Assembly (NCBI RefSeq): GCF_024734895.1
Contig: NZ_CP091430.1
Coordinates: 7,131,501-7,195,500 of the forward strand
Direction of reading: 5' to 3'
From: Paenibacillus spongiae
GTDB lineage: Bacteria > Bacillota > Bacilli > Paenibacillales > Paenibacillaceae
DNA length: 64,000 nt
Positions 1 through 64,000 of this stretch are shown in pieces. Position numbers and translations under genes: made by a program. The number at the start of each line of letters is the position of its first letter. Position 1 is the first letter of the stretch. The notes under the pieces were generated by a model. The model made no database searches and was not told the DNA's origin. It saw only the letters and a list, made by a program, of their open reading frames with translations.

Positions 1-289
1 CCGTAACGACCACCAGCATGAGCGCCGACAGGTTCGTGACTTCGAATCCGATGTTGAGCTGGAAGGTGCCCAGATCGATCCACTTGAACCCGTCCCGATA
101 GTCCTCCACGCCCTCTCCCATGCGTTCGAAAAGCACGAGAATGGCCATCACGAGCGAGGCGAGCGAGGCCAAGGAGCCGATCATGACCCCAAGCCCCTTG
201 AAGCTGCGTCCGAATGACGTTAGCAGAATGAATGCAGCCAGTGGAAAAAGCGGGATAAGCCAGGCGTATTGCGTAAATACGGTTTCCAC
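1..289 (-). CDS. nuoL: NADH-quinone oxidoreductase subunit L, N-terminal part
   Basis: Only the first 96 codons lie in the window; the gene runs off the left edge. The visible N-terminus (starting VETVFTQYAWLIPLFPLAAF) is hydrophobic with at least two membrane segments, as expected for the antiporter-like subunit of complex I. The start is a GTG at 289, six bases after the nuoK stop and about nine bases after a GAGGAGG ribosome site. Position after nuoK fits the standard nuo order. Family assignment rests on gene order plus membrane character, since the conserved antiporter core is outside the window. Confidence 0.88.
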   Translation of the reverse strand, partial: METVFTQYAWLIPLFPLAAFILLTSFGRSFKGLGVMIGSLASLASLVMAILVLFERMGEGVEDYRDGFKWIDLGTFQLNIGFEVTNLSALMLVVVT

Positions 290-295
290 GTGCGA

Positions 296-598
296 CTACC
301 TCCTCATCTCGTCGAATTCGTCAACGTTAACCGTACCGCGTGCCCGGAACAGCGCGATCAGCACCGCGATGCCAACAGCCGCCTCGGCTGCGGAAACCGC
401 AATGGTGAACAGCGTAAACACCTGGCCTGATAATGCGGGTACGGCTCCGTATTTGGAGAACGCCACCAGATTGAGGTTGACCGCATTCAGCATCAATTCG
501 ATCGAGAGCAGAACGACGACCGCATTGCGCTTGACGAGCGCGCCGTAGAGCCCGATGCAGAACAGAATGGCAGCCAGCGTCAAATAGGAAGATAACAT
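296..598 (-). CDS. nuoK: NADH-quinone oxidoreductase subunit K
   Basis: A 100-residue membrane protein with three predicted helices, the usual length for NuoK. It carries the conserved glutamates in membrane context ([15 protein letters not shown] and [17 protein letters not shown]) that take part in proton translocation in the MrpC-like subunits of complex I. The start chosen is the ATG at 598 (MLSSYLTL), because upstream in-frame codons belong to the end of nuoJ. Only one base separates the nuoJ stop from this ATG, indicating translational coupling. Membrane arm subunit, operon nuoA-N. Confidence 0.95.
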
Positions 599-599
599 C

Positions 600-1115
600 T
601 CAATCCGCCTCCTTCTTCGCGAGCACGATCGCACCGATAAAGGCAACCGTCAACACCACAGAGACAAGCTCGAACGGCACGACATAGCCTGTGAACAGCA
701 GCTTGCCGATTTCCAGCGCACTATCCTCTACAAGCTGAGCAGGCTGCGATACCGGAAATTCGGTTTGGCGGATCGCATAGAATAGAATGCCGAACAGCGC
801 CAGGGCTCCGACCGCGGCCAGCGCCTCATGCGAAGGTCTGCCCTTCTCCGCTTCCGCATCCTGGTGCTTCGTCATCATGATGCCGAAGATCATCAGAATG
901 GAGACGGCCCCCGCATAGATGAGCACTTGGACGAAGGCGAGAAAATCGGCATTCAGGAGAATAAACATACCGGCGATCCCGATGAAGACGGCTGCCAGCG
1001 AGACGACCATATGAATGACCTTCGCGAAGCTGACCATGAGCACCGCACCGCTTATAATGATCACGGATAAGACAAAGAAGGCGACGAACTCGCCTGTCAA
1101 TGGTACGTTAAACAT
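600..1115 (-). CDS. nuoJ: NADH-quinone oxidoreductase subunit J
   Basis: A 171-residue integral membrane subunit of complex I with about five hydrophobic segments. The start is the ATG at 1115 ([10 protein letters not shown]), which overlaps the nuoI stop by eight bases; the longer open frame upstream lies inside nuoI and is not coding in this frame. The segment [21 protein letters not shown] followed by [20 protein letters not shown] is the typical NuoJ signature region. Sits between nuoI and nuoK in the standard order. Confidence 0.94.
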
Positions 1116-1572
1116 CCTTCTTAGCGCCCCCCTTCCCCGCTTGGGGAGCGCCGATATTATTATTATCCTTGCGCACGTTCTTGTTATTGCCGTCCAGCCA
1201 GTCGATATCCATATACAAATCATCGCGGCTGTAGGACGCCAGCTCAAAATTATTCGTCATGACGATCGCTTCGGTCGGACAAACCTCCGTACACAGATCG
1301 CAAAGGATGCATATTTCAAAATTGATGTCGAAGGTATCGATGACCTTCCCTTTCTTCTCCGGATCCGGATTCGGCTTGCCGGTCAGCGTGATGCACTCTG
1401 TCGGACATACGCGTGCGCATTGATTGCACACAATGCATTGATCCGGTATAAAATGCTGAATCCCGCGGAAGCGGTCCGGCATGACGAACGGTTCGTCGGG
1501 ATAGGAAGTGGTAACTTTCTTCGCCGTCATCGATTTGAGCGTGACGCCAAGCCCTTTCAAGAGACCCTTCAT
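1108..1572 (-). CDS. nuoI: NADH-quinone oxidoreductase subunit I, 2x[4Fe-4S] ferredoxin
   Basis: A 154-residue peripheral subunit carrying two 4Fe-4S clusters (N6a/N6b) that pass electrons toward NuoB. Two CxxCxxCxxxCP motifs are visible: C46, C49, C52, C56 and C88, C91, C94, C98. The N-terminal stretch (MKGLLKGLGVTLKSM) is an amphipathic membrane-docking helix. The C-terminal tail is hydrophilic, with a lysine/glycine-rich end. It lies between nuoH (15-bp gap) and nuoJ (8-bp overlap). Confidence 0.96.
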   Translation of the reverse strand: MKGLLKGLGVTLKSMTAKKVTTSYPDEPFVMPDRFRGIQHFIPDQCIVCNQCARVCPTECITLTGKPNPDPEKKGKVIDTFDINFEICILCDLCTEVCPTEAIVMTNNFELASYSRDDLYMDIDWLDGNNKNVRKDNNNIGAPQAGKGGAKKDV

Positions 1573-1587
1573 TCCTCTTCCCTCCGT

Positions 1588-2601
1588 TTATCCTTTAATG
1601 AACAGCTCGAGATAGACAGCTGTAATAAACACGTTCAGAATCGCCAGCGGCAGCAGCACCTTCCAGCCCATGCCCATCAGCTGGTCGATCCGGATTCTCG
1701 GCAGCGTAGCCCTTAGCCAGAACAGGAAGAACACGACCAGCGCAAACTTGAGCAGGAACCAGAGAATCCCCGGCACAAAATCGAGGAACGGCACCGGTGC
1801 ATGCCACCCGCCTAGGAACAGAACCGTCGTCAACGCTGCAATGGCGTATACATACACATATTCCGATAACATGAAGAACGCGAAGCGGAAGCCGCTGTAC
1901 TCTACGTGATAACCGGCGACTAGCTCGGATTCCGCCTCAGGCAGGTCGAACGGCGTACGGTTCAGCTCCGATACAGCCGCGATAATGAACACGATGAAGC
2001 CGACAATTTGCGGAAGGAAGTTCCACTGCCAGAACCAATCGCCCTGCAGCTCGCCGATTGTACGGAGATTCATGCTGCCCGACATCATAATGACGCCGGC
2101 TACCGATATGACGAGCGGCACCTCGTAGCTGATCATCTGCGCGGCTGAACGCATTCCTCCTAGAAGAGCGTACTTGTTGTTCGATGCCCATCCGCCAAGC
2201 ACGATCGCAATCGTGGTGATGCCCGAAATCGCAACATAATAGAGCACTCCGACGTTAATATCGGCGAAATATAGTTTATTCGTATACGGAATGACCGCGA
2301 GCACGCTGAATGCGGGAACGTATGCAAGCGCGGGCGCAAGAATGAACAGCAGCCGGTCGGCTTTCCGCGGAATCGTGTCTTCTTTTATGAGCAGCTTGGT
2401 GATATCCGCCACCGTCTGCAGCAGGCCGAGAGGGCCTACCCGGTTCGGGCCGATCCGCAGCTGCATCCATCCAATAACTTTTCGCTCAAAGTAGATCGCA
2501 TAGGTGACAAAGCCAAGAACCAGAACAAGCAGTACAATCCCCCATAGAGCAAAGATAAGGGTATTGCCCCAAGTTAGCGTTTCGTCCAGCCAGTTGCCCA
2601 T
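1588..2601 (-). CDS. nuoH: NADH-quinone oxidoreductase subunit H
   Basis: A 337-residue membrane subunit with about eight helices that forms the quinone cavity at the interface with NuoB/NuoD. Recognisable conserved pieces are ERKVIGWMQLRIGPNRVGP near residue 40, LNRTPFDLPEAESELVAGYH in the middle, and LPRIRIDQLMGMGWKVLLP near the end. The ATG at 2601 shares one base with the nuoD TGA (TGATG), so translation is coupled. Length is normal for the family. Confidence 0.97.
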   Translation of the reverse strand: MGNWLDETLTWGNTLIFALWGIVLLVLVLGFVTYAIYFERKVIGWMQLRIGPNRVGPLGLLQTVADITKLLIKEDTIPRKADRLLFILAPALAYVPAFSVLAVIPYTNKLYFADINVGVLYYVAISGITTIAIVLGGWASNNKYALLGGMRSAAQMISYEVPLVISVAGVIMMSGSMNLRTIGELQGDWFWQWNFLPQIVGFIVFIIAAVSELNRTPFDLPEAESELVAGYHVEYSGFRFAFFMLSEYVYVYAIAALTTVLFLGGWHAPVPFLDFVPGILWFLLKFALVVFFLFWLRATLPRIRIDQLMGMGWKVLLPLAILNVFITAVYLELFIKG

Positions 2602-3701
2602 CAGCAGTCCACCTCTCCGACGACAATATCAATGCCGCCTAGAATCGTAACGAGGTTCGTCATGGTTTCACCAACAAGCAGCTTCGGCAGTATTTGAAGA
2701 TTAACGAATGACGGACGCCTGAATTTCAGCCGGTAGGGCTCTGCTTTGCCCTTGGAAACAATGTGGCAGCCGATCTCGCCGCGCGGCGATTCGATGCTGA
2801 CATAGACCTCTCCAGCCGGCGGCCGAATGACGCGAGGCACTTTGCCCATCGTGTCGCCGGAGGAAGGAAACTGCTCCACGGCCTGCTTCAGAATGCGCAA
2901 TGACTGACGTATTTCTTCAAGCCGAATCAAATAACGTTCATAGCAATCGCCCCTCGTGCCAAGCGGCACATCGAACTCGAAACGGTCGTACAGACTGTAC
3001 GGCTTTGCTTTGCGCAAATCCCAGTCTACGCCGGTACACCGCAGGTTCGCCCCTGACAGGCCGTAATCGATCGCGGTCTGCGCATCGTATCGGCCGACAT
3101 TCTTGATGCGCGCCAGAAATATTTCGTTGCCGCTCACCAGATTGTCGTACTCGACCAATTTCTTTTCCATATAGGGGATAAAATCGCGCACTTTATCGAT
3201 CCAGCCTTCCGGCGCATCCCACTTGACCCCGCCTACTCGCATGTAGTTGTACGTGAGTCTTGCGCCGCACAGCTCGTTAAATAAATCAATAATGATTTCC
3301 CTGTCGCGGAATGCATATAGGAACGGACTCATCGCCCCAATATCGAGCAAATACGTGCCCCACCATACAAGGTGGCTTGCCACGCGCTGAAGCTCCATGA
3401 CAATCAGCCGCATGAACTCGGCGCGCTCCGGGATCTCCAAACCCATTAACGTCTCGACCGCATGGCAGAGAACGTAGTTGTTGGTCATAGCCGATACGTA
3501 ATCCATCCGGTCGGTATACGGAATGATTTGGGTATAGTTCAAATTCTCCGCGAGCTTCTCCGTACCCCGGTGCAAATAGCCCATCACCGGAATAGCTTCT
3601 TTAATGACCTCGCCGTCCAGCTTGACGACGATGCGGAATACGCCGTGCGTGCTCGGGTGCTGGGGGCCGACGTTAAGCAGCAGTTCTTCAGTGCGAATCA
3701 C
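2601..3701 (-). CDS. nuoD: NADH-quinone oxidoreductase subunit D
   Basis: A 366-residue 49-kDa-type subunit related to the large subunit of NiFe hydrogenases. It starts with LLNVGPQHPSTHGVFRIVV, whose GPQHPSTHG loop lines the quinone site. It retains PYTDRMDYVSAMTNNYV and PPAGEVYVSIESPRGEIG, both diagnostic. The NuoC and NuoD functions are separate genes here, not fused as in E. coli. Six bases separate it from nuoC. Confidence 0.97.
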   Translation of the reverse strand: MIRTEELLLNVGPQHPSTHGVFRIVVKLDGEVIKEAIPVMGYLHRGTEKLAENLNYTQIIPYTDRMDYVSAMTNNYVLCHAVETLMGLEIPERAEFMRLIVMELQRVASHLVWWGTYLLDIGAMSPFLYAFRDREIIIDLFNELCGARLTYNYMRVGGVKWDAPEGWIDKVRDFIPYMEKKLVEYDNLVSGNEIFLARIKNVGRYDAQTAIDYGLSGANLRCTGVDWDLRKAKPYSLYDRFEFDVPLGTRGDCYERYLIRLEEIRQSLRILKQAVEQFPSSGDTMGKVPRVIRPPAGEVYVSIESPRGEIGCHIVSKGKAEPYRLKFRRPSFVNLQILPKLLVGETMTNLVTILGGIDIVVGEVDC

Positions 3702-3707
3702 GGCTTG

Positions 3708-4765
3708 TCACACCTCCGGGTCTAATGGTTCATAATCTTTGCGCAGCGGGTGGCCTACCCATTCATCCGGCATCATGATGCGCCGCATGTCGGGATGGCC
3801 GGTAAAATCTACGCCAAGCAGGTCATATATTTCCCGTTCGTTCCAGTTCGCTGTTGCCCATATCGGTGTTGCAGAAGGAATTGAAGGGGCCTCCCGGTCT
3901 GTCCGCAGCTTCACGGCCAGCTCCCGTCTCGTTTCCAGCGAGACGAGATGATAGACGACCTCCATGTGCGTCTCATAGTCGACACCGGACACGTTGCGGA
4001 GATAGCTATACTGCTGACCGGCATGCGTTCGCAGCAAGTCCGCCGCTGCTTGCCAGTGATCGCGGGATACGACGATTACCGGCATGTGGTCGTTTATTTC
4101 ATTTATGTATGCTTCCTCAACGGCATGCTCCGAGATTAATGAGCGCAGCAGCTGGACGGTCTCGTCGAGCTGCGGCTGCTTCGGCGATGGCGGCTTCGGT
4201 TCGGCCGGCTCAGCATCGGCTGCCTTCGCCGCCGCACGGGCCGCGCGCGCTTCCGCCGCGGCCTTCAGCTTCGCTTCGCGGTCGGAATCGCCGCCTGCGG
4301 CATCGCCCTCCGACGCCTTCGCAGCCGCACGGGCCGCACGCGCTTCCGCCGCGGCCTTCAGCTTCGCCTCGCGCTCGGGATCGCCGCCTGCGGCATCGCC
4401 CTCCGCTGCCTTCGCCGCCGCACGGGCCGCACGCGCTTCCGCCGCGGCCTTCAGCTTCGCTTCGCGCTCGGGATCGCCGCCTGCGACATCGCCCTCCGCT
4501 GCCTTCGCCGCCGCACGGGCCGCACGCGCTTCCGCCGCGGCCTTCAGCTTCGCTTCGCGCTCGGGATCGCCCTCCGCTGCCTTCGTCGCCGACTCCGGCT
4601 CTGTCTGATTCCGTTCCGAATCAGACAATTCCTGCCCTGCCTCCAATGAGTCGGCTCCGCCAGTCTTTTCGACCCGCTGCGTCTCGGCTTCCTGTATGCC
4701 ATCCTTCTGCGGTTCAACGTTATGTTCGCCGGAAAGCTTCTCGTCCTTATTGTCCTTCTCTTCGC

Positions 4766-4769
<4 letters not shown>
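3708..4769 (-). CDS. nuoC: NADH-quinone oxidoreductase subunit C with repeat-rich N-terminal extension
   Basis: A 353-residue protein. The last ~150 residues are a normal NuoC (30-kDa) domain, ending with the signature [18 protein letters not shown] and [12 protein letters not shown]. The first ~195 residues are extra: an acidic, charged leader followed by four near-identical 31-residue units built on [20 protein letters not shown], and a fifth shorter start. These units are Ala/Glu/Lys/Arg-rich and should form a long charged helix or coiled coil. NuoC proteins with low-complexity Ala/Lys/Glu extensions are known to me in Bacillales; the copy number here is read directly. The start overlaps the nuoB stop by four bases (ATGA). 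The function of the extension is unknown. Confidence 0.93.
4222..4593 (-). repeat. Four tandem 93-bp in-frame repeats in nuoC
   Basis: The same hexamer recurs at 4222, 4315, 4408 and 4501, giving an exact 93-bp period (31 codons). A further match at 4579 comes after only 78 bp, so the fifth unit is 15 bp shorter. Units differ by a few bases. The period is a multiple of three, so changes in copy number would keep the nuoC frame open. Confidence 0.95.
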
Positions 4770-5268
<499 letters not shown>

Positions 5269-5284
<16 letters not shown>

Positions 5285-5640
5285 TTCAGCACCTTCTTCT
5301 TCCAGGCGTAGGTGAGTCCGATTAACAACAACCCGATAAAGATCGCCATCTCGACAAGAATAAATAGGCCGAGCTGATTATACGCAACGGCCCAAGGATA
5401 TAGGAAAACGGTTTCGATATCAAAGATCACAAACATGAGCGCAAACAAATAGTAGCGCACGTTAAAACGGATCTGACCGTCCCCCACCGGTTCGTTCCCG
5501 CTTTCATAAGTCGTCTTCTTCTCTTCCGTCGGCTTGTGCGGGCGCAGCATGCGGCCCACAGTCAAGGCTACCACCGGAAGGAGGATGCCAAGCAAAATGA
5601 AAATCGTTACAATCACGTAGTTGTTGATGTATTTCTCCAT
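5269..5640 (-). CDS. nuoA: NADH-quinone oxidoreductase subunit A
   Basis: A 123-residue membrane subunit with three helices, first gene of the nuo operon. It carries the family signature [20 protein letters not shown] followed by [20 protein letters not shown]. The ATG at 5640 (MEKYINNY) is preceded by a GGAGG-like site; the longer open frame upstream has no support. No nuoE, nuoF or nuoG lies upstream, so the NADH-oxidising module is not part of this operon. Confidence 0.95.
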
Positions 5641-5710
5641 ACAATCGCCTCCGTGCGCATCGATATTCGGGCGGATAGGGGCCACGCCACTAGGTCAAAA
5701 TTCACTCACA

Positions 5711-5739
5711 ATTATAACAAAACCTGCCACTTCCGTCTA
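5711..5739 (-). promoter_or_regulatory. Probable sigma-A promoter of the nuo operon
   Basis: Read on the minus strand: TAGACG (5739-5734), a 17-base spacer, then a perfect TATAAT (5716-5711), about 70 bases before the nuoA start. The -35 differs from TTGACA at two positions. It lies between the atpC terminator and nuoA. Confidence 0.7.
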
Positions 5740-5870
5740 TGACGTTATTGCACAAGACTCCCAATAATTAACGGTTGTGTACGTTTATTTCCTGCTTCTG
5801 CGGCAACTTCCCGTTGGATGATTGAGGCTTGAAATTGTCCGCGCAGGTTTCTGCCGCATCGGATTCATTC

Positions 5871-5908
5871 AAAAAAAAGCACCGCTATGCATCTGCATAT
5901 CGGTGCTT
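5871..5908 (-). terminator. Rho-independent terminator of the atp operon
   Basis: Twelve bases after the atpC stop the minus strand forms a strong hairpin with arms AAGCACCG and CGGTGCTT and further pairing inside, followed by eight T residues. It closes the atp operon and separates it from nuo. Confidence 0.92.
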
Positions 5909-5920
5909 CATCGAGTCTTT

Positions 5921-6325
5921 TTACATCCGGCCTTTGACATCCAGACGGTTCATAGCCCGCTGGAGCGCAAGCTCCGCACGGAGAGCGTCCAGATCTGCAC
6001 GCTTCTTGTCGGACAAACGCTGTTCGGCACGCTGCTTGGCAGCTTGTGCGCGATCTACGTCGATTTCTTCCGGCATTTCTGCGCTTTCGGCCAGGATAAC
6101 GACCTTGTCTTTGCGAATTTCCAGGAAACCGCCGTTCACGGCGATTACATGGCTCGCCCGGTCCTGCTTGATCGTAACCGGTGCAATCTTCAAAGGCGTT
6201 ACTAGCGGGACGTGTTTGGGCAGAATGCCCATCTCGCCCTCTACGCCTTTGACGATCACCATATTGACTTCCTCAGCGTAGACTTTACGCTCAGGAGTAA
6301 CGATTTCCAATAAAAAGGTGCTCAT
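5921..6325 (-). CDS. atpC: F1F0 ATP synthase epsilon subunit
   Basis: A 134-residue protein of the F1 central stalk, with the N-terminal beta-sandwich (STFLLEIVTPERKVYAEEVN and MGILPKHVPLVTPLKIAPV) and a C-terminal helical hairpin (RAQAAKQRAEQRLSDKKRAD). In Bacillales the C-terminal helices inhibit hydrolysis and can bind ATP. Last gene of the atp operon, 24 bases after atpD and just before the terminator. Confidence 0.96.
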   Translation of the reverse strand: MSTFLLEIVTPERKVYAEEVNMVIVKGVEGEMGILPKHVPLVTPLKIAPVTIKQDRASHVIAVNGGFLEIRKDKVVILAESAEMPEEIDVDRAQAAKQRAEQRLSDKKRADLDALRAELALQRAMNRLDVKGRM

Positions 6326-6349
6326 GCGGATACCTCCATTAACGGCGAA

Positions 6350-7870
<1,521 letters not shown>

Positions 7871-7908
7871 CTAAAGGCTGGTTCATGCAATCAGAACATC
7901 GATACCTA

Positions 7909-8772
7909 CTATTGCTGTGCGTTCGCACCGCCGACAATTTCCGAGATTTCCTGCGTAATTGCCGCTTGACGCGCACGATTGTACGTTAATGTCAGACCGG
8001 AGATCATCTTCGTTGCGTTCTTCGTCGCATTGCCCATTGCTGTCATACGAGCGCCGAACTCACTTGCTTTGCTCTCCAGAATCGCACTGTAAATAACGGT
8101 TTCCGCATATTTCGGCAGAAGTACGTTCAATACTTCTTCCGGAGACGGCTCGTACTCATATTCAGCCTTGGCCCCTCCGCTCGATTGCGGCTGTTCCAGT
8201 GGAAGCAGCCGTTTTACGACGGGGATTTGCGTCATAGCATTCTGGAACTGGTTATATACGAGGTACAGCTCGTCGTATGCTCCGTCTTCAAAGCCGCGAA
8301 CCGCTTTAGCCGCAATGCTCTTGATGTCGGAGAATTTCGGCGAATCCGATAAACCCGTGGTTTCGTCTGCAAGGGCAATATTGCGGCGGGTAAAGTAATC
8401 GCGGCCTTTGCGTCCGATTACGAAGATGTCATATTCGCTGGCCGACTTATGATTCTCTTTCAGCGTATTTGACACTTTGCGAAGTACGTTTACGTTGTAA
8501 CCGCCTGCGAGCCCACGGTCCGAAGTGAGTACCAGGTAAGCCGTCCGTTTGATTTCACGGCTTTGCAGCATTGGATGTTTCACGCTGCCGCCGCTGGAAG
8601 CGATGCTTGCGACCACTTCCCTGATCGTGTCGGTATACGGTCTTGCGGCGATGGCTGCATCCTGTGACCGCTTGAGCTTGGCAGCTGCAACCATCTCCAT
8701 CGCCTTCGTAATCTGCTTCGTATTCTGTTTGCTCTTAATCTGGCGTTTGATTTCGCGCATTCCCTTAGCCAA
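7909..8772 (-). CDS. atpG: F1F0 ATP synthase gamma subunit
   Basis: A 287-residue rotor shaft subunit. N-terminal MAKGMREIKRQIKSKQNTKQ and C-terminal NATKMISGLTLTYNRARQAA are the two coiled-coil helices of the family. The start is TTG at 8772, chosen because AAGGTGG lies about ten bases upstream and the family N-terminus matches; ATG at 8760 is a possible alternative. Lies between atpA and atpD in the standard order. Confidence 0.96.
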   Translation of the reverse strand: MAKGMREIKRQIKSKQNTKQITKAMEMVAAAKLKRSQDAAIAARPYTDTIREVVASIASSGGSVKHPMLQSREIKRTAYLVLTSDRGLAGGYNVNVLRKVSNTLKENHKSASEYDIFVIGRKGRDYFTRRNIALADETTGLSDSPKFSDIKSIAAKAVRGFEDGAYDELYLVYNQFQNAMTQIPVVKRLLPLEQPQSSGGAKAEYEYEPSPEEVLNVLLPKYAETVIYSAILESKASEFGARMTAMGNATKNATKMISGLTLTYNRARQAAITQEISEIVGGANAQQ

Positions 8773-8835
8773 TCGTTGTCACCACCTTATTGCCAGGCTT
8801 GACACGTTAGGCAAGCCCGGCTCTATTCCGCGTTA

Positions 8836-10356
<1,521 letters not shown>

Positions 10357-10366
10357 TCACCCCTAT

Positions 10367-10915
10367 CTACAGTGCTTGAGATTTCAACGCTTTTTCCAGA
10401 CGTGCCAACTTGCCGGACAAGCTTCCGTCATACAGACGGTCTCCGATGCGCACCTGCACACCGCCAAGCAAGGATGGTTCCACGATCTGCTCTGCTTCGA
10501 TCCGCTTGCCTGCAAGCGCTCCGAAGGTTGCTTCTACATTGGCCAGCTCCGCTGCCGACAAACGTTTCGCGGTATAAACCGTGGCATGCGACTTGCCCAG
10601 CGCTTCGCCCGACACTTTCGTGTACGAGTCGTAAACACCGCTCAGCGCGTCCTGGCGGCCACGTTCAATAAGAACTCCGATTGTACGCAGGACGACCGCA
10701 GATACCTTGTCGGATAAGACGCTATTAATAAGCTCGATTTTCTTCGTTACGCTAACGTTCGGTAACGCGAGAAACTTGCGTATTTCGGCATCTCCCTCGA
10801 GCGCTTCCACGACGAGTTTCAGCTGCTGCTCGACGTCTGCGATAATGTTCTGCTCCTGCGCAATGTCAAACAGCGCTTTGGCGTAGCGCTTCGCTACTGC
10901 GCTATCGCGGCTCAT
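10367..10915 (-). CDS. atpH: F1F0 ATP synthase delta subunit
   Basis: A 182-residue OSCP/delta subunit that joins F1 to the peripheral stalk. N-terminal SAVAKRYAKALFDIAQEQ and the C-terminal VEPSLLGGVQVRIGDRLYDG are diagnostic. The start overlaps the atpF stop by four bases (ATGA), so the two stalk subunits are translationally coupled. Confidence 0.96.
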   Translation of the reverse strand: MSRDSAVAKRYAKALFDIAQEQNIIADVEQQLKLVVEALEGDAEIRKFLALPNVSVTKKIELINSVLSDKVSAVVLRTIGVLIERGRQDALSGVYDSYTKVSGEALGKSHATVYTAKRLSAAELANVEATFGALAGKRIEAEQIVEPSLLGGVQVRIGDRLYDGSLSGKLARLEKALKSQAL

Positions 10916-11394
10916 TTGCTTCCAACCTCTTTCAAGTATTGGTCAACAAGCTGCTCTTGTGACTTCTCGTCGATTTGCTTCTCGATAATCTTGGACGCGA
11001 TTTGAACGGACATGCCGCTCACTTCGCTGCGGAGCGCAGCGATCGCCTTGTTCTTCTCGCTTGTAATATCTTGTACAGCGTTTTCCTTCACACGGTTCGC
11101 TTCAGATTTCGCCGTTTGCACGATTTCGTCGGCTTGTTTCACGCTGGTAAGCTTGGCTTGCTCGATAATATCGTATGCTTCTTTACGCGCTTGCTGAAGG
11201 GCAAGCTTCTGTTCTTCCAACTGCTGTTCCGCTTGCTTGCGGCTTGCTTCCGCCGAATTCATCTGTTCAAGGACAAGCAATCTGCGCTTCTCCATGATTC
11301 CCAATAACGGTCCGAATGCGTATTTGCTTAACAGCCAGTACAGTACTCCGAAAGCGATAATCGCATACACTGTCGATTCCCAATGGAGGGACAT
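10912..11394 (-). CDS. atpF: F1F0 ATP synthase b subunit
   Basis: A 160-residue subunit with one N-terminal membrane helix (VYAIIAFGVLYWLLSKYAFG) followed by a long charged coiled coil of about 120 residues rich in Glu, Lys and Gln. It forms the stator dimer. It lies between atpE and atpH. Length is normal. Confidence 0.96.
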   Translation of the reverse strand: MSLHWESTVYAIIAFGVLYWLLSKYAFGPLLGIMEKRRLLVLEQMNSAEASRKQAEQQLEEQKLALQQARKEAYDIIEQAKLTSVKQADEIVQTAKSEANRVKENAVQDITSEKNKAIAALRSEVSGMSVQIASKIIEKQIDEKSQEQLVDQYLKEVGSK

Positions 11395-11490
11395 AGATGC
11401 AGCTCCTTTCTGTTCCCAGTATCCTCTTAATCAAAACGAAGGCGTGGAGGGCTATGGCCTTCCCCGCCATGATTCGTTATTACGGGTCTA

Positions 11491-11736
<246 letters not shown>

Positions 11737-11810
11737 TTATTGTTGTGAATCGTATGCCTTATCCCGTCCAAACAGCGGTATGCGCCTGTTCCAATCGGGT
11801 CAACACGGTA

Positions 11811-12566
11811 TTAATGCTCCTCGTGCACGGTCGTCTTGGAAATATAAACCATGGTGAGGATCGTGAACAAGAAGGCCTGGATAGCGCCTACAAATAGGCT
11901 GAAGCCCTGCCATGCGATCAGGAACGGAGTACCGACCCAACCCAGCATCAGAATCGTTGCGATCAGAATCTCGCCCGCAAAGATATTGGCGTAAAGCCGC
12001 AGTGCCAATGTGAGCGGTTTCGCCAATTCCTCAATAATGTTGAGCGGGAAGAAGATCGGGTAAGGCTCGAAGTAGTGTTTAAAGTAATGCTTGCGGTTCA
12101 GCTTCAGACCCAGGAAATGAACGAGCGCGAAGACAATCAGTGCAAGCCCTGCCGTTACGGCAAGGTCGGCCGTCGGCGATTTCCACCAAGCGATTTCCAC
12201 GTGTCCGCCATGCTTATCCAAGTCCGCTTGCGTAATGCCCAGCGTCTCGTTAACCGTGTGCGTCTCCGTTACAATACCGAACGGAAGGCCCAGCACGTTG
12301 GAGATGAAGATGAACATGATGAGCGTCATGCCGAGACAGATGTAAGGTTTCACCTTATTCAGCGGCATCGTGCTGGCAATCGTGTTATGCACGAAATCGA
12401 CGACCCATTCCAGAAAATTCTGCATTCTGGACGGATTATCGACCGACAGGTTGCGAACCGCCAATCTTGCCAATACAAACGTGATGATCACGGAAACCGT
12501 AATGGCGATGAAAGACGAAATATCAATGGTCAAGAATCCGATGCTAAGCTCTGGAAATAAATGCAT
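11811..12566 (-). CDS. atpB: F1F0 ATP synthase a subunit
   Basis: A 251-residue polytopic membrane subunit forming the proton half-channels. The key arginine lies in LAKPLTLALRLYANIFAGE, and the last helices QGFSLFVGAIQAFLFTILTM match the family. I prefer the ATG at 12566 because GGAAAGGGG lies nine to ten bases upstream; the GTG at 12578 would sit directly against that ribosome site. First core F0 gene after atpI. Confidence 0.94.
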   Translation of the reverse strand: MHLFPELSIGFLTIDISSFIAITVSVIITFVLARLAVRNLSVDNPSRMQNFLEWVVDFVHNTIASTMPLNKVKPYICLGMTLIMFIFISNVLGLPFGIVTETHTVNETLGITQADLDKHGGHVEIAWWKSPTADLAVTAGLALIVFALVHFLGLKLNRKHYFKHYFEPYPIFFPLNIIEELAKPLTLALRLYANIFAGEILIATILMLGWVGTPFLIAWQGFSLFVGAIQAFLFTILTMVYISKTTVHEEH

Positions 12567-12587
12567 ACCGTATTTCACCCCTTTCCG

Positions 12588-12956
12588 CTACGAATTTCGT
12601 TTGTTCAAAAAATAGGCGTATGCCAGAGTTACAAAGGGCATGATGAAGCATGCGCTCAACGTCGCCGGCATACTAAATTGTTCCGGGTACTTCTTGGCGA
12701 TCATGACGGCTAGCAGTACAGTCGCCAGTCGGCCCGCCAAGCCAAGGCTCATCTTCCGAGGCCCCTGCATGGCCGTAACCTTCCCAATCCAATCTACCCT
12801 TCTGCGCAGCAGAAACGTATTCGACACGCTCGCAGCCAAGCCCAGTACCAATCCGGCAGCTACGGTACGCCATTCCGGCACAGCAGCCCAGACGAGCAGG
12901 CAGCACGCCGAAAATAACAGAGCCGCCCGGGTTGCCTTCTTCATCATTTCATCCAT
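12588..12956 (-). CDS. atpI: ATP synthase subunit I (AtpI family)
   Basis: A 122-residue membrane protein with about four hydrophobic helices, located where atpI lies in many atp operons. AtpI-type proteins help c-ring assembly and are poorly conserved. The start is set at 12956 (MDEMMKKATRAA), where it overlaps the upstream gene by eight bases; upstream in-frame codons belong to that gene's region. Assignment rests mainly on position, size and membrane topology. Confidence 0.8.
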   Translation of the reverse strand: MDEMMKKATRAALLFSACCLLVWAAVPEWRTVAAGLVLGLAASVSNTFLLRRRVDWIGKVTAMQGPRKMSLGLAGRLATVLLAVMIAKKYPEQFSMPATLSACFIMPFVTLAYAYFLNKRNS

Positions 12957-13170
12957 CGGTGTCCTCCAAAGCTTTCTTGACAATGAGGATGGCTGTGATG
13001 ATTCCGGCAGCCAGACCGAAGAGCACGCCGAAAATGATCCATCCCGGCGATCCGCCAAGCCACTTACCCAAGAATAGGCCGAGCACGGTACAGAATGCGA
13101 CATCGAAACCTAAGGCTCCGACCATGGCTAGCGTACGCCACGGGTTATCTCCATTGCTCTTTTGTGTCAT
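12949..13170 (-). CDS. atpZ: AtpZ/AtpI-like small membrane protein, first gene of the atp operon
   Basis: A 73-residue protein with two membrane helices (GALGFDVAFCTVLGLFLGKW and a second from about residue 43) separated by a Gly/Pro turn GGSPGW. This matches the AtpZ-type family at the head of Bacillales atp operons. AtpZ and AtpI are proposed to act together in Mg2+/Ca2+ transport or c-ring insertion. The ATG follows GGGG at ten bases. It is the first gene after the operon promoter. Confidence 0.82.
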   Translation of the reverse strand: MTQKSNGDNPWRTLAMVGALGFDVAFCTVLGLFLGKWLGGSPGWIIFGVLFGLAAGIITAILIVKKALEDTDG

Positions 13171-13198
13171 GGTTTTTTACCCCTGTCAATCCTCATAC

Positions 13199-13228
13199 AT
13201 TTTATCGGAGCAAAGGAAGGTTTGTCAA
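13199..13228 (-). promoter_or_regulatory. Sigma-A promoter of the atp operon
   Basis: On the minus strand a perfect TTGACA (13228-13223), an 18-base spacer and TAAAAT (13204-13199) lie about 30 bases before the atpZ start. It is the only strong promoter in the 190-bp gap between wecB and atpZ. Confidence 0.82.
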
Positions 13229-13360
13229 TTCAATTAAAAGAAAACATTCCGTGAACAATCGGCTTCAAACCCTTGATATCTCTGGCTTTCTCAATTTTAC
13301 CAACCGTACAGTACTACTGTATGCTGTAATGTTCGCGATTTGACTTATCTGACATGTCAC

Positions 13361-14509
13361 TTATGAACGTTCTGTGAACAAGCTCGGACGTTCCTCGAGT
13401 TTGCCAAAATGATGCAAGATGGCTTGTACAATCCTCACCGACGCTTGTCCATCACCGTACGGATTAGCAGCCTGGCTCATCCGCTCGTAGTGCGCCGCAT
13501 CCGTCAGCAATGCGCGTGCGCGGTTGTAAACATTCTCCTCGTCCGTCCCTACCAGCTCCAGCGTGCCTGCCTCAATTCCCTCGGGACGTTCCGTCGTATC
13601 CCGCAGAACGAGCGTCGGTACGCCGAACGAAGGGGCTTCTTCCTGCAATCCTCCCGAATCCGTCATGATCATATACGTATGCGGGTAGAAGTTATGGAAT
13701 TCGAACACGTCGAGCGGTTCAATCAGCTTGATTCGCGGATGGTCGCCCAATATTTCATTAGCCGGTTCGCGCACAGCAGGGTTCAGATGGACGGCATATA
13801 CGATGGCCACATCTTCGAACTCGTCCGCGATCCGCTTCACGGCGCGGAAGATATTGCGGTGAGGCTCTCCGATCGCTTCGCGGCGGTGCGCCGTCATCAG
13901 GATCAATCTCTTGCCGCGCGCCCATTCGATAACCGGATGGGAGAACGAAGGGTCGACCGTATACTGGAATACATCCGTTGCCGTATTGCCTGTAACATAG
14001 ATCGAGGCTTCCGATTTGTTCTCTCTGCGCAAATTGTCCGCAGAGCGTTCGGTAGGCGCGAAGTGCACATCCGAGAGCACCCCCGCCAGCTGGCGGTTCA
14101 TCTCTTCCGGATAAGGGGAGAGCTTGTTCCACGTACGCAGGCCCGCCTCGACATGTCCAACCTGAATCTGCTGCATGAACGCAGCATAGCTCGCCAAAAA
14201 CGTCGTCTGCGTATCGCCGTGAACAAGCACGATATCCGGCTTGGCTTCACGGAGCACCGGATCAAGACCCTCCAGCACGCGAACCGTCGTTTCCGTCAAT
14301 GTCTGACGGTCCTTCATGACGTTCAAATCGTAGTTCGGCACAATCTCGAAAAAGTCGAGCACCTGATCGAGCATCTGCCGGTGCTGCGCGGTTACGCAGA
14401 CGATCGACTGGATCTCATCTTCATACTTTTGCAGCTCAAGAACGAGAGGCGCCATCTTGATCGCCTCCGGCCGTGTTCCGAATATCGTCATTACTTTCAG
14501 TTTAGCCAA
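13361..14509 (-). CDS. wecB: UDP-N-acetylglucosamine 2-epimerase (non-hydrolysing)
   Basis: A 382-residue cytoplasmic epimerase that interconverts UDP-GlcNAc and UDP-ManNAc for cell-wall polymer or linkage-unit synthesis (mnaA in Bacillus). Visible family motifs are MTIFGTRPEAIKMAPLV at the start, VHGDTQTTFLASYAA, GHVEAGLRTWNKLSPYPEEM and MTDSGGLQEEAPSFGVP. The start is a TTG at 14509 with GGAGTG upstream. It sits 24 bases after upp, as in other Bacillales, and is probably cotranscribed with it. Confidence 0.95.
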   Translation of the reverse strand: MAKLKVMTIFGTRPEAIKMAPLVLELQKYEDEIQSIVCVTAQHRQMLDQVLDFFEIVPNYDLNVMKDRQTLTETTVRVLEGLDPVLREAKPDIVLVHGDTQTTFLASYAAFMQQIQVGHVEAGLRTWNKLSPYPEEMNRQLAGVLSDVHFAPTERSADNLRRENKSEASIYVTGNTATDVFQYTVDPSFSHPVIEWARGKRLILMTAHRREAIGEPHRNIFRAVKRIADEFEDVAIVYAVHLNPAVREPANEILGDHPRIKLIEPLDVFEFHNFYPHTYMIMTDSGGLQEEAPSFGVPTLVLRDTTERPEGIEAGTLELVGTDEENVYNRARALLTDAAHYERMSQAANPYGDGQASVRIVQAILHHFGKLEERPSLFTERS

Positions 14510-14533
14510 TCTTTGTCACTCCTATGAAACGCG

Positions 14534-15163
14534 TTATTTGGTGCCGTACATCCGGTCTCCGGCATCGCCGAGACCCGGTACAATATAGCCGTGGTCATTC
14601 AAGCACTCGTCAAGCGCCGCAATGTAGACGTCGACATCGGGGTGAGCCTCCTGCACCGCCTTAACTCCTTCCGGCGCAGCGATCAAACACATCAGCTTAA
14701 TTTGTGTACAGCCTCTCTGTTTGAGCGTTTCGATAGCAGCGTTCGCCGAACCGCCTGTCGCCAGCATCGGATCAATGACGATGAGCAGCCGCTCCGTCGC
14801 GTCCGTCGGCAGATTGACGTAGTACTCTACGGGAACGAACGTCTCGGGGTCGCGGAACAGTCCGATATGGCCGACCTTGGCGGACGGAATCAGCTTCAGC
14901 ATCCCTTCAACCATGCCGAGTCCGGCGCGAAGTATAGGCACGATCCCGAGCATGCGTCCGGAAATGACCTTACCCTGCGCTTCCGTAACGGGTGTCGATA
15001 CGGGAATGGTTTCGAGCGGCAAATCTCTCGTGATTTCGTACGCCATTAAAGTCGAGACTTCATCAACCAGCTCGCGGAAGTCTTTGGTGTTCGTGTTCTT
15101 GTCTCTGATGAATGTCAGCTTATGCTGAATTAGCGGGTGATCGCAAATGGTCAATTTGCTCAA
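14534..15163 (-). CDS. upp: Uracil phosphoribosyltransferase
   Basis: A 209-residue salvage enzyme that makes UMP from uracil and PRPP. The PRPP-binding loop is [17 protein letters not shown] and the uracil-binding C-terminus is [17 protein letters not shown]; both are intact. The start is a TTG at 15163 with AGGAGG upstream. Length is normal. The order glyA...upp-wecB-atp is the usual Bacillales order. Confidence 0.97.
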
Positions 15164-15237
15164 AGTATCGTCCTCCTGGGGAAGCTTGTTCGCGGACGTG
15201 CGACTTCCATGTTTACGATTGAATCACAATCTTGTTT

Positions 15238-15243
15238 ATTATA
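15238..15243 (-). promoter_or_regulatory. Extended -10 promoter of upp-wecB
   Basis: On the minus strand TGCTATAAT, an extended -10 of the TGnTATAAT type, lies about 75 bases before upp. There is no good -35 at 17 bases, which is acceptable for an extended -10 promoter. The feature marks the TATAAT. Confidence 0.6.
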
Positions 15244-15296
15244 GCACCGGATGATTCTATTTTGCACAACTTCACTTCTTTTTCCGAATTTCGACG

Positions 15297-15332
15297 CAAA
15301 AGCAGGGCAGTCCCATTATTTCGGAACTACCC
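15297..15332 (-). terminator. Probable terminator of the GRDP-like gene
   Basis: About 30 bases after the stop at 15362 the minus strand forms a ten-pair hairpin (GGGTAGTTCC with GGGACTGCCC, two G-U pairs) followed by TGCTTTTG. Confidence 0.65.
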
Positions 15333-15361
15333 GAATTCGTCAAGAGCTTTCTTTTGGCACC

Positions 15362-16468
15362 TTAACTGCTGCATCCGCCGCCGCAGCCGCTGCTGCAGCC
15401 GCCTCCGCTGTCGCCGCCCGAGCTGCCTGAGGAACCGCCTCCATCGCTGCCGCCCGAGCCTCCGCAGGAAGAGCCGTCATTGCCGTTTGAACCGTGATCG
15501 CGGTCGCCATCGCCATAACCTCCGCAGCCTGAAGCCCCACCGCCGCTTCCGCCATTAGCCTGCCGCTGTACCTCCGTCTGGGCTTCGTCCATATGGCGGT
15601 CGAACTCATCGGCCGGACCCATGGAAGAGAAGAACAAAGCGCCCGATAGCACCCCAGTCGCCATCATCGAATCGCTCGCCATATTACGGTCTCGATAACG
15701 GTCTTCATGGATGCCGGCCGTCCCAACCCCGCTTCTGGCTTCTTGCGCGAGCTGGCGGCCCCGCTTCACCAGGTAATCGACCGTCCCGTCCAAATCGGGA
15801 TAGGCTTCCGCCGATTGCCCATTGAACCGGCGCGCGCGAAGCTCATCCGCCTGCGCGAGCTCCAGCTCCTCGATCCGCTCCCGGGACAGCGGCGTGCGAT
15901 AGAAGGCGCCCCACAGCTGCGCGCTTGCCGGGAAAACCGCAAACAGCTCCCCATAGACCCAATCGAACCAGGCGCGCTCGGCAGAATCGGGCTTCGCTCC
16001 CGGAGCGTGCGGCGCGTGATGGATGAAGGTCCCGCTGAACGATTTGCAGAACTGCTCGTATTCCCATGTAAACATCAGCATTTCATGCCAGACATCATCC
16101 ACCTTGGCGCTGTACATCGGAACATTCCGGAGCACGCCGCACATCAGAAAATATCTCTTCAGCTCAAACCAGCGCCACTGCCAGTCGTTCTCCGACATGC
16201 GCGGCTCTTTCCTCAGCATACGATCCTTCACTCTGGCTTCGAAGTCTGCCGTAAGCGCGTAATCCAGCCGCTGGGCCGCCTGCCGGGCCGGATGGCCCTC
16301 CGGAACGCCCAGCGCCGCGGGCGGCTGTCTGGTTGCGGATGGACGGCCTATTGAGCTAGTCAAAGAACGGCTATTGCCGCGCTCCGTGCGCTGCCTATTT
16401 GGACGCCGAGTTGATCTGACAATTAATCCAATGACAACAATGACACCTATAATGACTAGAGCTTCCAT
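15362..16468 (-). CDS. GRDP-like protein with glycine/cysteine-rich tail
   Basis: A 368-residue protein. Residues 3-18 are one hydrophobic helix, so it is probably membrane-anchored. The middle (about 95-200) contains VDDVWHEMLMFTWEYEQFC and FIHHAPHAPG, which match the WH..LFT..Y..FC/HH.P pattern of glycine-rich-domain (GRDP-like, DUF1399-type) proteins. From about residue 305 the chain becomes a Gly/Ser-rich tail with seven or so cysteines, ending CSSGCGGGCSS. The start at 16468 (MEALVIIG) fits the membrane segment at the N-terminus. The role is unknown. It has its own terminator and lies between glyA and upp, an insertion into otherwise conserved gene order. Confidence 0.7.
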   Translation of the reverse strand: MEALVIIGVIVVIGLIVRSTRRPNRQRTERGNSRSLTSSIGRPSATRQPPAALGVPEGHPARQAAQRLDYALTADFEARVKDRMLRKEPRMSENDWQWRWFELKRYFLMCGVLRNVPMYSAKVDDVWHEMLMFTWEYEQFCKSFSGTFIHHAPHAPGAKPDSAERAWFDWVYGELFAVFPASAQLWGAFYRTPLSRERIEELELAQADELRARRFNGQSAEAYPDLDGTVDYLVKRGRQLAQEARSGVGTAGIHEDRYRDRNMASDSMMATGVLSGALFFSSMGPADEFDRHMDEAQTEVQRQANGGSGGGASGCGGYGDGDRDHGSNGNDGSSCGGSGGSDGGGSSGSSGGDSGGGCSSGCGGGCSS

Positions 16469-16594
16469 ATTGATCACCCGCTTATCGTAGTCTGCCTCCA
16501 GCATACCATGAAGAAGCTGTGAGCATCTGCCGCTCCATGCAATTTTTAACGATCTTTTAAACATAGTGCGTGCAGTCGCCTATAGCAGCTTCGT

Positions 16595-16649
16595 TTATCC
16601 ACCGGATTATCCACAAACTATGCACAACTATCGACATTATTGTGGATAA
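16595..16649. promoter_or_regulatory. DnaA-box cluster downstream of glyA
   Basis: Two perfect DnaA boxes are present: TTATCCACA at 16607-16615 (plus) and its complement TGTGGATAA at 16641-16649. A one-mismatch box TTATCCACC lies at 16595-16603 and a weaker CTATGCACA at 16618-16626. They fill the gap between the GRDP-like gene and the glyA terminator. Confidence 0.65.
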
Positions 16650-16653
16650 CATG

Positions 16654-16696
16654 AAAAAGGCCTCAGATTCATCCTGAAGAGGATGTGTCTGAGGCC
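16654..16696 (-). terminator. Terminator of the rpiB-ywlG-glyA operon
   Basis: Downstream of glyA the minus strand forms GGCCTCAGA / TCTGAGGCC with inner arms CATCCT / AGGATG and a CTTC loop, followed by TTTTT. A strong intrinsic terminator. Confidence 0.93.
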
Positions 16697-16739
16697 GCTG
16701 AAGCGTTCATCTACCCACTGAAGCAGGAGCTTGAACGAA

Positions 16740-17987
16740 TTAGTATTTCATCGTTGGGTAAAGCGGATATTGAGCCGTCAAATCCTGAACCATACCGCGC
16801 GCTTTGGCCAAGATGGCTTCGTCGTTCGGATTCTTAAGCGTCATGGCAATAACCTCGGCAATCGTCTTCATGGCATCCGTGCCCATCCCGCGGGACGTAG
16901 CAGCAGGAGTACCGATCCGGATACCGCTCGTAATAAACGGACTCGTAGGATCGAACGGAATGGCATTCTTGTTCGCCGTGATTTGGACGCTGTCCAGCAC
17001 ATGCTCGGCATCCTTGCCCGTAATGTTCAGGTTCCGCAGGTCGATCAGCATCAGATGGTTATCCGTACCTCCGGATACGAGGTTGAGGCCATGCTCGATC
17101 AAGGATTCGGACAACACCTTCGCATTGTCGATCACATTCTGGGCATACGTTTTGAACGATGGCTGAAGCGCCTCGCCGAACGACACGGCTTTGGCTGCGA
17201 TTACGTGCATCAACGGACCGCCTTGGGAGCCCGGGAATACGGCCTTGTCGATCGCTTGCGCCCAAGCTTTGCGGCATAGAATCATGCCGCCGCGCGGTCC
17301 GCGAAGCGTCTTGTGCGTGGTCGTCGTAACGAAATGGGCATGCGGCACCGGATTCGGATGAAGACCCGCAGCGACCAGACCTGCGATATGTGCCATGTCG
17401 ACGAAGAACAATGCGCCTACTTCATTGGCAATCTGACCCAGCTTCTCAAAATCGATAATGCGCGGGTAAGCGGAAGCGCCGGCTACGATCATGCGGGGAC
17501 GGTGCTTGAACGCCGCTTTGCGCACTTCATCGTAATTGATCGTGAACGTGTTCTCGTCAACGCCATAAGCTACGAAGTTATAGAGAATACCCGATGCGTT
17601 AACAGGGCTGCCGTGGGTCAAATGGCCGCCATGCGCAAGGTTCATGCCCAATACGGTGTCGCCGGGCTTGAGCGCCGCCAGATAAACGGCCATATTGGCT
17701 TGCGCGCCGGAATGCGGCTGCACGTTGGCATGCTCTGCTCCGAACAGCTCTTTGGCGCGGTTGCGGGCAATATCTTCCGCGATATCGACGTGCTCGCAGC
17801 CGCCATAATACCGCTTGCCCGGATAGCCTTCGGCATATTTATTCGTCAGCACGGTGCCCATAGCTTCCAGCACGGCTTCGGAAACGATGTTCTCGGAAGC
17901 GATCAGCTCAATATTGTCGCGCTGACGCTGCAGCTCGAGGTTCAGTGCATTCATCAATTCGGGGTCTTGTTTACGCAAATTTTCCAT
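16740..17987 (-). CDS. glyA: Serine hydroxymethyltransferase
   Basis: A 415-residue PLP enzyme that converts serine and THF to glycine and 5,10-methylene-THF, the main one-carbon source. The PLP lysine lies in [27 protein letters not shown] and [11 protein letters not shown] are further family motifs. The start follows GGAGG. It is the last gene of the operon rpiB-ywlG-glyA. The ZTP riboswitch in front of rpiB would raise its expression when 10-formyl-THF is short. Confidence 0.97.
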
Positions 17988-18095
17988 TGTTCAATATCCT
18001 CCTTAGTATTATCCATTATGACGAACGCCGGTTCGGCTGCGCTGCCGCTGCCTGGACTGGCGTAGTTTCCTTGAATCGAATCTAAATGCTGCTCG

Positions 18096-18740
18096 TTAAT
18101 CGCAGGTTCCGCCGGGCGCTTCCGGACTGCCCGGTACTGGGCCGTCCTTATCGATGGCGGATGTTCCGGCAATACCGGCTGCCCCCAAGGTATAGACCGC
18201 CCGTTCGCCGCCGATAAGCTTCGGCCGGGTGTACGCCATCGTCAGATGCGCTTCGCCGATCGATTTCTTCGACGGACGAAGCGGTACCGCGACGCGGCGC
18301 AAATGCATGCCGATGAAGGTGTCGCCGATGTCGATGCCCGCATGGGCCTGCACCGTCTCCGCCAAGCAAGCATCCGGCAGATGCCGGTATGCATATGCCG
18401 CCATCGAGCCGCCTGCTCTCGGCGCCGGAATGGCCGATACCAGCTCCAGCCCGTACCGTTCCGCCGCTTCTTGCTCCACGACGAGCGCACGGTTCAAATG
18501 CTCGCAGCACTGGAACACCGGATAGAAGCCGATTTCGCGGCGCACCTTGTCGATCCCCGCAAATATGGCTTCAGCGGTCTGCAGCGTCCCCGATGTGCCG
18601 ATTCGCTTGCCAAGCACCTCGCTCGTGCTTACGCCGACGATGAGGAGCTGCCCGGAACGCAGCTTGGCTGAGGACGCAAGCTCGCGTACGGCTTGTTCCA
18701 CATCGCGCGATATCCCCTGGAATAACTGTTGATCGTCCAT
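18096..18740 (-). CDS. ywlG: UPF0340/TIGR01440 family protein (YwlG-like)
   Basis: A 214-residue cytoplasmic protein that matches B. subtilis YwlG in sequence (LIVGVSTSEVLGKRIGTSGT, GFYPVFQCCEHLNRALVVE) and in position between rpiB and glyA. No biochemical function is established for the family as far as I know. Conserved Cys-Cys-Glu-His in the middle is suggestive of metal or substrate binding, but that is inference. It starts ten bases after rpiB and is certainly cotranscribed with it. Confidence 0.9.
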   Translation of the reverse strand: MDDQQLFQGISRDVEQAVRELASSAKLRSGQLLIVGVSTSEVLGKRIGTSGTLQTAEAIFAGIDKVRREIGFYPVFQCCEHLNRALVVEQEAAERYGLELVSAIPAPRAGGSMAAYAYRHLPDACLAETVQAHAGIDIGDTFIGMHLRRVAVPLRPSKKSIGEAHLTMAYTRPKLIGGERAVYTLGAAGIAGTSAIDKDGPVPGSPEAPGGTCD

Positions 18741-18750
18741 TACAGCCCCC

Positions 18751-19209
18751 TTAAGGATGTACCGGGCCGGCCGATTCGATCCGCATCACCTTGTTAATGC
18801 GACCGATATGACGCTCGCCGCCCGAGAACGGCGTATCGATCCAGATCCGCACGATTTCCTGCGCAAGTCCGGGGCCGATGACCCGTTCGCCCATAGCCAG
18901 CACGTTCGTGTCGTTATGCTCGCGCGTCGCTTGCGCGGAGAACATATCGTGCACGAGCGCACAACGGATTCCTTGTACTTTGTTCGCCGCGATCGACATG
19001 CCGATGCCTGTGCCGCATATAAGAATGCCGCGGTCTGCCTTCCCTTGCGTTACGAGGTCGCATACCGGTAGCGCATAGTCCGGGTAATCGACGGATTGCT
19101 CGCAATTGCAGCCCACATCTTCAATTTCATGTCCAAGCGATTTGAGAAAAGGTACGATTTCGTCTTTCAGCCGGTAGCCGGCGTGATCGGCGCCAATAGC
19201 GATTTTCAT
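18751..19209 (-). CDS. rpiB: Ribose-5-phosphate isomerase B
   Basis: A 152-residue RpiB/LacAB-family isomerase that interconverts ribulose-5-phosphate and ribose-5-phosphate. It starts with MKIAIGADHAGYRLK and carries the active-site cysteine loop GILICGTGIGMSIAANK and ARAT-like EHNDTNVLAMGERV. It is the first gene after the ZTP riboswitch. Ribose-5-phosphate feeds PRPP and purine synthesis, so its grouping with glyA under ZTP control makes sense. Confidence 0.95.
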   Translation of the reverse strand: MKIAIGADHAGYRLKDEIVPFLKSLGHEIEDVGCNCEQSVDYPDYALPVCDLVTQGKADRGILICGTGIGMSIAANKVQGIRCALVHDMFSAQATREHNDTNVLAMGERVIGPGLAQEIVRIWIDTPFSGGERHIGRINKVMRIESAGPVHP

Positions 19210-19298
19210 CGAAGTTAATCCTCCCGAAAGGTCCGCCTGTAGGACGGATAATGTCGAATCACGATGGTTCCATTATACCCCATTATCCCAAAAAGACG

Positions 19299-19410
19299 AA
19301 AAAAGAGCATGACGCGCTTAACGCACGCTGCTCTTTGCCCAGGCGACCGGCCGTATGATCCGATGCTCCACCGTGGTTTGATCCACTTTCGTCGCCAGTC
19401 ACATCGGAAA
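19299..19410 (-). ncRNA. ZTP/ZMP riboswitch (pfl motif) with terminator, upstream of rpiB-ywlG-glyA
   Basis: Between the promoter at 19428-19456 and rpiB the minus strand has the full pfl signature: GTGACTGGCG, then GTGGATCAAACCAC with GGTGGAGC, a pairing CCGATG / CATCGG, and finally GTCGCCTGGGC (aptamer about 19337-19410). Directly after it, at 19299-19336, AAAGAGCA and TGCTCTTTTTT form an intrinsic terminator. These are the conserved parts of the known ZTP riboswitch class, which senses ZMP/ZTP when 10-formyl-THF falls and lets transcription continue. A covariance-model search (Rfam ZMP-ZTP family) would settle it. Confidence 0.88.
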
Positions 19411-19427
19411 CTGTCTTAGTTGTCACT

Positions 19428-19456
19428 ATCATACCGGATCGCGGCATGAAAATCAA
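19428..19456 (-). promoter_or_regulatory. Sigma-A promoter of the rpiB operon
   Basis: On the minus strand TTGATT (19456-19451), exactly 17 bases, then TATGAT (19433-19428). It starts ten bases after the ywlE stop, so transcription would begin just before the riboswitch. Confidence 0.85.
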
Positions 19457-19465
19457 TCGGCAATG

Positions 19466-20059
19466 TCACTTTCCATAATCATCCATCTTGTTTAAAAGCT
19501 TATGCAGCGCCTGTTCAATCTCATCGGCGCAGCTCTCATAGAGACTAATGGAGCCTCCGAAGGGATCCGCGATATCGAAGCCCGGGATTCGCTGCTCCAG
19601 CTCGATCAGACGGTCTCTCTCCTCGTTCGAAAGCTGCTGGCCAAGCGCTTGCTTCATATGCCATTCCGTATATAACGTTTCCAGCTCGGCTATATCGGAC
19701 AGAACCGACTCGTCCCGGTGCACGTATTCTTTCAGCGTATAGGTCTTGTCCACCGCATCGGGAAAACGCTGCAATACATGCTTCTTGTGGCTTGTCGTCA
19801 TCGTGAGCACCAGATCGGCCCAGCCGACCATTCCTCCATCGAGGGCGCTTGAGCCTTCGGGATGATGAATATTCCGCCGCCGCAGCGCAGCCTTGGCATT
19901 CTCGGATACCGGCAGCCCGTCTACGGTCGAGACTCCGGCAGACCGGACCTCCAGCTCCAGGCCGGCGCTGCGCGAGTGCGCGATCAGCATGGCTTCGGCC
20001 ATTGGCGAACGGCACGTGTTGCCGGTACAGACGAACAAGATTCGTTTCACGTCAGTCAT
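19466..20059 (-). CDS. ywlE: Low-molecular-weight phosphatase, probable protein-arginine phosphatase
   Basis: A 197-residue LMW-PTP-fold enzyme. The P-loop is VCTGNTCRS with C11 as nucleophile and R17; the threonine at position 15 is the residue that in B. subtilis YwlE gives specificity for phosphoarginine. The acid loop is DIADPFGGS. It is about 40 residues longer than B. subtilis YwlE, with the extra length before the acid loop (about 115-160). Same neighbourhood (mntP, rpiB, ywlG) as in Bacillus. The phosphoarginine role is inferred from the family. Confidence 0.9.
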   Translation of the reverse strand: MTDVKRILFVCTGNTCRSPMAEAMLIAHSRSAGLELEVRSAGVSTVDGLPVSENAKAALRRRNIHHPEGSSALDGGMVGWADLVLTMTTSHKKHVLQRFPDAVDKTYTLKEYVHRDESVLSDIAELETLYTEWHMKQALGQQLSNEERDRLIELEQRIPGFDIADPFGGSISLYESCADEIEQALHKLLNKMDDYGK

Positions 20060-20120
20060 AGCGGCATCCGCTCCTTCTATAACATATAGGCGCTCCCGCC
20101 ATTGGTGAGCTCCAGATTAA

Positions 20121-20681
20121 TTAAAGTATAAACAAAATGCCGAACGTAAACAAAATGACGCCGCCGCATGCCTCGCCGTATTCGCCGAGGCTCGTGCCCA
20201 CCCGGCGGCCGAGGAGCAGGCCCAGAATGGACATCACTCCGCCGAAAAAGCCGAACAGCAGCACCGTTATGGCAACATCCGCCGCAAACATGCCAAGCGA
20301 AATGCCGACCGAGAAGGAATCGATGCTGACGCTGAGAGCAAACAGCAGCATTCCCCATATTGTGCGATGATTGATCGATTGCACGGCATCTCCGCGCAGC
20401 GAGCTGTATATCATATGAGCCCCAAGCAGAAGCAGCAGACCGCCTGCAACCGTTGTCGCCACGCCGCCGAGCAGCGTGCTCACATATTGCCCCGTGAACA
20501 TGCCCATTAGCGGCATCAAAATATGAAATAGCGCAATTAGGGCGCTCATTTTTAAAATGTCAAAAACCGCAATCCCCCTCAGCCCGATCCCGATGCCCAG
20601 CGAAAACGCATCCATGCCGAGCGCGACCGCGATGATGAGGAGCGTGAGCAGTTGACCGGCCTGCAAGCTCGCTTCAATCAT
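20121..20681 (-). CDS. mntP: Putative manganese efflux pump MntP
   Basis: A 186-residue membrane protein with six helices in two repeats. Each repeat holds the paired acidic motif of the family: GMDAFSLGIGIGLRG in the first and SIDSFSVGISLGMF in the second. It should export Mn2+. The ATG at 20681 is chosen because a GGGGG ribosome site lies seven bases upstream; the earlier ATG at 20687 would be too close to it. No Mn riboswitch (yybP-ykoY) is visible upstream. Confidence 0.9.
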   Translation of the reverse strand: MIEASLQAGQLLTLLIIAVALGMDAFSLGIGIGLRGIAVFDILKMSALIALFHILMPLMGMFTGQYVSTLLGGVATTVAGGLLLLLGAHMIYSSLRGDAVQSINHRTIWGMLLFALSVSIDSFSVGISLGMFAADVAITVLLFGFFGGVMSILGLLLGRRVGTSLGEYGEACGGVILFTFGILFIL

Positions 20682-20763
20682 TGACATACCCCCTGTCCCA
20701 TTCTCATCCAAGCATATGCGGACAAGGATGGAAAGATGACGGGGGATGCTTAAGACACAAGCG

Positions 20764-21846
20764 CTAGACGCGGACGATCCGGTGTCCGGCGGCTTTGACG
20801 AGCCGGTTCATCAGGGCATGTCCAATCCCTTCTTGCGGACAGCCTTCCGCCCATATATATTGCGCGCCGCGTTCATCGAAGGTCCTTAACGCGGCGTACA
20901 AGCCTTGTGCAGCCGTCTCCAGCTGAGATAGACTGCCCACGATAACGGTATCATCGCCTTCATAACAGGCCCCGTGCTCGGCAAAAGCAAGTATACCGGC
21001 CCGTTCGCCGCGCGACCTTGCTGCTGCGGCTTGTTCCTTAATGTAGGCCGTCACATCGCCTGCATCTCCGATGACGAGCTGCATGAGCCCTTTCGGTGCA
21101 TAGTGCGTGTATTTCATACCGGGTGAGCGCGGAGCTTCAATCGTCCCGGCGCGGACAGCAGCACCGGTTGCTTCGTCCGGAACAGCCTCAACATCATGGA
21201 TTACACGGCCTGTTATTTCACGCAATGCTCCAGCCGTTATGCCGCCTGGGCGCAGAATGCGCACGGCATCGCCATCGATCTCGACCACCGTCGATTCAAG
21301 TCCGACGCCTGCGGGGCCGCCATCGACAATCCCGTCGATGCGGCCATCGAGATCGTCCTTGACGTGCTCCGCCCGCGTCGGGCTCGGCCGGCCGGACCGG
21401 TTCGCGCTGGGCCCTGCGATCGGGCAGCCGGATGACTCGATAAGCTGCAGCGCGACAGGATGGTCGGGCATCCGCACCGCAAGCGTATCAAGACCGGCCG
21501 TAACGCGCTGAGATACGGCACCAGGCTTCACGGGAAGCACGATCGTAAGGGGACCGGGCCAGAATCGCGCCATCAGCCGCTGCGCCGCTTCGCCATAAGG
21601 GAGTACCAGCTCGTCCAGCTGCTCCAAATTCGCGATGTGAACGATGAGCGGGTTGTCGGACGGCCGCCCCTTCGCCTCGAAGATACGCGCCACCGCCGCA
21701 TCATCGCGGGCATCGGCGCCAAGCCCGTAAACCGTCTCGGTCGGAAAGGCAACCGTCCCGCCATCCCTTAACACCGCGGCGGCTTCATTAAGCGCCTCGC
21801 GTTCCCATTCCTTTGTGTTTGCATGCCAAATGCGAGTATTAACCAT
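20764..21846 (-). CDS. ywlC: Threonylcarbamoyl-AMP synthase (Sua5/YwlC type)
   Basis: A 360-residue enzyme that makes threonylcarbamoyl-AMP for t6A37 modification of tRNAs decoding ANN codons. The YrdC domain holds GGTVAFPTETVYGLGADARD, AKGRPSDNPLIVHI and SANRSGRPSPT; the longer C-terminal half (SPGMKYTHYAPKG onward) is the extra Sua5 domain. The ATG at 21846 is preferred to the TTG at 21858, which abuts the AAGGA site. Length is normal for Sua5. Confidence 0.94.
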   Translation of the reverse strand: MVNTRIWHANTKEWEREALNEAAAVLRDGGTVAFPTETVYGLGADARDDAAVARIFEAKGRPSDNPLIVHIANLEQLDELVLPYGEAAQRLMARFWPGPLTIVLPVKPGAVSQRVTAGLDTLAVRMPDHPVALQLIESSGCPIAGPSANRSGRPSPTRAEHVKDDLDGRIDGIVDGGPAGVGLESTVVEIDGDAVRILRPGGITAGALREITGRVIHDVEAVPDEATGAAVRAGTIEAPRSPGMKYTHYAPKGLMQLVIGDAGDVTAYIKEQAAAARSRGERAGILAFAEHGACYEGDDTVIVGSLSQLETAAQGLYAALRTFDERGAQYIWAEGCPQEGIGHALMNRLVKAAGHRIVRV

Positions 21847-21922
21847 TACCCAGTTCAATCCTTATTATCTCATAGTCAGTTGCTGGTATTTATTATACCA
21901 CAGCTCGTTTTTCAGTCACCTT

Positions 21923-21951
21923 TTGACTTGAATAAGCAGCGGTTGTATATT
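21923..21951 (+). promoter_or_regulatory. Sigma-A promoter before a small plus-strand ORF
   Basis: TTGACT (21923-21928), exactly 17 bases, TATATT (21946-21951). It points away from ywlC toward the small ORF at 22005. Confidence 0.7.
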
Positions 21952-22004
21952 AATTCCCGTTATTTGGATAGTTATGACATCTATCGTTATGGAGGCCCTC
22001 ACTT

Positions 22005-22160
22005 ATGAGCAGCAAGGACGATTTGAAGAATAGCGGAATTGGTCATATTTTTCACCATAAAGCAAAGGCTCGCCCTTCCACGGGTGAGCCTTTGCTTTTA
22101 TTCGTACATGGATCGTATTCGCATTCGGCCTATATGGCAGCTTGTGTTCCAATCAGCTAA
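22005..22160 (+). CDS. Possible 51-residue protein, unknown
   Basis: An ATG nine bases after a perfect GGAGG and about 50 bases after a good promoter opens a 51-codon frame that begins MSSKDDLKNSGIGHIFHHK. The first 20 or so residues are hydrophilic. The frame then runs straight through the strong hairpin at 22059-22098 and ends inside the 3' end of spoIIR on the other strand. If the hairpin terminates transcription, the message would have no stop codon. The product may therefore be short, pseudogenic or not made. I do not recognise a family. Confidence 0.4.
   Translation: MSSKDDLKNSGIGHIFHHKAKARPSTGEPLLLFVHGSYSHSAYMAACVPIS
22059..22098. terminator. Bidirectional terminator between spoIIR and the small plus-strand ORF
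   Basis: Arms AAAGCAAAGGCTC and GAGCCTTTGCTTT with further pairing CCC/GGG; T-rich on both sides. It lies 55 bases beyond the spoIIR stop on the minus strand. Confidence 0.85.
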
Positions 22161-22848
22161 ACAGGTTTTTAAAAAATTCGAGGATCGATTGGATGATCTC
22201 CCACAGAAAAAATTTCACTTCCGGGTCGGCGTTTGCGTTTGCAGCATCCTGTGTCGGTTCGTTGGCCTTAGAAACGCTCTCCGCCCCCTGGCCGGCGTCT
22301 GCCGATGTCGTTACGGCAGCTGCAACGGAAGCCTCGCCGCTCACCGCATCCACGAAGCAGAGCGGCGGAAACAAGACGCACCACCAGTTCTGACCCTGGC
22401 CGCTGCCCAGCGTAATGCGAAGCGCTTCGTAGTTACCGGCCGGATACACCGTGTTACCGTACATTTTGGTTGGAAAAGGGACGATGCCCAGCTCTGCTTT
22501 GAAGCTGTATGTAAAACCGCGTGCACGCAGCTCATCAGTCACAACCTGCTCAATCTCTCCCATGCGGGAACGAATCGTCGCCCGGGCTTGCTCGATCGAC
22601 TGCGGACCGCTAACCCAGCTGCCCATCTCGGCAATGACGGCATCGCGCACATAACGCTTGACCGCCTGATCGGCCGGCGAATCGGAATTGGCCAGAATGC
22701 GAAGACGAATCGATTCGGCTGGAATTTCGCCGCCGGCAATCGATGCATCGGCTCGTTGGCCTTCCCAGCTCATGAGAAGAATGGCAATGACGAATAAGAG
22801 ATAACCGTACGTTGGACGGTAAGGAAAACGGGAATAAGTGCGGATCAT
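22153..22848 (-). CDS. spoIIR: Stage II sporulation protein R
   Basis: A 231-residue secreted signalling protein. It is made in the forespore and activates SpoIIGA, which then processes pro-sigma-E in the mother cell. An N-terminal hydrophobic segment (GYLLFVIAILLMSWEG) acts as signal/anchor. The conserved core is IPAESIRLRILANSDSPADQ and YPAGNYEALRITLGSGQGQN with WWCVLFPPLCFVD. An acidic/Ala-rich linker and an amphipathic tail complete it. The start is set at 22848 after GGAGC. The sigma-F-type promoter upstream fits the known regulation. Confidence 0.94.
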   Translation of the reverse strand: MIRTYSRFPYRPTYGYLLFVIAILLMSWEGQRADASIAGGEIPAESIRLRILANSDSPADQAVKRYVRDAVIAEMGSWVSGPQSIEQARATIRSRMGEIEQVVTDELRARGFTYSFKAELGIVPFPTKMYGNTVYPAGNYEALRITLGSGQGQNWWCVLFPPLCFVDAVSGEASVAAAVTTSADAGQGAESVSKANEPTQDAANANADPEVKFFLWEIIQSILEFFKNLFS

Positions 22849-22916
22849 ATATACACAAGCTCCTCTACTGGCACCCGTCGGTGCGCTCGGCTTGCGTTCC
22901 GGAACGTCTATAACCC

Positions 22917-22946
22917 TAGTATGTCCGGCCGATCTCGCAATTAAAC
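22917..22946 (-). promoter_or_regulatory. Sigma-F-type promoter of spoIIR
   Basis: On the minus strand GTTTA (22946-22942), 15 bases, then GGACATACTA (22926-22917). The -10 fits the sigma-F consensus GGnnAnAHTR at every position; the -35 fits GYATA at four of five. It lies about 70 bases before the spoIIR start. Sigma-F control of spoIIR is established in B. subtilis. Confidence 0.7.
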
Positions 22947-23070
22947 CTAGCATTGTGATGAAAGGTTGATAGATTTTCTTCGGGTTGCGATGCGGGTCAG
23001 CCTCGCAAGCAGGACTTCAACCATGAAAAAGCCAGCCTGGGCGGCTGGCGCAGATCGATGTATTGAACGT

Positions 23071-23961
23071 CTATTTTTGGCCCATATACTCCTTCAGCAG
23101 TGCAATAATGGTGTCATAGTCGCTGATGGTCGGTCTCTTGGCAGGGAGGTTGTCCATATAGCCGTATCGCAGCTGCTCCCGCCAAAACTCCGCCAATTCA
23201 AGCGCCGTGCTATCGGTCCCCGACTTGATCGTATGATCGGCGCCGGCGGTCAGAAGAAACTTGACGACCTCGACCCGGCCATTGGCAGCCGCATTATGCA
23301 GCAGCGTATAGCCGGAATAGTCGGCGCTTTTCGCATTAATATCCATGCCATGCTTGATAAACAATTGGGCGATGTCCACCGAGTCGTCGACGAATGCGAA
23401 GATCGCTGGGCCCAGCGGCCCAACGAGCACTTCCGGATCCGCTCCGCGCGCGAGCAGCTTCTCGACCTGTGCCGTGTTCTGAGCCACAACCGCTTGGTAT
23501 AACTCATTCTGGATGGCCGAAAGCATCCATACGACGTTCAAGCCGCCTCTATACAGCTCTACGGCCCCACCGCTCGCCGTGCCGACGAACCGGAGCGGGA
23601 TATAGGTCGTATCATTCTTGATGACCGGAGCAAGGAGCATCGTCTCGGCTTTGCCGTTAACGGTCGCTACCTTGGAACCGAGCGTGAAGACGATCTCCCG
23701 TTCCGCGTTTGATCCGGTGACTTGTTTTGTCTTGGCATTCCATGAAACGCGAAGACCGATCCGTTCGAACACGGTCCGGAATGGAACCATCGTCGCCCCG
23801 TTCTGCAGGAATGGCGGGCTGGATAGCGCAAGCTTCGTTCCGTCGAGGATAATATCGTACGTCGGCGTGGTCGCTTCTTCAGCGGCGGCGAAAGCAGCCG
23901 TCTGTGCGAGCAGGGCCGTCATTATACCGATAAGAGCAGCGAGCTTGATCTTCTTCTTCAT
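23071..23961 (-). CDS. Secreted protein with copper-amine-oxidase-like N-domain and ankyrin repeats
   Basis: A 296-residue protein. Residues 1-26 are a signal peptide (KKKIKLAALIGIMTALLAQT then AFAAAEE). About 35-145 is the small beta domain called copper amine oxidase N-terminal-like, common on Paenibacillus surface proteins (PPFLQNGATMVPFRTVFERI, TYIPLRFV). It has no oxidase activity by itself. From about 150 to 270 there are three ankyrin-type repeats (AQVEKLLARGADPE, DIAQLFIKHGMDINAK, GYTLLHNAAANGRVEVVKFL). The role is probably protein binding outside the cell. Stands alone. Confidence 0.88.
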   Translation of the reverse strand: MKKKIKLAALIGIMTALLAQTAAFAAAEEATTPTYDIILDGTKLALSSPPFLQNGATMVPFRTVFERIGLRVSWNAKTKQVTGSNAEREIVFTLGSKVATVNGKAETMLLAPVIKNDTTYIPLRFVGTASGGAVELYRGGLNVVWMLSAIQNELYQAVVAQNTAQVEKLLARGADPEVLVGPLGPAIFAFVDDSVDIAQLFIKHGMDINAKSADYSGYTLLHNAAANGRVEVVKFLLTAGADHTIKSGTDSTALELAEFWREQLRYGYMDNLPAKRPTISDYDTIIALLKEYMGQK

Positions 23962-24047
23962 ATCGCGCCTCCTTCTCTATCGCCTTGCTGACAAAGAGGT
24001 TATCACACCGCGCCTCCTGCGTCCATTCCTCTTTCTGGACAATCACG

Positions 24048-24268
24048 GGAGAAAACGCGGAAAAAGGGACGGTTCCCATCGCTATCGGAAACCGTCCCTC
24101 CCGGCTTGCGTTATTCATGCGCAAGGCCGATCGCCATGACGTGGCGGTCGATGCAAGGAGAAAACGCAAGAATAGGGACGGATTCCTTTCTCAATCGGAA
24201 ACCATCCCCTCTTTCTCGTGCGTTATTCTTGCGCAATGCCGACCGCCATAACATGGCGGTCGATGCCG
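24048..24268 (-). repeat. Tandem duplication of the prmC 3' end and its hairpin
   Basis: Two diverged direct copies of about 109 bp begin at 24048 and 24157. Each starts GGAGAAAACGC, contains an inverted repeat around GGGACGG and CCGTCCC (or ACCATCCC), and ends with the reverse complement of the prmC C-terminal codons. The copy next to prmC supplies the real stop; the outer copy is a remnant. Both hairpins could act as terminators. Confidence 0.85.
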
Positions 24269-25272
24269 GCGTAATCGCGGATCGTGCGGATCTCGCGCCA
24301 CGCGCCGCACTGCCGGAGCAGTCCGGCGACGGCCTCCGCCTGGCCGAGGCCCAGCTCGAAGGCGACGATCTGCGGCATCGCCGCCAGCTGCGGCAGCTGC
24401 GCGACTATGGCGCGGTAGGGCGCGAGGCCGTCCGCGCCTCCGTCCAGCGCGAGGCGCGGCTCGTGGTCGCGCACCTCGGGCTGCAAGCCCGCGATGTCTC
24501 CAGCCGGGATATACGGCGGGTTGGAGACGAGCACATCGATGCGCATTCCGGCGGCGGCGTTATCTTCGCCGCCGGGTGCGCCCGTGGCCGCCTCGCGCCG
24601 ACGCAGGAACGGCGCGAGCAGGTCGCCCTGCACGAACGCCATGCGCGCCGCTGCGCCATGGCGCGCCGCGTTCGTGCGGGCGACCTCCAGCGCGTCCGGC
24701 GACAGATCGGACGCGCACACGCGCCATTGCGGACGCTGCGCCGCAAGCGTCACGCCAATGGCGCCGCTGCCGGTGCCGACGTCCAGCACCGTCGGCCCGC
24801 AGCCGCTGCCGCGGCGCTCTGCGCCTGCGCCGTGCCCCCCGGCGGGCGTCGCAGCCGCAGCCATGCTTCCCGCAGCTTCCGGCCAGAGCCGGTCGGCGGC
24901 TTCGAGCACCGCCTCGATCAGCAGCTCCGTCTCCGGGCGCGGGATCAGCACGGCCGGCGTCACCGTGAACGGCAAGCCGTAGAACCACTGCTCGCCGATA
25001 ATATACTGCACAGGCTCGCCGGCCGCCTTGCGCTGCACGAGCCCTTCCCATTCCGAGTGGCGCTGCTGCGGAAAGGGCTCCTGCCAATCGCGCATCAGCG
25101 CCGCGCGTTCGATGCCGAGCAGATGCATCAGCAGCAGCTCCGCATTCGGCCGTGGCTCGCCGATGCCCCGCTCCTCCAAAAACAAAGAAGCCTGCATGCA
25201 GGCTTCCCTAAGCGTTGCCGGAGCTTTCCCTTGGGAATTCTCCGCCCCGCTGCCGTCCAATCTGCGCTCCAT
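24223..25272 (-). CDS. prmC: Release-factor glutamine methyltransferase
   Basis: A 349-residue SAM-dependent enzyme that methylates the GGQ glutamine of release factors. N-terminal helical domain (ACMQASLFLEERGIGEPRPN), SAM motif I VLDVGTGSGAIGV, and the catalytic DVLVSNPPYIPAG are intact. It is longer than usual (about 280-300). The extra length includes an Ala/Gly-rich insert before motif I (about 150-175) and a short one near ATGAPGGEDNAAAG. Base composition is visibly more GC-rich than the neighbours. It follows prfA, its substrate gene. Confidence 0.94.
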   Translation of the reverse strand: MERRLDGSGAENSQGKAPATLREACMQASLFLEERGIGEPRPNAELLLMHLLGIERAALMRDWQEPFPQQRHSEWEGLVQRKAAGEPVQYIIGEQWFYGLPFTVTPAVLIPRPETELLIEAVLEAADRLWPEAAGSMAAAATPAGGHGAGAERRGSGCGPTVLDVGTGSGAIGVTLAAQRPQWRVCASDLSPDALEVARTNAARHGAAARMAFVQGDLLAPFLRRREAATGAPGGEDNAAAGMRIDVLVSNPPYIPAGDIAGLQPEVRDHEPRLALDGGADGLAPYRAIVAQLPQLAAMPQIVAFELGLGQAEAVAGLLRQCGAWREIRTIRDYAGIDRHVMAVGIAQE

Positions 25273-25299
25273 GGTACAGCGCCCCTCTCTCTATTGAGC

Positions 25300-25334
25300 A
25301 AGACCGCTGTGATTACCGTAAATACAGCGGTCTT
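25300..25334. other. Inverted repeat between prfA and prmC
   Basis: Arms AAGACCGCTGT and ACAGCGGTCTT with a 13-base loop lie in the 103-bp gap between prfA and prmC. There is no clear T-run, so it may be a weak terminator, attenuator or processing site. Confidence 0.6.
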
Positions 25335-25375
25335 GCGTTCTTGAACGATTGAATTATTACCGGCGCATCCGCTTC

Positions 25376-26449
25376 TTAGATCTGATTGTCCTGATCCAGC
25401 AGCTCCGCCTGCGCGGTTATGGTCAAGGCATTGATAATTTCATCCATATCCCCGTTCATGACGGAATCCAGCTTATGCAGCGTAAGTCCGATCCGGTGGT
25501 CCGTGACGCGGCTTTGCGGATAATTGTACGTGCGTATCCGCTCGCTGCGGTCGCCGGTTCCGACCTTGCTCTTCCGTTCGCCGGCATACTTGGCTTCTTC
25601 CTCTTGACGGCGGATATCGGAGATGCGGGCGCGCAGAACCTGCAGCGCCTTCGCTTTGTTGTCGTTCTGCGATTTGCCGTCCTGACAAGTCGCCATGATG
25701 CCTGTCGGAACGTGCAGAACGCGAACGGCCGATTTCGTCGTGTTGACGGACTGCCCGCCGGCGCCGCTCGAACAGAACGTGTCGATGCGGATGTCTTTGT
25801 CGAGAATTTCGACCTCGACTTCTTCTACTTCCGGCATAACGGCAACCGTCGACGTCGACGTATGGATCCGGCCGCCCGATTCCGTGACCGGAATGCGCTG
25901 TACGCGGTGTGCTCCGCTCTCGAACTTAAGCTTGCTGTACGCGCCTTTGCCTTCGATCATGAAGATAACCTCTTTGAAGCCGCCGAGATCGCTCTCACTT
26001 GCTTCCATGACCTCTATGCGCCAGCCCTGCGCATCCGCAAACTTCGTATACATCCGATACAGGTCGGATGCGAACAGAGCCGCTTCGTCGCCGCCTGCCG
26101 CACCGCGGATTTCCACGATGACGTTCTTCTCGTCGTTCGGGTCCTTGGGCAGCATGAGCACGCGAATCCGCTCCTCCAGCTCGGTCATCCGGGGGCTCAG
26201 CTCTTCGATTTCCATCTTCACCATTTCGCTCATTTCGTCATCCAGCTTCTCGCTTTGCATCTGCTTGGCGTCCTGAAGCTGTTCCGAAACTTCCTTGTAT
26301 TCCGTATATGCCGCGTAAGCTTCCTGCAGGTCCGACTGCTCCTTCGAGTAGTCGCGCAGCCGCTTCGGATCGCTTGCCACATCAGGATCGCACAACAGCT
26401 CGCTCAGTTTTTCATACCGATCGGCGAGCGCTTGCAAACGGTCTAACAT
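25376..26449 (-). CDS. prfA: Peptide chain release factor 1
   Basis: A 357-residue RF1 that reads UAA and UAG. The GGQ loop is [18 protein letters not shown] and the stop-codon-reading PVT motif is in [20 protein letters not shown]. The N-terminal helical domain is complete. The ATG at 26449 follows GGGGTGA. A TATAAT at 26499-26494 (minus strand) about 45 bases upstream, with a weak TTTATC 18 bases before it, is the likely promoter. Confidence 0.97.
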
Positions 26450-26564
26450 GTGCGTTCACCCCTATGTCGTTAGTCTTTTTGAGTAGTCTTCCTATTATAT
26501 CATACTGCCGCACGTTCGATAAACGTGTGATTATTGGGCATCCGCGCGCCTATTTCCACAGAAC

Positions 26565-26588
26565 AAAGGACCCGCATCCGGGTCCTTC
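26565..26588. terminator. Hairpin terminator between ychF and prfA
   Basis: Arms AAGGACCCG and CGGGTCCTT with a four-base loop, downstream of ychF on the minus strand. The T tract is modest (TTTGTTCT). Confidence 0.75.
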
Positions 26589-26647
26589 TTCTCTTGCATC
26601 AGCCTTTTGGGGCCGGTGTGTTGAGCGGTGCAGCTTGCCTGCCGTCT

Positions 26648-27748
26648 CTACACGTTGAAGCGGAAGTGCATGACATCGCCGTCCTGCACGACATATTCCT
26701 TGCCTTCCAGACGAAGCTGACCTCTCTCCTTGGCCGCGTTCATGGAGCCCGCCGCTACAAGATCGTCATAGGATACGACCTCCGCCCGGATAAAGCCGCG
26801 CTCGAAGTCCGTATGAATAACGCCAGCCGCCTGCGGCGCCTTCATGCCTTTGCGGATCGTCCAAGCCCGAACCTCCTGTACCCCAGCCGTGAAATACGTA
26901 TACAGTCCCAGCAGCTTGTAGGCCGCCTGGATAAGCCGGTTCAAGCCGGATTGCTCGAGGCCAAGCTCCTCCAGGAACATGTCCTTGTCTTCGCCTTCCA
27001 GCTCGGCGATCTCCGCTTCTACCTTCGCACTGATCGGCACCACTTCCGCGCCTTCCGAGCTGGCGAATTCACGGACAAGCTTCACGTACGGATTCCCGTC
27101 GGCATTCGCCGCTTCGCTCTCGCTCACGTTGGCCGCATAGAGCACCGGCTTCATCGTCAACAAATGCATGTCGCGAACGATCAGGCGATCCTCGTCGCTC
27201 AGTTCTACTGCGCGCGCCGGTTGATCGGCATAGAGCGCTTCCTTGATGCGCTCGAGCGTCTCGACCTCCTGGGCGTACTTCTTGTCGCCGCCCTTCATGT
27301 TCTTGCGGCTGCGATCGATGCGTTTCTCCACGGAGTCCAGATCGGCCAGAATCAGCTCCAGATTAATCGTCTGGATATCGCCGATCGGGTCTACTTTTCC
27401 GGATACGTGCGTAATGTTCTCGTCTTGAAAGCAGCGAACGACATGAACAATCGCGTCGACTTCGCGGATATGGGCGAGAAATTTGTTGCCCAGCCCTTCG
27501 CCCTTGCTTGCGCCCTTCACGATCCCGGCGATATCGATAAATTCGAATGCCGTCGGAACCGTGCGGTTCGGCGTGACCAGCTCGGTCAATTTATCCAACC
27601 GCTCGTCCGGCACTTCCACGACGCCGACGTTCGGATCGATCGTACAGAACGGATAGTTCGCGGACTCCGCGCCCGCTTGTGTAATTGCATTAAATAAAGT
27701 CGATTTGCCCACGTTCGGGAGACCGACGATTCCTGCCTTCAAAGCCAT
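26648..27748 (-). CDS. ychF: Redox-regulated ATPase YchF (OLA1 family)
   Basis: A 366-residue Obg-family P-loop protein that binds ribosomes and hydrolyses ATP better than GTP. The P-loop is [18 protein letters not shown]; the switch region is [12 protein letters not shown] and the DxxG motif is [18 protein letters not shown]. The C-terminal TGS domain ends DVMHFRFNV. Length is normal. It is monocistronic, with AGGGGTG before the ATG. Confidence 0.97.
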
Positions 27749-27982
27749 ATGAATGACACCCCTGTTCCGAATAGCAATACTTCGAACATTATACCCGATG
27801 CGGCTCCGGAATAAAAGACATGGGTCGCTTCCTATATCTTGACGCGAATTACAGTGTCATCCATAATTCTCTTGGATTTTGGGATGAATCAGGGAAGTAA
27901 GTCTATAGGCGGTATCAAAGAGAGGACGAACTTGAAATGTCCGGAATCTGAAGTCCTCTGGATTGTTAATGACATCAAAATT

Positions 27983-28169
27983 ATGTACGAAATACAACAA
28001 TAGGGGGCGAAAACGCCGAGGAATCGGGTATTGTTGCATATTCTGCATGAATTCCAACTGCAGGATGGTACAAACCGGCTTCAAACTGCACATTTTTGTA
28101 TGTAATACAACAAAATGATCATTATGGGGCTGGAAGAAGGCGAATTGTTGCATGTTGTACAACATTCGA
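27983..28169. repeat. Intergenic cluster of diverged TTGTTGTAT-type elements
   Basis: Part of a 693-bp gene-free stretch after ychF. Elements around 27983-28004 and 28093-28118 (ATACAACAA near a GTACG or GTATG) repeat each other. Elements at 28025-28053 and 28141-28169 (TTGTTGCATATT/TTGTTGCATGTT) read as their reverse complement. A weaker copy lies near 28050-28075. A 153-codon minus-strand frame covers the zone but shows no gene-like features. Confidence 0.55.
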
Positions 28170-28238
28170 GGGCCCCGGCCGATATCGCATCCCGCATGGT
28201 CCGTATAAGCAGTTGGCATACAAGATTCGGTTACAGTA

Positions 28239-28268
28239 GAGTTGAGTTGAGTTGAGTTGAGTTGAGTT
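28239..28268 (+). repeat. (GAGTT)6 microsatellite
   Basis: Six exact copies of the pentamer GAGTT in the gene-free stretch between ychF and the small gene at 28442. Confidence 0.97.
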
Positions 28269-28387
28269 GTGCAACCATTTCTGCTTATTTTGCGGGATTG
28301 TGCTGATAATGGATTCATTTCATGTAGCTAACTATCTTGATGCTTGATGTCTACAGAGCTTGAGTTTACTCGCTTTGAGCTCTAACG

Positions 28388-28417
28388 GAATGAGTTTCCC
28401 GTCACCGTTGCATACTA
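28388..28417 (+). promoter_or_regulatory. Sigma-G-type promoter of a small gene
   Basis: GAATG (28388-28392), exactly 18 bases, CATACTA (28411-28417). Both boxes fit the B. subtilis sigma-G consensus (GHATR, N18, CATWHTA). It lies 24 bases before the ATG at 28442. Confidence 0.65.
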
Positions 28418-28441
28418 CCTCCTTAGGAGGTGACAATCGCC

Positions 28442-28588
28442 ATGGAAAACAAAACGCATGCAGGCAATTACAAGGGCACGACCCATATGAACGCCAAAAA
28501 CCAGGATATGGCCTTCGTCAACGACACGCTCGAGGACACTAAATCCGTTACGAATTTTCAGGACAAGAAAAATAAGACCGATAAGTAG
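28442..28588 (+). CDS. Small hydrophilic protein, probably spore-associated
   Basis: A 48-residue protein (starting MENKTHAGNYKGTTHMNAK) rich in Lys, Asn, Asp and Thr, with no cysteine and no hydrophobic segment. It resembles minor small acid-soluble spore proteins in size and composition, but I cannot assign it to a named Ssp family. AGGAGGTGA, a full anti-16S match, lies 11 bases before the ATG. The sigma-G-type promoter suggests forespore expression. A strong terminator follows at 28622. Confidence 0.75.
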   Translation: MENKTHAGNYKGTTHMNAKNQDMAFVNDTLEDTKSVTNFQDKKNKTDK

Positions 28589-28621
28589 CGCCTTGCAAAC
28601 ACATATATACATCCCTAAAAA

Positions 28622-28670
28622 GAAGGTCCTGAGAAAGCCGCGGCCGCGGTTTCACAGGACCTCTTGCTTT
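28622..28670. terminator. Bidirectional terminator
   Basis: Arms AGGTCCTG and CAGGACCT enclosing a second stem CCGCGG/CCGCGG. It lies between the convergent small gene and the SLH protein gene and can serve both. Confidence 0.85.
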
Positions 28671-28701
28671 ATTCGTACGCTCAATAGTGGGGTACAGCTT
28701 C

Positions 28702-31700
28702 TTATGGCTGCTGTTGTTGTGCAGGAAGCGTTATAACGAGCGGCTCGGTTGCGTTCTCATAGATTTGGAAGGGAACATTCAATCCCAATGTAAAACCTTG
28801 ATCTTTGAGATGATAACCAATGATTTTATAACTGCCCGGCTCCAATAATAGCTTAACCACTCCATTTTGTACTGGTAATCCAAAACCGTGATCGGAACCA
28901 TCTTTATAAACGATAATTGACATTTCCCCCGCAGCCGGCTCGCCTCCGTTCCCCCAAACCACGCTTGCCACTGTGGGTTCCGGAACAACGAAATCAAGGA
29001 GGGAATCTTTGGTCGGTACTCCTCCCTCTACCTTAATCACATTCCAAGTGGGGAAAATACCGCTCACAGAAGGCATATAAATCCCTGATAACCGATACTC
29101 GCCGTCTGGTAAATATAAGCTGTACGTACCGTTGCCTGAGACAACGTAATTTTCCGAAGAATCGACCTTAGTTATATTCAATGTACCAGAAACAGCCAGT
29201 CCATCACTATAAATTGCAGTGATTGTCACATTCGGCCTATGGGCAACAAGATTTAACTCACCCTTCAGAGATCCGTTTTCGACAACGAATGATGCATACA
29301 ATAGTGTCGCCTCATCGGTCGTCAAGTCCCGATATCCCATAACCGAGTAATTACCGTTCGGCAAATACATGGAGAAGCTGCCATCATTCACCGGGACAAA
29401 ATATGTCCGTCCTTCCAGTAAATTTACAATCTCAAGATTGACCGCATGGATTGGTGTATTGTCTTCATACACCAAAGTACCTGTTACATTGTGTGCCGGT
29501 ACTATCAATTCAATGAATTGCGGCTCAGTTACACCGTTCTTCACACTAAAAGAACCTAGAAGAGGCAAAACAAACTCACGAGAAGAAGACGAATATGAAA
29601 CCGCCGAGTAGTTACCGTCTGTTAAGTACGTCTGAAATGTGCCGTTCTTTACCTTAGTCCAGTATTCTTTTCCTGTCTTTTCCTCCCGGAATATAACCTC
29701 TCCATCAGGGAGTAATTCGTCGTCCTTAGTGACAGTTCCATTTACATTCAGATCCGGCAGCTCCAGTTCCATGAGTTCCGGCTGATTACCTGCGGCATCT
29801 ACCGTAAATTTGAATGTCAACGGATACTCCACCTCGGTTTGCCCATCCTTGTAAGACGTTATTTCATAGTCTCCATCGGGCAGTCGGATTCCAAACTCTC
29901 CTTCATGTACACTTATGAGATGGGCGATGCTATTATCAGTATCGTTTGTACGACGGGTGATTTCCACTACACCTTCTCCCGATTTTTCACCGCTTGCGGT
30001 ATATAAGCTTCCAGTCACCAAAGCATCAATTTCAATAACAATTGGGCCATTCTCCAGTTTTCCGTCTTTAATGGTGAAATTTTTGTTATGATTTCTGACG
30101 GCGAATCCTATAAGCGAATCTATGTTTGCGGTATACATGCCATCCGGTAGATAAGCTCGAAACTTATTGTTCATGACTTGCAGCCAATAAGTTTGTGATG
30201 TCACGGAATTAGTCACTGCAACCAGACCATCATTTACTTTTGATCCATCTGGAAATTTTAACTCACCCTCCACATTATCCGCATGAACAATTAGTTCAAG
30301 CGGATGTTCGGGTTGACCGTTTATAACATTGAATGTTGAGAACAAATTATAATATCGCTGCGTTCGTAGCTCCCTTATTCCCGTAACGACATATTCGCCA
30401 TCAGGTAAATGGAACTTGAATGTACCTTCTGTTGAAAAGATTTTGTAATGCTTGTCTCCTTGTTGGAGAAGAATAACGACTTCTGAGACAGGTTCACTAG
30501 ACTCATATTTGATGGTTCCTCTTCCAGGAGTCGTTAGATGGATAGATATCTCTATCTGCTTCTTCTCATCATCCACACTGAAAGCAGGTGAGTCATACAA
30601 GATGTATGTCCCATCCTGCGTAACATAAGCATTCATTTTGTACTCGCCAACCGGCATGTATAAACTAAACTTACCATCGCTCACTACGGCAGTAGTACTG
30701 TAGACGCTACCCTCGTCTGCACTATAAAAAAACAATCGCTCTGCACGATCCCCATCTGTAGAAGCCTGTTGGACCAACGTTCCTTTAACATTGGCTGCCG
30801 GGATAGTAATTCTAAAATCATTGTTCGGGTCCGGCTTACCATTCTTTATCGTGATGGTATCCTCTAGCTTCATAGACTGCTTACTTCCAGAATAATAAAT
30901 TTCATATATTCCATCCGGAAGGAAAATACTGAATTTCCCTTCTTTAATAGTAACAGTAAAGTACTTTTTAATTTCTACATTATAGAGATCCAGCATCGCC
31001 TTCTCATCTTGTTCACCCTTCCATTCGACCGTCCCTTTCAAGTTGACGACGACACCGCCTGGATTCGGCGGGAATCCGCCTCCACCACCACCGCCTCCTC
31101 CGCCAGAAGGAATGCCTCCAACCGGAAGACCGCCGGAGCTCTCCGTTACTTTCTTGCCCGCAACGGTCGCGGAGATGCCGTTGTCGAGTGTAAGCTTGTC
31201 CGGATTTTGCTGGAGGTTCGAGCCTTCCGCTGTGATGATTGCCGATGCGATGCCGCCTTCACCCGTAACGTCCGTACCAGCTCCGAGCGTCAGCTCGTCC
31301 ACCTGCGTGCCCTTCTCAAGCTTGAATGCATTGCGGCCTGCCTCCGGCAGGAAGTTGAATGTGCGAACGGAGCCGGATTGCAGCAGAATCGAGATTCCAT
31401 TCGACAGTGCGTCAATTTGCTGGAATGCTCCGCTTAAACGGACTTCCGCGCCTTTAGGAATAAGGCTGCTCAAGATGACGCTTCCGATCGGATTCGTACC
31501 TGCGCTTTCCAAATTCGCCCCCGATCGAAGCTCGAACTTCTGAACGGTGGTAGAGCCTTGAGTGACGACACGGATCACTCCGTTCTCCTTGAAGATAATG
31601 ACCGTACCCAGCGTCGAGTCGATAAGAACGATACTGTTCGGACCGCCGCCGAGCAGGCTCGTCTTCCCCTTTACCGTGACGCCTTCCAAGGTCACATCGC

Positions 31701-32463
31701 CTTCGCCTACTGATTTATCTACGGTCAGATCGCCTGTAATCGTCATGTTCCGCAGCTTCGTTCCCGGCTTCGTAATGCGAACCGAGCCGTTTACGGCAGT
31801 CATTTCATCGGTTCCGTACTCGCCCGGCTTATCGTACACGATCGTTGCGTTGGCACGATCTTTGAAGGCTAGCGCACGATCGAGGATGACAACCGCTTCC
31901 GCTCTCGATGTCTGGGCGTGCAGCCCGAAGGACTGCTTGTCCTTGCCGATCATGAGGCCATTCTTCATAACGGCGCCGATCAACCCTTTGCTCCATTGCG
32001 GAGCATCTGCTGCATCTGCATAGGCCGGATCCGGTTCGCTCGGTTCCAGCTCCAGGAGCCGCGCAACCAGAGCCGCAACCTCTTGACGAGTAATCGTTGC
32101 GTTCGGCCGGAAGGTTTTGTCGTCGAAGCCTTTCATATACCCGGCTTTCGCGGCGATCGAAATATCGTTATAGAACCATTGTCCCTGTTTGATATCCTTA
32201 TAACTGAGTTCACTGCTGGTCTCGGTATACCCGAATGATTTGTTAATGAGCGAAGCGACCTCAGCTCTCGTAATCGGCTGATTCGGATTCATCCGTCCGG
32301 GCGCTTGACCGCTGATCCAGCCCTTCTCGTGCCACTTGGCCAGCGTTTCCTCCGCCCAATGACCGGTCGTATCGGTGAAATTCTTCTCGCTCGCGTATAC
32401 ACTGTTCGGTAATGCAAGTACTAGTACGATTAACAATGCCATAACCTGCTTCAACTTGGACAA
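28702..32463 (-). CDS. Large SLH-domain surface protein with nine beta-repeat modules
   Basis: A 1253-residue exported protein. Residues 1-25 are a signal peptide (VMALLIVLVLALPNSVYA). Three SLH domains follow (about 28-205; FTDTTGHWAEETLAKW, ITRAEVASLINKSF, ATITRQEVAALVARLL), which anchor it to secondary cell-wall polymer. About 215-430 looks like a beta-helix. A Gly/Pro linker (about 445-470) leads into nine modules of about 75-90 residues, each with a G.F..YLPDG.Y motif (for example FSIFLPDGIYEI, FRAYLPDGMYTA, YSLYLPDGEYRL). These resemble carboxypeptidase-regulatory-like beta sandwiches. The start is a TTG at 32463 after GAGGAG. It is a structural or adhesive surface protein by inference. 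Confidence 0.9.
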   Translation of the reverse strand: MSKLKQVMALLIVLVLALPNSVYASEKNFTDTTGHWAEETLAKWHEKGWISGQAPGRMNPNQPITRAEVASLINKSFGYTETSSELSYKDIKQGQWFYNDISIAAKAGYMKGFDDKTFRPNATITRQEVAALVARLLELEPSEPDPAYADAADAPQWSKGLIGAVMKNGLMIGKDKQSFGLHAQTSRAEAVVILDRALAFKDRANATIVYDKPGEYGTDEMTAVNGSVRITKPGTKLRNMTITGDLTVDKSVGEGDVTLEGVTVKGKTSLLGGGPNSIVLIDSTLGTVIIFKENGVIRVVTQGSTTVQKFELRSGANLESAGTNPIGSVILSSLIPKGAEVRLSGAFQQIDALSNGISILLQSGSVRTFNFLPEAGRNAFKLEKGTQVDELTLGAGTDVTGEGGIASAIITAEGSNLQQNPDKLTLDNGISATVAGKKVTESSGGLPVGGIPSGGGGGGGGGGFPPNPGGVVVNLKGTVEWKGEQDEKAMLDLYNVEIKKYFTVTIKEGKFSIFLPDGIYEIYYSGSKQSMKLEDTITIKNGKPDPNNDFRITIPAANVKGTLVQQASTDGDRAERLFFYSADEGSVYSTTAVVSDGKFSLYMPVGEYKMNAYVTQDGTYILYDSPAFSVDDEKKQIEISIHLTTPGRGTIKYESSEPVSEVVILLQQGDKHYKIFSTEGTFKFHLPDGEYVVTGIRELRTQRYYNLFSTFNVINGQPEHPLELIVHADNVEGELKFPDGSKVNDGLVAVTNSVTSQTYWLQVMNNKFRAYLPDGMYTANIDSLIGFAVRNHNKNFTIKDGKLENGPIVIEIDALVTGSLYTASGEKSGEGVVEITRRTNDTDNSIAHLISVHEGEFGIRLPDGDYEITSYKDGQTEVEYPLTFKFTVDAAGNQPELMELELPDLNVNGTVTKDDELLPDGEVIFREEKTGKEYWTKVKNGTFQTYLTDGNYSAVSYSSSSREFVLPLLGSFSVKNGVTEPQFIELIVPAHNVTGTLVYEDNTPIHAVNLEIVNLLEGRTYFVPVNDGSFSMYLPNGNYSVMGYRDLTTDEATLLYASFVVENGSLKGELNLVAHRPNVTITAIYSDGLAVSGTLNITKVDSSENYVVSGNGTYSLYLPDGEYRLSGIYMPSVSGIFPTWNVIKVEGGVPTKDSLLDFVVPEPTVASVVWGNGGEPAAGEMSIIVYKDGSDHGFGLPVQNGVVKLLLEPGSYKIIGYHLKDQGFTLGLNVPFQIYENATEPLVITLPAQQQQP

Positions 32464-32523
32464 AGCGTTCTCTCCTCATCATTTTTTTGTGAAAATGATA
32501 CAAAACGTAGTGCTTCCAGAGTA

Positions 32524-32552
32524 ATCCTAGCAGGACGTTCCATTTCTGTAAA
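32524..32552 (-). promoter_or_regulatory. Probable promoter of the SLH surface-protein gene
   Basis: On the minus strand TTTACA (32552-32547), 17 bases, TAGGAT (32529-32524), about 60 bases before the TTG start. Confidence 0.6.
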
Positions 32553-32644
32553 TACATATTTAGGAAAATATTGCTCCGAATATCTTTCTTCCAGTGTCCG
32601 GTCCTGTTAAGCAGACGCTTCGGCTGCCGCCGCCTCATTAACAC

Positions 32645-32690
32645 AAAAAACCTTCCAGCACCGCACCAAACACGGCAAACTGGAAGGCTT
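32645..32690 (-). terminator. Terminator of the molybdopterin oxidoreductase gene
   Basis: Arms CCTTCCAG and CTGGAAGG with a 21-base loop, followed on the minus strand by TTTTTTG. Confidence 0.85.
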
Positions 32691-32729
32691 TCTTTATCAT
32701 ATATTCATTTCCTCGCGGCACTACCGCAG

Positions 32730-33965
32730 CTACACCCATGCGTCCTTGGCGTATCCGCGCTCTTCCCAGTACCCGGTATGGTCGCGGTCGATAAGCTCGA
32801 TTCGATTTAGCCATTTGACCGATTTATAAGCGTACATCTTCGGCACGACAAGCCGCACCGGTCCACCGAGGTCGCTCGGAATCGGCTTGCCGTCGTGCAG
32901 GACCGCCACCATGACGTCGTCCATATCCGCCTGTTCAAGCGTCAGGCTATCGGTGTATACCCCGTCTCCGGAATATAGTTTGACTGTCGTCGCCTGAGGT
33001 TTGACGCCTGCCTGCTTAAGCAGCTCCTTCAGCGGGATTCCCTCCCACGTATTCGAGTAGACCGACCACCCCGTCACGCAGTGAAAATCGCTGACCTGGA
33101 CGGTGCGCTTCAGCTGGACGAACTGCTCCCAATCCCACTCTATACTGCGCTCGACCAGTCCGTCCACAACGAAGGACCAATTGGTATTGGTGAAGGCTGG
33201 AATAGGCGTTACCGTATACACGCGGAACGATCCCTGGCTTCCTCCGCCGAGCGGCGGCGATGATCCGGGAAGCGGTACCGGGGCGGGCATGAGCCGGTTG
33301 GCGTCTTCCTCGATCAGCTTCTCCAGGCTGGCACCGGAGCCGAGGCTGCTGCCCAGCCATTGCAGGAAGGATGGTCCGAGCGTAAGCGCCAGTCCCGCTC
33401 CCACCGACACCTTGATGAAGGCTCTGCGCGTGTAGACCGCTTGCGGCCCGGCAGCGGGGTGTATGCCGACTTCAGGCTCCGGTTTGCCGCTCTTAATGGT
33501 ACGCCTATGAGGCTCCTTCAACCATTTGGTCCGTGCCAGGGAGTGATAGATGATGTAAGGCAGTCCGATCCAGGTGAGCAGATCATGCGCGTACAGCGCG
33601 GCATTCGACCAATACGGGCCAACCGCCCGGAACTGCCAGAGCAGAACGCCCGAGAGCAGCCACCCCAGAAGGAGCGCAAGCACGATAAGCACATTCGCCC
33701 GCTGCCATGGCCTACCCTTCAGCTGCTTCCAATGCTTGCCCGCCAGCAGGAGATAGTACATTACCGGAAGCAAGGAAGCCAGGCCCACAACGATATGCAG
33801 CCAGCGTACCCACACGCGTCCTTCTCCAAGAACCCCGCGCCAGAAGCCGCCGAACAGGACGAGGCCGGTTATCGCCAGCAGCACGACGATCCAGCCGTTC
33901 CAAGCATGAAGCTGTACGAGTTTTTTCCCATATCCTCTGCGAAGCGACTTCAGCCATTCCCGCAT
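32730..33965 (-). CDS. Membrane-anchored molybdopterin-dependent oxidoreductase
   Basis: A 411-residue fusion. The N-terminal 140 residues hold four membrane helices with a cytochrome b561-like arrangement (histidines in LVQLHAWNGW, WVRWLHIVVG, ALYAHDLLTW, IIYHSLART). From about residue 185 a hydrophobic segment follows an RRAFIK twin-arginine-like motif. The C-terminal ~190 residues are a sulfite-oxidase-type Mo-pterin domain; the Mo cysteine is in VSDFHCVTGWSVYSNTWEGI and GGPVRLVVPKMYAYKSVKW is the other family motif. It resembles MsrP plus its haem partner in one chain. The substrate is unknown. Confidence 0.85.
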   Translation of the reverse strand: MREWLKSLRRGYGKKLVQLHAWNGWIVVLLAITGLVLFGGFWRGVLGEGRVWVRWLHIVVGLASLLPVMYYLLLAGKHWKQLKGRPWQRANVLIVLALLLGWLLSGVLLWQFRAVGPYWSNAALYAHDLLTWIGLPYIIYHSLARTKWLKEPHRRTIKSGKPEPEVGIHPAAGPQAVYTRRAFIKVSVGAGLALTLGPSFLQWLGSSLGSGASLEKLIEEDANRLMPAPVPLPGSSPPLGGGSQGSFRVYTVTPIPAFTNTNWSFVVDGLVERSIEWDWEQFVQLKRTVQVSDFHCVTGWSVYSNTWEGIPLKELLKQAGVKPQATTVKLYSGDGVYTDSLTLEQADMDDVMVAVLHDGKPIPSDLGGPVRLVVPKMYAYKSVKWLNRIELIDRDHTGYWEERGYAKDAWV

Positions 33966-34022
33966 TCCGCCACTCTCCTTCTTGCTCTCGAAATTCCTTC
34001 ATCCGTTTCCGGTCTTTTCACC

Positions 34023-34970
34023 CTATGCCAGCGTGCTTTCATACTTGCGGATAATTTTCTTCGCTTCCCGGACAAGCTCCTGTGCCAACGATACCGGCTC
34101 CAACACCGTTACATCGGTGCCATAGCTCATCAGCATGGCGCGCACCCACGGTTCATCCGGCTGAACGACGGTGACGAGCAGCGTCCCTTCTTCCTCCGTC
34201 TCGATCTCGCAGTTTGGAAAATAGTCCTTGACCCGCGCTTTGTGCCGAGGCTGGAACCGCAGCACAAGATGGAGCGTCGGCGCATCCTGCGGACGAATGG
34301 AACGGTAATTGAGCTGTTCCAAATTGCCTTCGCGGCGCTCGAACGTCTCGGGCAGCTCCGCCAGCTTCCCGATGCGCGACAAGCGGAAGATGCGGAAATC
34401 TTGGCGTAACCGGCAGTATCCGTACAAATACCAGACATAGCCCTTGAGCACGACGCTCATGGGCTCGCATACGCGCTGGGAATCTTCTCCGTTCCCGTTC
34501 GTATAGTCGAACCGGATAAGGCGCGCCGAACGGATAGCTGTCTTCAGCACGTTAAGCTTCTCTTTATCCGCCTCTCCCTCGTGCCAAGGATTAATATCGA
34601 TTAACAGCTGCTGGCTCATGCTGGCGGCTGCGCCCTGCTCCGATTTGGCGACCAGCGCCCCGACCTTGTCGAGCAAGCCGCCGATTTCCTTCTCGTCCAT
34701 GGAGGACCTGATCCCTCTTAGGGCAATGACGATCGACTGGAGCTCCTCCAGCGACAGGAACTGGCGGTCCAGCCGGTATTGATCCATAATTTCGTATCCG
34801 CCGGTCGCCCCCGTATACGAAACGATCGGAATGCCGGCCTGATTAATCGTCTCCAAATCCCGGTATACAGTGCGCAGCGATACCTCGAAGCGGTCCGCCA
34901 GCTCCTTGGCGCTGACTCTGCGGCGTCCGAGGAGCAGCATGGTAATGGCCAGCAATCGATCCAGCTTCAC
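34023..34970 (-). CDS. HTH/WYL-domain transcriptional regulator (YafY type)
   Basis: A 315-residue regulator. The N-terminal winged helix is KLDRLLAITMLLLGRRRVSA then ELADRFEVSLRTVYRDLETI. The middle WYL domain contains IRFDYTNGNGEDSQRVCEPM and GYVWYLYGYCRLRQDFRIF. A WCX-type C-terminal extension follows. GTG at 34970 is preferred because AGGAGGGG lies upstream of it, inside the longer open frame that starts at 34997. Such proteins sense small molecules or nucleic acids. The target is unknown; the convergent or neighbouring genes give no firm hint. Confidence 0.88.
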   Translation of the reverse strand: MKLDRLLAITMLLLGRRRVSAKELADRFEVSLRTVYRDLETINQAGIPIVSYTGATGGYEIMDQYRLDRQFLSLEELQSIVIALRGIRSSMDEKEIGGLLDKVGALVAKSEQGAAASMSQQLLIDINPWHEGEADKEKLNVLKTAIRSARLIRFDYTNGNGEDSQRVCEPMSVVLKGYVWYLYGYCRLRQDFRIFRLSRIGKLAELPETFERREGNLEQLNYRSIRPQDAPTLHLVLRFQPRHKARVKDYFPNCEIETEEEGTLLVTVVQPDEPWVRAMLMSYGTDVTVLEPVSLAQELVREAKKIIRKYESTLA

Positions 34971-35062
34971 TTTAACGGCAGCTCCCCTCCTGATCATCCT
35001 GTGACAAGAACATACCAGAAGGCGGCCGTTTCAAGCAAGAGCCGGAAGAATCAGGCCTGTCC

Positions 35063-35800
35063 TTAGACCGCCTTCTTCGCGAAATACGTCCAGCCCGATA
35101 CCAGAAACAGCAGGAAGCTTCCTCCAATGACGACAAACAACGTAACCGGAGAGATATTGAACGCGCCGAAGCTCATCTCATCGCTCGGAATCATGGCAAG
35201 CATCGGCTGCACCCAAGGGTAATACGGGCCATATTCAGTCGAGTTGGCCACCAGCATGTTCGGCAGCGTGAAGACCACATTGACGGCAAGCGGGGCTGCG
35301 AAGCTAGACCATGCCGTAGATACGGCGAGCTGCAGAGCCGCTAACGGCAGACAGGCAATCCAGCCGCCGGCGCAGGAGATGATAATTTCCTTCCATGGGA
35401 TAGGGCCAGGGAAGCCGAGCGCCAGACCGATTCCAATGAGCGCTGCCAAGAATAACAGCTGCGTAATCGCAAGAAGCAGCATAATAAACACATATTTCAC
35501 CAAATAAACCTGGCTTCGCGACACAGGCAGCGAAAACAGCTGCTTCCACCCGCCGCCGGCATGCTCGTACCTGCATACGAGGGCGGCGAATACGCCGGTC
35601 AGCAGCGGCAGGAACAGCATGGCATGCAGTGCCGCCATCATCGATAGCGCGTACAGCCAAGGAGAGCCGCCAATCACCTCCGCATCTTCCAAGCTGCTAA
35701 GAAAGCCGACGAGCCCCGCGAGGAGAGGACTGACCACGGCAAGCAGCCAGATCACCGACTTGCGCAGCTTCAGCCATTCCGAACGAAACATCCGAATCAT
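35063..35800 (-). CDS. ABC-2 type permease (second of two)
   Basis: A 245-residue membrane protein with six helices. It begins MIRMFRSEWLKLRKSVIWLL, the start typical of permeases in bacitracin/lantibiotic-immunity-like ABC exporters. It follows a related permease by two bases and shares its general layout. Probably exports or expels a peptide or lipid-cycle-active compound, by inference from the operon type. Confidence 0.87.
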   Translation of the reverse strand: MIRMFRSEWLKLRKSVIWLLAVVSPLLAGLVGFLSSLEDAEVIGGSPWLYALSMMAALHAMLFLPLLTGVFAALVCRYEHAGGGWKQLFSLPVSRSQVYLVKYVFIMLLLAITQLLFLAALIGIGLALGFPGPIPWKEIIISCAGGWIACLPLAALQLAVSTAWSSFAAPLAVNVVFTLPNMLVANSTEYGPYYPWVQPMLAMIPSDEMSFGAFNISPVTLFVVIGGSFLLFLVSGWTYFAKKAV

Positions 35801-35802
35801 GG

Positions 35803-36519
35803 CTATTTCACATCCTTTCGGACAAAGTTCAATGTACCGGCAGCGAGAACCACGATACCGGTTGCGACGCCGGCCGCAACGGAGTAGAGCGGATTATCCG
35901 CCGCATTGATCAAATAAGGCCATTTGTAGGGCATCCAATCCTCGAACCGGGTGGAAAACATGGAGAATACGGTTCCCACGATGCCGACAGTCAAAGGGAT
36001 CGCCTGATTGTGCATCATGACCGACATCCATACCTGCAGAGCAATGAACGGCATAATGGCCAGGTAAGGGTAATAGATCAGCTCGAGCAGCTTGGCATAA
36101 GGAACAGTGCCGGGATCGAAGCCCAGCGCGGCTCCCAGCCCGATTGTTCCTGCGACCAGCAGAGTGCTGGAGCAGAACAGCAGCAGAACGCTGAGCAGAA
36201 ACTTCCCTGCGAATACCTGAGCCCTTGAAATCGGCAGCGCCAGCGTCTGCTTCCATGCATTCGTCTGATGCTCGATTCCGGCCGTCATGGATGCAAGGAT
36301 CGCAAGCCCCATGAACAAGGTCGGCACCATGAGCATGGCGACGTTGCCGATTAAACCGCCCCACAGGTCGTCGGCGTACTGCTTGGTTAAGTAATCGTAC
36401 CGCAGGCCGAAGTTCACTGCTTGAAGGCCGATGACCCCTAGCGGTCCGAGAACAACCAGAAACCAGACCATCTTTTTGCGGATTTTGAGCAGCTCGGCGG
36501 ACATCACGCGCATCATCAC
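35803..36519 (-). CDS. ABC-2 type permease (first of two)
   Basis: A 238-residue, six-helix permease beginning with MMMRVMSAELLKIRKKMVWF. The start overlaps the ATPase stop by four bases (ATGA), so the three genes are one translational unit. It is a distant paralogue of the next permease, as in the EpiE/EpiG or BcrB-like pairs. Confidence 0.87.
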   Translation of the reverse strand: MMMRVMSAELLKIRKKMVWFLVVLGPLGVIGLQAVNFGLRYDYLTKQYADDLWGGLIGNVAMLMVPTLFMGLAILASMTAGIEHQTNAWKQTLALPISRAQVFAGKFLLSVLLLFCSSTLLVAGTIGLGAALGFDPGTVPYAKLLELIYYPYLAIMPFIALQVWMSVMMHNQAIPLTVGIVGTVFSMFSTRFEDWMPYKWPYLINAADNPLYSVAAGVATGIVVLAAGTLNFVRKDVK

Positions 36520-37430
36520 AAGCTTCCCTCCCCCCCGGTCAGATCCAGGAAGATATCTTCCAGCGAAGCGCCTTCCTCCTCCACCCGGTAGACGGAGAAG
36601 TCATGCTTCACCAGACTCGCGACCATGGCCGCGACGGTCTCGTCCGGCGCTCTGTCGACCGTCAGCTTCTGCCGGTCCCAATCGGCTTGGTAACCGCCCG
36701 CGAGCAGCTGCTTCCACGCCGCTTCCGGATCGCTGACGCCGATGCGGATTTTGCTGCGCGCCCGGTCCCGCAGCGTATCGATAGAGTCTTGAAAGATCAT
36801 CGCACCCTTCGTAATAATGCCGACGCGCGTCGCCATCTGCTCGATCTCGGACAATAAGTGGCTGGAGATGAGAATCGTGACGCCCTGCTCCCGCGGCAAG
36901 CTCTTGATGAGCTCGCGGATTTCGAGGATGCCGGCCGGATCAAGCCCGTTCGTCGGCTCGTCCAGCACGAGCAGCTCCGGCTGGCCCAGCAGCGCGGTTG
37001 CAATGCCCAGACGCTGCTTCATGCCCAGCGAGTAGCCCTTGACGGCCCGCTTCGCATCCTTCGTCAAACGAACGACCTCCAGCACTTCATCGATCCGGGA
37101 TTTGGGCACGCCCAGCAGACGGCGGACGGCTTCCAAATTCTCTATTGCGCTCAGATGGCCATAGTAGGACGGGTATTCGACTAACGAGCCGACCTTGCGC
37201 AGTACAGCCATCCGCTCCTTCCGCATGTCTTTGCCGAATATGCGGATCTGGCCCCGCGTCGGCTTGGCCAGGCCGAGCAGCATACGGATCGTCGTTGTCT
37301 TCCCGGCGCCGTTAGGTCCGAGGAAGCCGTAGATATCCCCTTTCTTTATTTTCAAATTCAAATTGTTGACGACGGCTTTGCCGCCCAGCTTTTTCGTTAA
37401 ACCTTCCGTTTGCATGATCCATTCATTCAC
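36516..37430 (-). CDS. ABC transporter ATP-binding protein (BcrA/lantibiotic-immunity type)
   Basis: A 304-residue ATPase. Walker A is GFLGPNGAGKTTTIRMLLG, the signature YSLGMKQRLGIATALLG, Walker B LLVLDEPTNGLDP, and the H-loop ILISSHLLSEIEQ. The C-terminal ~75 residues are the extension found in drug-exporting members. GTG at 37430 follows GAGGTG by eight bases and is preferred to the upstream GTG. Works with the two following permeases. Possible control by the neighbouring response regulator. Confidence 0.92.
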   Translation of the reverse strand: MNEWIMQTEGLTKKLGGKAVVNNLNLKIKKGDIYGFLGPNGAGKTTTIRMLLGLAKPTRGQIRIFGKDMRKERMAVLRKVGSLVEYPSYYGHLSAIENLEAVRRLLGVPKSRIDEVLEVVRLTKDAKRAVKGYSLGMKQRLGIATALLGQPELLVLDEPTNGLDPAGILEIRELIKSLPREQGVTILISSHLLSEIEQMATRVGIITKGAMIFQDSIDTLRDRARSKIRIGVSDPEAAWKQLLAGGYQADWDRQKLTVDRAPDETVAAMVASLVKHDFSVYRVEEEGASLEDIFLDLTGGEGSL

Positions 37431-37463
37431 TTTAATCACCTCGGTATTTATCGTAACGGATGA

Positions 37464-37506
37464 AGTTTAAAGCGAATGTGCACCGGCGTTTAAAATCCGT
37501 TTAAAA
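37464..37506 (-). promoter_or_regulatory. Candidate response-regulator binding site before the ABC operon
   Basis: Direct repeats CGTTTAAAA at 37487-37495 and 37498-37506 (plus-strand reading) have an 11-bp period, the spacing usual for OmpR-family dimers. A third GTTTAAA lies at 37465-37471. All are within 80 bases upstream of the ATPase start. Confidence 0.5.
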
Positions 37507-37542
37507 AACGCTGCGGAACCTCCAGTGCGGCTGCCTCGAAAC

Positions 37543-37588
37543 GAAAAAAGAGCCTCCGCGCCACGGCTCACGTGGTTTGGAGACTCTT
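37543..37588 (-). terminator. Terminator overlapping the end of the histidine kinase gene
   Basis: The minus strand pairs AGAGTCTCC with GGAGGCTCT, and ACCACG with CGTGG inside, then TTTTTT. The kinase stop codon lies in the loop side of the stem. Confidence 0.82.
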
Positions 37589-38974
37589 AACGCCGATTCG
37601 TTCTACCTTCATGATCGTAATGGTCGTTCCGGTTTCGCCGCTTATAACCTCGCTGCGAAGCCCCATTTCCTTCAGCATCAGCGAGGCGATCGACAAGCCC
37701 AGCCCTGCGCCCTTCTCGTTGGAGTCGCCGCCCATCCCCGGTCCGCGGTCGGCGATGACGATTCGGCCTCCCAACTCGGCGCTTACCTCCAGCCGGACAT
37801 ACCGGCCCGCCTTGGCGTGGCGTATCGCGTTCTGGAAGTAATTGTCCAGCACCCGTTCCAGCCACTCGGGATCGACCGTCCAGTGGACCGACTCCTCCGG
37901 CAGATCAAGCTCGATCGTGAAGCCTTCCTGCTCGAATACCGGATACCAGCCTGCGAACGACGTCCTGGCCATCCGCACAATATCGAAGGAGCGCGGACGG
38001 TAGGGGTATTTGCCCGCCGAGAGCAGGGAGTAGGAGAAAAGGTTCTCGATCAGCTGACTCAGATAGACGATTTTGCGGTCGATCAGATCAATCGATTCCT
38101 TGCCGCGTTCCGTCAGCGGCTCGCTTCGAAGACTATAGGCATGGCTGCGGATCGTCGTTAGCGGGGTACGCAGATCATGCGACAGCTTGGCAATCAGCTC
38201 CTTGCGAAGCGCTTCCTCCTCGGCCTCCCGCAGACGGCTGCTCTCCAGCTTCTCGACCATCCCGTTGAACGCGCTCTCCAGACGGCCGATCTCATCCATA
38301 TTCAGCACGTCGACAGCACCCGGAATTCCGCTTCCGCTCGGCTCGGTCATCGCGGTCTGCAGCCGTACGAGCCGCTTGCGGATCCGATAGAAGAAGAGCA
38401 GGGAAATAAACAGGAATAAGCCCAGAACGAGAAAGGTGCCTCCTATAAAGATCGTATTGTAATTGTCCTGAATGTCCTGGCCCACCGGCTTCATGACCGT
38501 GCGCGGCAGCTGGAAGACCATGAACCCGCCCTGCTGCTTGCCTCCGATGAAAGCTACAATCGTAAACGGATTCCCGTTAAAGCCCTCTTTCATGAATTGA
38601 ACCGTATACGAAGGCGTCCACACCTTCGGAAGCTTAGGATTCGCCGGCAGCTGCAGGCGCGTCGCTCCCGACTCGTCCACCCAGAACATGGCCGCCTTCG
38701 GATACTTCTCCTTGAGCGCGCGCAGGCGGCGGTCGATTTCGGAGTCTTCCGCATCCTTCAGCTTGCCCGCCTCCGCATGCCACATCCGCTCTAACTTCAA
38801 GCCGTCCTTATACATCTCATTCTCGGCAATGAATGCATCATTGCCGCTGAGCGTCATCGGCAAATAGATCAGAACCATCATGATCGGGAATGTAAACGGA
38901 AGCAGCACAAGGGCAATCAGAATAATAAGCAAATACTTCGAAAGCAGCGAATTCTTCAGCTTAAAAAACTTCAT
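37568..38974 (-). CDS. Sensor histidine kinase
   Basis: A 468-residue kinase. Two membrane helices (about 13-37 and 175-196) flank an extracytoplasmic domain of about 135 residues. HAMP follows (about 197-250). The phosphoacceptor is H266 in KLSHDLRTPLTTIRSH. ATP-binding motifs N (DNYFQNAIRHAKAG), G1 (IADRGPGMGG) and G2 (GAGLGLSIASLML) are intact. The start overlaps the response-regulator stop by four bases. A long sensor domain distinguishes it from the short intramembrane-sensing BceS kinases. Confidence 0.93.
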   Translation of the reverse strand: MKFFKLKNSLLSKYLLIILIALVLLPFTFPIMMVLIYLPMTLSGNDAFIAENEMYKDGLKLERMWHAEAGKLKDAEDSEIDRRLRALKEKYPKAAMFWVDESGATRLQLPANPKLPKVWTPSYTVQFMKEGFNGNPFTIVAFIGGKQQGGFMVFQLPRTVMKPVGQDIQDNYNTIFIGGTFLVLGLFLFISLLFFYRIRKRLVRLQTAMTEPSGSGIPGAVDVLNMDEIGRLESAFNGMVEKLESSRLREAEEEALRKELIAKLSHDLRTPLTTIRSHAYSLRSEPLTERGKESIDLIDRKIVYLSQLIENLFSYSLLSAGKYPYRPRSFDIVRMARTSFAGWYPVFEQEGFTIELDLPEESVHWTVDPEWLERVLDNYFQNAIRHAKAGRYVRLEVSAELGGRIVIADRGPGMGGDSNEKGAGLGLSIASLMLKEMGLRSEVISGETGTTITIMKVERIGVKSLQTT

Positions 38975-39642
38975 TGCTTCACCCGGTAGCCCAGCCCGCG
39001 GATCGTCTCGATAATCGTCGGATTGCCCGGGTCCAGCTCGATTCGCTCCCGCAGATAACGAATATGGACCATGACGGTTTTGTCGCCTTCCATGTAGGGC
39101 TCCCCCCAGACCGCTTCATAAATTTGCTCTTTGGTCATAATTTGGTTGGGATGCTTCAGAAAATACATTAAAATTTGCAGCTGCTTGGCGGTCAGCGGTA
39201 TTTCCTCGCCCGTCCGGCTATCCGTCACCGTCTGCTGATCCGGCCGTACGACGAGATGGCCCAGTCTTACCTCCTGCCCCCCGGTCTGCCCGAACCGGCG
39301 AAGCAGCACATCAAGCCTCGCCGCCAGCTCATCCGGGTGAAACGGCTTGGTCAAATAGTCGTCGGCAAACTGCAGCCCCTGCAGCTTATCGTCAACGGAC
39401 GACCGGGCGGACAGCATCAGGACCGGCACGCCCGGCGCTTCCTTCTTCAGGCGCTGCCCGACCGTGAAGCCGTCCAGCCCCGGGAGCATCACATCGAGCA
39501 CGACAATATCCGCCGCATGCACCCGCTCCGATGCGCCTTCGCCGGAGGTCAGCCATTCCACCGTATAGCCGCGCTTCTCCAGATCGCCGGCCGTCCAACG
39601 GCCGATTTCCAAATCGTCTTCAATATAGAGAACATTCGTCAT
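38971..39642 (-). CDS. OmpR-family response regulator
   Basis: A 223-residue regulator. Receiver domain with D9/D10 and phosphoacceptor D50 (IVVLDVMLPGLDGF), S in LMLSARS and K in DDYLTKPFHP. The winged-helix domain ends with IRYLRERIELDPGNPTII and TIRGLGYRVK. I use the ATG at 39642 (MTNVLYIEDD); the open frame upstream lacks family similarity. The gene starts about 90 bp from a repeat array and about 200 bp from an IS3-family insertion, which may affect its promoter. Confidence 0.93.
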   Translation of the reverse strand: MTNVLYIEDDLEIGRWTAGDLEKRGYTVEWLTSGEGASERVHAADIVVLDVMLPGLDGFTVGQRLKKEAPGVPVLMLSARSSVDDKLQGLQFADDYLTKPFHPDELAARLDVLLRRFGQTGGQEVRLGHLVVRPDQQTVTDSRTGEEIPLTAKQLQILMYFLKHPNQIMTKEQIYEAVWGEPYMEGDKTVMVHIRYLRERIELDPGNPTIIETIRGLGYRVKQ

Positions 39643-39838
39643 TGCATTCACCACGTTCGTTTTTTCTAACCATGATAGAGAAACCTCATTCAAAAAGAAA
39701 GTTAAATTTCGTGCATTTCCTAGATTTCGCATGAATGACGGCTCTAGTGTCCGTTACAAGTCCAATTCGGCTCCATATCCAATAGCGCATCCGATGTCCA
39801 TTCCAGCCCACTTTCATTACACGGTATACGGACATAGC

Positions 39839-41203
39839 TATATAGCCCCCTAATCCACTTGGACACTTCACCCACTTCAGATACACTAATAGATAAGCAG
39901 GTGAAGGTTCATGAAGAGACGGTTTCGGTGCCCCGTTCAAGTGAAGAAGGAGTTAGTGGTTGAAGTGTTATCCGGTTATCGAACAGAAGTGGTAGCACGT
40001 CAACACGGAATGTCCCCAAAAACGCTTAGTAACTGGGTCCGGCAATACCAGGATGAGGTGGACGAACTGATGGCAAAGAAACGTGACGATGCAGAAAAAC
40101 TAAAGCAAGATGCAGCCGAACTGGAGGAGCTCCAGCAACGATATGACCAAGCGATCAAGCAGCTGGGTGAGAAGGAATTAGAGCTCAGCATATTAAGAGA
40201 GCTGGTAAAAAAAGCACCCCGACTGGAGACAGCGCTAGCATGGATTGAACGAGGTCATCCCGTTCGGACAGTGCTACGAATCTGTGATGTGCCTCGCTCC
40301 ACGTATTACTACCACTTGCGGCATCCTGAAAGGCGGAAGCCTGTAAGTACGGGACGTTCGATTCCGGGCTATTCGTACGATAAAACAGGAAAAGTTGTCA
40401 GCGATATTCGGATAAAGACGTATTTACGACGTCTGTTTCAAGGGCTCAACGCATCTTTTGGCTACCGGAAAATGACCGTCTTGTTGCGTCGGAGATACCG
40501 GTTGGTCATCAACAAGAAGAAAGTGTACCGGCTTTGCAAGGAACTTCACCTACTTGCTCCACAGCGAGAAACAAGCCATTCCGTACCCAAAAAGATCGCG
40601 AATAACCGGACCGTTACAGGACCGAACCAACTGTGGCAGTTGGATATTAAGTACGGGTATATCGCCGGAATGCGCCGACACTTCTACCTTGCAAGCATCA
40701 TCGATGTGTTCGACCGTGCCATTGTGGCGTACCATCGGGGCAAAACATGCAGCACAAGTGATGTCATAAGGACGGTACAAAAAGCCTTACTGAAACGTAA
40801 CATACATGAGCAAGCTGACAAGCTGGTGATTCGGACGGACAATGGGCCTCAGTTCATTAGCAAAGCCTTCTATGCCTTTTGTGAGCAGGCAGGCGTTGAG
40901 CATGAGCGTATCCCGAACCAAACGCCAAATAAGAACGCGTATATTGAATCGTTCCACAGCATTTTGGAGAGGGAATGTTACCTCCGCAATTGCTTTGAAC
41001 GTTACGAAGAAGCTTTTGCTGAGGTCGATCGATTCATTCGTTATTACAACAATGATCGTATTCACGGCAGTCTTAAAGACTGGCCTCCCAAAGAATACTT
41101 ACGTTTGGTTACCTCCGGAGCACTAAAACCGAAAGAAATTGCGCTATGATGTAATTTCGGTAGTATGAGCGTGGTTAGTGTCCAATATTAGGGGGTTGAA
41201 CCG
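39839..41203 (+). mobile_element. IS3-family insertion sequence with 5-bp target duplication
   Basis: About 1365 bp. Inverted ends share CCCCCTAAT...TGGACACT (39846-39868; complement 41177-41195). ATAGC flanks it on both sides (39834-39838 and 41204-41208), consistent with a 5-bp target duplication. Copy 2 of the host repeat shows the uninterrupted sequence. Exact outer boundaries are uncertain by a few bases because ATAGC also occurs just inside the left end. Confidence 0.85.
39911..41149 (+). CDS. IS3-family transposase, single continuous frame
   Basis: A 412-residue transposase. An N-terminal helix-turn-helix (YRTEVVARQHGMSPKTLSNW) and a leucine-zipper-like coiled coil (about 50-95) correspond to OrfA. 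An HTH_21 region (SFGYRKMTVLLRRRYRLVIN) and the integrase core correspond to OrfB. Catalytic residues are D in WQLDIKYGY, D in IRTDNGPQF and E in YIESFHSILERE. OrfA and OrfB are in one frame, whereas most IS3 elements need a -1 frameshift. The gene looks intact and possibly active. Confidence 0.95.
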   Translation: MKRRFRCPVQVKKELVVEVLSGYRTEVVARQHGMSPKTLSNWVRQYQDEVDELMAKKRDDAEKLKQDAAELEELQQRYDQAIKQLGEKELELSILRELVKKAPRLETALAWIERGHPVRTVLRICDVPRSTYYYHLRHPERRKPVSTGRSIPGYSYDKTGKVVSDIRIKTYLRRLFQGLNASFGYRKMTVLLRRRYRLVINKKKVYRLCKELHLLAPQRETSHSVPKKIANNRTVTGPNQLWQLDIKYGYIAGMRRHFYLASIIDVFDRAIVAYHRGKTCSTSDVIRTVQKALLKRNIHEQADKLVIRTDNGPQFISKAFYAFCEQAGVEHERIPNQTPNKNAYIESFHSILERECYLRNCFERYEEAFAEVDRFIRYYNNDRIHGSLKDWPPKEYLRLVTSGALKPKEIAL

Positions 41204-41823
41204 ATAGCATCCGTTATTTGTGACAAACACCTTATATGGACGAACCGTCCGGACATCAGATCCGCTATTCGCACCAAATGACCACATTTCCTCCGATAAT
41301 CGCATGAATTACGGATCTAGTATCCGTTACCTCTCCAATTCGGCTCCATATCCAACAATAGCGCATCCGATGTCCATTCCAGCCCACTTTCAATATACGG
41401 TATACGGAAATAGCATCCGTTATTTGTGACAAACACCTTATATGGACGAACCGTCCGGACATCAGATCCTCTATTCGCACCAAATGACCACAATTATATT
41501 CGCATGAATAGCGTCTCTGGTGTCCGCTACCTCTGCTGCTTCAGCTCTCTTGCTCTGTTGTGGGATAGATTTGGGATAGATTCTGAACCAATAAGCCGTA
41601 TTCACGTGATCACCCCATTCGTCGATTATACCATAAAAAAGGAATGTACGTTCGTATGTTTGTCGGCAAACAAAATACTACGAGCACCGATTCGTCCCTC
41701 ATCTACACGCTCACTACCTGAGTCAGGAAGTTTAGAGGCAAGGGACTTCCCGGATTTGAGGGTAAAAAAGAAATGGAGCACCGTCATTGGCGGCTAATTG
41801 AGTTGTGGGTACTTATTCAAAAA

Positions 41824-41857
41824 GAAGATCCCGTTCACCAGTGAACGGGATCTTCTT
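41824..41857 (-). terminator. Terminator of the YcdB/SLH protein gene
   Basis: Perfect arms GAAGATCCCGTTCAC and GTGAACGGGATCTTC with a three-base loop, then TTTTT region on the minus strand, 15 bases after the stop. Confidence 0.93.
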
Positions 41858-41871
41858 GTTCTATATTCGCA

Positions 41872-44226
41872 TTAATCGTTGCGGAGCGGCGCTTCCTTCA
41901 GATCGGCGCTGACGCTCAGGAACCGGAAGAATGCGGCAGCCGCTTCTGCGCGGGTCACTTCACGGTCCGGCACGAAATTGCCGTCCTTGAGGCTCATGAT
42001 GCCAAGGCCGACGACAATGGCTGCCTGACCCTTCTGCTCCGTTTTGGCCGCATCCTTGAACGTAATATTGAATAGCTCGTTCCGCTCGGCAAGCGGGTTG
42101 TATCCCAATGCACGGACGATCAGCTCGGCCATCTCTTCACGGTCGACCTTGCCCTCGGGATTGAAAGAGCCATCGCCGCGGTCGATCAAGTTTTGCTGCA
42201 GCGCATTTTGCACATACACGAAGTAGCTGGAGTCTGCACTCACATCGTCGAAGCTCGATTTGGCTGCAGCCCCTTCGTACATGATCGGCGGACGGCCGCT
42301 GTTCATGGACAGCACCAGCATCTTGATCAGCTCGCCGCGGGTAATGACCTGGTTCGGACGCACTTTGCCGTCGACAACGTCAAGCGCCTTGTAGGCTACC
42401 ATCAGCTCCAGCTCGCGCTGCGCCCAGTGGCCGTGAATATCGTTTGCCTTCGGCTTCTCTAACGATGCCGCATCGCCTGTGCTGTAATCGCGCCATTGGC
42501 CGGTCTGCGCATCGAGGAAGACAGGCTCGTCGATCGCCTTGGGCACCAGACGGTAAACCAGCTTCGTCTTCGTCTGACCTTCATTAGGCTTCAGCTCGCC
42601 TGACGCTACCATCAGATTGTATTTCTCCCGCGAGATCGGCTGCCCGTTCAACATAAATTCGGAGTCGAACACATACGTAAGTTCCAGCTTATAGTAGTTT
42701 AACCATGCATCCATAGCCTTATCACGGCTTATGACGGCCGGGGCTTGCTTCGGATAGTCGAATGTTGAAATATTGCCGTAGTAATTCCGGATCTCACCGG
42801 TGTTAGCATCGATGGACACGCGGATATTATCGTAATCGACTCGGGCATCGCCCACCTTGTGTACGAATTGGAACGAATACTCGCCGTACTTCTCGTCATT
42901 CATCCGCTTGATTTCCGCCTCGCTCGGCTCGCTCAGATAGAGCTCTTGGACAAGCCACGGCAGCTGCTTCTTCACCAGGTCAACCGCTTTCTTACGCGCA
43001 TCCTCATATGAGATTCGCTTGGCCGATTGCCCGGATTGCTCCTGCCACGTATACGAGTAGAAATTCCGGATGACGCCCGTACGGCTGTCGACGGATGCAT
43101 TCACGCTGCCGATTTCTTTATCCCCGTCCTTCAAGGTCCATCCTATATTCCATTCGGCTGTCGTAATTCCGCTGTTTTCATCCGTATATTCGTTATAATT
43201 GGCTTGATCCTGAGCAGCTCCGGCCGGGATCGTGAAGCTGTCCTTCACGGCCTGCGCCGCCTGCTCGCGCGTCAAGTTCTTCCCGCTGCCAGGCTTGCTT
43301 CCAAGCGCGGACTCGGCGAGAGGGGCCGGTGCAACCTGCTGCGAATCGCCCGAAGGCTGCAGAACCTTGCCGGTTACAGCATCCAGAACGGCCGGCCCTA
43401 GCTCATAGCTGAGCACTGGCTTGCGCGGCTGCTTCATTTGATAAGGAACGACATACGCAAGCTCCAGCTTCGCCGCCTCGCGGATTTTCGCCAACGCCTC
43501 CGTCATCGACAGCCCCGGCTTCGCTTGTTCGAATTGGGCATCATTATTCCAATTGATCTGATAGCTTAGAACGCGCCCCTCGCTATCCACTTCGATATTA
43601 ATGTAGTTGTCCGCGAACGGGAACTCGCCCACAAGCCGGTCATAGCGCAGCAAATGCCGCACCTGCCCGTTCAGCGGCGGCTTAACATCGGCGCCGTAAT
43701 CGGCGTTAAGCCGGATCTGATCCTTCAGCTTAGGCGACATCTTCGCAATGAAGAAGAGTGCGACTTCCTGCGCCTTCTCGCGGTCTACCTTAAGCGGATA
43801 AGACGGCTTGGCGCCGGGATCGTCAATATACGTATTGAATCCGAGCATATCGCCGTTATCGGCATCGAGACTCACCTCGATGCTGCCTTTATGTTTGCCG
43901 TTGACCGTCTTTACGAAGGACAGGTTCCACACATTGCGTTTCGTATTGGTTATATCCAAACGACTGTTCAGGCTTACATTCTGAAGCTTATAGTCTTCCG
44001 GTACGCTGACGTAGCTCTTGGCAAGCGCGATCGCTTTCTCCTTCGTAATCGCCGTATTCACCGGCGCGGTCACCTCGGTTTTAATCGGTAAATCCGAAGA
44101 ACTGTCCCCTGCACCCGCCTGTACCCCGGGAGCTGTTTTGTCCGCATAGGCGGCCGCCGGTACTACCGCGCTCAGCGCAACCGCGGTCGATAGTGCGACT
44201 AGCCATTGTTTATTGCGTTTACTCAT
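41872..44226 (-). CDS. YcdB/YcdC-repeat protein with C-terminal SLH domains
   Basis: A 784-residue exported protein. Signal peptide 1-28 (LVALSTAVALSAVVPAAAYA). Then at least four repeats of the PepSY-like YcdB/YcdC type, each with a helix (ITKEKAIALAKSYVSVPEDY; LTREQAAQAVKDSFTIP; ISYEDARKKAVDLVKK) and strands ending in V.VDA.TGEIRNYY. Three SLH domains from about residue 600 (HGHWAQRELELMVAYKAL, FDDVSADSSYFVYVQNAL, KDAAKTEQKGQAAIVVGLGI) attach it to the wall. PepSY-like domains often inhibit or chaperone proteases; the role here is unknown. Single gene. Confidence 0.88.
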   Translation of the reverse strand: MSKRNKQWLVALSTAVALSAVVPAAAYADKTAPGVQAGAGDSSSDLPIKTEVTAPVNTAITKEKAIALAKSYVSVPEDYKLQNVSLNSRLDITNTKRNVWNLSFVKTVNGKHKGSIEVSLDADNGDMLGFNTYIDDPGAKPSYPLKVDREKAQEVALFFIAKMSPKLKDQIRLNADYGADVKPPLNGQVRHLLRYDRLVGEFPFADNYINIEVDSEGRVLSYQINWNNDAQFEQAKPGLSMTEALAKIREAAKLELAYVVPYQMKQPRKPVLSYELGPAVLDAVTGKVLQPSGDSQQVAPAPLAESALGSKPGSGKNLTREQAAQAVKDSFTIPAGAAQDQANYNEYTDENSGITTAEWNIGWTLKDGDKEIGSVNASVDSRTGVIRNFYSYTWQEQSGQSAKRISYEDARKKAVDLVKKQLPWLVQELYLSEPSEAEIKRMNDEKYGEYSFQFVHKVGDARVDYDNIRVSIDANTGEIRNYYGNISTFDYPKQAPAVISRDKAMDAWLNYYKLELTYVFDSEFMLNGQPISREKYNLMVASGELKPNEGQTKTKLVYRLVPKAIDEPVFLDAQTGQWRDYSTGDAASLEKPKANDIHGHWAQRELELMVAYKALDVVDGKVRPNQVITRGELIKMLVLSMNSGRPPIMYEGAAAKSSFDDVSADSSYFVYVQNALQQNLIDRGDGSFNPEGKVDREEMAELIVRALGYNPLAERNELFNITFKDAAKTEQKGQAAIVVGLGIMSLKDGNFVPDREVTRAEAAAAFFRFLSVSADLKEAPLRND

Positions 44227-44523
44227 CCGTTCTCCCCCCCAATGTTTGCCATTCAGGAGTTATGACGCATGGTTGGAAGGAAAAGTTGCAAGGGGTTACA
44301 TAGATTTTTTGAACAAAGTAATTATACGGATGAATACGATATATCCGATAGGCTGCACCAGCTTTTCTATACGAGTTGGATGTACAAGGTTATGTAACAA
44401 CTCGCCCGCATTCACCGCCATCGATACAGACCATTTGAAAATGAAAATGGAGCAATGCCGCTGACAGTGAGGGCACGTAATCTCAATTGACAGCCTATCC
44501 CGTTATTCCGATTATGTACACAC

Positions 44524-44559
44524 AAAGAATCCCTACGCCATATTGGCGCAGGGATTCTT
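44524..44559 (-). terminator. Terminator of trxA
   Basis: Arms AAGAATCCCTGCGC and GCGTAGGGATTCTT with an 8-base loop, followed by TTTG. The remaining part of the 370-bp gap up to 44226 shows no gene or clear promoter. Confidence 0.8.
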
Positions 44560-44596
44560 CTGCCTCTAGGCCGCTGCAAGCTGCGGTCAAACCGTC

Positions 44597-44908
44597 TTAC
44601 AGTTGGCCTTGGATTTTGTTTTTGAGCGCGTCTTTGGATTGCAGGCCGACCATTTTGTCTACCGGCTGTCCGTCCTTGAACAGAATCAGCGTCGGAATGC
44701 TCATCACGCCGAATTGGGACGCGATTTCAGGCTCTTCGTCAACGTTGATCTTCGCGATTGTTGCTTGGCCTTCCATTTCGCCGGAAAGCTCTTCAACGAT
44801 CGGAAGCTGCATTTTACAAGGTCCGCACCATGGCGCCCAGAAATCAACGAGCGTTACGCCGCTCTCGATGTTTTGTTTGAACGTATCTTTCGTCAATGCT
44901 ACTGCCAT
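44597..44908 (-). CDS. trxA: Thioredoxin
   Basis: A 103-residue cytoplasmic thiol-disulfide reductase. The active site WCGPC has C28 and C31 (VDFWAPWCGPCKMQ). Conserved D23, P37-type and cis-proline region GVMSIPTLILFKDG are present. GAGAGGATG lies before the ATG. It is followed upstream by an Rrf2-type regulator with many cysteines, but they have separate promoters. Confidence 0.97.
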   Translation of the reverse strand: MAVALTKDTFKQNIESGVTLVDFWAPWCGPCKMQLPIVEELSGEMEGQATIAKINVDEEPEIASQFGVMSIPTLILFKDGQPVDKMVGLQSKDALKNKIQGQL

Positions 44909-45013
44909 TGAAAATCATCCTCTCGGTATAATAATATTTATTCTCCATGTATGAGAAGGGAAAGACCCATCACACCAATTCTTGCCTCTCTTGCCGGCTT
45001 CAGCATAAGAGAG

Positions 45014-45439
45014 TCAGCATTCCTCGCAGCTGTGAATTTGTCCAAGCACATCGGCAATGGTAATGCTCCCAAAGTAGGCTTCCAGCTGTTTCTCCGCTTT
45101 GCAGAAAATCTCGTGCATAACCTCCTGCATATTGGAGCCGACAACGCAATCCATCTCCGGATTGCCTGAGCACCAGTTCGGAATAAGAGACCCATGCGCC
45201 ATCAGCCGATACACATCGGATAAGGTTACAACAGCCGGATTGAGCGTCAACCGGTATCCGCCGCCGGCACCTTCGCGGGTATCCACATAACCAGCCTTGC
45301 GCAAGCAGCTCATGACCTTGCGGATCCGAGCCGGATTGGTCGACACATTCTCGGCAATCGCCTCGCTGGATGCCATTCGATCCGGTATATAGGCCAAGTA
45401 AACCAAGCTGTGTACGGCTATCGTAAATTCGCTATTCAT
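45014..45439 (-). CDS. Rrf2-family transcriptional regulator, cysteine-rich
   Basis: A 141-residue regulator with an N-terminal winged helix (SEAIAENVSTNPARIRKVMS) and the Rrf2 wing EGAGGGYRLTLNP. It resembles YwnA/CymR-like members. Cysteines at 45, 90, 98, 113, 138 and 141 include NWCSGNPEMDC, at the position where Rrf2 proteins bind Fe-S or sense thiols, and a C-terminal CEEC. Thiol or disulfide sensing is an inference. The promoter upstream contains a 7+7 inverted repeat over its -10, suggesting autorepression. Confidence 0.88.
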   Translation of the reverse strand: MNSEFTIAVHSLVYLAYIPDRMASSEAIAENVSTNPARIRKVMSCLRKAGYVDTREGAGGGYRLTLNPAVVTLSDVYRLMAHGSLIPNWCSGNPEMDCVVGSNMQEVMHEIFCKAEKQLEAYFGSITIADVLGQIHSCEEC

Positions 45440-45463
45440 GTGTAACCGCCACCCCCGCTTTGT

Positions 45464-45498
45464 ACTGTAATCATATCAGTTACAGTTGTCGTTGTCAA
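45464..45498 (-). promoter_or_regulatory. Promoter and candidate operator of the Rrf2 regulator
   Basis: Minus strand: TTGACA (45498-45493), 17 bases, TATGAT (45475-45470). An inverted repeat ACTGTAA...TTACAGT (45464-45470 and 45480-45486, 9-base centre) covers the -10, as expected for a self-repressed Rrf2 gene. Confidence 0.75.
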
Positions 45499-45677
45499 TG
45501 CGGACAGGTTCCTATTTTGCGAAATGGGGCACTTTTTTATTCGACGCTGCCGTCCCCAATAGATGCTGGCTTTATTTTACGCCCGCCGACCTTGCGCTCC
45601 CACCTTCCATTACCACGTACCTGGCAAGTCAAACACCGTTTCACCGTTTCTTCTTCATGATTCTTCCCGTGATAAGG

Positions 45678-46532
45678 CTATTCGAACAGATCCAGCTGCC
45701 GCGGGGCCATCGGTAAGGTGTCCATATGAAGCAAGTTCATCAATTCCTTCGCATTGGCGGCCGCATCGCCTCCGGAATTGTTGTTGAACACGACATAGAC
45801 CTCTTTGCTCTCCTGTTCGAGTAAGCGCAGACGGTCCGCCCATTCCCGAAGCTCGTCCCTGCTGTAACGATATAAGTAACGGACAGCACGCCAGTTCGGA
45901 TCTCCGCGTTTGCTCCAACCGGATATATTGCGTCCATGCATGCGCACCATCGTCACCTCGGCATCGGTTGCTTGAAGAACGGTCGGCACTGAAAAGGGAG
46001 GCACTTGGGGCTCGTCGCATATGCTGTGGATCCAGCCTTCACGCTTCATAAAGTGCAGCGTCTTCGTCCGGTATGCATCTGAAAACCAGCTTTCATGCCT
46101 AAATTCCAGTGCCGCCGGCAAATGACCGATCATGCGCTTCGTCTCCCTTAGAACCTCGACGTTGTCCCGGGTACAGTCAAACCAGGGCGGATATTGACAT
46201 AATATCGCCTTCAGCTTGCCGGCCTCCCAGAAGGGCTGAACCGATTCGAGGAATGAGCGCATCGCTGCCTCCAGCTCCGCGAGGCTTGGTTGGCGGCGGT
46301 CATGACCGGTAAGCCCTTTGTAGGCCTTGACAATGAAGGAGAACGATGCCGGCGTCATGTCTGCCCATTTCCTGCAAGTCTCCGCAGCCGGAATGGCGTA
46401 GTACGTCGAGTCCACTTCAACGACTGGAAAATGTTTGGCGTAATGCGTTAATTTATCGCCCGCTCTTACGCCGGGATTGTAGAGCTCGTCATGATCCCCC
46501 CAGCCGGCAAGGCCAATTGCGATCACGCTCAC
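45678..46532 (-). CDS. DUF72 family protein
   Basis: A 284-residue TIM-barrel-like protein of the DUF72/YunF family. Recognisable pieces: IGLAGWGDHDELYNPG, EVDSTYYAIPAAETCRKWA, ALEFRHESWFSD, VRMHGRNISGW and VYVVFNNNSGGDAAANA. The biochemical role is not established; a nuclease or metal-enzyme fold has been suggested. It is divergent from the DsbA-like gene. No partner genes. Confidence 0.9.
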   Translation of the reverse strand: MSVIAIGLAGWGDHDELYNPGVRAGDKLTHYAKHFPVVEVDSTYYAIPAAETCRKWADMTPASFSFIVKAYKGLTGHDRRQPSLAELEAAMRSFLESVQPFWEAGKLKAILCQYPPWFDCTRDNVEVLRETKRMIGHLPAALEFRHESWFSDAYRTKTLHFMKREGWIHSICDEPQVPPFSVPTVLQATDAEVTMVRMHGRNISGWSKRGDPNWRAVRYLYRYSRDELREWADRLRLLEQESKEVYVVFNNNSGGDAAANAKELMNLLHMDTLPMAPRQLDLFE

Positions 46533-46637
46533 TCCCCCTCTCTAAAGTTGATGAAGAAACCTGACTTGCAATCGAATGCAAACTGATTTAGCATGAAAAT
46601 GAGGTTCCAAATCGATAAGAGTAAGGAATGATCACAC

Positions 46638-47273
46638 ATGAAAATCGATATCTATTCCGATATGGTATGTCCCTGGTGCCGAATCGGCAAGCAGAATTTG
46701 AATAAAGCGCTCGAGCTATGGGCGAGCGAGGGCGGCGAGCCTGCCGAAATTACGTTCCGTGCCTTCCAGCTTGATCCGGATCTGCCTCCCGAAGGTCTTC
46801 CGTTCAAGCAAGCCATGACACAGAAGATGGGAGACAGCTCCCGCGTGCAGCAAGCTACGGAGCAGGTAACCAGCGCCGGTGCAGCCGTCGGACTGACATA
46901 CCGGTTTGACCGGGTACAGCGGATGCCGAATACGAAGCTCGCGCACCGGTTCGTCGCGCTGCTGAAGCCGGATCTTCAGGAAAGGGCCGTAAACGCCATA
47001 TTCCGCGCTTACTTCGAAGAAGGCCGGGATATTGCGTTATTCGGGGAGATCGAAGCCATTGCAACTGAGTTGGGCGAGGAAGCCACTGCCGTCCTTGAGC
47101 AGCTCCGCCAAGGAGCCGGCGAGGATGCCGTGAATGCCGACCTGGAATCAGCGTCGAGAATCGGCGTTACCGGAGTGCCTTTCTTTATCTTTGATAACAA
47201 ATATGCGCTGTCCGGAGCCTATCCGCCCGATAAGCTCGTCGAGCTCATGCATCGCGTGAAGAACTCGGAATAA
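46638..47273 (+). CDS. DsbA-family oxidoreductase (FrnE/YwbO-like)
   Basis: A 211-residue cytoplasmic thioredoxin-fold protein with an inserted helical domain. The active site is MVCPWCRIGK (C11, C14); the cis-proline loop is GVTGVPFFIFDNKYALSGAY. These match 2-hydroxychromene-2-carboxylate isomerase/FrnE-type proteins linked to oxidative stress. No signal peptide. AAGGAATG precedes the ATG. Single gene with its own terminator. Confidence 0.92.
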   Translation: MKIDIYSDMVCPWCRIGKQNLNKALELWASEGGEPAEITFRAFQLDPDLPPEGLPFKQAMTQKMGDSSRVQQATEQVTSAGAAVGLTYRFDRVQRMPNTKLAHRFVALLKPDLQERAVNAIFRAYFEEGRDIALFGEIEAIATELGEEATAVLEQLRQGAGEDAVNADLESASRIGVTGVPFFIFDNKYALSGAYPPDKLVELMHRVKNSE

Positions 47274-47277
47274 CCGA

Positions 47278-47320
47278 AAAGAAGCGGGCTCCCTGCCAGA
47301 TGCAGGCGCCCGCTTCTTCT
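47278..47320. terminator. Terminator between the DsbA-like gene and the kinase-like gene
   Basis: Arms AAGAAGCGGGC and GCCCGCTTCTT with inner CCTGC/GCAGG pairing. It can serve both convergent genes. Confidence 0.85.
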
Positions 47321-47351
47321 GTTATAGGGTCATGCGCTCGCTTGCCCTTGC

Positions 47352-48053
47352 TCAGGACTTGAACAAGCGATAGCCTTTGCGCACGCCATCCATGATCCAT
47401 TCCGGGATCGGAACAGGCCGCTTCGACAGATAGGGCAAGTAGAGATGCTTATATGCTTTCTTCATATCGTCCCACATCGTGCAAGCATCCTGCTTCAGAA
47501 AATCCGATACATCCACGACAAATCCGCGTCCTTCATTTATCATGATATTCTTCCCGTGAACATCGTGGGGGCGAAGCCCTCTTGACCGTGCATAGTCCAA
47601 CGCTTCATCTACATCCTCAATGGCCCGGGCAGGAATCGGAATCCCCTCCAAGATGCATTGATACAGCGTCTTTCCTCTCAGCCGTTTCAATATTAAATAC
47701 CGAAAGCCTCCGGTTTCGTTCGCATCATAACATTGCGAGTAGGCTGCGTGCTCGCCGAGCCGTCCGTACACCTCAACCTCGTCCTCGAAGCCGCCCCGGC
47801 CGGGCGTATATACTTTGACGACGAGATCATCCGCAAGGGGATGCGCGAATACGCCTGCATAATTGCCGGCTCCGAGCTTGCTCCACTGCTCCGGGTAACG
47901 CCGGACAATGATCGGCTCTCCGTCATGCACGCTTTCGAGCACCAGCTCCGGAAGCAGCGATTGCTCTACCCATGATGCGAACTCGCGAATTTGGTTAGGG
48001 TTGATCACGTCCGATTTTGCCCCTTCAGTCACGATTATTATCTTCTCTTGCAT
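47352..48053 (-). CDS. Kinase-like protein (YrzF type)
   Basis: A 233-residue small protein-kinase-fold protein, similar to B. subtilis YrzF. A Gly-rich loop SKLGAGNYAGVFAHP, a VAIK-like DDLVVKVYTPG, a catalytic loop RPHDVHGKNIMI (D and N kept, no HRD) and a metal-binding VVDVSDF in place of DFG are visible. Activity and substrate are unknown. It follows the SMR genes by about 50 bases and may be read through from them. Confidence 0.82.
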   Translation of the reverse strand: MQEKIIIVTEGAKSDVINPNQIREFASWVEQSLLPELVLESVHDGEPIIVRRYPEQWSKLGAGNYAGVFAHPLADDLVVKVYTPGRGGFEDEVEVYGRLGEHAAYSQCYDANETGGFRYLILKRLRGKTLYQCILEGIPIPARAIEDVDEALDYARSRGLRPHDVHGKNIMINEGRGFVVDVSDFLKQDACTMWDDMKKAYKHLYLPYLSKRPVPIPEWIMDGVRKGYRLFKS

Positions 48054-48104
48054 ACCATTGTAATCCGCACTGCAGCAAAAAGAAAGATCGCCGCAGGCTC
48101 GGCA

Positions 48105-48428
48105 CTAATGCCCTCCCCCAACGATCCGCAAGCCGGCAACGCCGGCAATAATCATGCCGATAAACAGCAGCTTCCGCCTGTCCTTGGACTCTCCGAACAG
48201 ATACATGCCCAGCAGAACGCTTCCGGCCGAGCCAATGCCGGTCCATACGCCGTAAGCCGTACTGATCGGAATTTCCTGCAGCGCTTTCGATAAGAAATAA
48301 AAGCTGAAGAAGCCCGAAATAATAGCGCCGACCGTTCCTTTCCACTTCTTAAATCCGTCCGACCATTTCATACAAGTAACGCCGCTGATTTCACCTATGC
48401 CGGACAGCAGCAAATAGATCCAAGCCAT
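48105..48428 (-). CDS. SMR-family efflux subunit (second of a pair)
   Basis: A 107-residue, four-helix small multidrug resistance protein. The conserved membrane-embedded glutamate is in LLSGIGEISGVTC, and ISTAYGVWTGIGSAGSVLLG is the family signature. Paired, heterodimeric SMR proteins (YkkCD-type) usually insert in opposite orientation. It follows its partner by 43 bases. Substrates could be cationic drugs or guanidinium-like compounds. Confidence 0.9.
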   Translation of the reverse strand: MAWIYLLLSGIGEISGVTCMKWSDGFKKWKGTVGAIISGFFSFYFLSKALQEIPISTAYGVWTGIGSAGSVLLGMYLFGESKDRRKLLFIGMIIAGVAGLRIVGGGH

Positions 48429-48471
48429 TCGTCATTCCTCCGTTGCCTTACTCTGGTGCTAATATCAATGT

Positions 48472-48858
48472 TCAATTATCGGCTTGTGCCGCTTGAATCG
48501 AAGCTTCCTCCTGCTTCGCCCCGGTTTTATCCGACTTATCGTCTGACGAGATCATCTTGAGCCCGATAATGCCGCCGACAAGCAGCGCCACAAAAAACAG
48601 TCTCAGCCAATCCGCCGGCTCGTTCAGCAGCAGCATTCCGATCAACACCGTTCCTGCCGTGCCGATCCCCGTGAAGACCGCATAGGCCGTACCGACTTCG
48701 ATGATCCGCATCGACTTCGCGAACAGATAGAAGCTGGCTGCCAGCATAATAACCGTCAGCACGGAAGGCAGCAGAATCGTAAATCCTTCCGAAGCGCGCA
48801 GCCCGAATGCCCAGCCGATCTCAAGCATGCCGCCCACGAGCAAATACACCCATGCCAT
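48472..48858 (-). CDS. SMR-family efflux subunit (first of a pair)
   Basis: A 128-residue SMR protein. The glutamate is in GGMLEIGWAFGLRASEGF, followed by VGTAYAVFTGIGTAGTVLIG. It has a hydrophilic C-terminal tail of about 20 residues that its partner lacks. The motif near the glutamate resembles Gdx/SugE and YkkC types. It starts nine bases after the TetR gene, so the regulator and pump share an operon. Confidence 0.9.
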   Translation of the reverse strand: MAWVYLLVGGMLEIGWAFGLRASEGFTILLPSVLTVIMLAASFYLFAKSMRIIEVGTAYAVFTGIGTAGTVLIGMLLLNEPADWLRLFFVALLVGGIIGLKMISSDDKSDKTGAKQEEASIQAAQADN

Positions 48859-48867
48859 ATTTAATTT

Positions 48868-49455
48868 TCATCCTCTCTTGCAAGTTATTGCTTTACAGAA
48901 CCAATTCCACAGCTGCTCCTGTCTTTCCAGAAACAGCTCCTTCTCGTACAGCTCCCGTTCCACGATCAATCCATCCACCAGCGCATAGAACAATGCAAGC
49001 AGCCGCTTTTCTTCCTCTTCGTCAAGCTCATCGCCATGTGTCATGCAACCTTGGATGAGAGGAGCAAGATGACTAGTCAGAAACCGCTCATGCCCGTCGA
49101 AATCTTGACGAAGCCGGTCCCGCAGATGGCGGGGCGGCACCATTATCGTCCTTTTCAGGAATGATTTCTCCAGCGTCGGTTCCCCATGGCCGGAATAATA
49201 ATGGAAAGCCGCCCGCACCCGTTCCAGCGGCGGCCAATCGGCAGTCTGATTGACAATCTTCAAGAATTGGCCGCAATCTTCCCGGATCACATCCTCGACC
49301 AATGCAAGGAACAGTTGCTCCTTCGATTCAAAATGGGCATAGATCGACGGCGTCTTAATCCCGACAGCCTTAGCAATCTGAGACATGGAAGTCCCTTCAT
49401 AGCCCGACTCCGTAAATAGCATTAACGCTGCATGCTTCAATTTCGAAGCGGTCAT
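48868..49455 (-). CDS. TetR-family repressor of the SMR operon
   Basis: A 195-residue regulator. Its N-terminal HTH is LFTESGYEGTSMSQIAKAVG then IKTPSIYAHFESKEQLFLAL, a strong TetR match. The C-terminal ligand-binding domain is helical. The ATG at 49455 is chosen because GGAGGG lies seven bases upstream. It is the first gene of the operon tetR-smr-smr. A perfect palindrome just downstream of its promoter is the likely operator, so expression should be autorepressed and induced by the pump's substrates. Confidence 0.92.
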   Translation of the reverse strand: MTASKLKHAALMLFTESGYEGTSMSQIAKAVGIKTPSIYAHFESKEQLFLALVEDVIREDCGQFLKIVNQTADWPPLERVRAAFHYYSGHGEPTLEKSFLKRTIMVPPRHLRDRLRQDFDGHERFLTSHLAPLIQGCMTHGDELDEEEEKRLLALFYALVDGLIVERELYEKELFLERQEQLWNWFCKAITCKRG

Positions 49456-49514
49456 ATCCAATCCCTCCGCGATTATATGAAAACAAAGTCCCGTTGAGGC
49501 TCATGCCCACTTAC

Positions 49515-49567
49515 CTAACGATCGTTAGTCCGAAAGAAATTTTATCTTCTCCCCAGCCTGTTGTCAA
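49515..49567 (-). promoter_or_regulatory. Promoter and TetR operator of the SMR operon
   Basis: Minus strand: TTGACA (49567-49562), 17 bases, TAAAAT (49544-49539), all near-consensus. A perfect 14-bp palindrome CTAACGATCGTTAG at 49515-49528 covers the start-site region. Confidence 0.85.
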
Positions 49568-49614
49568 TGGTCCAGATAAGCACCCCATACAGAATTTCCA
49601 CATCAAAGAAAAGA

Positions 49615-49643
49615 TTTACAAATGATGGATCCGATGTTACTAT
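49615..49643 (+). promoter_or_regulatory. Promoter of the ArsR-GHKL gene
   Basis: TTTACA (49615-49620), 17 bases, TACTAT (49638-49643). It diverges from the SMR operon promoter, the -35 boxes being about 48 bp apart. Confidence 0.72.
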
Positions 49644-49644
49644 T

Positions 49645-49674
49645 TAATTACGTAATAACGTTATTACGTAATTA
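49645..49674. promoter_or_regulatory. Perfect 30-bp palindrome, probable operator
   Basis: The 30 bases are an exact inverted repeat with centre AACGTT. Each arm contains its own small palindrome ATTACGTAAT (49647-49656 and 49663-49672). It begins one base after the -10 and ends 19 bases before the ATG, covering the transcription start. An ArsR-type dimer, or two, could bind here. Confidence 0.8.
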
Positions 49675-49693
49675 CTGCAATGAGGTGATGTTT

Positions 49694-50839
49694 ATGACTC
49701 CATCCAGAGACTTCGCCGCTGAATTAGATGACATGAAGACACAGCTCGCCGATCTTGCCCTGCAAGTCAGACAGCTGACGGGAGCAGCCGATACAGGTGC
49801 AATCCGAGCAGCATCTGCCCGTCAGGATCTACCCGCTGCGGCGTATACGCCCGCCGAGACCGATAAGTCCAGCTCTTCCTCCGGCGAGCTTTATTACTCC
49901 GGCCACTACAACCAGGATAATGCCCGATTCCGCTGGGAGCCGAAATCGCGATCCGTGAACCAGATTTTGTCCACCGACGGGGAAAAGGCAGCCAAAGTGG
50001 TAGGCGCGCTCGGGCATAAGCAGCGGCTCGATATTATCCGCACGATCCTGCAGGAGCCTATGAGCGGGGCCGAGCTGGTCGAACGGCTGAACATGGGGAC
50101 GACCGGTCAGCTGTACCACCATCTGAAGGCGCTGCTCGGCGCCGACCTGCTGCAGCAGGATGACCGCGGCGGCCGATATTCAATTCCCCGCCACCGTACG
50201 CTACCTTTGCTGCTGCTTCTTGCCGCAGCTTCCGACCTGCTCGATGCGAGCGATTATATGGACATGACCGAGGTCCGCGGCAATTCTTCCGCATACCTGG
50301 GCAGCACGGAAGGCAAGCACGACCCGCATGCCCTGCTGGGTGCTGTGCTGGAGAACAGTCTATTGGAGCACAATGCCGGCTATTGCACGGAAGTGAATAT
50401 TTATATTCATGACGATTCCAGGGTGACGGTAGCGGACAATGGACGCGGCATTCCAGCCCGCGCGTTCCCCGGGGCGGATACCGATCGTTCCTGGCTCCAG
50501 ACCGTCATGACCGATCTGCATAACCGAACCGCAACCGGCGCGTCCTACACCGTGCCGGGCGGAGAGAAAGGAATTAGCATTGCAGTTGTCAATGCCCTGT
50601 CGCTCCACCTGCAGGTCGAGACGAGATGGGACGGCTCGATTATTCGCCAGGACTACAGCCACGGCATCCCGCGCAGTGCGCTGACTCCGGTTGGCACGAC
50701 AGGCGAGACGGGAACAAGCGTGACCTTCGAGCCGGACCCGGAACTGTTCAGCTCCGCGTTCGATCGGGAGACGGTGGAGAAGATGATTGCAGAACGTTCG
50801 GCGATGTATCCACAGCTAACCCTTCGGGTGCACGTATAA
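49694..50839 (+). CDS. ArsR-type winged-helix protein fused to a GyrB-like GHKL domain
   Basis: A 381-residue cytoplasmic protein. About 5-30 is a short coiled coil and 31-90 is a low-complexity linker. About 96-166 is a winged helix (GALGHKQRLDIIRTILQEP, GTTGQLYHHLKALLGADLL). About 193-355 reads like the GyrB ATPase domain: YLGSTEGKH, NAGYCTEVNIYI, VTVADNGRGIP (D248), PGGEKGISIAVVNALS and GTSVTFEPDPELF. The ATP-binding Asn is N221, but the residue four before it, the catalytic Glu in GyrB, is A217. There is no transducer, Toprim or cleavage domain. Probably a nucleotide-sensing (or GyrB-ligand-sensing) regulator; that is inference. Start 49694 follows GAGGTGATG. Confidence 0.82.
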   Translation: MTPSRDFAAELDDMKTQLADLALQVRQLTGAADTGAIRAASARQDLPAAAYTPAETDKSSSSSGELYYSGHYNQDNARFRWEPKSRSVNQILSTDGEKAAKVVGALGHKQRLDIIRTILQEPMSGAELVERLNMGTTGQLYHHLKALLGADLLQQDDRGGRYSIPRHRTLPLLLLLAAASDLLDASDYMDMTEVRGNSSAYLGSTEGKHDPHALLGAVLENSLLEHNAGYCTEVNIYIHDDSRVTVADNGRGIPARAFPGADTDRSWLQTVMTDLHNRTATGASYTVPGGEKGISIAVVNALSLHLQVETRWDGSIIRQDYSHGIPRSALTPVGTTGETGTSVTFEPDPELFSSAFDRETVEKMIAERSAMYPQLTLRVHV

Positions 50840-50861
50840 CAGAACAGGCAGGTCAAACATC

Positions 50862-50911
50862 AAAGAAGCCTCGGGCTTGAACGGATTCCCGCCTGCCCTC
50901 GGCTTCTTTTT
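50862..50911 (+). terminator. Terminator of the ArsR-GHKL gene
   Basis: AAGAAGCC and GGCTTCTT with inner GGGC/GCCC pairing, then TTTTT, about 25 bases after the stop. Confidence 0.8.
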
Positions 50912-51012
50912 AATGCTGCTATTCTTTCGTATCGTTAACCTTCTCCGAATCCCGAATGATATTTCTTCTGACTGGAGGATTCGTTCTTCGTATGCGTCTG
51001 GCGCTTCTCCTC

Positions 51013-51171
51013 TTACTTGTCGGGCTTCAGATCCTCCATCGGGACCGGGTTGACATTCTTCTGACTTTCCCACACATCGAACAGGCTGGGCTCATCCGTC
51101 GGATACTGCTCCGGATGGTCCCGATTGTTCTTGGGATCGACGCGGGTTGCCCTGTCCTTCTCGTTCGCCAT
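51013..51171 (-). CDS. Small hydrophilic protein, unknown
   Basis: A 52-residue protein (starting MANEKDRATRVDPKNNRDHP), highly charged, Pro/Asp/Asn-rich, with one tryptophan and no cysteine. AGAGGTGA lies seven bases before the ATG. Codon choice and the ribosome site look real, although it is too short for most gene callers. I do not recognise a family. No clear promoter is seen; a sporulation promoter is possible but not supported by a good -10. Confidence 0.6.
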   Translation of the reverse strand: MANEKDRATRVDPKNNRDHPEQYPTDEPSLFDVWESQKNVNPVPMEDLKPDK

Positions 51172-51293
51172 ATCTGTTCACCTCTGCTCGCCAACTTGTA
51201 CTACTTACATACCTCCGGGGCGTTATGCCCAAACAAGGAAGATTGAGGAGACCGGCTCAGGCTCGCCCCGCCCGGGCGATAGATTCGCAAGCA

Positions 51294-51471
51294 GTAAGAC
51301 CTTTTTGGGCGTTACAGACGCCCGTGCGCTGACGCGGACCGGCCGGATCACGCTGTAACGCCCTTTTTCGGTCTTACAGACCCCGCCGCCCTGCTGCGGC
51401 GCTTCTGTAAGACCTTTTTTGGGCCGTTACAGACGCCCGTGCGCTGACGCGGACCGGCCGGATCACGCTAT
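51294..51471. repeat. Array of quasi-palindromic GTAAGACC...TTTTT...TTAC hairpin elements
   Basis: Three elements of about 26 bp at 51294-51318, 51354-51380 and 51406-51433 share GTAA, CC, T5-6, GG and TTACAGA. A 64-bp block (51294-51357) is repeated almost exactly at 51408-51471. GTCTTACAGA/TCTGTAAGAC and GTTACAG/CTGTAAC give long hairpins. Poly-T runs could end transcripts from either side. The zone lies downstream of the GH3 gene. Confidence 0.8.
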
Positions 51472-51486
51472 AGCTCCCGCCTATCC

Positions 51487-52803
51487 CTATCCACTCGTAT
51501 ACTGCTTCAACACGCTGCGGATATCCGCATTCAACTTACTCAATGACGGCGAAGCGACCGGCTCGTCATTCAACTTGTAGCGCTGCTTCAGCTCCAGTAT
51601 CCGCATCACGCTCTCATCGATCCGCTGTTCGGTTAGCTCTCCCTTGGTTACGCTCTGCTTCAGAGCCTGGATGACCTTATCGACATTGCCGTACTCATGG
51701 GCTACCAGCACAATATCGCTACCTGCCATGACCGTACGGACGGCCGCTTCGCCAATGCCGTAATTTTGGGCAATGGCGCCCATCGTCATGTCATCGGTCA
51801 TGACCACCCCTTCGAATCCGAGCGTTCCGCGCAAGTGATCCGTTATAATCGTCTTCGACAACGAGGAAGGATAGTCCTCATCTATCTTCGGGAACAGAAT
51901 GTGGGCCACCATGACGGCATCGGCCCCCTGTCCGATCGCTTCAGCGAACGGCTTCCATTCAAATTCCTTTAACTGCTCCAGATTCTTGTGCACGACCGGC
52001 AGCTCCAGATGAGAGTCCACTGAGGTATCTCCATGCCCCGGAAAATGCTTCACGACCGGAATTACGCCCTCGTTGCGAATAGCGCTCATAACCGCCATCC
52101 CCATGCTCGTCACTACCTTTGCGGTCGCCCCGTAAGAGCGCGTGCCGATAACCGGATTATCCGGGTTGCTGTTAATATCAAGGACCGGGGCATAGTCCAT
52201 ATTAAGCCCCATGGCTTCCGCTTCCCGTCCGAGCAGCGAACCTACCGCCGAGGCGAACGGCACTTTCCCCGTTGCGCCAATCGCCGCCGCGGAAGGCAGC
52301 CGTTCCAGCCCGGGAAGCCGGCTAACCTTGCCGCCCTCCTGATCTACCGACAGAATGAGCGGTGCCGCACTTGCTTTATTCCATTCTTTCAACTGGTTGA
52401 TGTACGTAATGACCGCTTTTGGTGAAGCCAGATTATCTTTGTAGAAAATGATGCCGCCCACATGCTGCTCGGCGATCATTCGCTTGTCCTGGTTATTCGC
52501 AGCGGTCCCATCCACACCGGCTATGATGAGCTGGCCGATCTTCTGGTCAAGCGACATCTTCGCCAATACTTGCTGGAAAGCGTTATTCTCCGGCTCATCG
52601 CTTCCTTGTGCGCTATCGCCGTTGTTATTCCCCTTATTATCCGTTCCGGCAGGAGGCTGCTCTTCCGGCTGCGGACGGACTTCTCCCGGTGGTGTCGGTT
52701 TTCCGCCGTTATCCGGCGTCGGATTGCCGCTCTTCGCGCATCCGGCAGCAACCATGCATATAAGAAGCACGGCTGCGATAATCCATAATTGGCGTTTCTT
52801 CAC
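51487..52803 (-). CDS. GH3 beta-N-acetylhexosaminidase-like lipoprotein
   Basis: A 438-residue lipoprotein. Signal peptide with lipobox ending at C22 (ICMVAAGCAKSG), then a Pro/Gly/Asn linker to about residue 75. The GH3 domain has LILSVDQEGGKVSRLPG, the NagZ-type catalytic His loop VVKHFPGHGDTSVDSH and the nucleophile region EGVVMTDDMTMGAI. NagZ-type enzymes remove GlcNAc from muropeptides during cell-wall recycling. In Bacillales the enzyme is secreted and wall-associated. Single gene. Confidence 0.92.
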   Translation of the reverse strand: MKKRQLWIIAAVLLICMVAAGCAKSGNPTPDNGGKPTPPGEVRPQPEEQPPAGTDNKGNNNGDSAQGSDEPENNAFQQVLAKMSLDQKIGQLIIAGVDGTAANNQDKRMIAEQHVGGIIFYKDNLASPKAVITYINQLKEWNKASAAPLILSVDQEGGKVSRLPGLERLPSAAAIGATGKVPFASAVGSLLGREAEAMGLNMDYAPVLDINSNPDNPVIGTRSYGATAKVVTSMGMAVMSAIRNEGVIPVVKHFPGHGDTSVDSHLELPVVHKNLEQLKEFEWKPFAEAIGQGADAVMVAHILFPKIDEDYPSSLSKTIITDHLRGTLGFEGVVMTDDMTMGAIAQNYGIGEAAVRTVMAGSDIVLVAHEYGNVDKVIQALKQSVTKGELTEQRIDESVMRILELKQRYKLNDEPVASPSLSKLNADIRSVLKQYTSG

Positions 52804-52939
52804 GCTGCACCTCGCTTTCGGCTCTCAACACTCAGCCTATTCATAGCCTTGATCCTATCATTATATAACTTCATGCATTCCGTTTCATTCTCCCCAATCC
52901 ACAGCACATGCCTCCGAGATCGAATAAAATCTATCGACA

Positions 52940-53004
52940 TGTGGATAACTTTATCATCACACCTTATCCACATACTTACTAACAATTAATCAACATTATC
53001 CACA
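52940..53004. promoter_or_regulatory. Cluster of three perfect DnaA boxes
   Basis: TGTGGATAA at 52940-52948 (minus), TTATCCACA at 52964-52972 and at 52996-53004 (plus). They lie in the 360-bp AT-rich gap upstream of the GH3 lipoprotein gene and downstream of the hydrolase gene. No other gene is present in the gap. Confidence 0.75.
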
Positions 53005-53091
53005 TGCGATTGTGAACTTTAGTGGCATGAATGATTAACCTTGTTTATATGCGTCTCTTCTCCGCAGCTAGGACGCATTCGGATGAACGGC

Positions 53092-53132
53092 AAAAACGCC
53101 TTGCCGCTATGGTTACCCCATAATGGCAAAGC
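53092..53132 (-). terminator. Terminator of the alpha/beta-hydrolase gene
   Basis: Minus strand arms GCTTTGCC and GGCAAGGC with inner ATGG/CCAT pairing, then GTTTTT. Confidence 0.82.
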
Positions 53133-53163
53133 ATTTCGCAATCAATCTATCTGTTTCATGGCA

Positions 53164-53988
53164 TTAAATCGTCCAATAGCTCCAATCCGAACGGCGCTTG
53201 CCGAGCGATTCAATCCAGCGGAGCGTAAATTGGAACGCTTGGTCCCGCGCCGATTTCGAGGAGAAGGTGTGGTCCGCCTGCATGATGACTTCCTTGTCGC
53301 AGCAGCCCTCCTTGCGCAGCCAGAAGGTCTTCTGATAGAGGAAGCAATAGTCGACCGGAACGACCGTGTCGGCCGTACCATGCACGATCAGCACGTCTCC
53401 GCTGTAGCCGCGCAGCTCCGTGAGCGGCTGATATTCCACCAATGAATTAATGAAATGCTGCGTAAGCTCGTAATGCAAATAATCCGTTTTGCCTGTCTTC
53501 TCGATTTCTGCGACCGCTTGTTTCCCGATAATGTTGCGTATATCCATATAGGGGTGCGCGACCGGCGCCCAGAGCACGAGCGATTTCACCCGGCTGTCCC
53601 GCGCCGCGGTCAGAACCGCCACAGCCCCGCCCAAGCTGTGTCCGAGCAGCATGATCCGATCGGGATCAACCAAATCCAGGCCAGCCGCATAATCAATGAC
53701 GGTCCGCGTCTGATCGATGAGGGCATCAAGTCCGCCGCTCCCGTAATCTCCCGTACTCTCGCCGCAGCCGCCATAATCGAAACGGAGGACAAGGTAGCCG
53801 CTGCCTGTCAGCTGCTCTGCAGCCTCGACGAACAGCCGATCCGTGCCGATGCGGTTGCCGATAAACCCGTGGCAAATGATGATGATCGGGAACTTCTTCT
53901 TCCACCGGTCTTCATTATCGGACGCGGGATACTGCAGGACGCCGGATAGATGCACATCGCCGCTCTTGATCGTTATGGGATGATTCAT
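53164..53988 (-). CDS. Alpha/beta hydrolase (esterase/peptidase-like)
   Basis: A 274-residue cytoplasmic hydrolase. Nucleophile S118 in LLGHSLGGAVAVL; the oxyanion HG at 40-41 (IIICHGFIGNRIG); acid D in VHGTADTVVPVDY; catalytic His in MQADHTFSSKSARD. It resembles the YmpH/feruloyl-esterase-like group that lacks a lid insertion. The substrate is unknown. It is a single gene between the DnaA boxes and the AlkD-like gene. Confidence 0.88.
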   Translation of the reverse strand: MNHPITIKSGDVHLSGVLQYPASDNEDRWKKKFPIIIICHGFIGNRIGTDRLFVEAAEQLTGSGYLVLRFDYGGCGESTGDYGSGGLDALIDQTRTVIDYAAGLDLVDPDRIMLLGHSLGGAVAVLTAARDSRVKSLVLWAPVAHPYMDIRNIIGKQAVAEIEKTGKTDYLHYELTQHFINSLVEYQPLTELRGYSGDVLIVHGTADTVVPVDYCFLYQKTFWLRKEGCCDKEVIMQADHTFSSKSARDQAFQFTLRWIESLGKRRSDWSYWTI

Positions 53989-54128
53989 ACTTGGGCACCG
54001 CCTTTATTCCTATAATTCATACTAGTTTACTTGGTTATAAGTTTACCATGCTATTCAATGTCCGTCAAACGTTTTTTGACCCTTCCTGACGCCGAGCCCC
54101 ATACCCTGTTATTCACTATGTATGCCGG

Positions 54129-54818
54129 CTATGCCTTGGCTTCCTTCGCCTTCACCCACTTCAAGGCTTCGCGCACGCTGAGCGGTGACAGCTCCGTCTC
54201 GGAGACGAACCGGATGACGGCCTCCTTATTCGTCTTCGAATATTCCCGCAGCGCCCAGCCAATCGCTTTGCGGATAAAGAACTCCTCTTCACCTTCGCAT
54301 CGTCGGATATATTCAAATAAAAGCTCCTGATCCGTATTGTCCTTATAGTGGAGCTGAAATAAGATGGCGCTTCTTCGCAGCCATAGATTGTCTGAAGCAA
54401 TCCACATATCCGTATATACCGGAATGAGCTCCGGGTACCGGGTAAACAGCCCGCCGACAAGCTTGCCGGCGATCAGATCTACGGTATCCCACCATGATTT
54501 TTCCGTGATCATCCACTGCAGCAGTTCAATCCATTCCGGCTCCGACTGCTTCAACCGCTTCTCCAACAGCTGCATGGCCGTATAGTGAAACTCCCGTTCC
54601 GGAAGCAGCCACAGCTCGCGCACAACCCGCTCCAGCTCGTCATCCGCCGGCATCCCGTATTCGAGCAGGAAAGACCTTGTCAGAATGACCCGCTCCGGAT
54701 TCTTCAAACCAAGGAACGGAAACAAATTCCGCATATAAGCGGACATAGGGCCCGCATTCTCCGGATTCGCCTCACTGCGCAGCCACTCTTCCAGCTGATT
54801 CACATAGGCGCTATTCAT
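54129..54818 (-). CDS. DNA alkylation repair protein (AlkD-like)
   Basis: A 229-residue all-helical HEAT-like repeat protein of the AlkD family, which removes bulky or cationic alkyl adducts such as N3-/N7-alkylpurines. Visible family features are RNLFPFLGLKNPER near the start, EKSWWDTVDLIAGKLVGGLF in the middle, WLRRSAILFQLHYKD and FIRKAIGWALREYSKTN. The ATG at 54818 (MNSAYVNQLE) follows GGGGAA; the 32 codons upstream in the open frame show no family similarity. Confidence 0.9.
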   Translation of the reverse strand: MNSAYVNQLEEWLRSEANPENAGPMSAYMRNLFPFLGLKNPERVILTRSFLLEYGMPADDELERVVRELWLLPEREFHYTAMQLLEKRLKQSEPEWIELLQWMITEKSWWDTVDLIAGKLVGGLFTRYPELIPVYTDMWIASDNLWLRRSAILFQLHYKDNTDQELLFEYIRRCEGEEEFFIRKAIGWALREYSKTNKEAVIRFVSETELSPLSVREALKWVKAKEAKA

Positions 54819-54930
54819 CTTTTCCCCACCCCGATCGTCCATTATTCCGATTAACTCCATTAAGTGTACACTATATTCAATAGGCTTCCAAACACAGATC
54901 GGAACCCACATCACCGCCCGAGTTCAATAG

Positions 54931-55114
54931 TTAACGGACACCAAATACGTTACTGGGGATTCTTGAAGGTTTCTGCAAGATTACGGACACGAGAGACGTT
55001 ATTAGTGCTGGAGTAGCCCCGAATCCCTGCGATTACTACAAATAGAGGTTCTGATGTCCACAACGATATAAAAAGAAGCCGAATCCTAAGAATAAGGTAT
55101 TCCGTGTCCGCAAC
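54931..55114. repeat. Array of four ~24-bp elements in nested inverted order
   Basis: Elements at 54931-54954 and 54981-55004 (plus) and at 55041-55064 and 55091-55114 (minus) share AACGGACAC..A.A..CGTTA (or its reverse). Start-to-start spacing is 50, 60 and 50 bp. The same family occurs at 39728-41535. It fills the 348-bp gap between the AlkD-like gene and the opp terminator; no gene is seen. Confidence 0.75.
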
Positions 55115-55118
55115 ACAC

Positions 55119-55153
55119 AAAAAACCGCATCATCGGTAAGGATGATGCGGTCT
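55119..55153 (-). terminator. Terminator of the opp operon
   Basis: Arms GACCGCATCATC and GATGATGCGGTT with a 5-base loop, then TTTTTT, on the minus strand 14 bases after oppF. Confidence 0.93.
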
Positions 55154-55166
55154 TCCAATCCTACAA

Positions 55167-56141
55167 TTAAGCGTAGTGGCAAGCCGCCAGATGGCCCGGC
55201 TTTACTTCGCGCAGCTGCGGCATCTCGGCCGCACAGCGTTCGGTCGCAACCGGACAACGCGTGCGGAACGGACATCCGCTCGGCGGATTGATCGGGCTCG
55301 GAATATCACCCTTGAGCACGATCCGTTCTTTACGGGCTTCGATGTCCGGATCCGGAACCGGAATCGAAGACAGCAGCGCTTGTGTATAAGGATGCTGCGC
55401 ATCGGCATACAGATCGGCGCTGTCCGCAAGCTCAACCAGCTTACCGAGATACATAACCGCCACCCGGTCACTGATATGCTTCACCATCGCCAAGTCGTGG
55501 GCAATGAACATATACGTGAGACCTTCGTCGTTCTGAAGCTCCTTCAGCAGGTTAACAATCTGAGCTTGAATCGAAACGTCGAGCGCCGAGATCGGCTCGT
55601 CGCATACGATGAATTGCGGATCAACCGCGAGCGCCCGGGCAATCCCGATACGCTGGCGCTGACCGCCTGAGAATTCATGCGGATAACGGTCCGCATGCGA
55701 AGACTGGAGTCCAACGCGCTCGAGAAGGCTCTCCACCTTCATCCGGCGCTCCTTGCGGCTGCCGGCCAAATTATGCAGGTCGAGCGGTTCTGCGATAATG
55801 TTCTCCACCGACCAGCGCGGATTGAGCGAAGCGTACGGATCCTGAAACACCATCTGCATCTGACGGCGCAGCTCCTTCAGCTTGTTCCCTCTCATCTTAT
55901 AGATATTCTGACCGTTAAAATTAACGATACCCGCCGTCGGCTCATATAACCGCAGAATCGTCCGGCCGGCCGTAGATTTGCCGCAGCCGGATTCACCCAC
56001 GACGCCAAGCGTCTCGCCCTTGCGGATGCCGAGCGTCAGATCGTTAACGGCCTTAAGCGTCTGTCCGTTAGCCACTTGAAAATGTTTGCTAAGCCCTTCG
56101 ATTTCCACTAAAGGCGCGGAAGTTCCATTCATACGATTCAC
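55167..56141 (-). CDS. oppF: Oligopeptide ABC transporter ATP-binding protein OppF
   Basis: A 324-residue ATPase. Walker [19 protein letters not shown], signature [18 protein letters not shown], Walker [15 protein letters not shown]. The C-terminal oligopeptide-transporter extension binds an Fe-S-like Cys group ([15 protein letters not shown]). The start overlaps oppD by four bases. Drives peptide import together with OppBCD and OppA. Confidence 0.95.
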
Positions 56142-57139
56142 TCCTCTCTATACGAGCTATGGTGAAGCCAGCACCTGGACGAATGAGTCTCGCTATGCGC
56201 GATCATCTCCGTATCTGCCTGGGTGCATATTTTCATCGCATAATCGCAGCGGTCGCAGAACGCGCAGCCCTGCGGAGGATTGGCCATGTTCGGCGGCGTA
56301 CCGTCAATCGGAATAAGAGGCTCATCCTTCGGCTGATCCAGACGGGGGAGTGAACGGAGCAATCCGCGCGTATACGGATGCTTCGGATTCTTGAAGATCT
56401 CCTCCTTCGTACCTTCCTCAACCACTTTGCCTGCATACATGACGATGACGCGGTCGCACATGTCCGCAACAATACCAAGATCATGCGTAATCAGAATAAT
56501 CGATGTGCCCAGCCGTTCCTGCAAATCCTTCATGAGCTCCAATATTTGCGCCTGAATCGTAACGTCCAGAGCCGTCGTCGGTTCATCCGCAATTAGAAGC
56601 GCCGGATCGCATGACAGGGCAATGGCGATCATCGCACGCTGCCGCATGCCGCCCGAGAATTCATGCGGATATTGGGAGAAGCGCTGCTCCGGGCTCGGCA
56701 ATCCGACCAATCGCAGCATCTCGATCGCACGCTCCCGCGCCTGCTTCTTGTCCATGTTCTGGTGCTTCATCAACACTTCCGTAATTTGACGGCCGATCGT
56801 CATGGTCGGATTAAGCGACGTCATCGGATCCTGGAAGATCATTCCCATTTCCTTGCCACGGATCGCTTCCATCTCTTTCTCCGACTTCTTCAAGATATCT
56901 TCGCCGTTAAACAGGATTTGTCCGCCCTTCACCATTCCCGGCGGCGATGGAACAAGCCGCATGATCGATTGGGCGGTGACGCTCTTGCCGCTGCCGGACT
57001 CGCCGACAATCGCGAGCGCCTCTCCCTTCTTCAGGTCGAACGTGACGCTGCGGACCCCTTGAACTTCACCGCTCCGCGTCCGGAACGCAACTTGAAGTCC
57101 CTCAACAGATAATACTGTATCGTTATCTTTCATCGACAA
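56138..57139 (-). CDS. oppD: Oligopeptide ABC transporter ATP-binding protein OppD
   Basis: A 333-residue ATPase. Walker [19 protein letters not shown], signature [18 protein letters not shown], Walker [15 protein letters not shown] and H-loop [13 protein letters not shown]. The C-terminal Cys motif is [15 protein letters not shown]. It follows oppC by nine bases. Confidence 0.95.
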
Positions 57140-57148
57140 TCACCTCCG

Positions 57149-58093
57149 TTAAACCTTCATCTTCGGATCGAATGCATCACGCAGACCGTCGCCGAAGATG
57201 TTGAACGCCAGCATCGTGATCGTCAGCATGCCGGCCGGGAATAACAGCTGCCACGGATACATCTTCCAGCTGGACAATGCGTCGTTAATCATAACGCCCC
57301 AAGATGCAGCCGGGGATTGCACCCCAAGCCCGAGGAAGCTCAAGAATGCTTCGGCGAATATCGCCGATGGTACGGATAGAGCAACCGTCACGATAATCGG
57401 ACCAAGCGAATTGGGGATCAGATGACGGAGCAAAATATGAAAGCCGCCTGCGCCCATTGACCGCGAAGCGAGCACGTATTCTTGATTTTTCAGTTGCATA
57501 ATCTGCCCCCGCACAATCCAGGACATGTTAATCCAGCCGGTAATGGACATCGCAAGAACGATTGTCCACATATTCGAACCCAATACGACGCTGACCAGAA
57601 TGACGACCAGCAGGTAAGGGATCGCATACAGCACTTCAGAGAAACGGTTGAGAAACTCGTCTACTTTCCCGCCGAAGTAGCCCATGATGCCGCCCATCAG
57701 TACGCCGATCAGCAAATCGGCAAGAGCCGCCGCCAAACCGACCGTGAGCGAAATTTGCGCGCCTTTCCACGTGCGGGAGAACATGTCCCGGCCAAGGTTA
57801 TCCGTGCCGAACCAATATTCGGAGGATGGCGCCTGATTCGTTGCGTCCAAATTCGTCGAGAAATAATCATACGGTGAAATCATCGGACCGATAATGGCCA
57901 TGATTATAACGGCAGTAAGAACGTACAGTCCGAACATGGCCCAGTGATTCGTCCGCAGCCGGTACCAGATTTCTTGACCGGCGGAACGGCTTTGGACGAC
58001 CTTCTCTTCTTTTACCTTCGCACTCTTTTCGATACGGGCAAATTGGGCGGAATCGATGTGCCCTTCCTGAGGATTAAATTCAGCCGGCTGCAT
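57149..58093 (-). CDS. oppC: Oligopeptide ABC transporter permease OppC
   Basis: A 314-residue permease with a hydrophilic N-terminus of about 50 residues and six membrane helices. The EAA-type loop is RSMGAGGFHILLRHLIPNSL, and YWFGTDNLGRDMFSRTWKGA is the family signature. It overlaps oppB by 14 bases. Confidence 0.94.
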   Translation of the reverse strand: MQPAEFNPQEGHIDSAQFARIEKSAKVKEEKVVQSRSAGQEIWYRLRTNHWAMFGLYVLTAVIIMAIIGPMISPYDYFSTNLDATNQAPSSEYWFGTDNLGRDMFSRTWKGAQISLTVGLAAALADLLIGVLMGGIMGYFGGKVDEFLNRFSEVLYAIPYLLVVILVSVVLGSNMWTIVLAMSITGWINMSWIVRGQIMQLKNQEYVLASRSMGAGGFHILLRHLIPNSLGPIIVTVALSVPSAIFAEAFLSFLGLGVQSPAASWGVMINDALSSWKMYPWQLLFPAGMLTITMLAFNIFGDGLRDAFDPKMKV

Positions 58094-59027
58094 GGCCTCC
58101 GCCTCCTTTTTTGATCATTTTAATCCGAGGATCGATTAGTGCATAAGCGATGTCCGTAAGGAATCTCGCAAACATAAGCACTGCCGCATAGAACAGCGTG
58201 ATCCCCATAATGAGCGTATAATCCCGGTTCGATACGCTCATGGTAAAGAACTTGCCCAGTCCGGATATGCCGAATATCGATTCGACGACAACCGAGCCCG
58301 TAATAATGTTCGCCGTCATCGGTCCGACATATGATACGACCGGCAGCAGCCCGTTGCGCAGCGCATGGCGAATCAGAATCGTGAGCGAACCGATCCCCTT
58401 CGCCTTGGCGGTCCGGATATAATCGGCCGATAACACCTCAAGCATCGTAGACCGGGTCAACCGGGCGATAAAGGCAATCGGCAGGACCGAGAGCGCAATG
58501 GTCGGCAGCACGAAGTCAGAGGGATCGTTCAGCCCCGCGACATCGAAGAGCCTAAGCTTATTGGCAAAATAATATTGAAGGAGCGTCCCCAATACGAAGT
58601 TCGGAATGGCGATCCCAAGTGTCGCAAAGAGCATCGCCAGCTTATCGATCAGCTTGCGGTGATACAACGCCGCAATCAGGCCGATTGCGATACCGACGAC
58701 AATCGAGACCACGATCGCGACAAGGCCAAGCTGCATCGAGTACGTAAATGAACGGGCAATGATGTCGCTGACGCTCTGATATTGTTGACGCATCGACATG
58801 CCCAAATCCAGGTGAATCAAATTGTTCAAATAAACGAGGTACTGCTCCCACAATGGCTTGTCAAATCCGTAAAATTTGATGAGGTTCTCCCTTACGACGT
58901 CCGGTACGTTCTTCTCCTGCATAAACGGATCGCCAGGAATGGCTTTCATCAGGAAAAACGTTGCGGTCGCCAGCACGAACAGCGACATCACGATGTTGAC
59001 CGTTTTACGAAGTAAATATCGGAACAT
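58080..59027 (-). CDS. oppB: Oligopeptide ABC transporter permease OppB
   Basis: A 315-residue permease with six helices. N-terminal MFRYLLRKTVNIVMSLFVLA, then GDPFMQEKNVPDVVREN, is typical. The EAA loop is RTAKAKGIGSLTILIRHALR. It lies 107 bp after oppA, with an attenuator-like hairpin between them. Confidence 0.95.
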   Translation of the reverse strand: MFRYLLRKTVNIVMSLFVLATATFFLMKAIPGDPFMQEKNVPDVVRENLIKFYGFDKPLWEQYLVYLNNLIHLDLGMSMRQQYQSVSDIIARSFTYSMQLGLVAIVVSIVVGIAIGLIAALYHRKLIDKLAMLFATLGIAIPNFVLGTLLQYYFANKLRLFDVAGLNDPSDFVLPTIALSVLPIAFIARLTRSTMLEVLSADYIRTAKAKGIGSLTILIRHALRNGLLPVVSYVGPMTANIITGSVVVESIFGISGLGKFFTMSVSNRDYTLIMGITLFYAAVLMFARFLTDIAYALIDPRIKMIKKGGGGHAAG

Positions 59028-59061
59028 GACCCACCACCTCCCATGTAGATGTCAAAATTGA

Positions 59062-59100
59062 AAATACGTAGGCCGTCAAGTTGACGTCACCTACGTATTT
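59062..59100 (-). terminator. Intercistronic hairpin between oppA and oppB
   Basis: Perfect 11-bp arms AAATACGTAGG and CCTACGTATTT around a 17-base loop, then TTTTCAATTTTG on the minus strand. It likely allows partial readthrough, giving more OppA than permease. Confidence 0.75.
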
Positions 59101-59133
59101 CCGCTTCACTTGAGTAAAAACCGGACCTAATGG

Positions 59134-60759
59134 TTATTCTTGCTCCATATAGGCTCTCGTGTAGTCAATATCGCCTTTGTAATCCATTTCGACACCCTTC
59201 ACGTAAGGTTTTACCAAGTGCGGGCTAGTGTAGTAGTACAGCGGAATAATCGCCATGTTGTCTTGAACCAAGATTTTCTCCGCTTTGGCCATTGCATCTA
59301 CGCGCGCCTTCTGATCGGAGGTCGTGCTCGCTTCTTTAATCAGCTTATCGAATTCGGCATTGCTGAATTTGGCGTCGTTGTTGCCTCCGCCTGTCAGCCA
59401 CATGTCGAGGAACGTCATCGCATCATTGTAGTCTGCGCCCCAGCCCGAACGCGCCACATCGTAAGCGCCGGACGTACGGTTCTGCAGGAATACTTTCCAT
59501 TCTACCGTTTGCGTTTTAACGGTAATGCCCAAATTCTTGTTCCACATATCCGCAATGGCTTCCGCCACTTGCTTGTGAAGACCTTCGTTGAAGGAAACCT
59601 CGAACACTGGCATTGCCGTCATGCCTTCTTCAGCAAGTCCTTCGGCCAGCAGCTTCTTCGCTTCCGCAACGTCTTCCTTGAACAGGTTGCCTTCAACTTC
59701 ATCGCGGAAGTTTTTATCCGTACCATGGATACCTGGCGGTACATAAGCATATGCAGGCGTTTGACCGCCCTTCACAACCTTATCGACCAATGCTTGACGA
59801 TCGATAGCCATCGCCAGCGCTTTACGCACCTTCACATTGTTGAACGGCTTCTTCTCGTTGTTGATGACGTAGTAGTAGACGCTAGCCGTGCCCGGTGCGG
59901 ACAATTCCGGATTCTTGTCAGCCAAGAATTTCGACAATTGCTCGGTAGGAATCGTACCGGTCGGCATGCCGCTCCAATCAAGCTCGCCGGTTTCGTACAT
60001 GTTCGCTTCCGTATTCGGATCGTCGATCATGACAAAATGAACCTTCTGCAGCTTGATCTCGTCTTTCTTGTAATAGTTCTCGTTCGGAATAAGATCAATG
60101 GAATCATTGTGCTTCCACGATTCCAACTTGAACGGACCGTTGGAAACGAACGACGATGCTTCGGCAGCCCACTTCGGATTGTCTTTTACCGACTTGTGAA
60201 CCGGGTAGTACGTGTAGAACGACGTCAGGTTCAAGAAGTAAGGCGTTGGGTTTTCCAGCTCGACCTCGAGCGTGGTATCGTTGACCGCTTTCACGCCAAC
60301 CTCATCGACCTTCACGCCGCTGTCCGGCGTGTTATACTTCTGCGCGTTCTTAATATAGTAAAGCTGGTAAGCATATGGAGCAGGCGGGTTCAAATTAGGG
60401 TCCAAGGTACGCTTCCAGGAATATTCAAAGTCATGGGCCGTTACAGGATCTCCGTTGGACCATTTCGCGTCTTGGCGGATATGGAACGTATACTTCTTGC
60501 CGTCTGGCGAGATGTCCCATTTCTCAGCCATGGCAGCAACGGTTTCGCCTTTCTCGTTACGAGTGAGGCCTTCGAAGAGACCCGTCATAACCGTAGAGGA
60601 TACTTGGTCTTGAATCAGTGCCGGATCCAATGTAGGCGGTTCGGCAGTCAGGTTCATGCGGAACGTTTGATCTCCGCCGGCGTTATCGGAGCCGCATGCG
60701 CTCAGAACAGTCACCATAGCAACAACTGCAGCTAACAGTAATGTTAACTTAACTTTCAT
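59134..60759 (-). CDS. oppA: Oligopeptide-binding lipoprotein OppA
   Basis: A 541-residue SBP_bac_5 peptide-binding lipoprotein. Lipobox VTVLSACGSD makes the mature N-terminal Cys. Family motifs: FRMNLTAEPPTLDPALIQDQ, WKRTLDPNLNPPAPYAYQLY and VRKALAMAIDRQALVDKVV. The start chosen is the ATG at 60759 (MKVKLTLLL) after GAGGGGTG; the longer frame upstream runs through the promoter. First gene of oppABCDF. In Bacillales such systems also import signalling peptides in competence and sporulation. Confidence 0.95.
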   Translation of the reverse strand: MKVKLTLLLAAVVAMVTVLSACGSDNAGGDQTFRMNLTAEPPTLDPALIQDQVSSTVMTGLFEGLTRNEKGETVAAMAEKWDISPDGKKYTFHIRQDAKWSNGDPVTAHDFEYSWKRTLDPNLNPPAPYAYQLYYIKNAQKYNTPDSGVKVDEVGVKAVNDTTLEVELENPTPYFLNLTSFYTYYPVHKSVKDNPKWAAEASSFVSNGPFKLESWKHNDSIDLIPNENYYKKDEIKLQKVHFVMIDDPNTEANMYETGELDWSGMPTGTIPTEQLSKFLADKNPELSAPGTASVYYYVINNEKKPFNNVKVRKALAMAIDRQALVDKVVKGGQTPAYAYVPPGIHGTDKNFRDEVEGNLFKEDVAEAKKLLAEGLAEEGMTAMPVFEVSFNEGLHKQVAEAIADMWNKNLGITVKTQTVEWKVFLQNRTSGAYDVARSGWGADYNDAMTFLDMWLTGGGNNDAKFSNAEFDKLIKEASTTSDQKARVDAMAKAEKILVQDNMAIIPLYYYTSPHLVKPYVKGVEMDYKGDIDYTRAYMEQE

Positions 60760-60792
60760 TAATTGACACCCCTCGTTTAAAATATAGACTGA

Positions 60793-60821
60793 ATTATAAC
60801 CGCCCAATATAATAGTCACAA
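60793..60821 (-). promoter_or_regulatory. Promoter of the opp operon
   Basis: Minus strand: TTGTGA (60821-60816), 17 bases, TATAAT (60798-60793), about 33 bases before the oppA start. Confidence 0.78.
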
Positions 60822-60829
60822 TAATTTTC

Positions 60830-61660
60830 ACAAAATAACAATTTAATTACCATTAATTATGAAAAATAATTGCATCTATTGGGTAAAATCATAAGTGAGG
60901 CACGAAAACGACCCGACCATTTTGGATTGAAACCGCTTTTTTTCCACACTCTACGTTTATTATAATCCCATTCCAGCAATTTTCCCTTAGGTAATTCGAA
61001 CCAACCTTCATTACTTCAAGCTATTAATAGCTTTAAATGGAATTTCATGCTAATACAATGCGCAAAAAAGCCTGATTTTACTGACTGGCATTCTTTCCCC
61101 TCCTCCATATTTTTTCAAACCCAACGATCTTTGTGGGGTTCTGGAAAAATAAACTTATGACTTTAGCCCCTTGAAGAGATCCATTTCGATGTATGCTTTA
61201 TGGCTTTTATACGTTGTTGCTTTAGTGCTTTTATGTACCACACTCCAATGATCTAAAGCACTTTAGCACTTTTATGCAATTATGCTTTTTTGTTGTCCCG
61301 CTTTCTAGTGTTAACACTTTAATGTAATGCGCTCTGATTTGACGACGAGATCATGCAGCCCTTGAACGGCTGTGGAATTTTATTATCATTACCTTGTGGA
61401 ACATAAGACTTAATTAAATGATTTTTTAATGTAATTATATGTAATATTATAATAATACTTTTCATTTTTTCTATGACCTATCGCACACCATACCTGACAT
61501 AATTATGGAATATTTGTGAACATATATCCTCCCGAATTATATGCGAAAAGACGCCTATTCATCACTTATTTCGACGATATAATGAACTTTTCGGGGGCAA
61601 AAAGCACAAAATGGACAGCCCTCCGGCTGCCCCTTCAATACTTCGCGGATAACAATTATT
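60830..61660. other. AT-rich gene-free region upstream of opp
   Basis: About 830 bp with clearly lower GC than the rest of the window and no convincing gene on either strand. It contains a near-repeat CTTTAGTGCTTTTATG (61220-61235) and CTTTAGCACTTTTATG (61261-61276), plus other GCTTTTAT motifs. It may hold regulatory sites for opp, or be laterally acquired filler. The 90-codon plus-strand frame at 61516 is not supported by a ribosome site. Confidence 0.5.
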
Positions 61661-62263
61661 CTATAAGTCATCCATCCATGGATGACCGCCCGGAAACTGC
61701 CTTTTCAACGATGCCGCAAGCCATTCCTTCGCATGCGGCTCAAGAAGGGGGAGGAATGTTTGAAAATCACGCTCATCCTTCTCTCTGATCCCCGAGCTGC
61801 CGCCTTTATAAAGCAGTTGAATTTCCGGTTTTAAGAAGGGAATCCCTTCCTCAGTCGTCATGAATATATCGCTTACCTCTCTCCGGATCGACCGTTCTCT
61901 CTTGTAGATCCAGGAGTCGCGCTCCGTATCGACCAGCATAATTTGAAAGACCCATGGCGAATCGCCGCCCTTGCATACCCATATATCATCTGTTGCAGCC
62001 AGAAACTCACCTTCTTCCCATAGACTCAACTCCCCCTTCTCGGCCTTATATAGCGTCCAGTCGCCGGATAAAGCCTTGAAAGCCGTTAGATGCTCTTCCC
62101 GAAATAGAATGACATCGATATCGGCGTGCGCCCTCGACTGCCTGCCCAGGTACAGATCCAATGCCCAGCCGCCTGCTATAAACCATCTCACAGGAAGAGC
62201 CGAGAAAATTTCATTCACTTCCGGTACGGATATAGGTTTCCAATTATAGATGTCCGTCCTCAA
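61661..62263 (-). CDS. Nucleotidyltransferase-domain protein (aminoglycoside adenylyltransferase-like)
   Basis: A 200-residue protein of the pol-beta-like nucleotidyltransferase fold. The GG loop is IAGGWALDLYLGR and the metal-binding acidic pair is D48 and D50 in HADIDVILF; these match the family of ANT(2'')/lincosamide nucleotidyltransferase-like proteins. Whether it modifies a drug is unknown, as many chromosomal members have no tested activity. The start is a TTG at 62263 after GGAGGGG. Confidence 0.78.
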   Translation of the reverse strand: MRTDIYNWKPISVPEVNEIFSALPVRWFIAGGWALDLYLGRQSRAHADIDVILFREEHLTAFKALSGDWTLYKAEKGELSLWEEGEFLAATDDIWVCKGGDSPWVFQIMLVDTERDSWIYKRERSIRREVSDIFMTTEEGIPFLKPEIQLLYKGGSSGIREKDERDFQTFLPLLEPHAKEWLAASLKRQFPGGHPWMDDL

Positions 62264-62381
62264 TAGAATCCCCTCCTTAACCTTTGGTATCTACGAAAAT
62301 AATATCAATACTCTCTGAACAAGCAAACACTCTCCATACAGCTTTTCTTATGCAGATTGAGCGAATGATTCGTCCAACGAT

Positions 62382-62424
62382 AAAAAAAATGACATTCAAA
62401 CGTTTGGCCGTCTGAATGTCATTT
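62382..62424 (-). terminator. Terminator of the SDR gene
   Basis: Arms AAATGACATTCA and TGAATGTCATTT with a loop of 14, then an A/T run of eight T residues on the minus strand. Confidence 0.9.
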
Positions 62425-62499
62425 CTCGTCAATCAAGTATTAGCTCCACAAAGAGCAAAACCGCTAATAGCCATTGTTTCGAGAGCTTAAGGCTAAGAC

Positions 62500-63267
62500 T
62501 TATACTTCACTTGCATTCGCCATGTGGCCTCCGTCAACGGTAATCGTCGTTCCGGTTACATAAGAGGACTCCCCCGAGGCCAGGAACAGGAACACGTTCG
62601 CCACTTCCTCGATCGTGCCCAGGCGCTTCATCGGCGTCCGTTCCGAATAAGGCGCAAGCCCCTCCTTCTCCCGCAGCCCCCGGTCCAGCGGCGTATCGAT
62701 GAAGCCGGGCGCTACCGCATTCACGCGAACGGCATGGGGAGCAAGCTCTACCGCCATCGACTGCGTGAGCAGGATGATTCCGGCTTTGGACGTATTGTAG
62801 TGAGCCAGCATGGAACTGCCCGCCAAGCCGTTCTTCGAGCTCATGTTCACAATGCTGCCGCCCGTTCCCTGCTGAATCATCTGGCGTGCCGCGATTTGGC
62901 TCAATTGAAACACCGCATTCAAATTAATGTTCATGACTTTGTTCCAATGATCGGGAGTAATGTCCATGAATGACTCGCGGAACGCAATACCCGCATTATT
63001 AACGAGAATGTCCAAGCCCTGCCAATAACCGATCGCCTCCGCCGCTTGGCGCGTCAGCAACTCCGGCTCGCTAATGTCGCATACCAGGAACCTCACGGAA
63101 TCGCCATATCCGGCTGCCGTCAGCTCGGCTTCCGTTTCCTTCAAATCCGCTTCGCTGCGGTCCATCACGATAACCTTGGCTCCCTCAGCCAAATAGCGTT
63201 CCACGACGCCTTTGCCGATTCCCCGCGCGCCTCCAGTTACGAGCGCTCTTTTGCCTTGCAGTCTCAT
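62500..63267 (-). CDS. SDR-family oxidoreductase
   Basis: A 255-residue short-chain dehydrogenase/reductase. The NAD(P)-binding TGGARGIGKG and D-D-I-type LVCDISEP, the NNAG motif LVNNAGIAF, and the catalytic Ser-Tyr-Lys set (VNMSSKNG, then Y-N-T-S-K in AHYNTSKAG) are present. The C-terminal PGFIDTPL and TGTTITVDGGHMAN are typical. An aspartate after beta-2 (VIVMDRSE) suggests NAD(H). ATG at 63267, with a GTG codon just before it as an alternative. It lies 80 bp after the RraA-like gene on the same strand; a sugar or keto-acid pathway is possible. Confidence 0.9.
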   Translation of the reverse strand: MRLQGKRALVTGGARGIGKGVVERYLAEGAKVIVMDRSEADLKETEAELTAAGYGDSVRFLVCDISEPELLTRQAAEAIGYWQGLDILVNNAGIAFRESFMDITPDHWNKVMNINLNAVFQLSQIAARQMIQQGTGGSIVNMSSKNGLAGSSMLAHYNTSKAGIILLTQSMAVELAPHAVRVNAVAPGFIDTPLDRGLREKEGLAPYSERTPMKRLGTIEEVANVFLFLASGESSYVTGTTITVDGGHMANASEV

Positions 63268-63349
63268 CACGGTTCACTCCATTTTCCGTAGATTTCCCAG
63301 GACTACCCCGATCTGCTATATGCTCCTTAACGTTCGATGAATCGCCGCC

Positions 63350-64000
63350 TTAGAGAACGCCGTATTTGTCGTAAACATCTCTTAGGTACTTCCCATCCAA
63401 CAGCTCTTGGCGGCTCGAGTTTTCACGCGTCGCCTTGTTCATGGACAGCTCGAACACTTGGTCGAACAGCGCGCTCGGAATAACAACCACGCCATCGCGG
63501 TCGCCGAAAATAATATCGCCGGGCATTACGCTAACGCCGCCGCAGACAACCGGGCAATCATAGTCGATGACCATTCCGCGTCCCCGCGAATCAACCGGCT
63601 TCGTGCCGGTCGCGAATACCGGGAAGTCGAGCTCCAGAATTTTCTTCGTGTCCCGGATGAGGCCGTCCACGACGGCGCCATTCGCACCGCGCATCTTCGA
63701 AGCGGTGGACAGCAGCTCGCCCCAGAGACCGTTGCGTTTCGATTCATTCGTACAGCCGATCAGCACCTCGCCCGGCTTGACGCTGTCGATCGCTTCGATT
63801 TCCTTCGCATACGGATTCTCGGATTCATGATAGACGTCTACGGCAAGAACGGTTTTCGCACGGCCTACAAGCACCCAATCCGTCGAGATCGGGTTGATGT
63901 CCTCACGCATCGCCTGATTGCGGTAGCCCAGCTCATCCAGCGTGTCGCATATAACCGCAGCGTACAGAACCTCTTTCATCTGTTCGAACTTTTCGTCTAA
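63350..64000 (-). CDS. RraA-family protein, probably 5'-truncated by the window edge
   Basis: At least 209 residues of the RraA/HMG-aldolase-like family. Motifs: TAVICDTLDELG-like AAVICDTLDELGYRNQAM, GLWGELLSTASKMRGANGAV then VDGLIRDTKKILELDFPVFA, where the RD and G.L.S motifs form the pyruvate/metal site, and VMPGDIIFGDRDGVVVIP. An ATG at 63979 opens this frame, but the frame stays open to 64000 (LDEKFEQ) and the family usually starts a little earlier, so the true start is likely outside. Probably an aldolase or decarboxylase; grouped with the SDR gene. Confidence 0.85.
   Translation of the reverse strand, partial: LDEKFEQMKEVLYAAVICDTLDELGYRNQAMREDINPISTDWVLVGRAKTVLAVDVYHESENPYAKEIEAIDSVKPGEVLIGCTNESKRNGLWGELLSTASKMRGANGAVVDGLIRDTKKILELDFPVFATGTKPVDSRGRGMVIDYDCPVVCGGVSVMPGDIIFGDRDGVVVIPSALFDQVFELSMNKATRENSSRQELLDGKYLRDVYDKYGVL

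Follow-up and report, generated by a model that had tools for sequence, protein, structure and literature searches.

The window, a stretch of 64,000 nucleotides from Paenibacillus spongiae, carries a gene whose product joins an ArsR-like winged helix to a domain of the DNA gyrase subunit B (GyrB) type. The gene, its control region and the parts of its protein are listed in Table 1. A longer alternative frame opens at 49622 and crosses the putative operator; the starts of relatives correspond to 49694. The probable terminator was found by eye, and the terminator scan reported only a shorter minus-strand site at 50862-50909.

Table 1. Positions in the window of the fused regulator gene and associated features
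Feature	Position	Strand	Basis
SigA-like promoter TTTACA-17-TACTAT (extended -10)	49615..49643	+	9/12 matches
Putative operator, 30-bp perfect palindrome	49645..49674		Repeat search; octamers recur upstream of relatives
Ribosome-binding site GAGGTGAT	49682..49689	+	Sequence reading
Fused regulator, 381 aa	49694..50839	+	ORF; start agrees with relatives
N-terminal helix, residues 7-28	49712..49777	+	Predicted model
Two beta strands, residues 65-87, common to non-fused relatives	49886..49954	+	Model and relatives
ArsR-like winged helix, residues 100-162	49991..50179	+	Profile matches and model
Long helix, residues 166-196, linking winged helix to gyrase domain	50189..50281	+	Model
GyrB 24K-type domain, approximately residues 186-381	50249..50836	+	Profile and structural comparison
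Codon of A217, position of catalytic Glu E42	50342..50344	+	Alignment
Codon of W312, E. coli R136 position (Arg in 62/66 relatives)	50627..50629	+	Alignment
Probable terminator: inverted repeat (13/15 pairs), then T run, directly 3' of gene	50862..50909		By eye

Divergent from the fused gene lie a TetR-type regulator and two small multidrug resistance (SMR) transporters (window 48105-49461, minus strand), and CTAACGATCGTTAG upstream of the TetR gene is, by eye, likely its own operator. When the neighbor clusters of 42 fused loci were compared, a TetR gene in the same divergent place was seen only in the sister species (L032). The search for homologs and their gene neighbors proposed in the initial annotation yielded a fused family; the 42 loci compared showed no general neighborhood that would point to a function, nor any conserved partner gene.

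The initial annotation had read the protein as an ArsR-type winged helix attached to a GyrB-like domain without its catalytic glutamate, with nothing else of a topoisomerase. This reading was confirmed as regards the fusion, the missing glutamate and the lack of other topoisomerase parts, and the winged helix is ArsR-like. Both profile search and structural comparison (residues 182-381) found the GHKL 24K fold, which is the fold of the N-terminal 24K subdomain of GyrB. The NCBIfam GyrB profile scored 129 bits against a cut-off of 740, and the protein stops at residue 381 with the 24K part, so that the transducer, TOPRIM and C-terminal gyrase parts are absent. HTH_20, HTH_5 and HTH_metalloreg matched the winged helix with scores below their cut-offs, and none of the reported family matches was to MerR. 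The winged helix has no cysteine-based metal site; the sole cysteine, C231, lies inside the gyrase domain. The recognition helix (G135-L147) is invariant in 42 aligned members, with L144 replaced by isoleucine in some others. The lid stretch of the structural model is of low confidence.

Full-length relatives were present in 13 of the 22 genomes of the genus sample, its own included. In the order sample, the N-terminal half was matched in 96 of 393 genomes, one gene each, and the frames of 95 of these (298-475 residues; sequences were read for 30 of the loci) are long enough for the fusion, while that of G088 is split over two frames. Phylum-wide, six of 398 genomes were matched, again including its own, and the other five frames have 191-281 residues. 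Among the best 80 of 168 confirmed relatives, the 42 fused loci from named genomes all belong, going by title, to Paenibacillaceae. The gyrase domains of 22 fused proteins (hereafter sensors) formed one clade apart from 32 GyrB/ParE rows (support 100/100) in a tree that does not place this clade among GyrB and ParE.

Directly 3' of the promoter-like site, the palindrome contains TTACGTAA (49648-49655), TAACGTTA and again TTACGTAA (49664-49671). This DNA had been proposed as a gel-shift target, and its standing as a predicted operator is borne out across the family. A perfect TTACGTAA lies within 200 bp upstream of 56 of 63 non-identical family genes (shuffle mean 0.4), and a pair of octamers 8 or 16 bp apart, one with at most one mismatch and the other with at most two, was found upstream of 59 of the 63 (shuffle mean 0.3, maximum 3). 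About one promoter such as that at 49615-49643 is expected by chance in the scanned stretch. A SigA-like promoter with the octamer at -8 to +25 of the -10 end was found at 56 of the 63 genes, compared to a mean of 14 and a maximum of 20 when the stretch before the octamer was shuffled. Since the octamer sits at the promoter's -10 element, bound protein should block the promoter, and autorepression through DNA binding is highly probable. The usual ArsR operator is an inverted repeat, unlike this run of octamers. The palindromic octamers follow one another in 8- or 16-bp steps in the window (49648-49671) and in relatives.

These results bear on whether the gene has a function at all. A decaying gyrB fragment fused by accident would be missing catalysis and most of gyrase, as this protein is. 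However, its conservation, seen in a single gyrase-domain clade spread over 96 of 393 genomes, in the operator and promoter, and in a recognition helix unchanged across 42 members, already refutes this explanation, to which we give almost no weight.

Operator sites were then considered genome-wide, in searches that allowed at most one mismatch and covered the 16-bp form in the genus sample only. In the genus, the operator (both spacings) was found in 11 of 13 gene-bearing genomes versus none of nine gene-free genomes, each time adjoining the gene, and reversed-pattern controls matched in four and two genomes. Within the window genome, searching at this threshold turned up a single strong operator, that of the regulator itself. 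The 8-bp form was also sought in 80 gene-bearing genomes of the order: 43 of them yielded 48 sites in total, and the other 37 yielded none. Forty-two of these sites precede the N-terminal match by 21-312 bp and six, at five loci, lie elsewhere; the reversed-pattern control gave eight sites, so the six represent no numerical excess. The likely regulon is almost confined to the regulator gene. At two of the five other loci (G096 and G035, from different families), the operator stands directly before a gene for a class I S-adenosylmethionine (SAM) methyltransferase. The G118 site, between convergent genes, and the G146 site, within a phage-like gene, were taken as chance matches. The site at L180 position 1518 (G192) is an array of three octamers that precedes an alpha/beta hydrolase gene by about 230 bp and is distant from the regulator; this hydrolase is a possible further target.

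This same methyltransferase was also the next gene in 14 of the 42 fused loci, at a distance of 12-38 bp in 12 of the 14. Thirty of 95 methyltransferase loci were read: 13 linked to the regulator, two unlinked and 15 from regulator-free genomes. Both unlinked copies, which are from regulator-bearing genomes, have perfect octamers in their promoters, and no octamer (up to one mismatch, within 160 bp) was found at any of the 15 from genomes without the regulator. The linked copies lie inside the operon, and three of the 13 have a lone one-mismatch octamer. The methyltransferase is very probably a target of the regulator where it is present. Linked copies are confined to one supported regulator clade (27 rows, 98/94), 12 rows of which are without the enzyme, and the enzyme family is no commoner with the regulator (17 of 96 genomes) than without it (78 of 297). 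In the order sample, 15 genomes have a linked copy, and in seven of them (G370, G338, G199, G316, G181, G216 and G310) it has a stop or is short; in all seven the regulator frame is open over the match. No methyltransferase of this family was found in the window genome at the search threshold. The model of the enzyme (mean pLDDT 74) is nearest to small-molecule methyltransferases, with an echinomycin-biosynthesis enzyme (22-23% identity), a heterocyclic toxin methyltransferase (19%) and TehB (20%) as neighbors.

Among the best 80 of 168 relatives, the other 38 come from groups that include Actinobacteria, Meiothermus and Chloroflexi. They have the whole N-terminal half, with its recognition helix, in common with the fused proteins, but no gyrase domain follows. 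Their length is mostly about 140-200 residues, a few longer readings being over-extended starts. They appear to form a little-described regulator family across phyla. Also unlike the fused loci, these (L074-L111) adjoin genes for beta-lactamase-like serine hydrolases in 20 of 38 cases, 14 class A-like and six class C beta-lactamase-like, the families being named from two and one representatives, respectively; examples are L092:5875-7482 and L111:4578-6360. The octamer T[T/A]ACGT[A/T]A was present in six of 20 non-fused upstream stretches (L085, L087, L089, L090, L094 and L097), and looser versions were seen by eye upstream of L081, L088 and L092. Operators of this kind in relatives without a gyrase domain indicate that DNA control can do without that domain, and the DNA-binding half and its operator look older than the fusion. 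From these comparisons, the gyrase pocket looks like an input added to an existing regulator.

The pocket was compared between 66 of 67 sensors (L011, without the motif, was left out) and 33 GyrB/ParE rows of 36 loci. At the position of the catalytic glutamate E42, where A217 had been noted, alanine is found in 63 of the 66 sensors, serine in one and glutamate in two (L052 and L070); the latter two occupy separate tree positions, one on a long branch. Lysine at the lid position Lys103 is kept in none of the 66 sensors compared to all 33 GyrB/ParE rows, and the glycine loop is altered: L115 is replaced by E (52 sensors), H116 by K (56) and G119 by S or N (53). By contrast, N46 (N221 in the window protein, as noted earlier), E50, D73, R76 and G77 are each kept in 66 of 66 sensors, I78 in 65, P79 in 64 and T165 in 62. 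R136 is kept in 62 of 66 sensors versus 22 of 33 GyrB/ParE rows. Judged from these residues, the pocket is preserved and the hydrolysis machinery is lost, and the sensor family has very likely lost ATPase activity.

According to the available part of one study, the triphosphate is held by the side chains of Asn46, Lys103, Gln335 and Lys337 (PMC4388272), and an excerpt of another states that ATPase activity is no longer detectable once Lys337 has been changed (PMC2845627). Gln335 and Lys337 sit in the transducer, which the sensors lack, and Asn46 is present. The suggestion that the domain binds ATP but does not hydrolyze it is only half supported: E42 is gone and Asn46 is retained, but Lys103, Gln335 and Lys337 are lost, as far as these excerpts define the site.

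Residues of the site touched by inhibitors were taken from a list based on docking with a reference ligand, in the part of that paper at hand (PMC11434840), and an excerpt of a further paper gives R136, D73, G77, I78 and T165 as novobiocin-resistance positions (PMC7822030). Of the 57 columns invariant in GyrB/ParE, the nine inhibitor-contact columns, as defined from these partial sources, are all kept in the sensors compared to 14 of the 48 others (Fisher p = 9e-5, with column sets picked after the alignment had been seen). In the enzyme, the residues that are kept belong to the ATP site as well, so a drug is not singled out, and with N46 kept, a nucleotide ligand also fits. On sequence grounds, the pattern favors a drug-like ligand without proving one, and inhibitor-like compounds appear a better fit to the kept residues than ATP.

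The window protein departs from its family in having W312 at the R136 position, which weakens the drug-ligand reading for this protein. The idea of an aminocoumarin ligand thus gained from the nine kept contact columns, within the limits of the excerpts that define them, and lost from W312. GyrB of the same genome (L002) has Leu at this resistance position, as do the Paenibacillales GyrB proteins L031, L216, L219, L229 and L234. Loss of R136 in the sensor might track its loss in the organism's own GyrB, but no clear covariation was seen in the 32 readable pairs of 36: both have Arg in 22, neither in one (the window genome), the sensor alone in seven (one species twice) and GyrB alone in two.

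Another possible explanation for the preserved pocket is that it senses an adenine compound (ATP, ADP, AMP, or SAM/SAH) and conveys the energy or methylation status of the cell to the regulator's promoter. Nucleotide binding can survive the loss of E42 alone. The adenine-binding D73 is kept without exception, as is N46, and T165 nearly so, and the methyltransferase is the one recurrent target, hence the inclusion of SAM/SAH. However, K103, L115, H116 and G119 have given way to other residues and there is no transducer, a general metabolic signal is ill-suited to a regulon of one or two genes in a patchy family (96 of 393 genomes), and R136 is kept in nearly all sensors though the available text of the triphosphate study does not name it among the ligands. 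We consider an adenine ligand rather unlikely, with a real share of the probability.

It could also be that the gyrase domain has no ligand, and serves as a dimerization module or as a contact to gyrase or DNA, in which case the protein would be a gyrase modulator or simply an autoregulator. The protein has lost catalysis and most of gyrase, operators exist without the gyrase domain too, and the regulon is almost only the regulator gene itself. Yet GyrB dimerizes through its N-terminal arm and transducer, parts that are absent here, and the pocket residues are the best-kept of the gyrase-invariant columns (with contacts taken from the excerpts above), which a scaffold would not need. This explanation is improbable.

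The initial suggestion that a non-catalytic gyrase pocket would make a sensor is supported, the missing glutamate, the kept pocket and the upstream operator all being family-wide, and the fused regulator is probably a ligand sensor. Our main reading, to which we assign a probability of roughly 0.5, is that the protein is an autoregulated one-component repressor whose non-hydrolyzing gyrase pocket senses an inhibitor-like small molecule. The most likely ligand resembles what gyrase-B inhibitors place in the pocket (aminocoumarin-like or other heterocycles), not ATP; that it is gyrase-inhibitor-like is put at somewhat less than an even chance. In the proposed circuit, the winged helices of a dimer would sit on the TTACGTAA array at the regulator's own promoter and keep it off. 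A small molecule entering the gyrase-type pocket would change the dimer, helix 166-196 would relay the change to the winged helix, and the protein would leave the DNA, raising its own level. In one clade, the level of the co-transcribed or unlinked SAM methyltransferase would rise too.

For a gene without a linked target, such as that in the window, the regulator is the only circuit product found. This makes sense if the regulator also binds the compound away, in the manner of TipA, a minimal autoregulated drug sensor and sequesterer, as the accessible part of its description has it (PMC7762955). Within that description, the likeness is that of a single gene that senses, controls itself and may soak up the compound through extra regulator protein, and both have an operator at their own promoter, which is predicted in the case of the fused regulator. 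TipA, however, combines a MerR-type DNA-binding domain with another ligand domain and activates, whereas repression is expected here. A TipAS-like short form from an internal start was not indicated in the sensor family: of 56 members, 41 have ATG for the methionine at the domain border, and its mean ribosome-site score of 2.8 equals that of other internal codons (2.8), compared to 4.7 for true starts.

The clade with the methyltransferase recalls Rv2887, a ligand-released repressor of the drug-methylating enzyme Rv0560c, a small-molecule SAM methyltransferase, according to an excerpt of PMC5526998. The clade's enzyme is similar in fold to the heterocyclic toxin methyltransferase. The differences are that Rv2887 belongs to the MarR family, that the two methyltransferases are about 19% identical and that no such enzyme was found in the window genome.

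In the open-access literature, we found no description of an ArsR-type or winged-helix regulator fused to a gyrase-B or GHKL domain, and no gyrase-type pocket acting as the sensor of a transcription switch. The nearest described proteins there, going by the accessible parts of the two papers, are CapK and the plant protein GYRB3. CapK, an HTH-STAS-GHKL kinase that works with CapS (PMC13373217, in part), likewise holds an HTH and a GHKL domain within one bacterial regulator, but, by that text, it acts as a kinase on a separate repressor, whereas the fused regulator has a gyrase-type domain and no conserved partner in 42 loci. Arabidopsis GYRB3 is a gyrase-B-like piece with a DNA-binding-type domain and is no gyrase (PMC2845627, in part). 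As given there, it combines the transducer part with a SANT domain, in contrast to the ATP pocket and winged helix of the fused regulator.

Tentatively, then, Paenibacillaceae may have domesticated the pocket of their own antibiotic target, so that it senses gyrase-B antibiotics, frees its own promoter and fills the cell with a drug-binding decoy, with the methyltransferase modifying the compound in one clade; we hold this full version to be unlikely as a whole. Should the pocket take up a nucleotide or SAM, the regulator would connect adenine compounds directly to transcription in a new way. With a gyrase-B inhibitor as ligand, it would be a receptor and decoy that mimics the drug target, could serve readily as a biosensor for this drug class, and would give soil bacteria an unrecognized means of withstanding such drugs.
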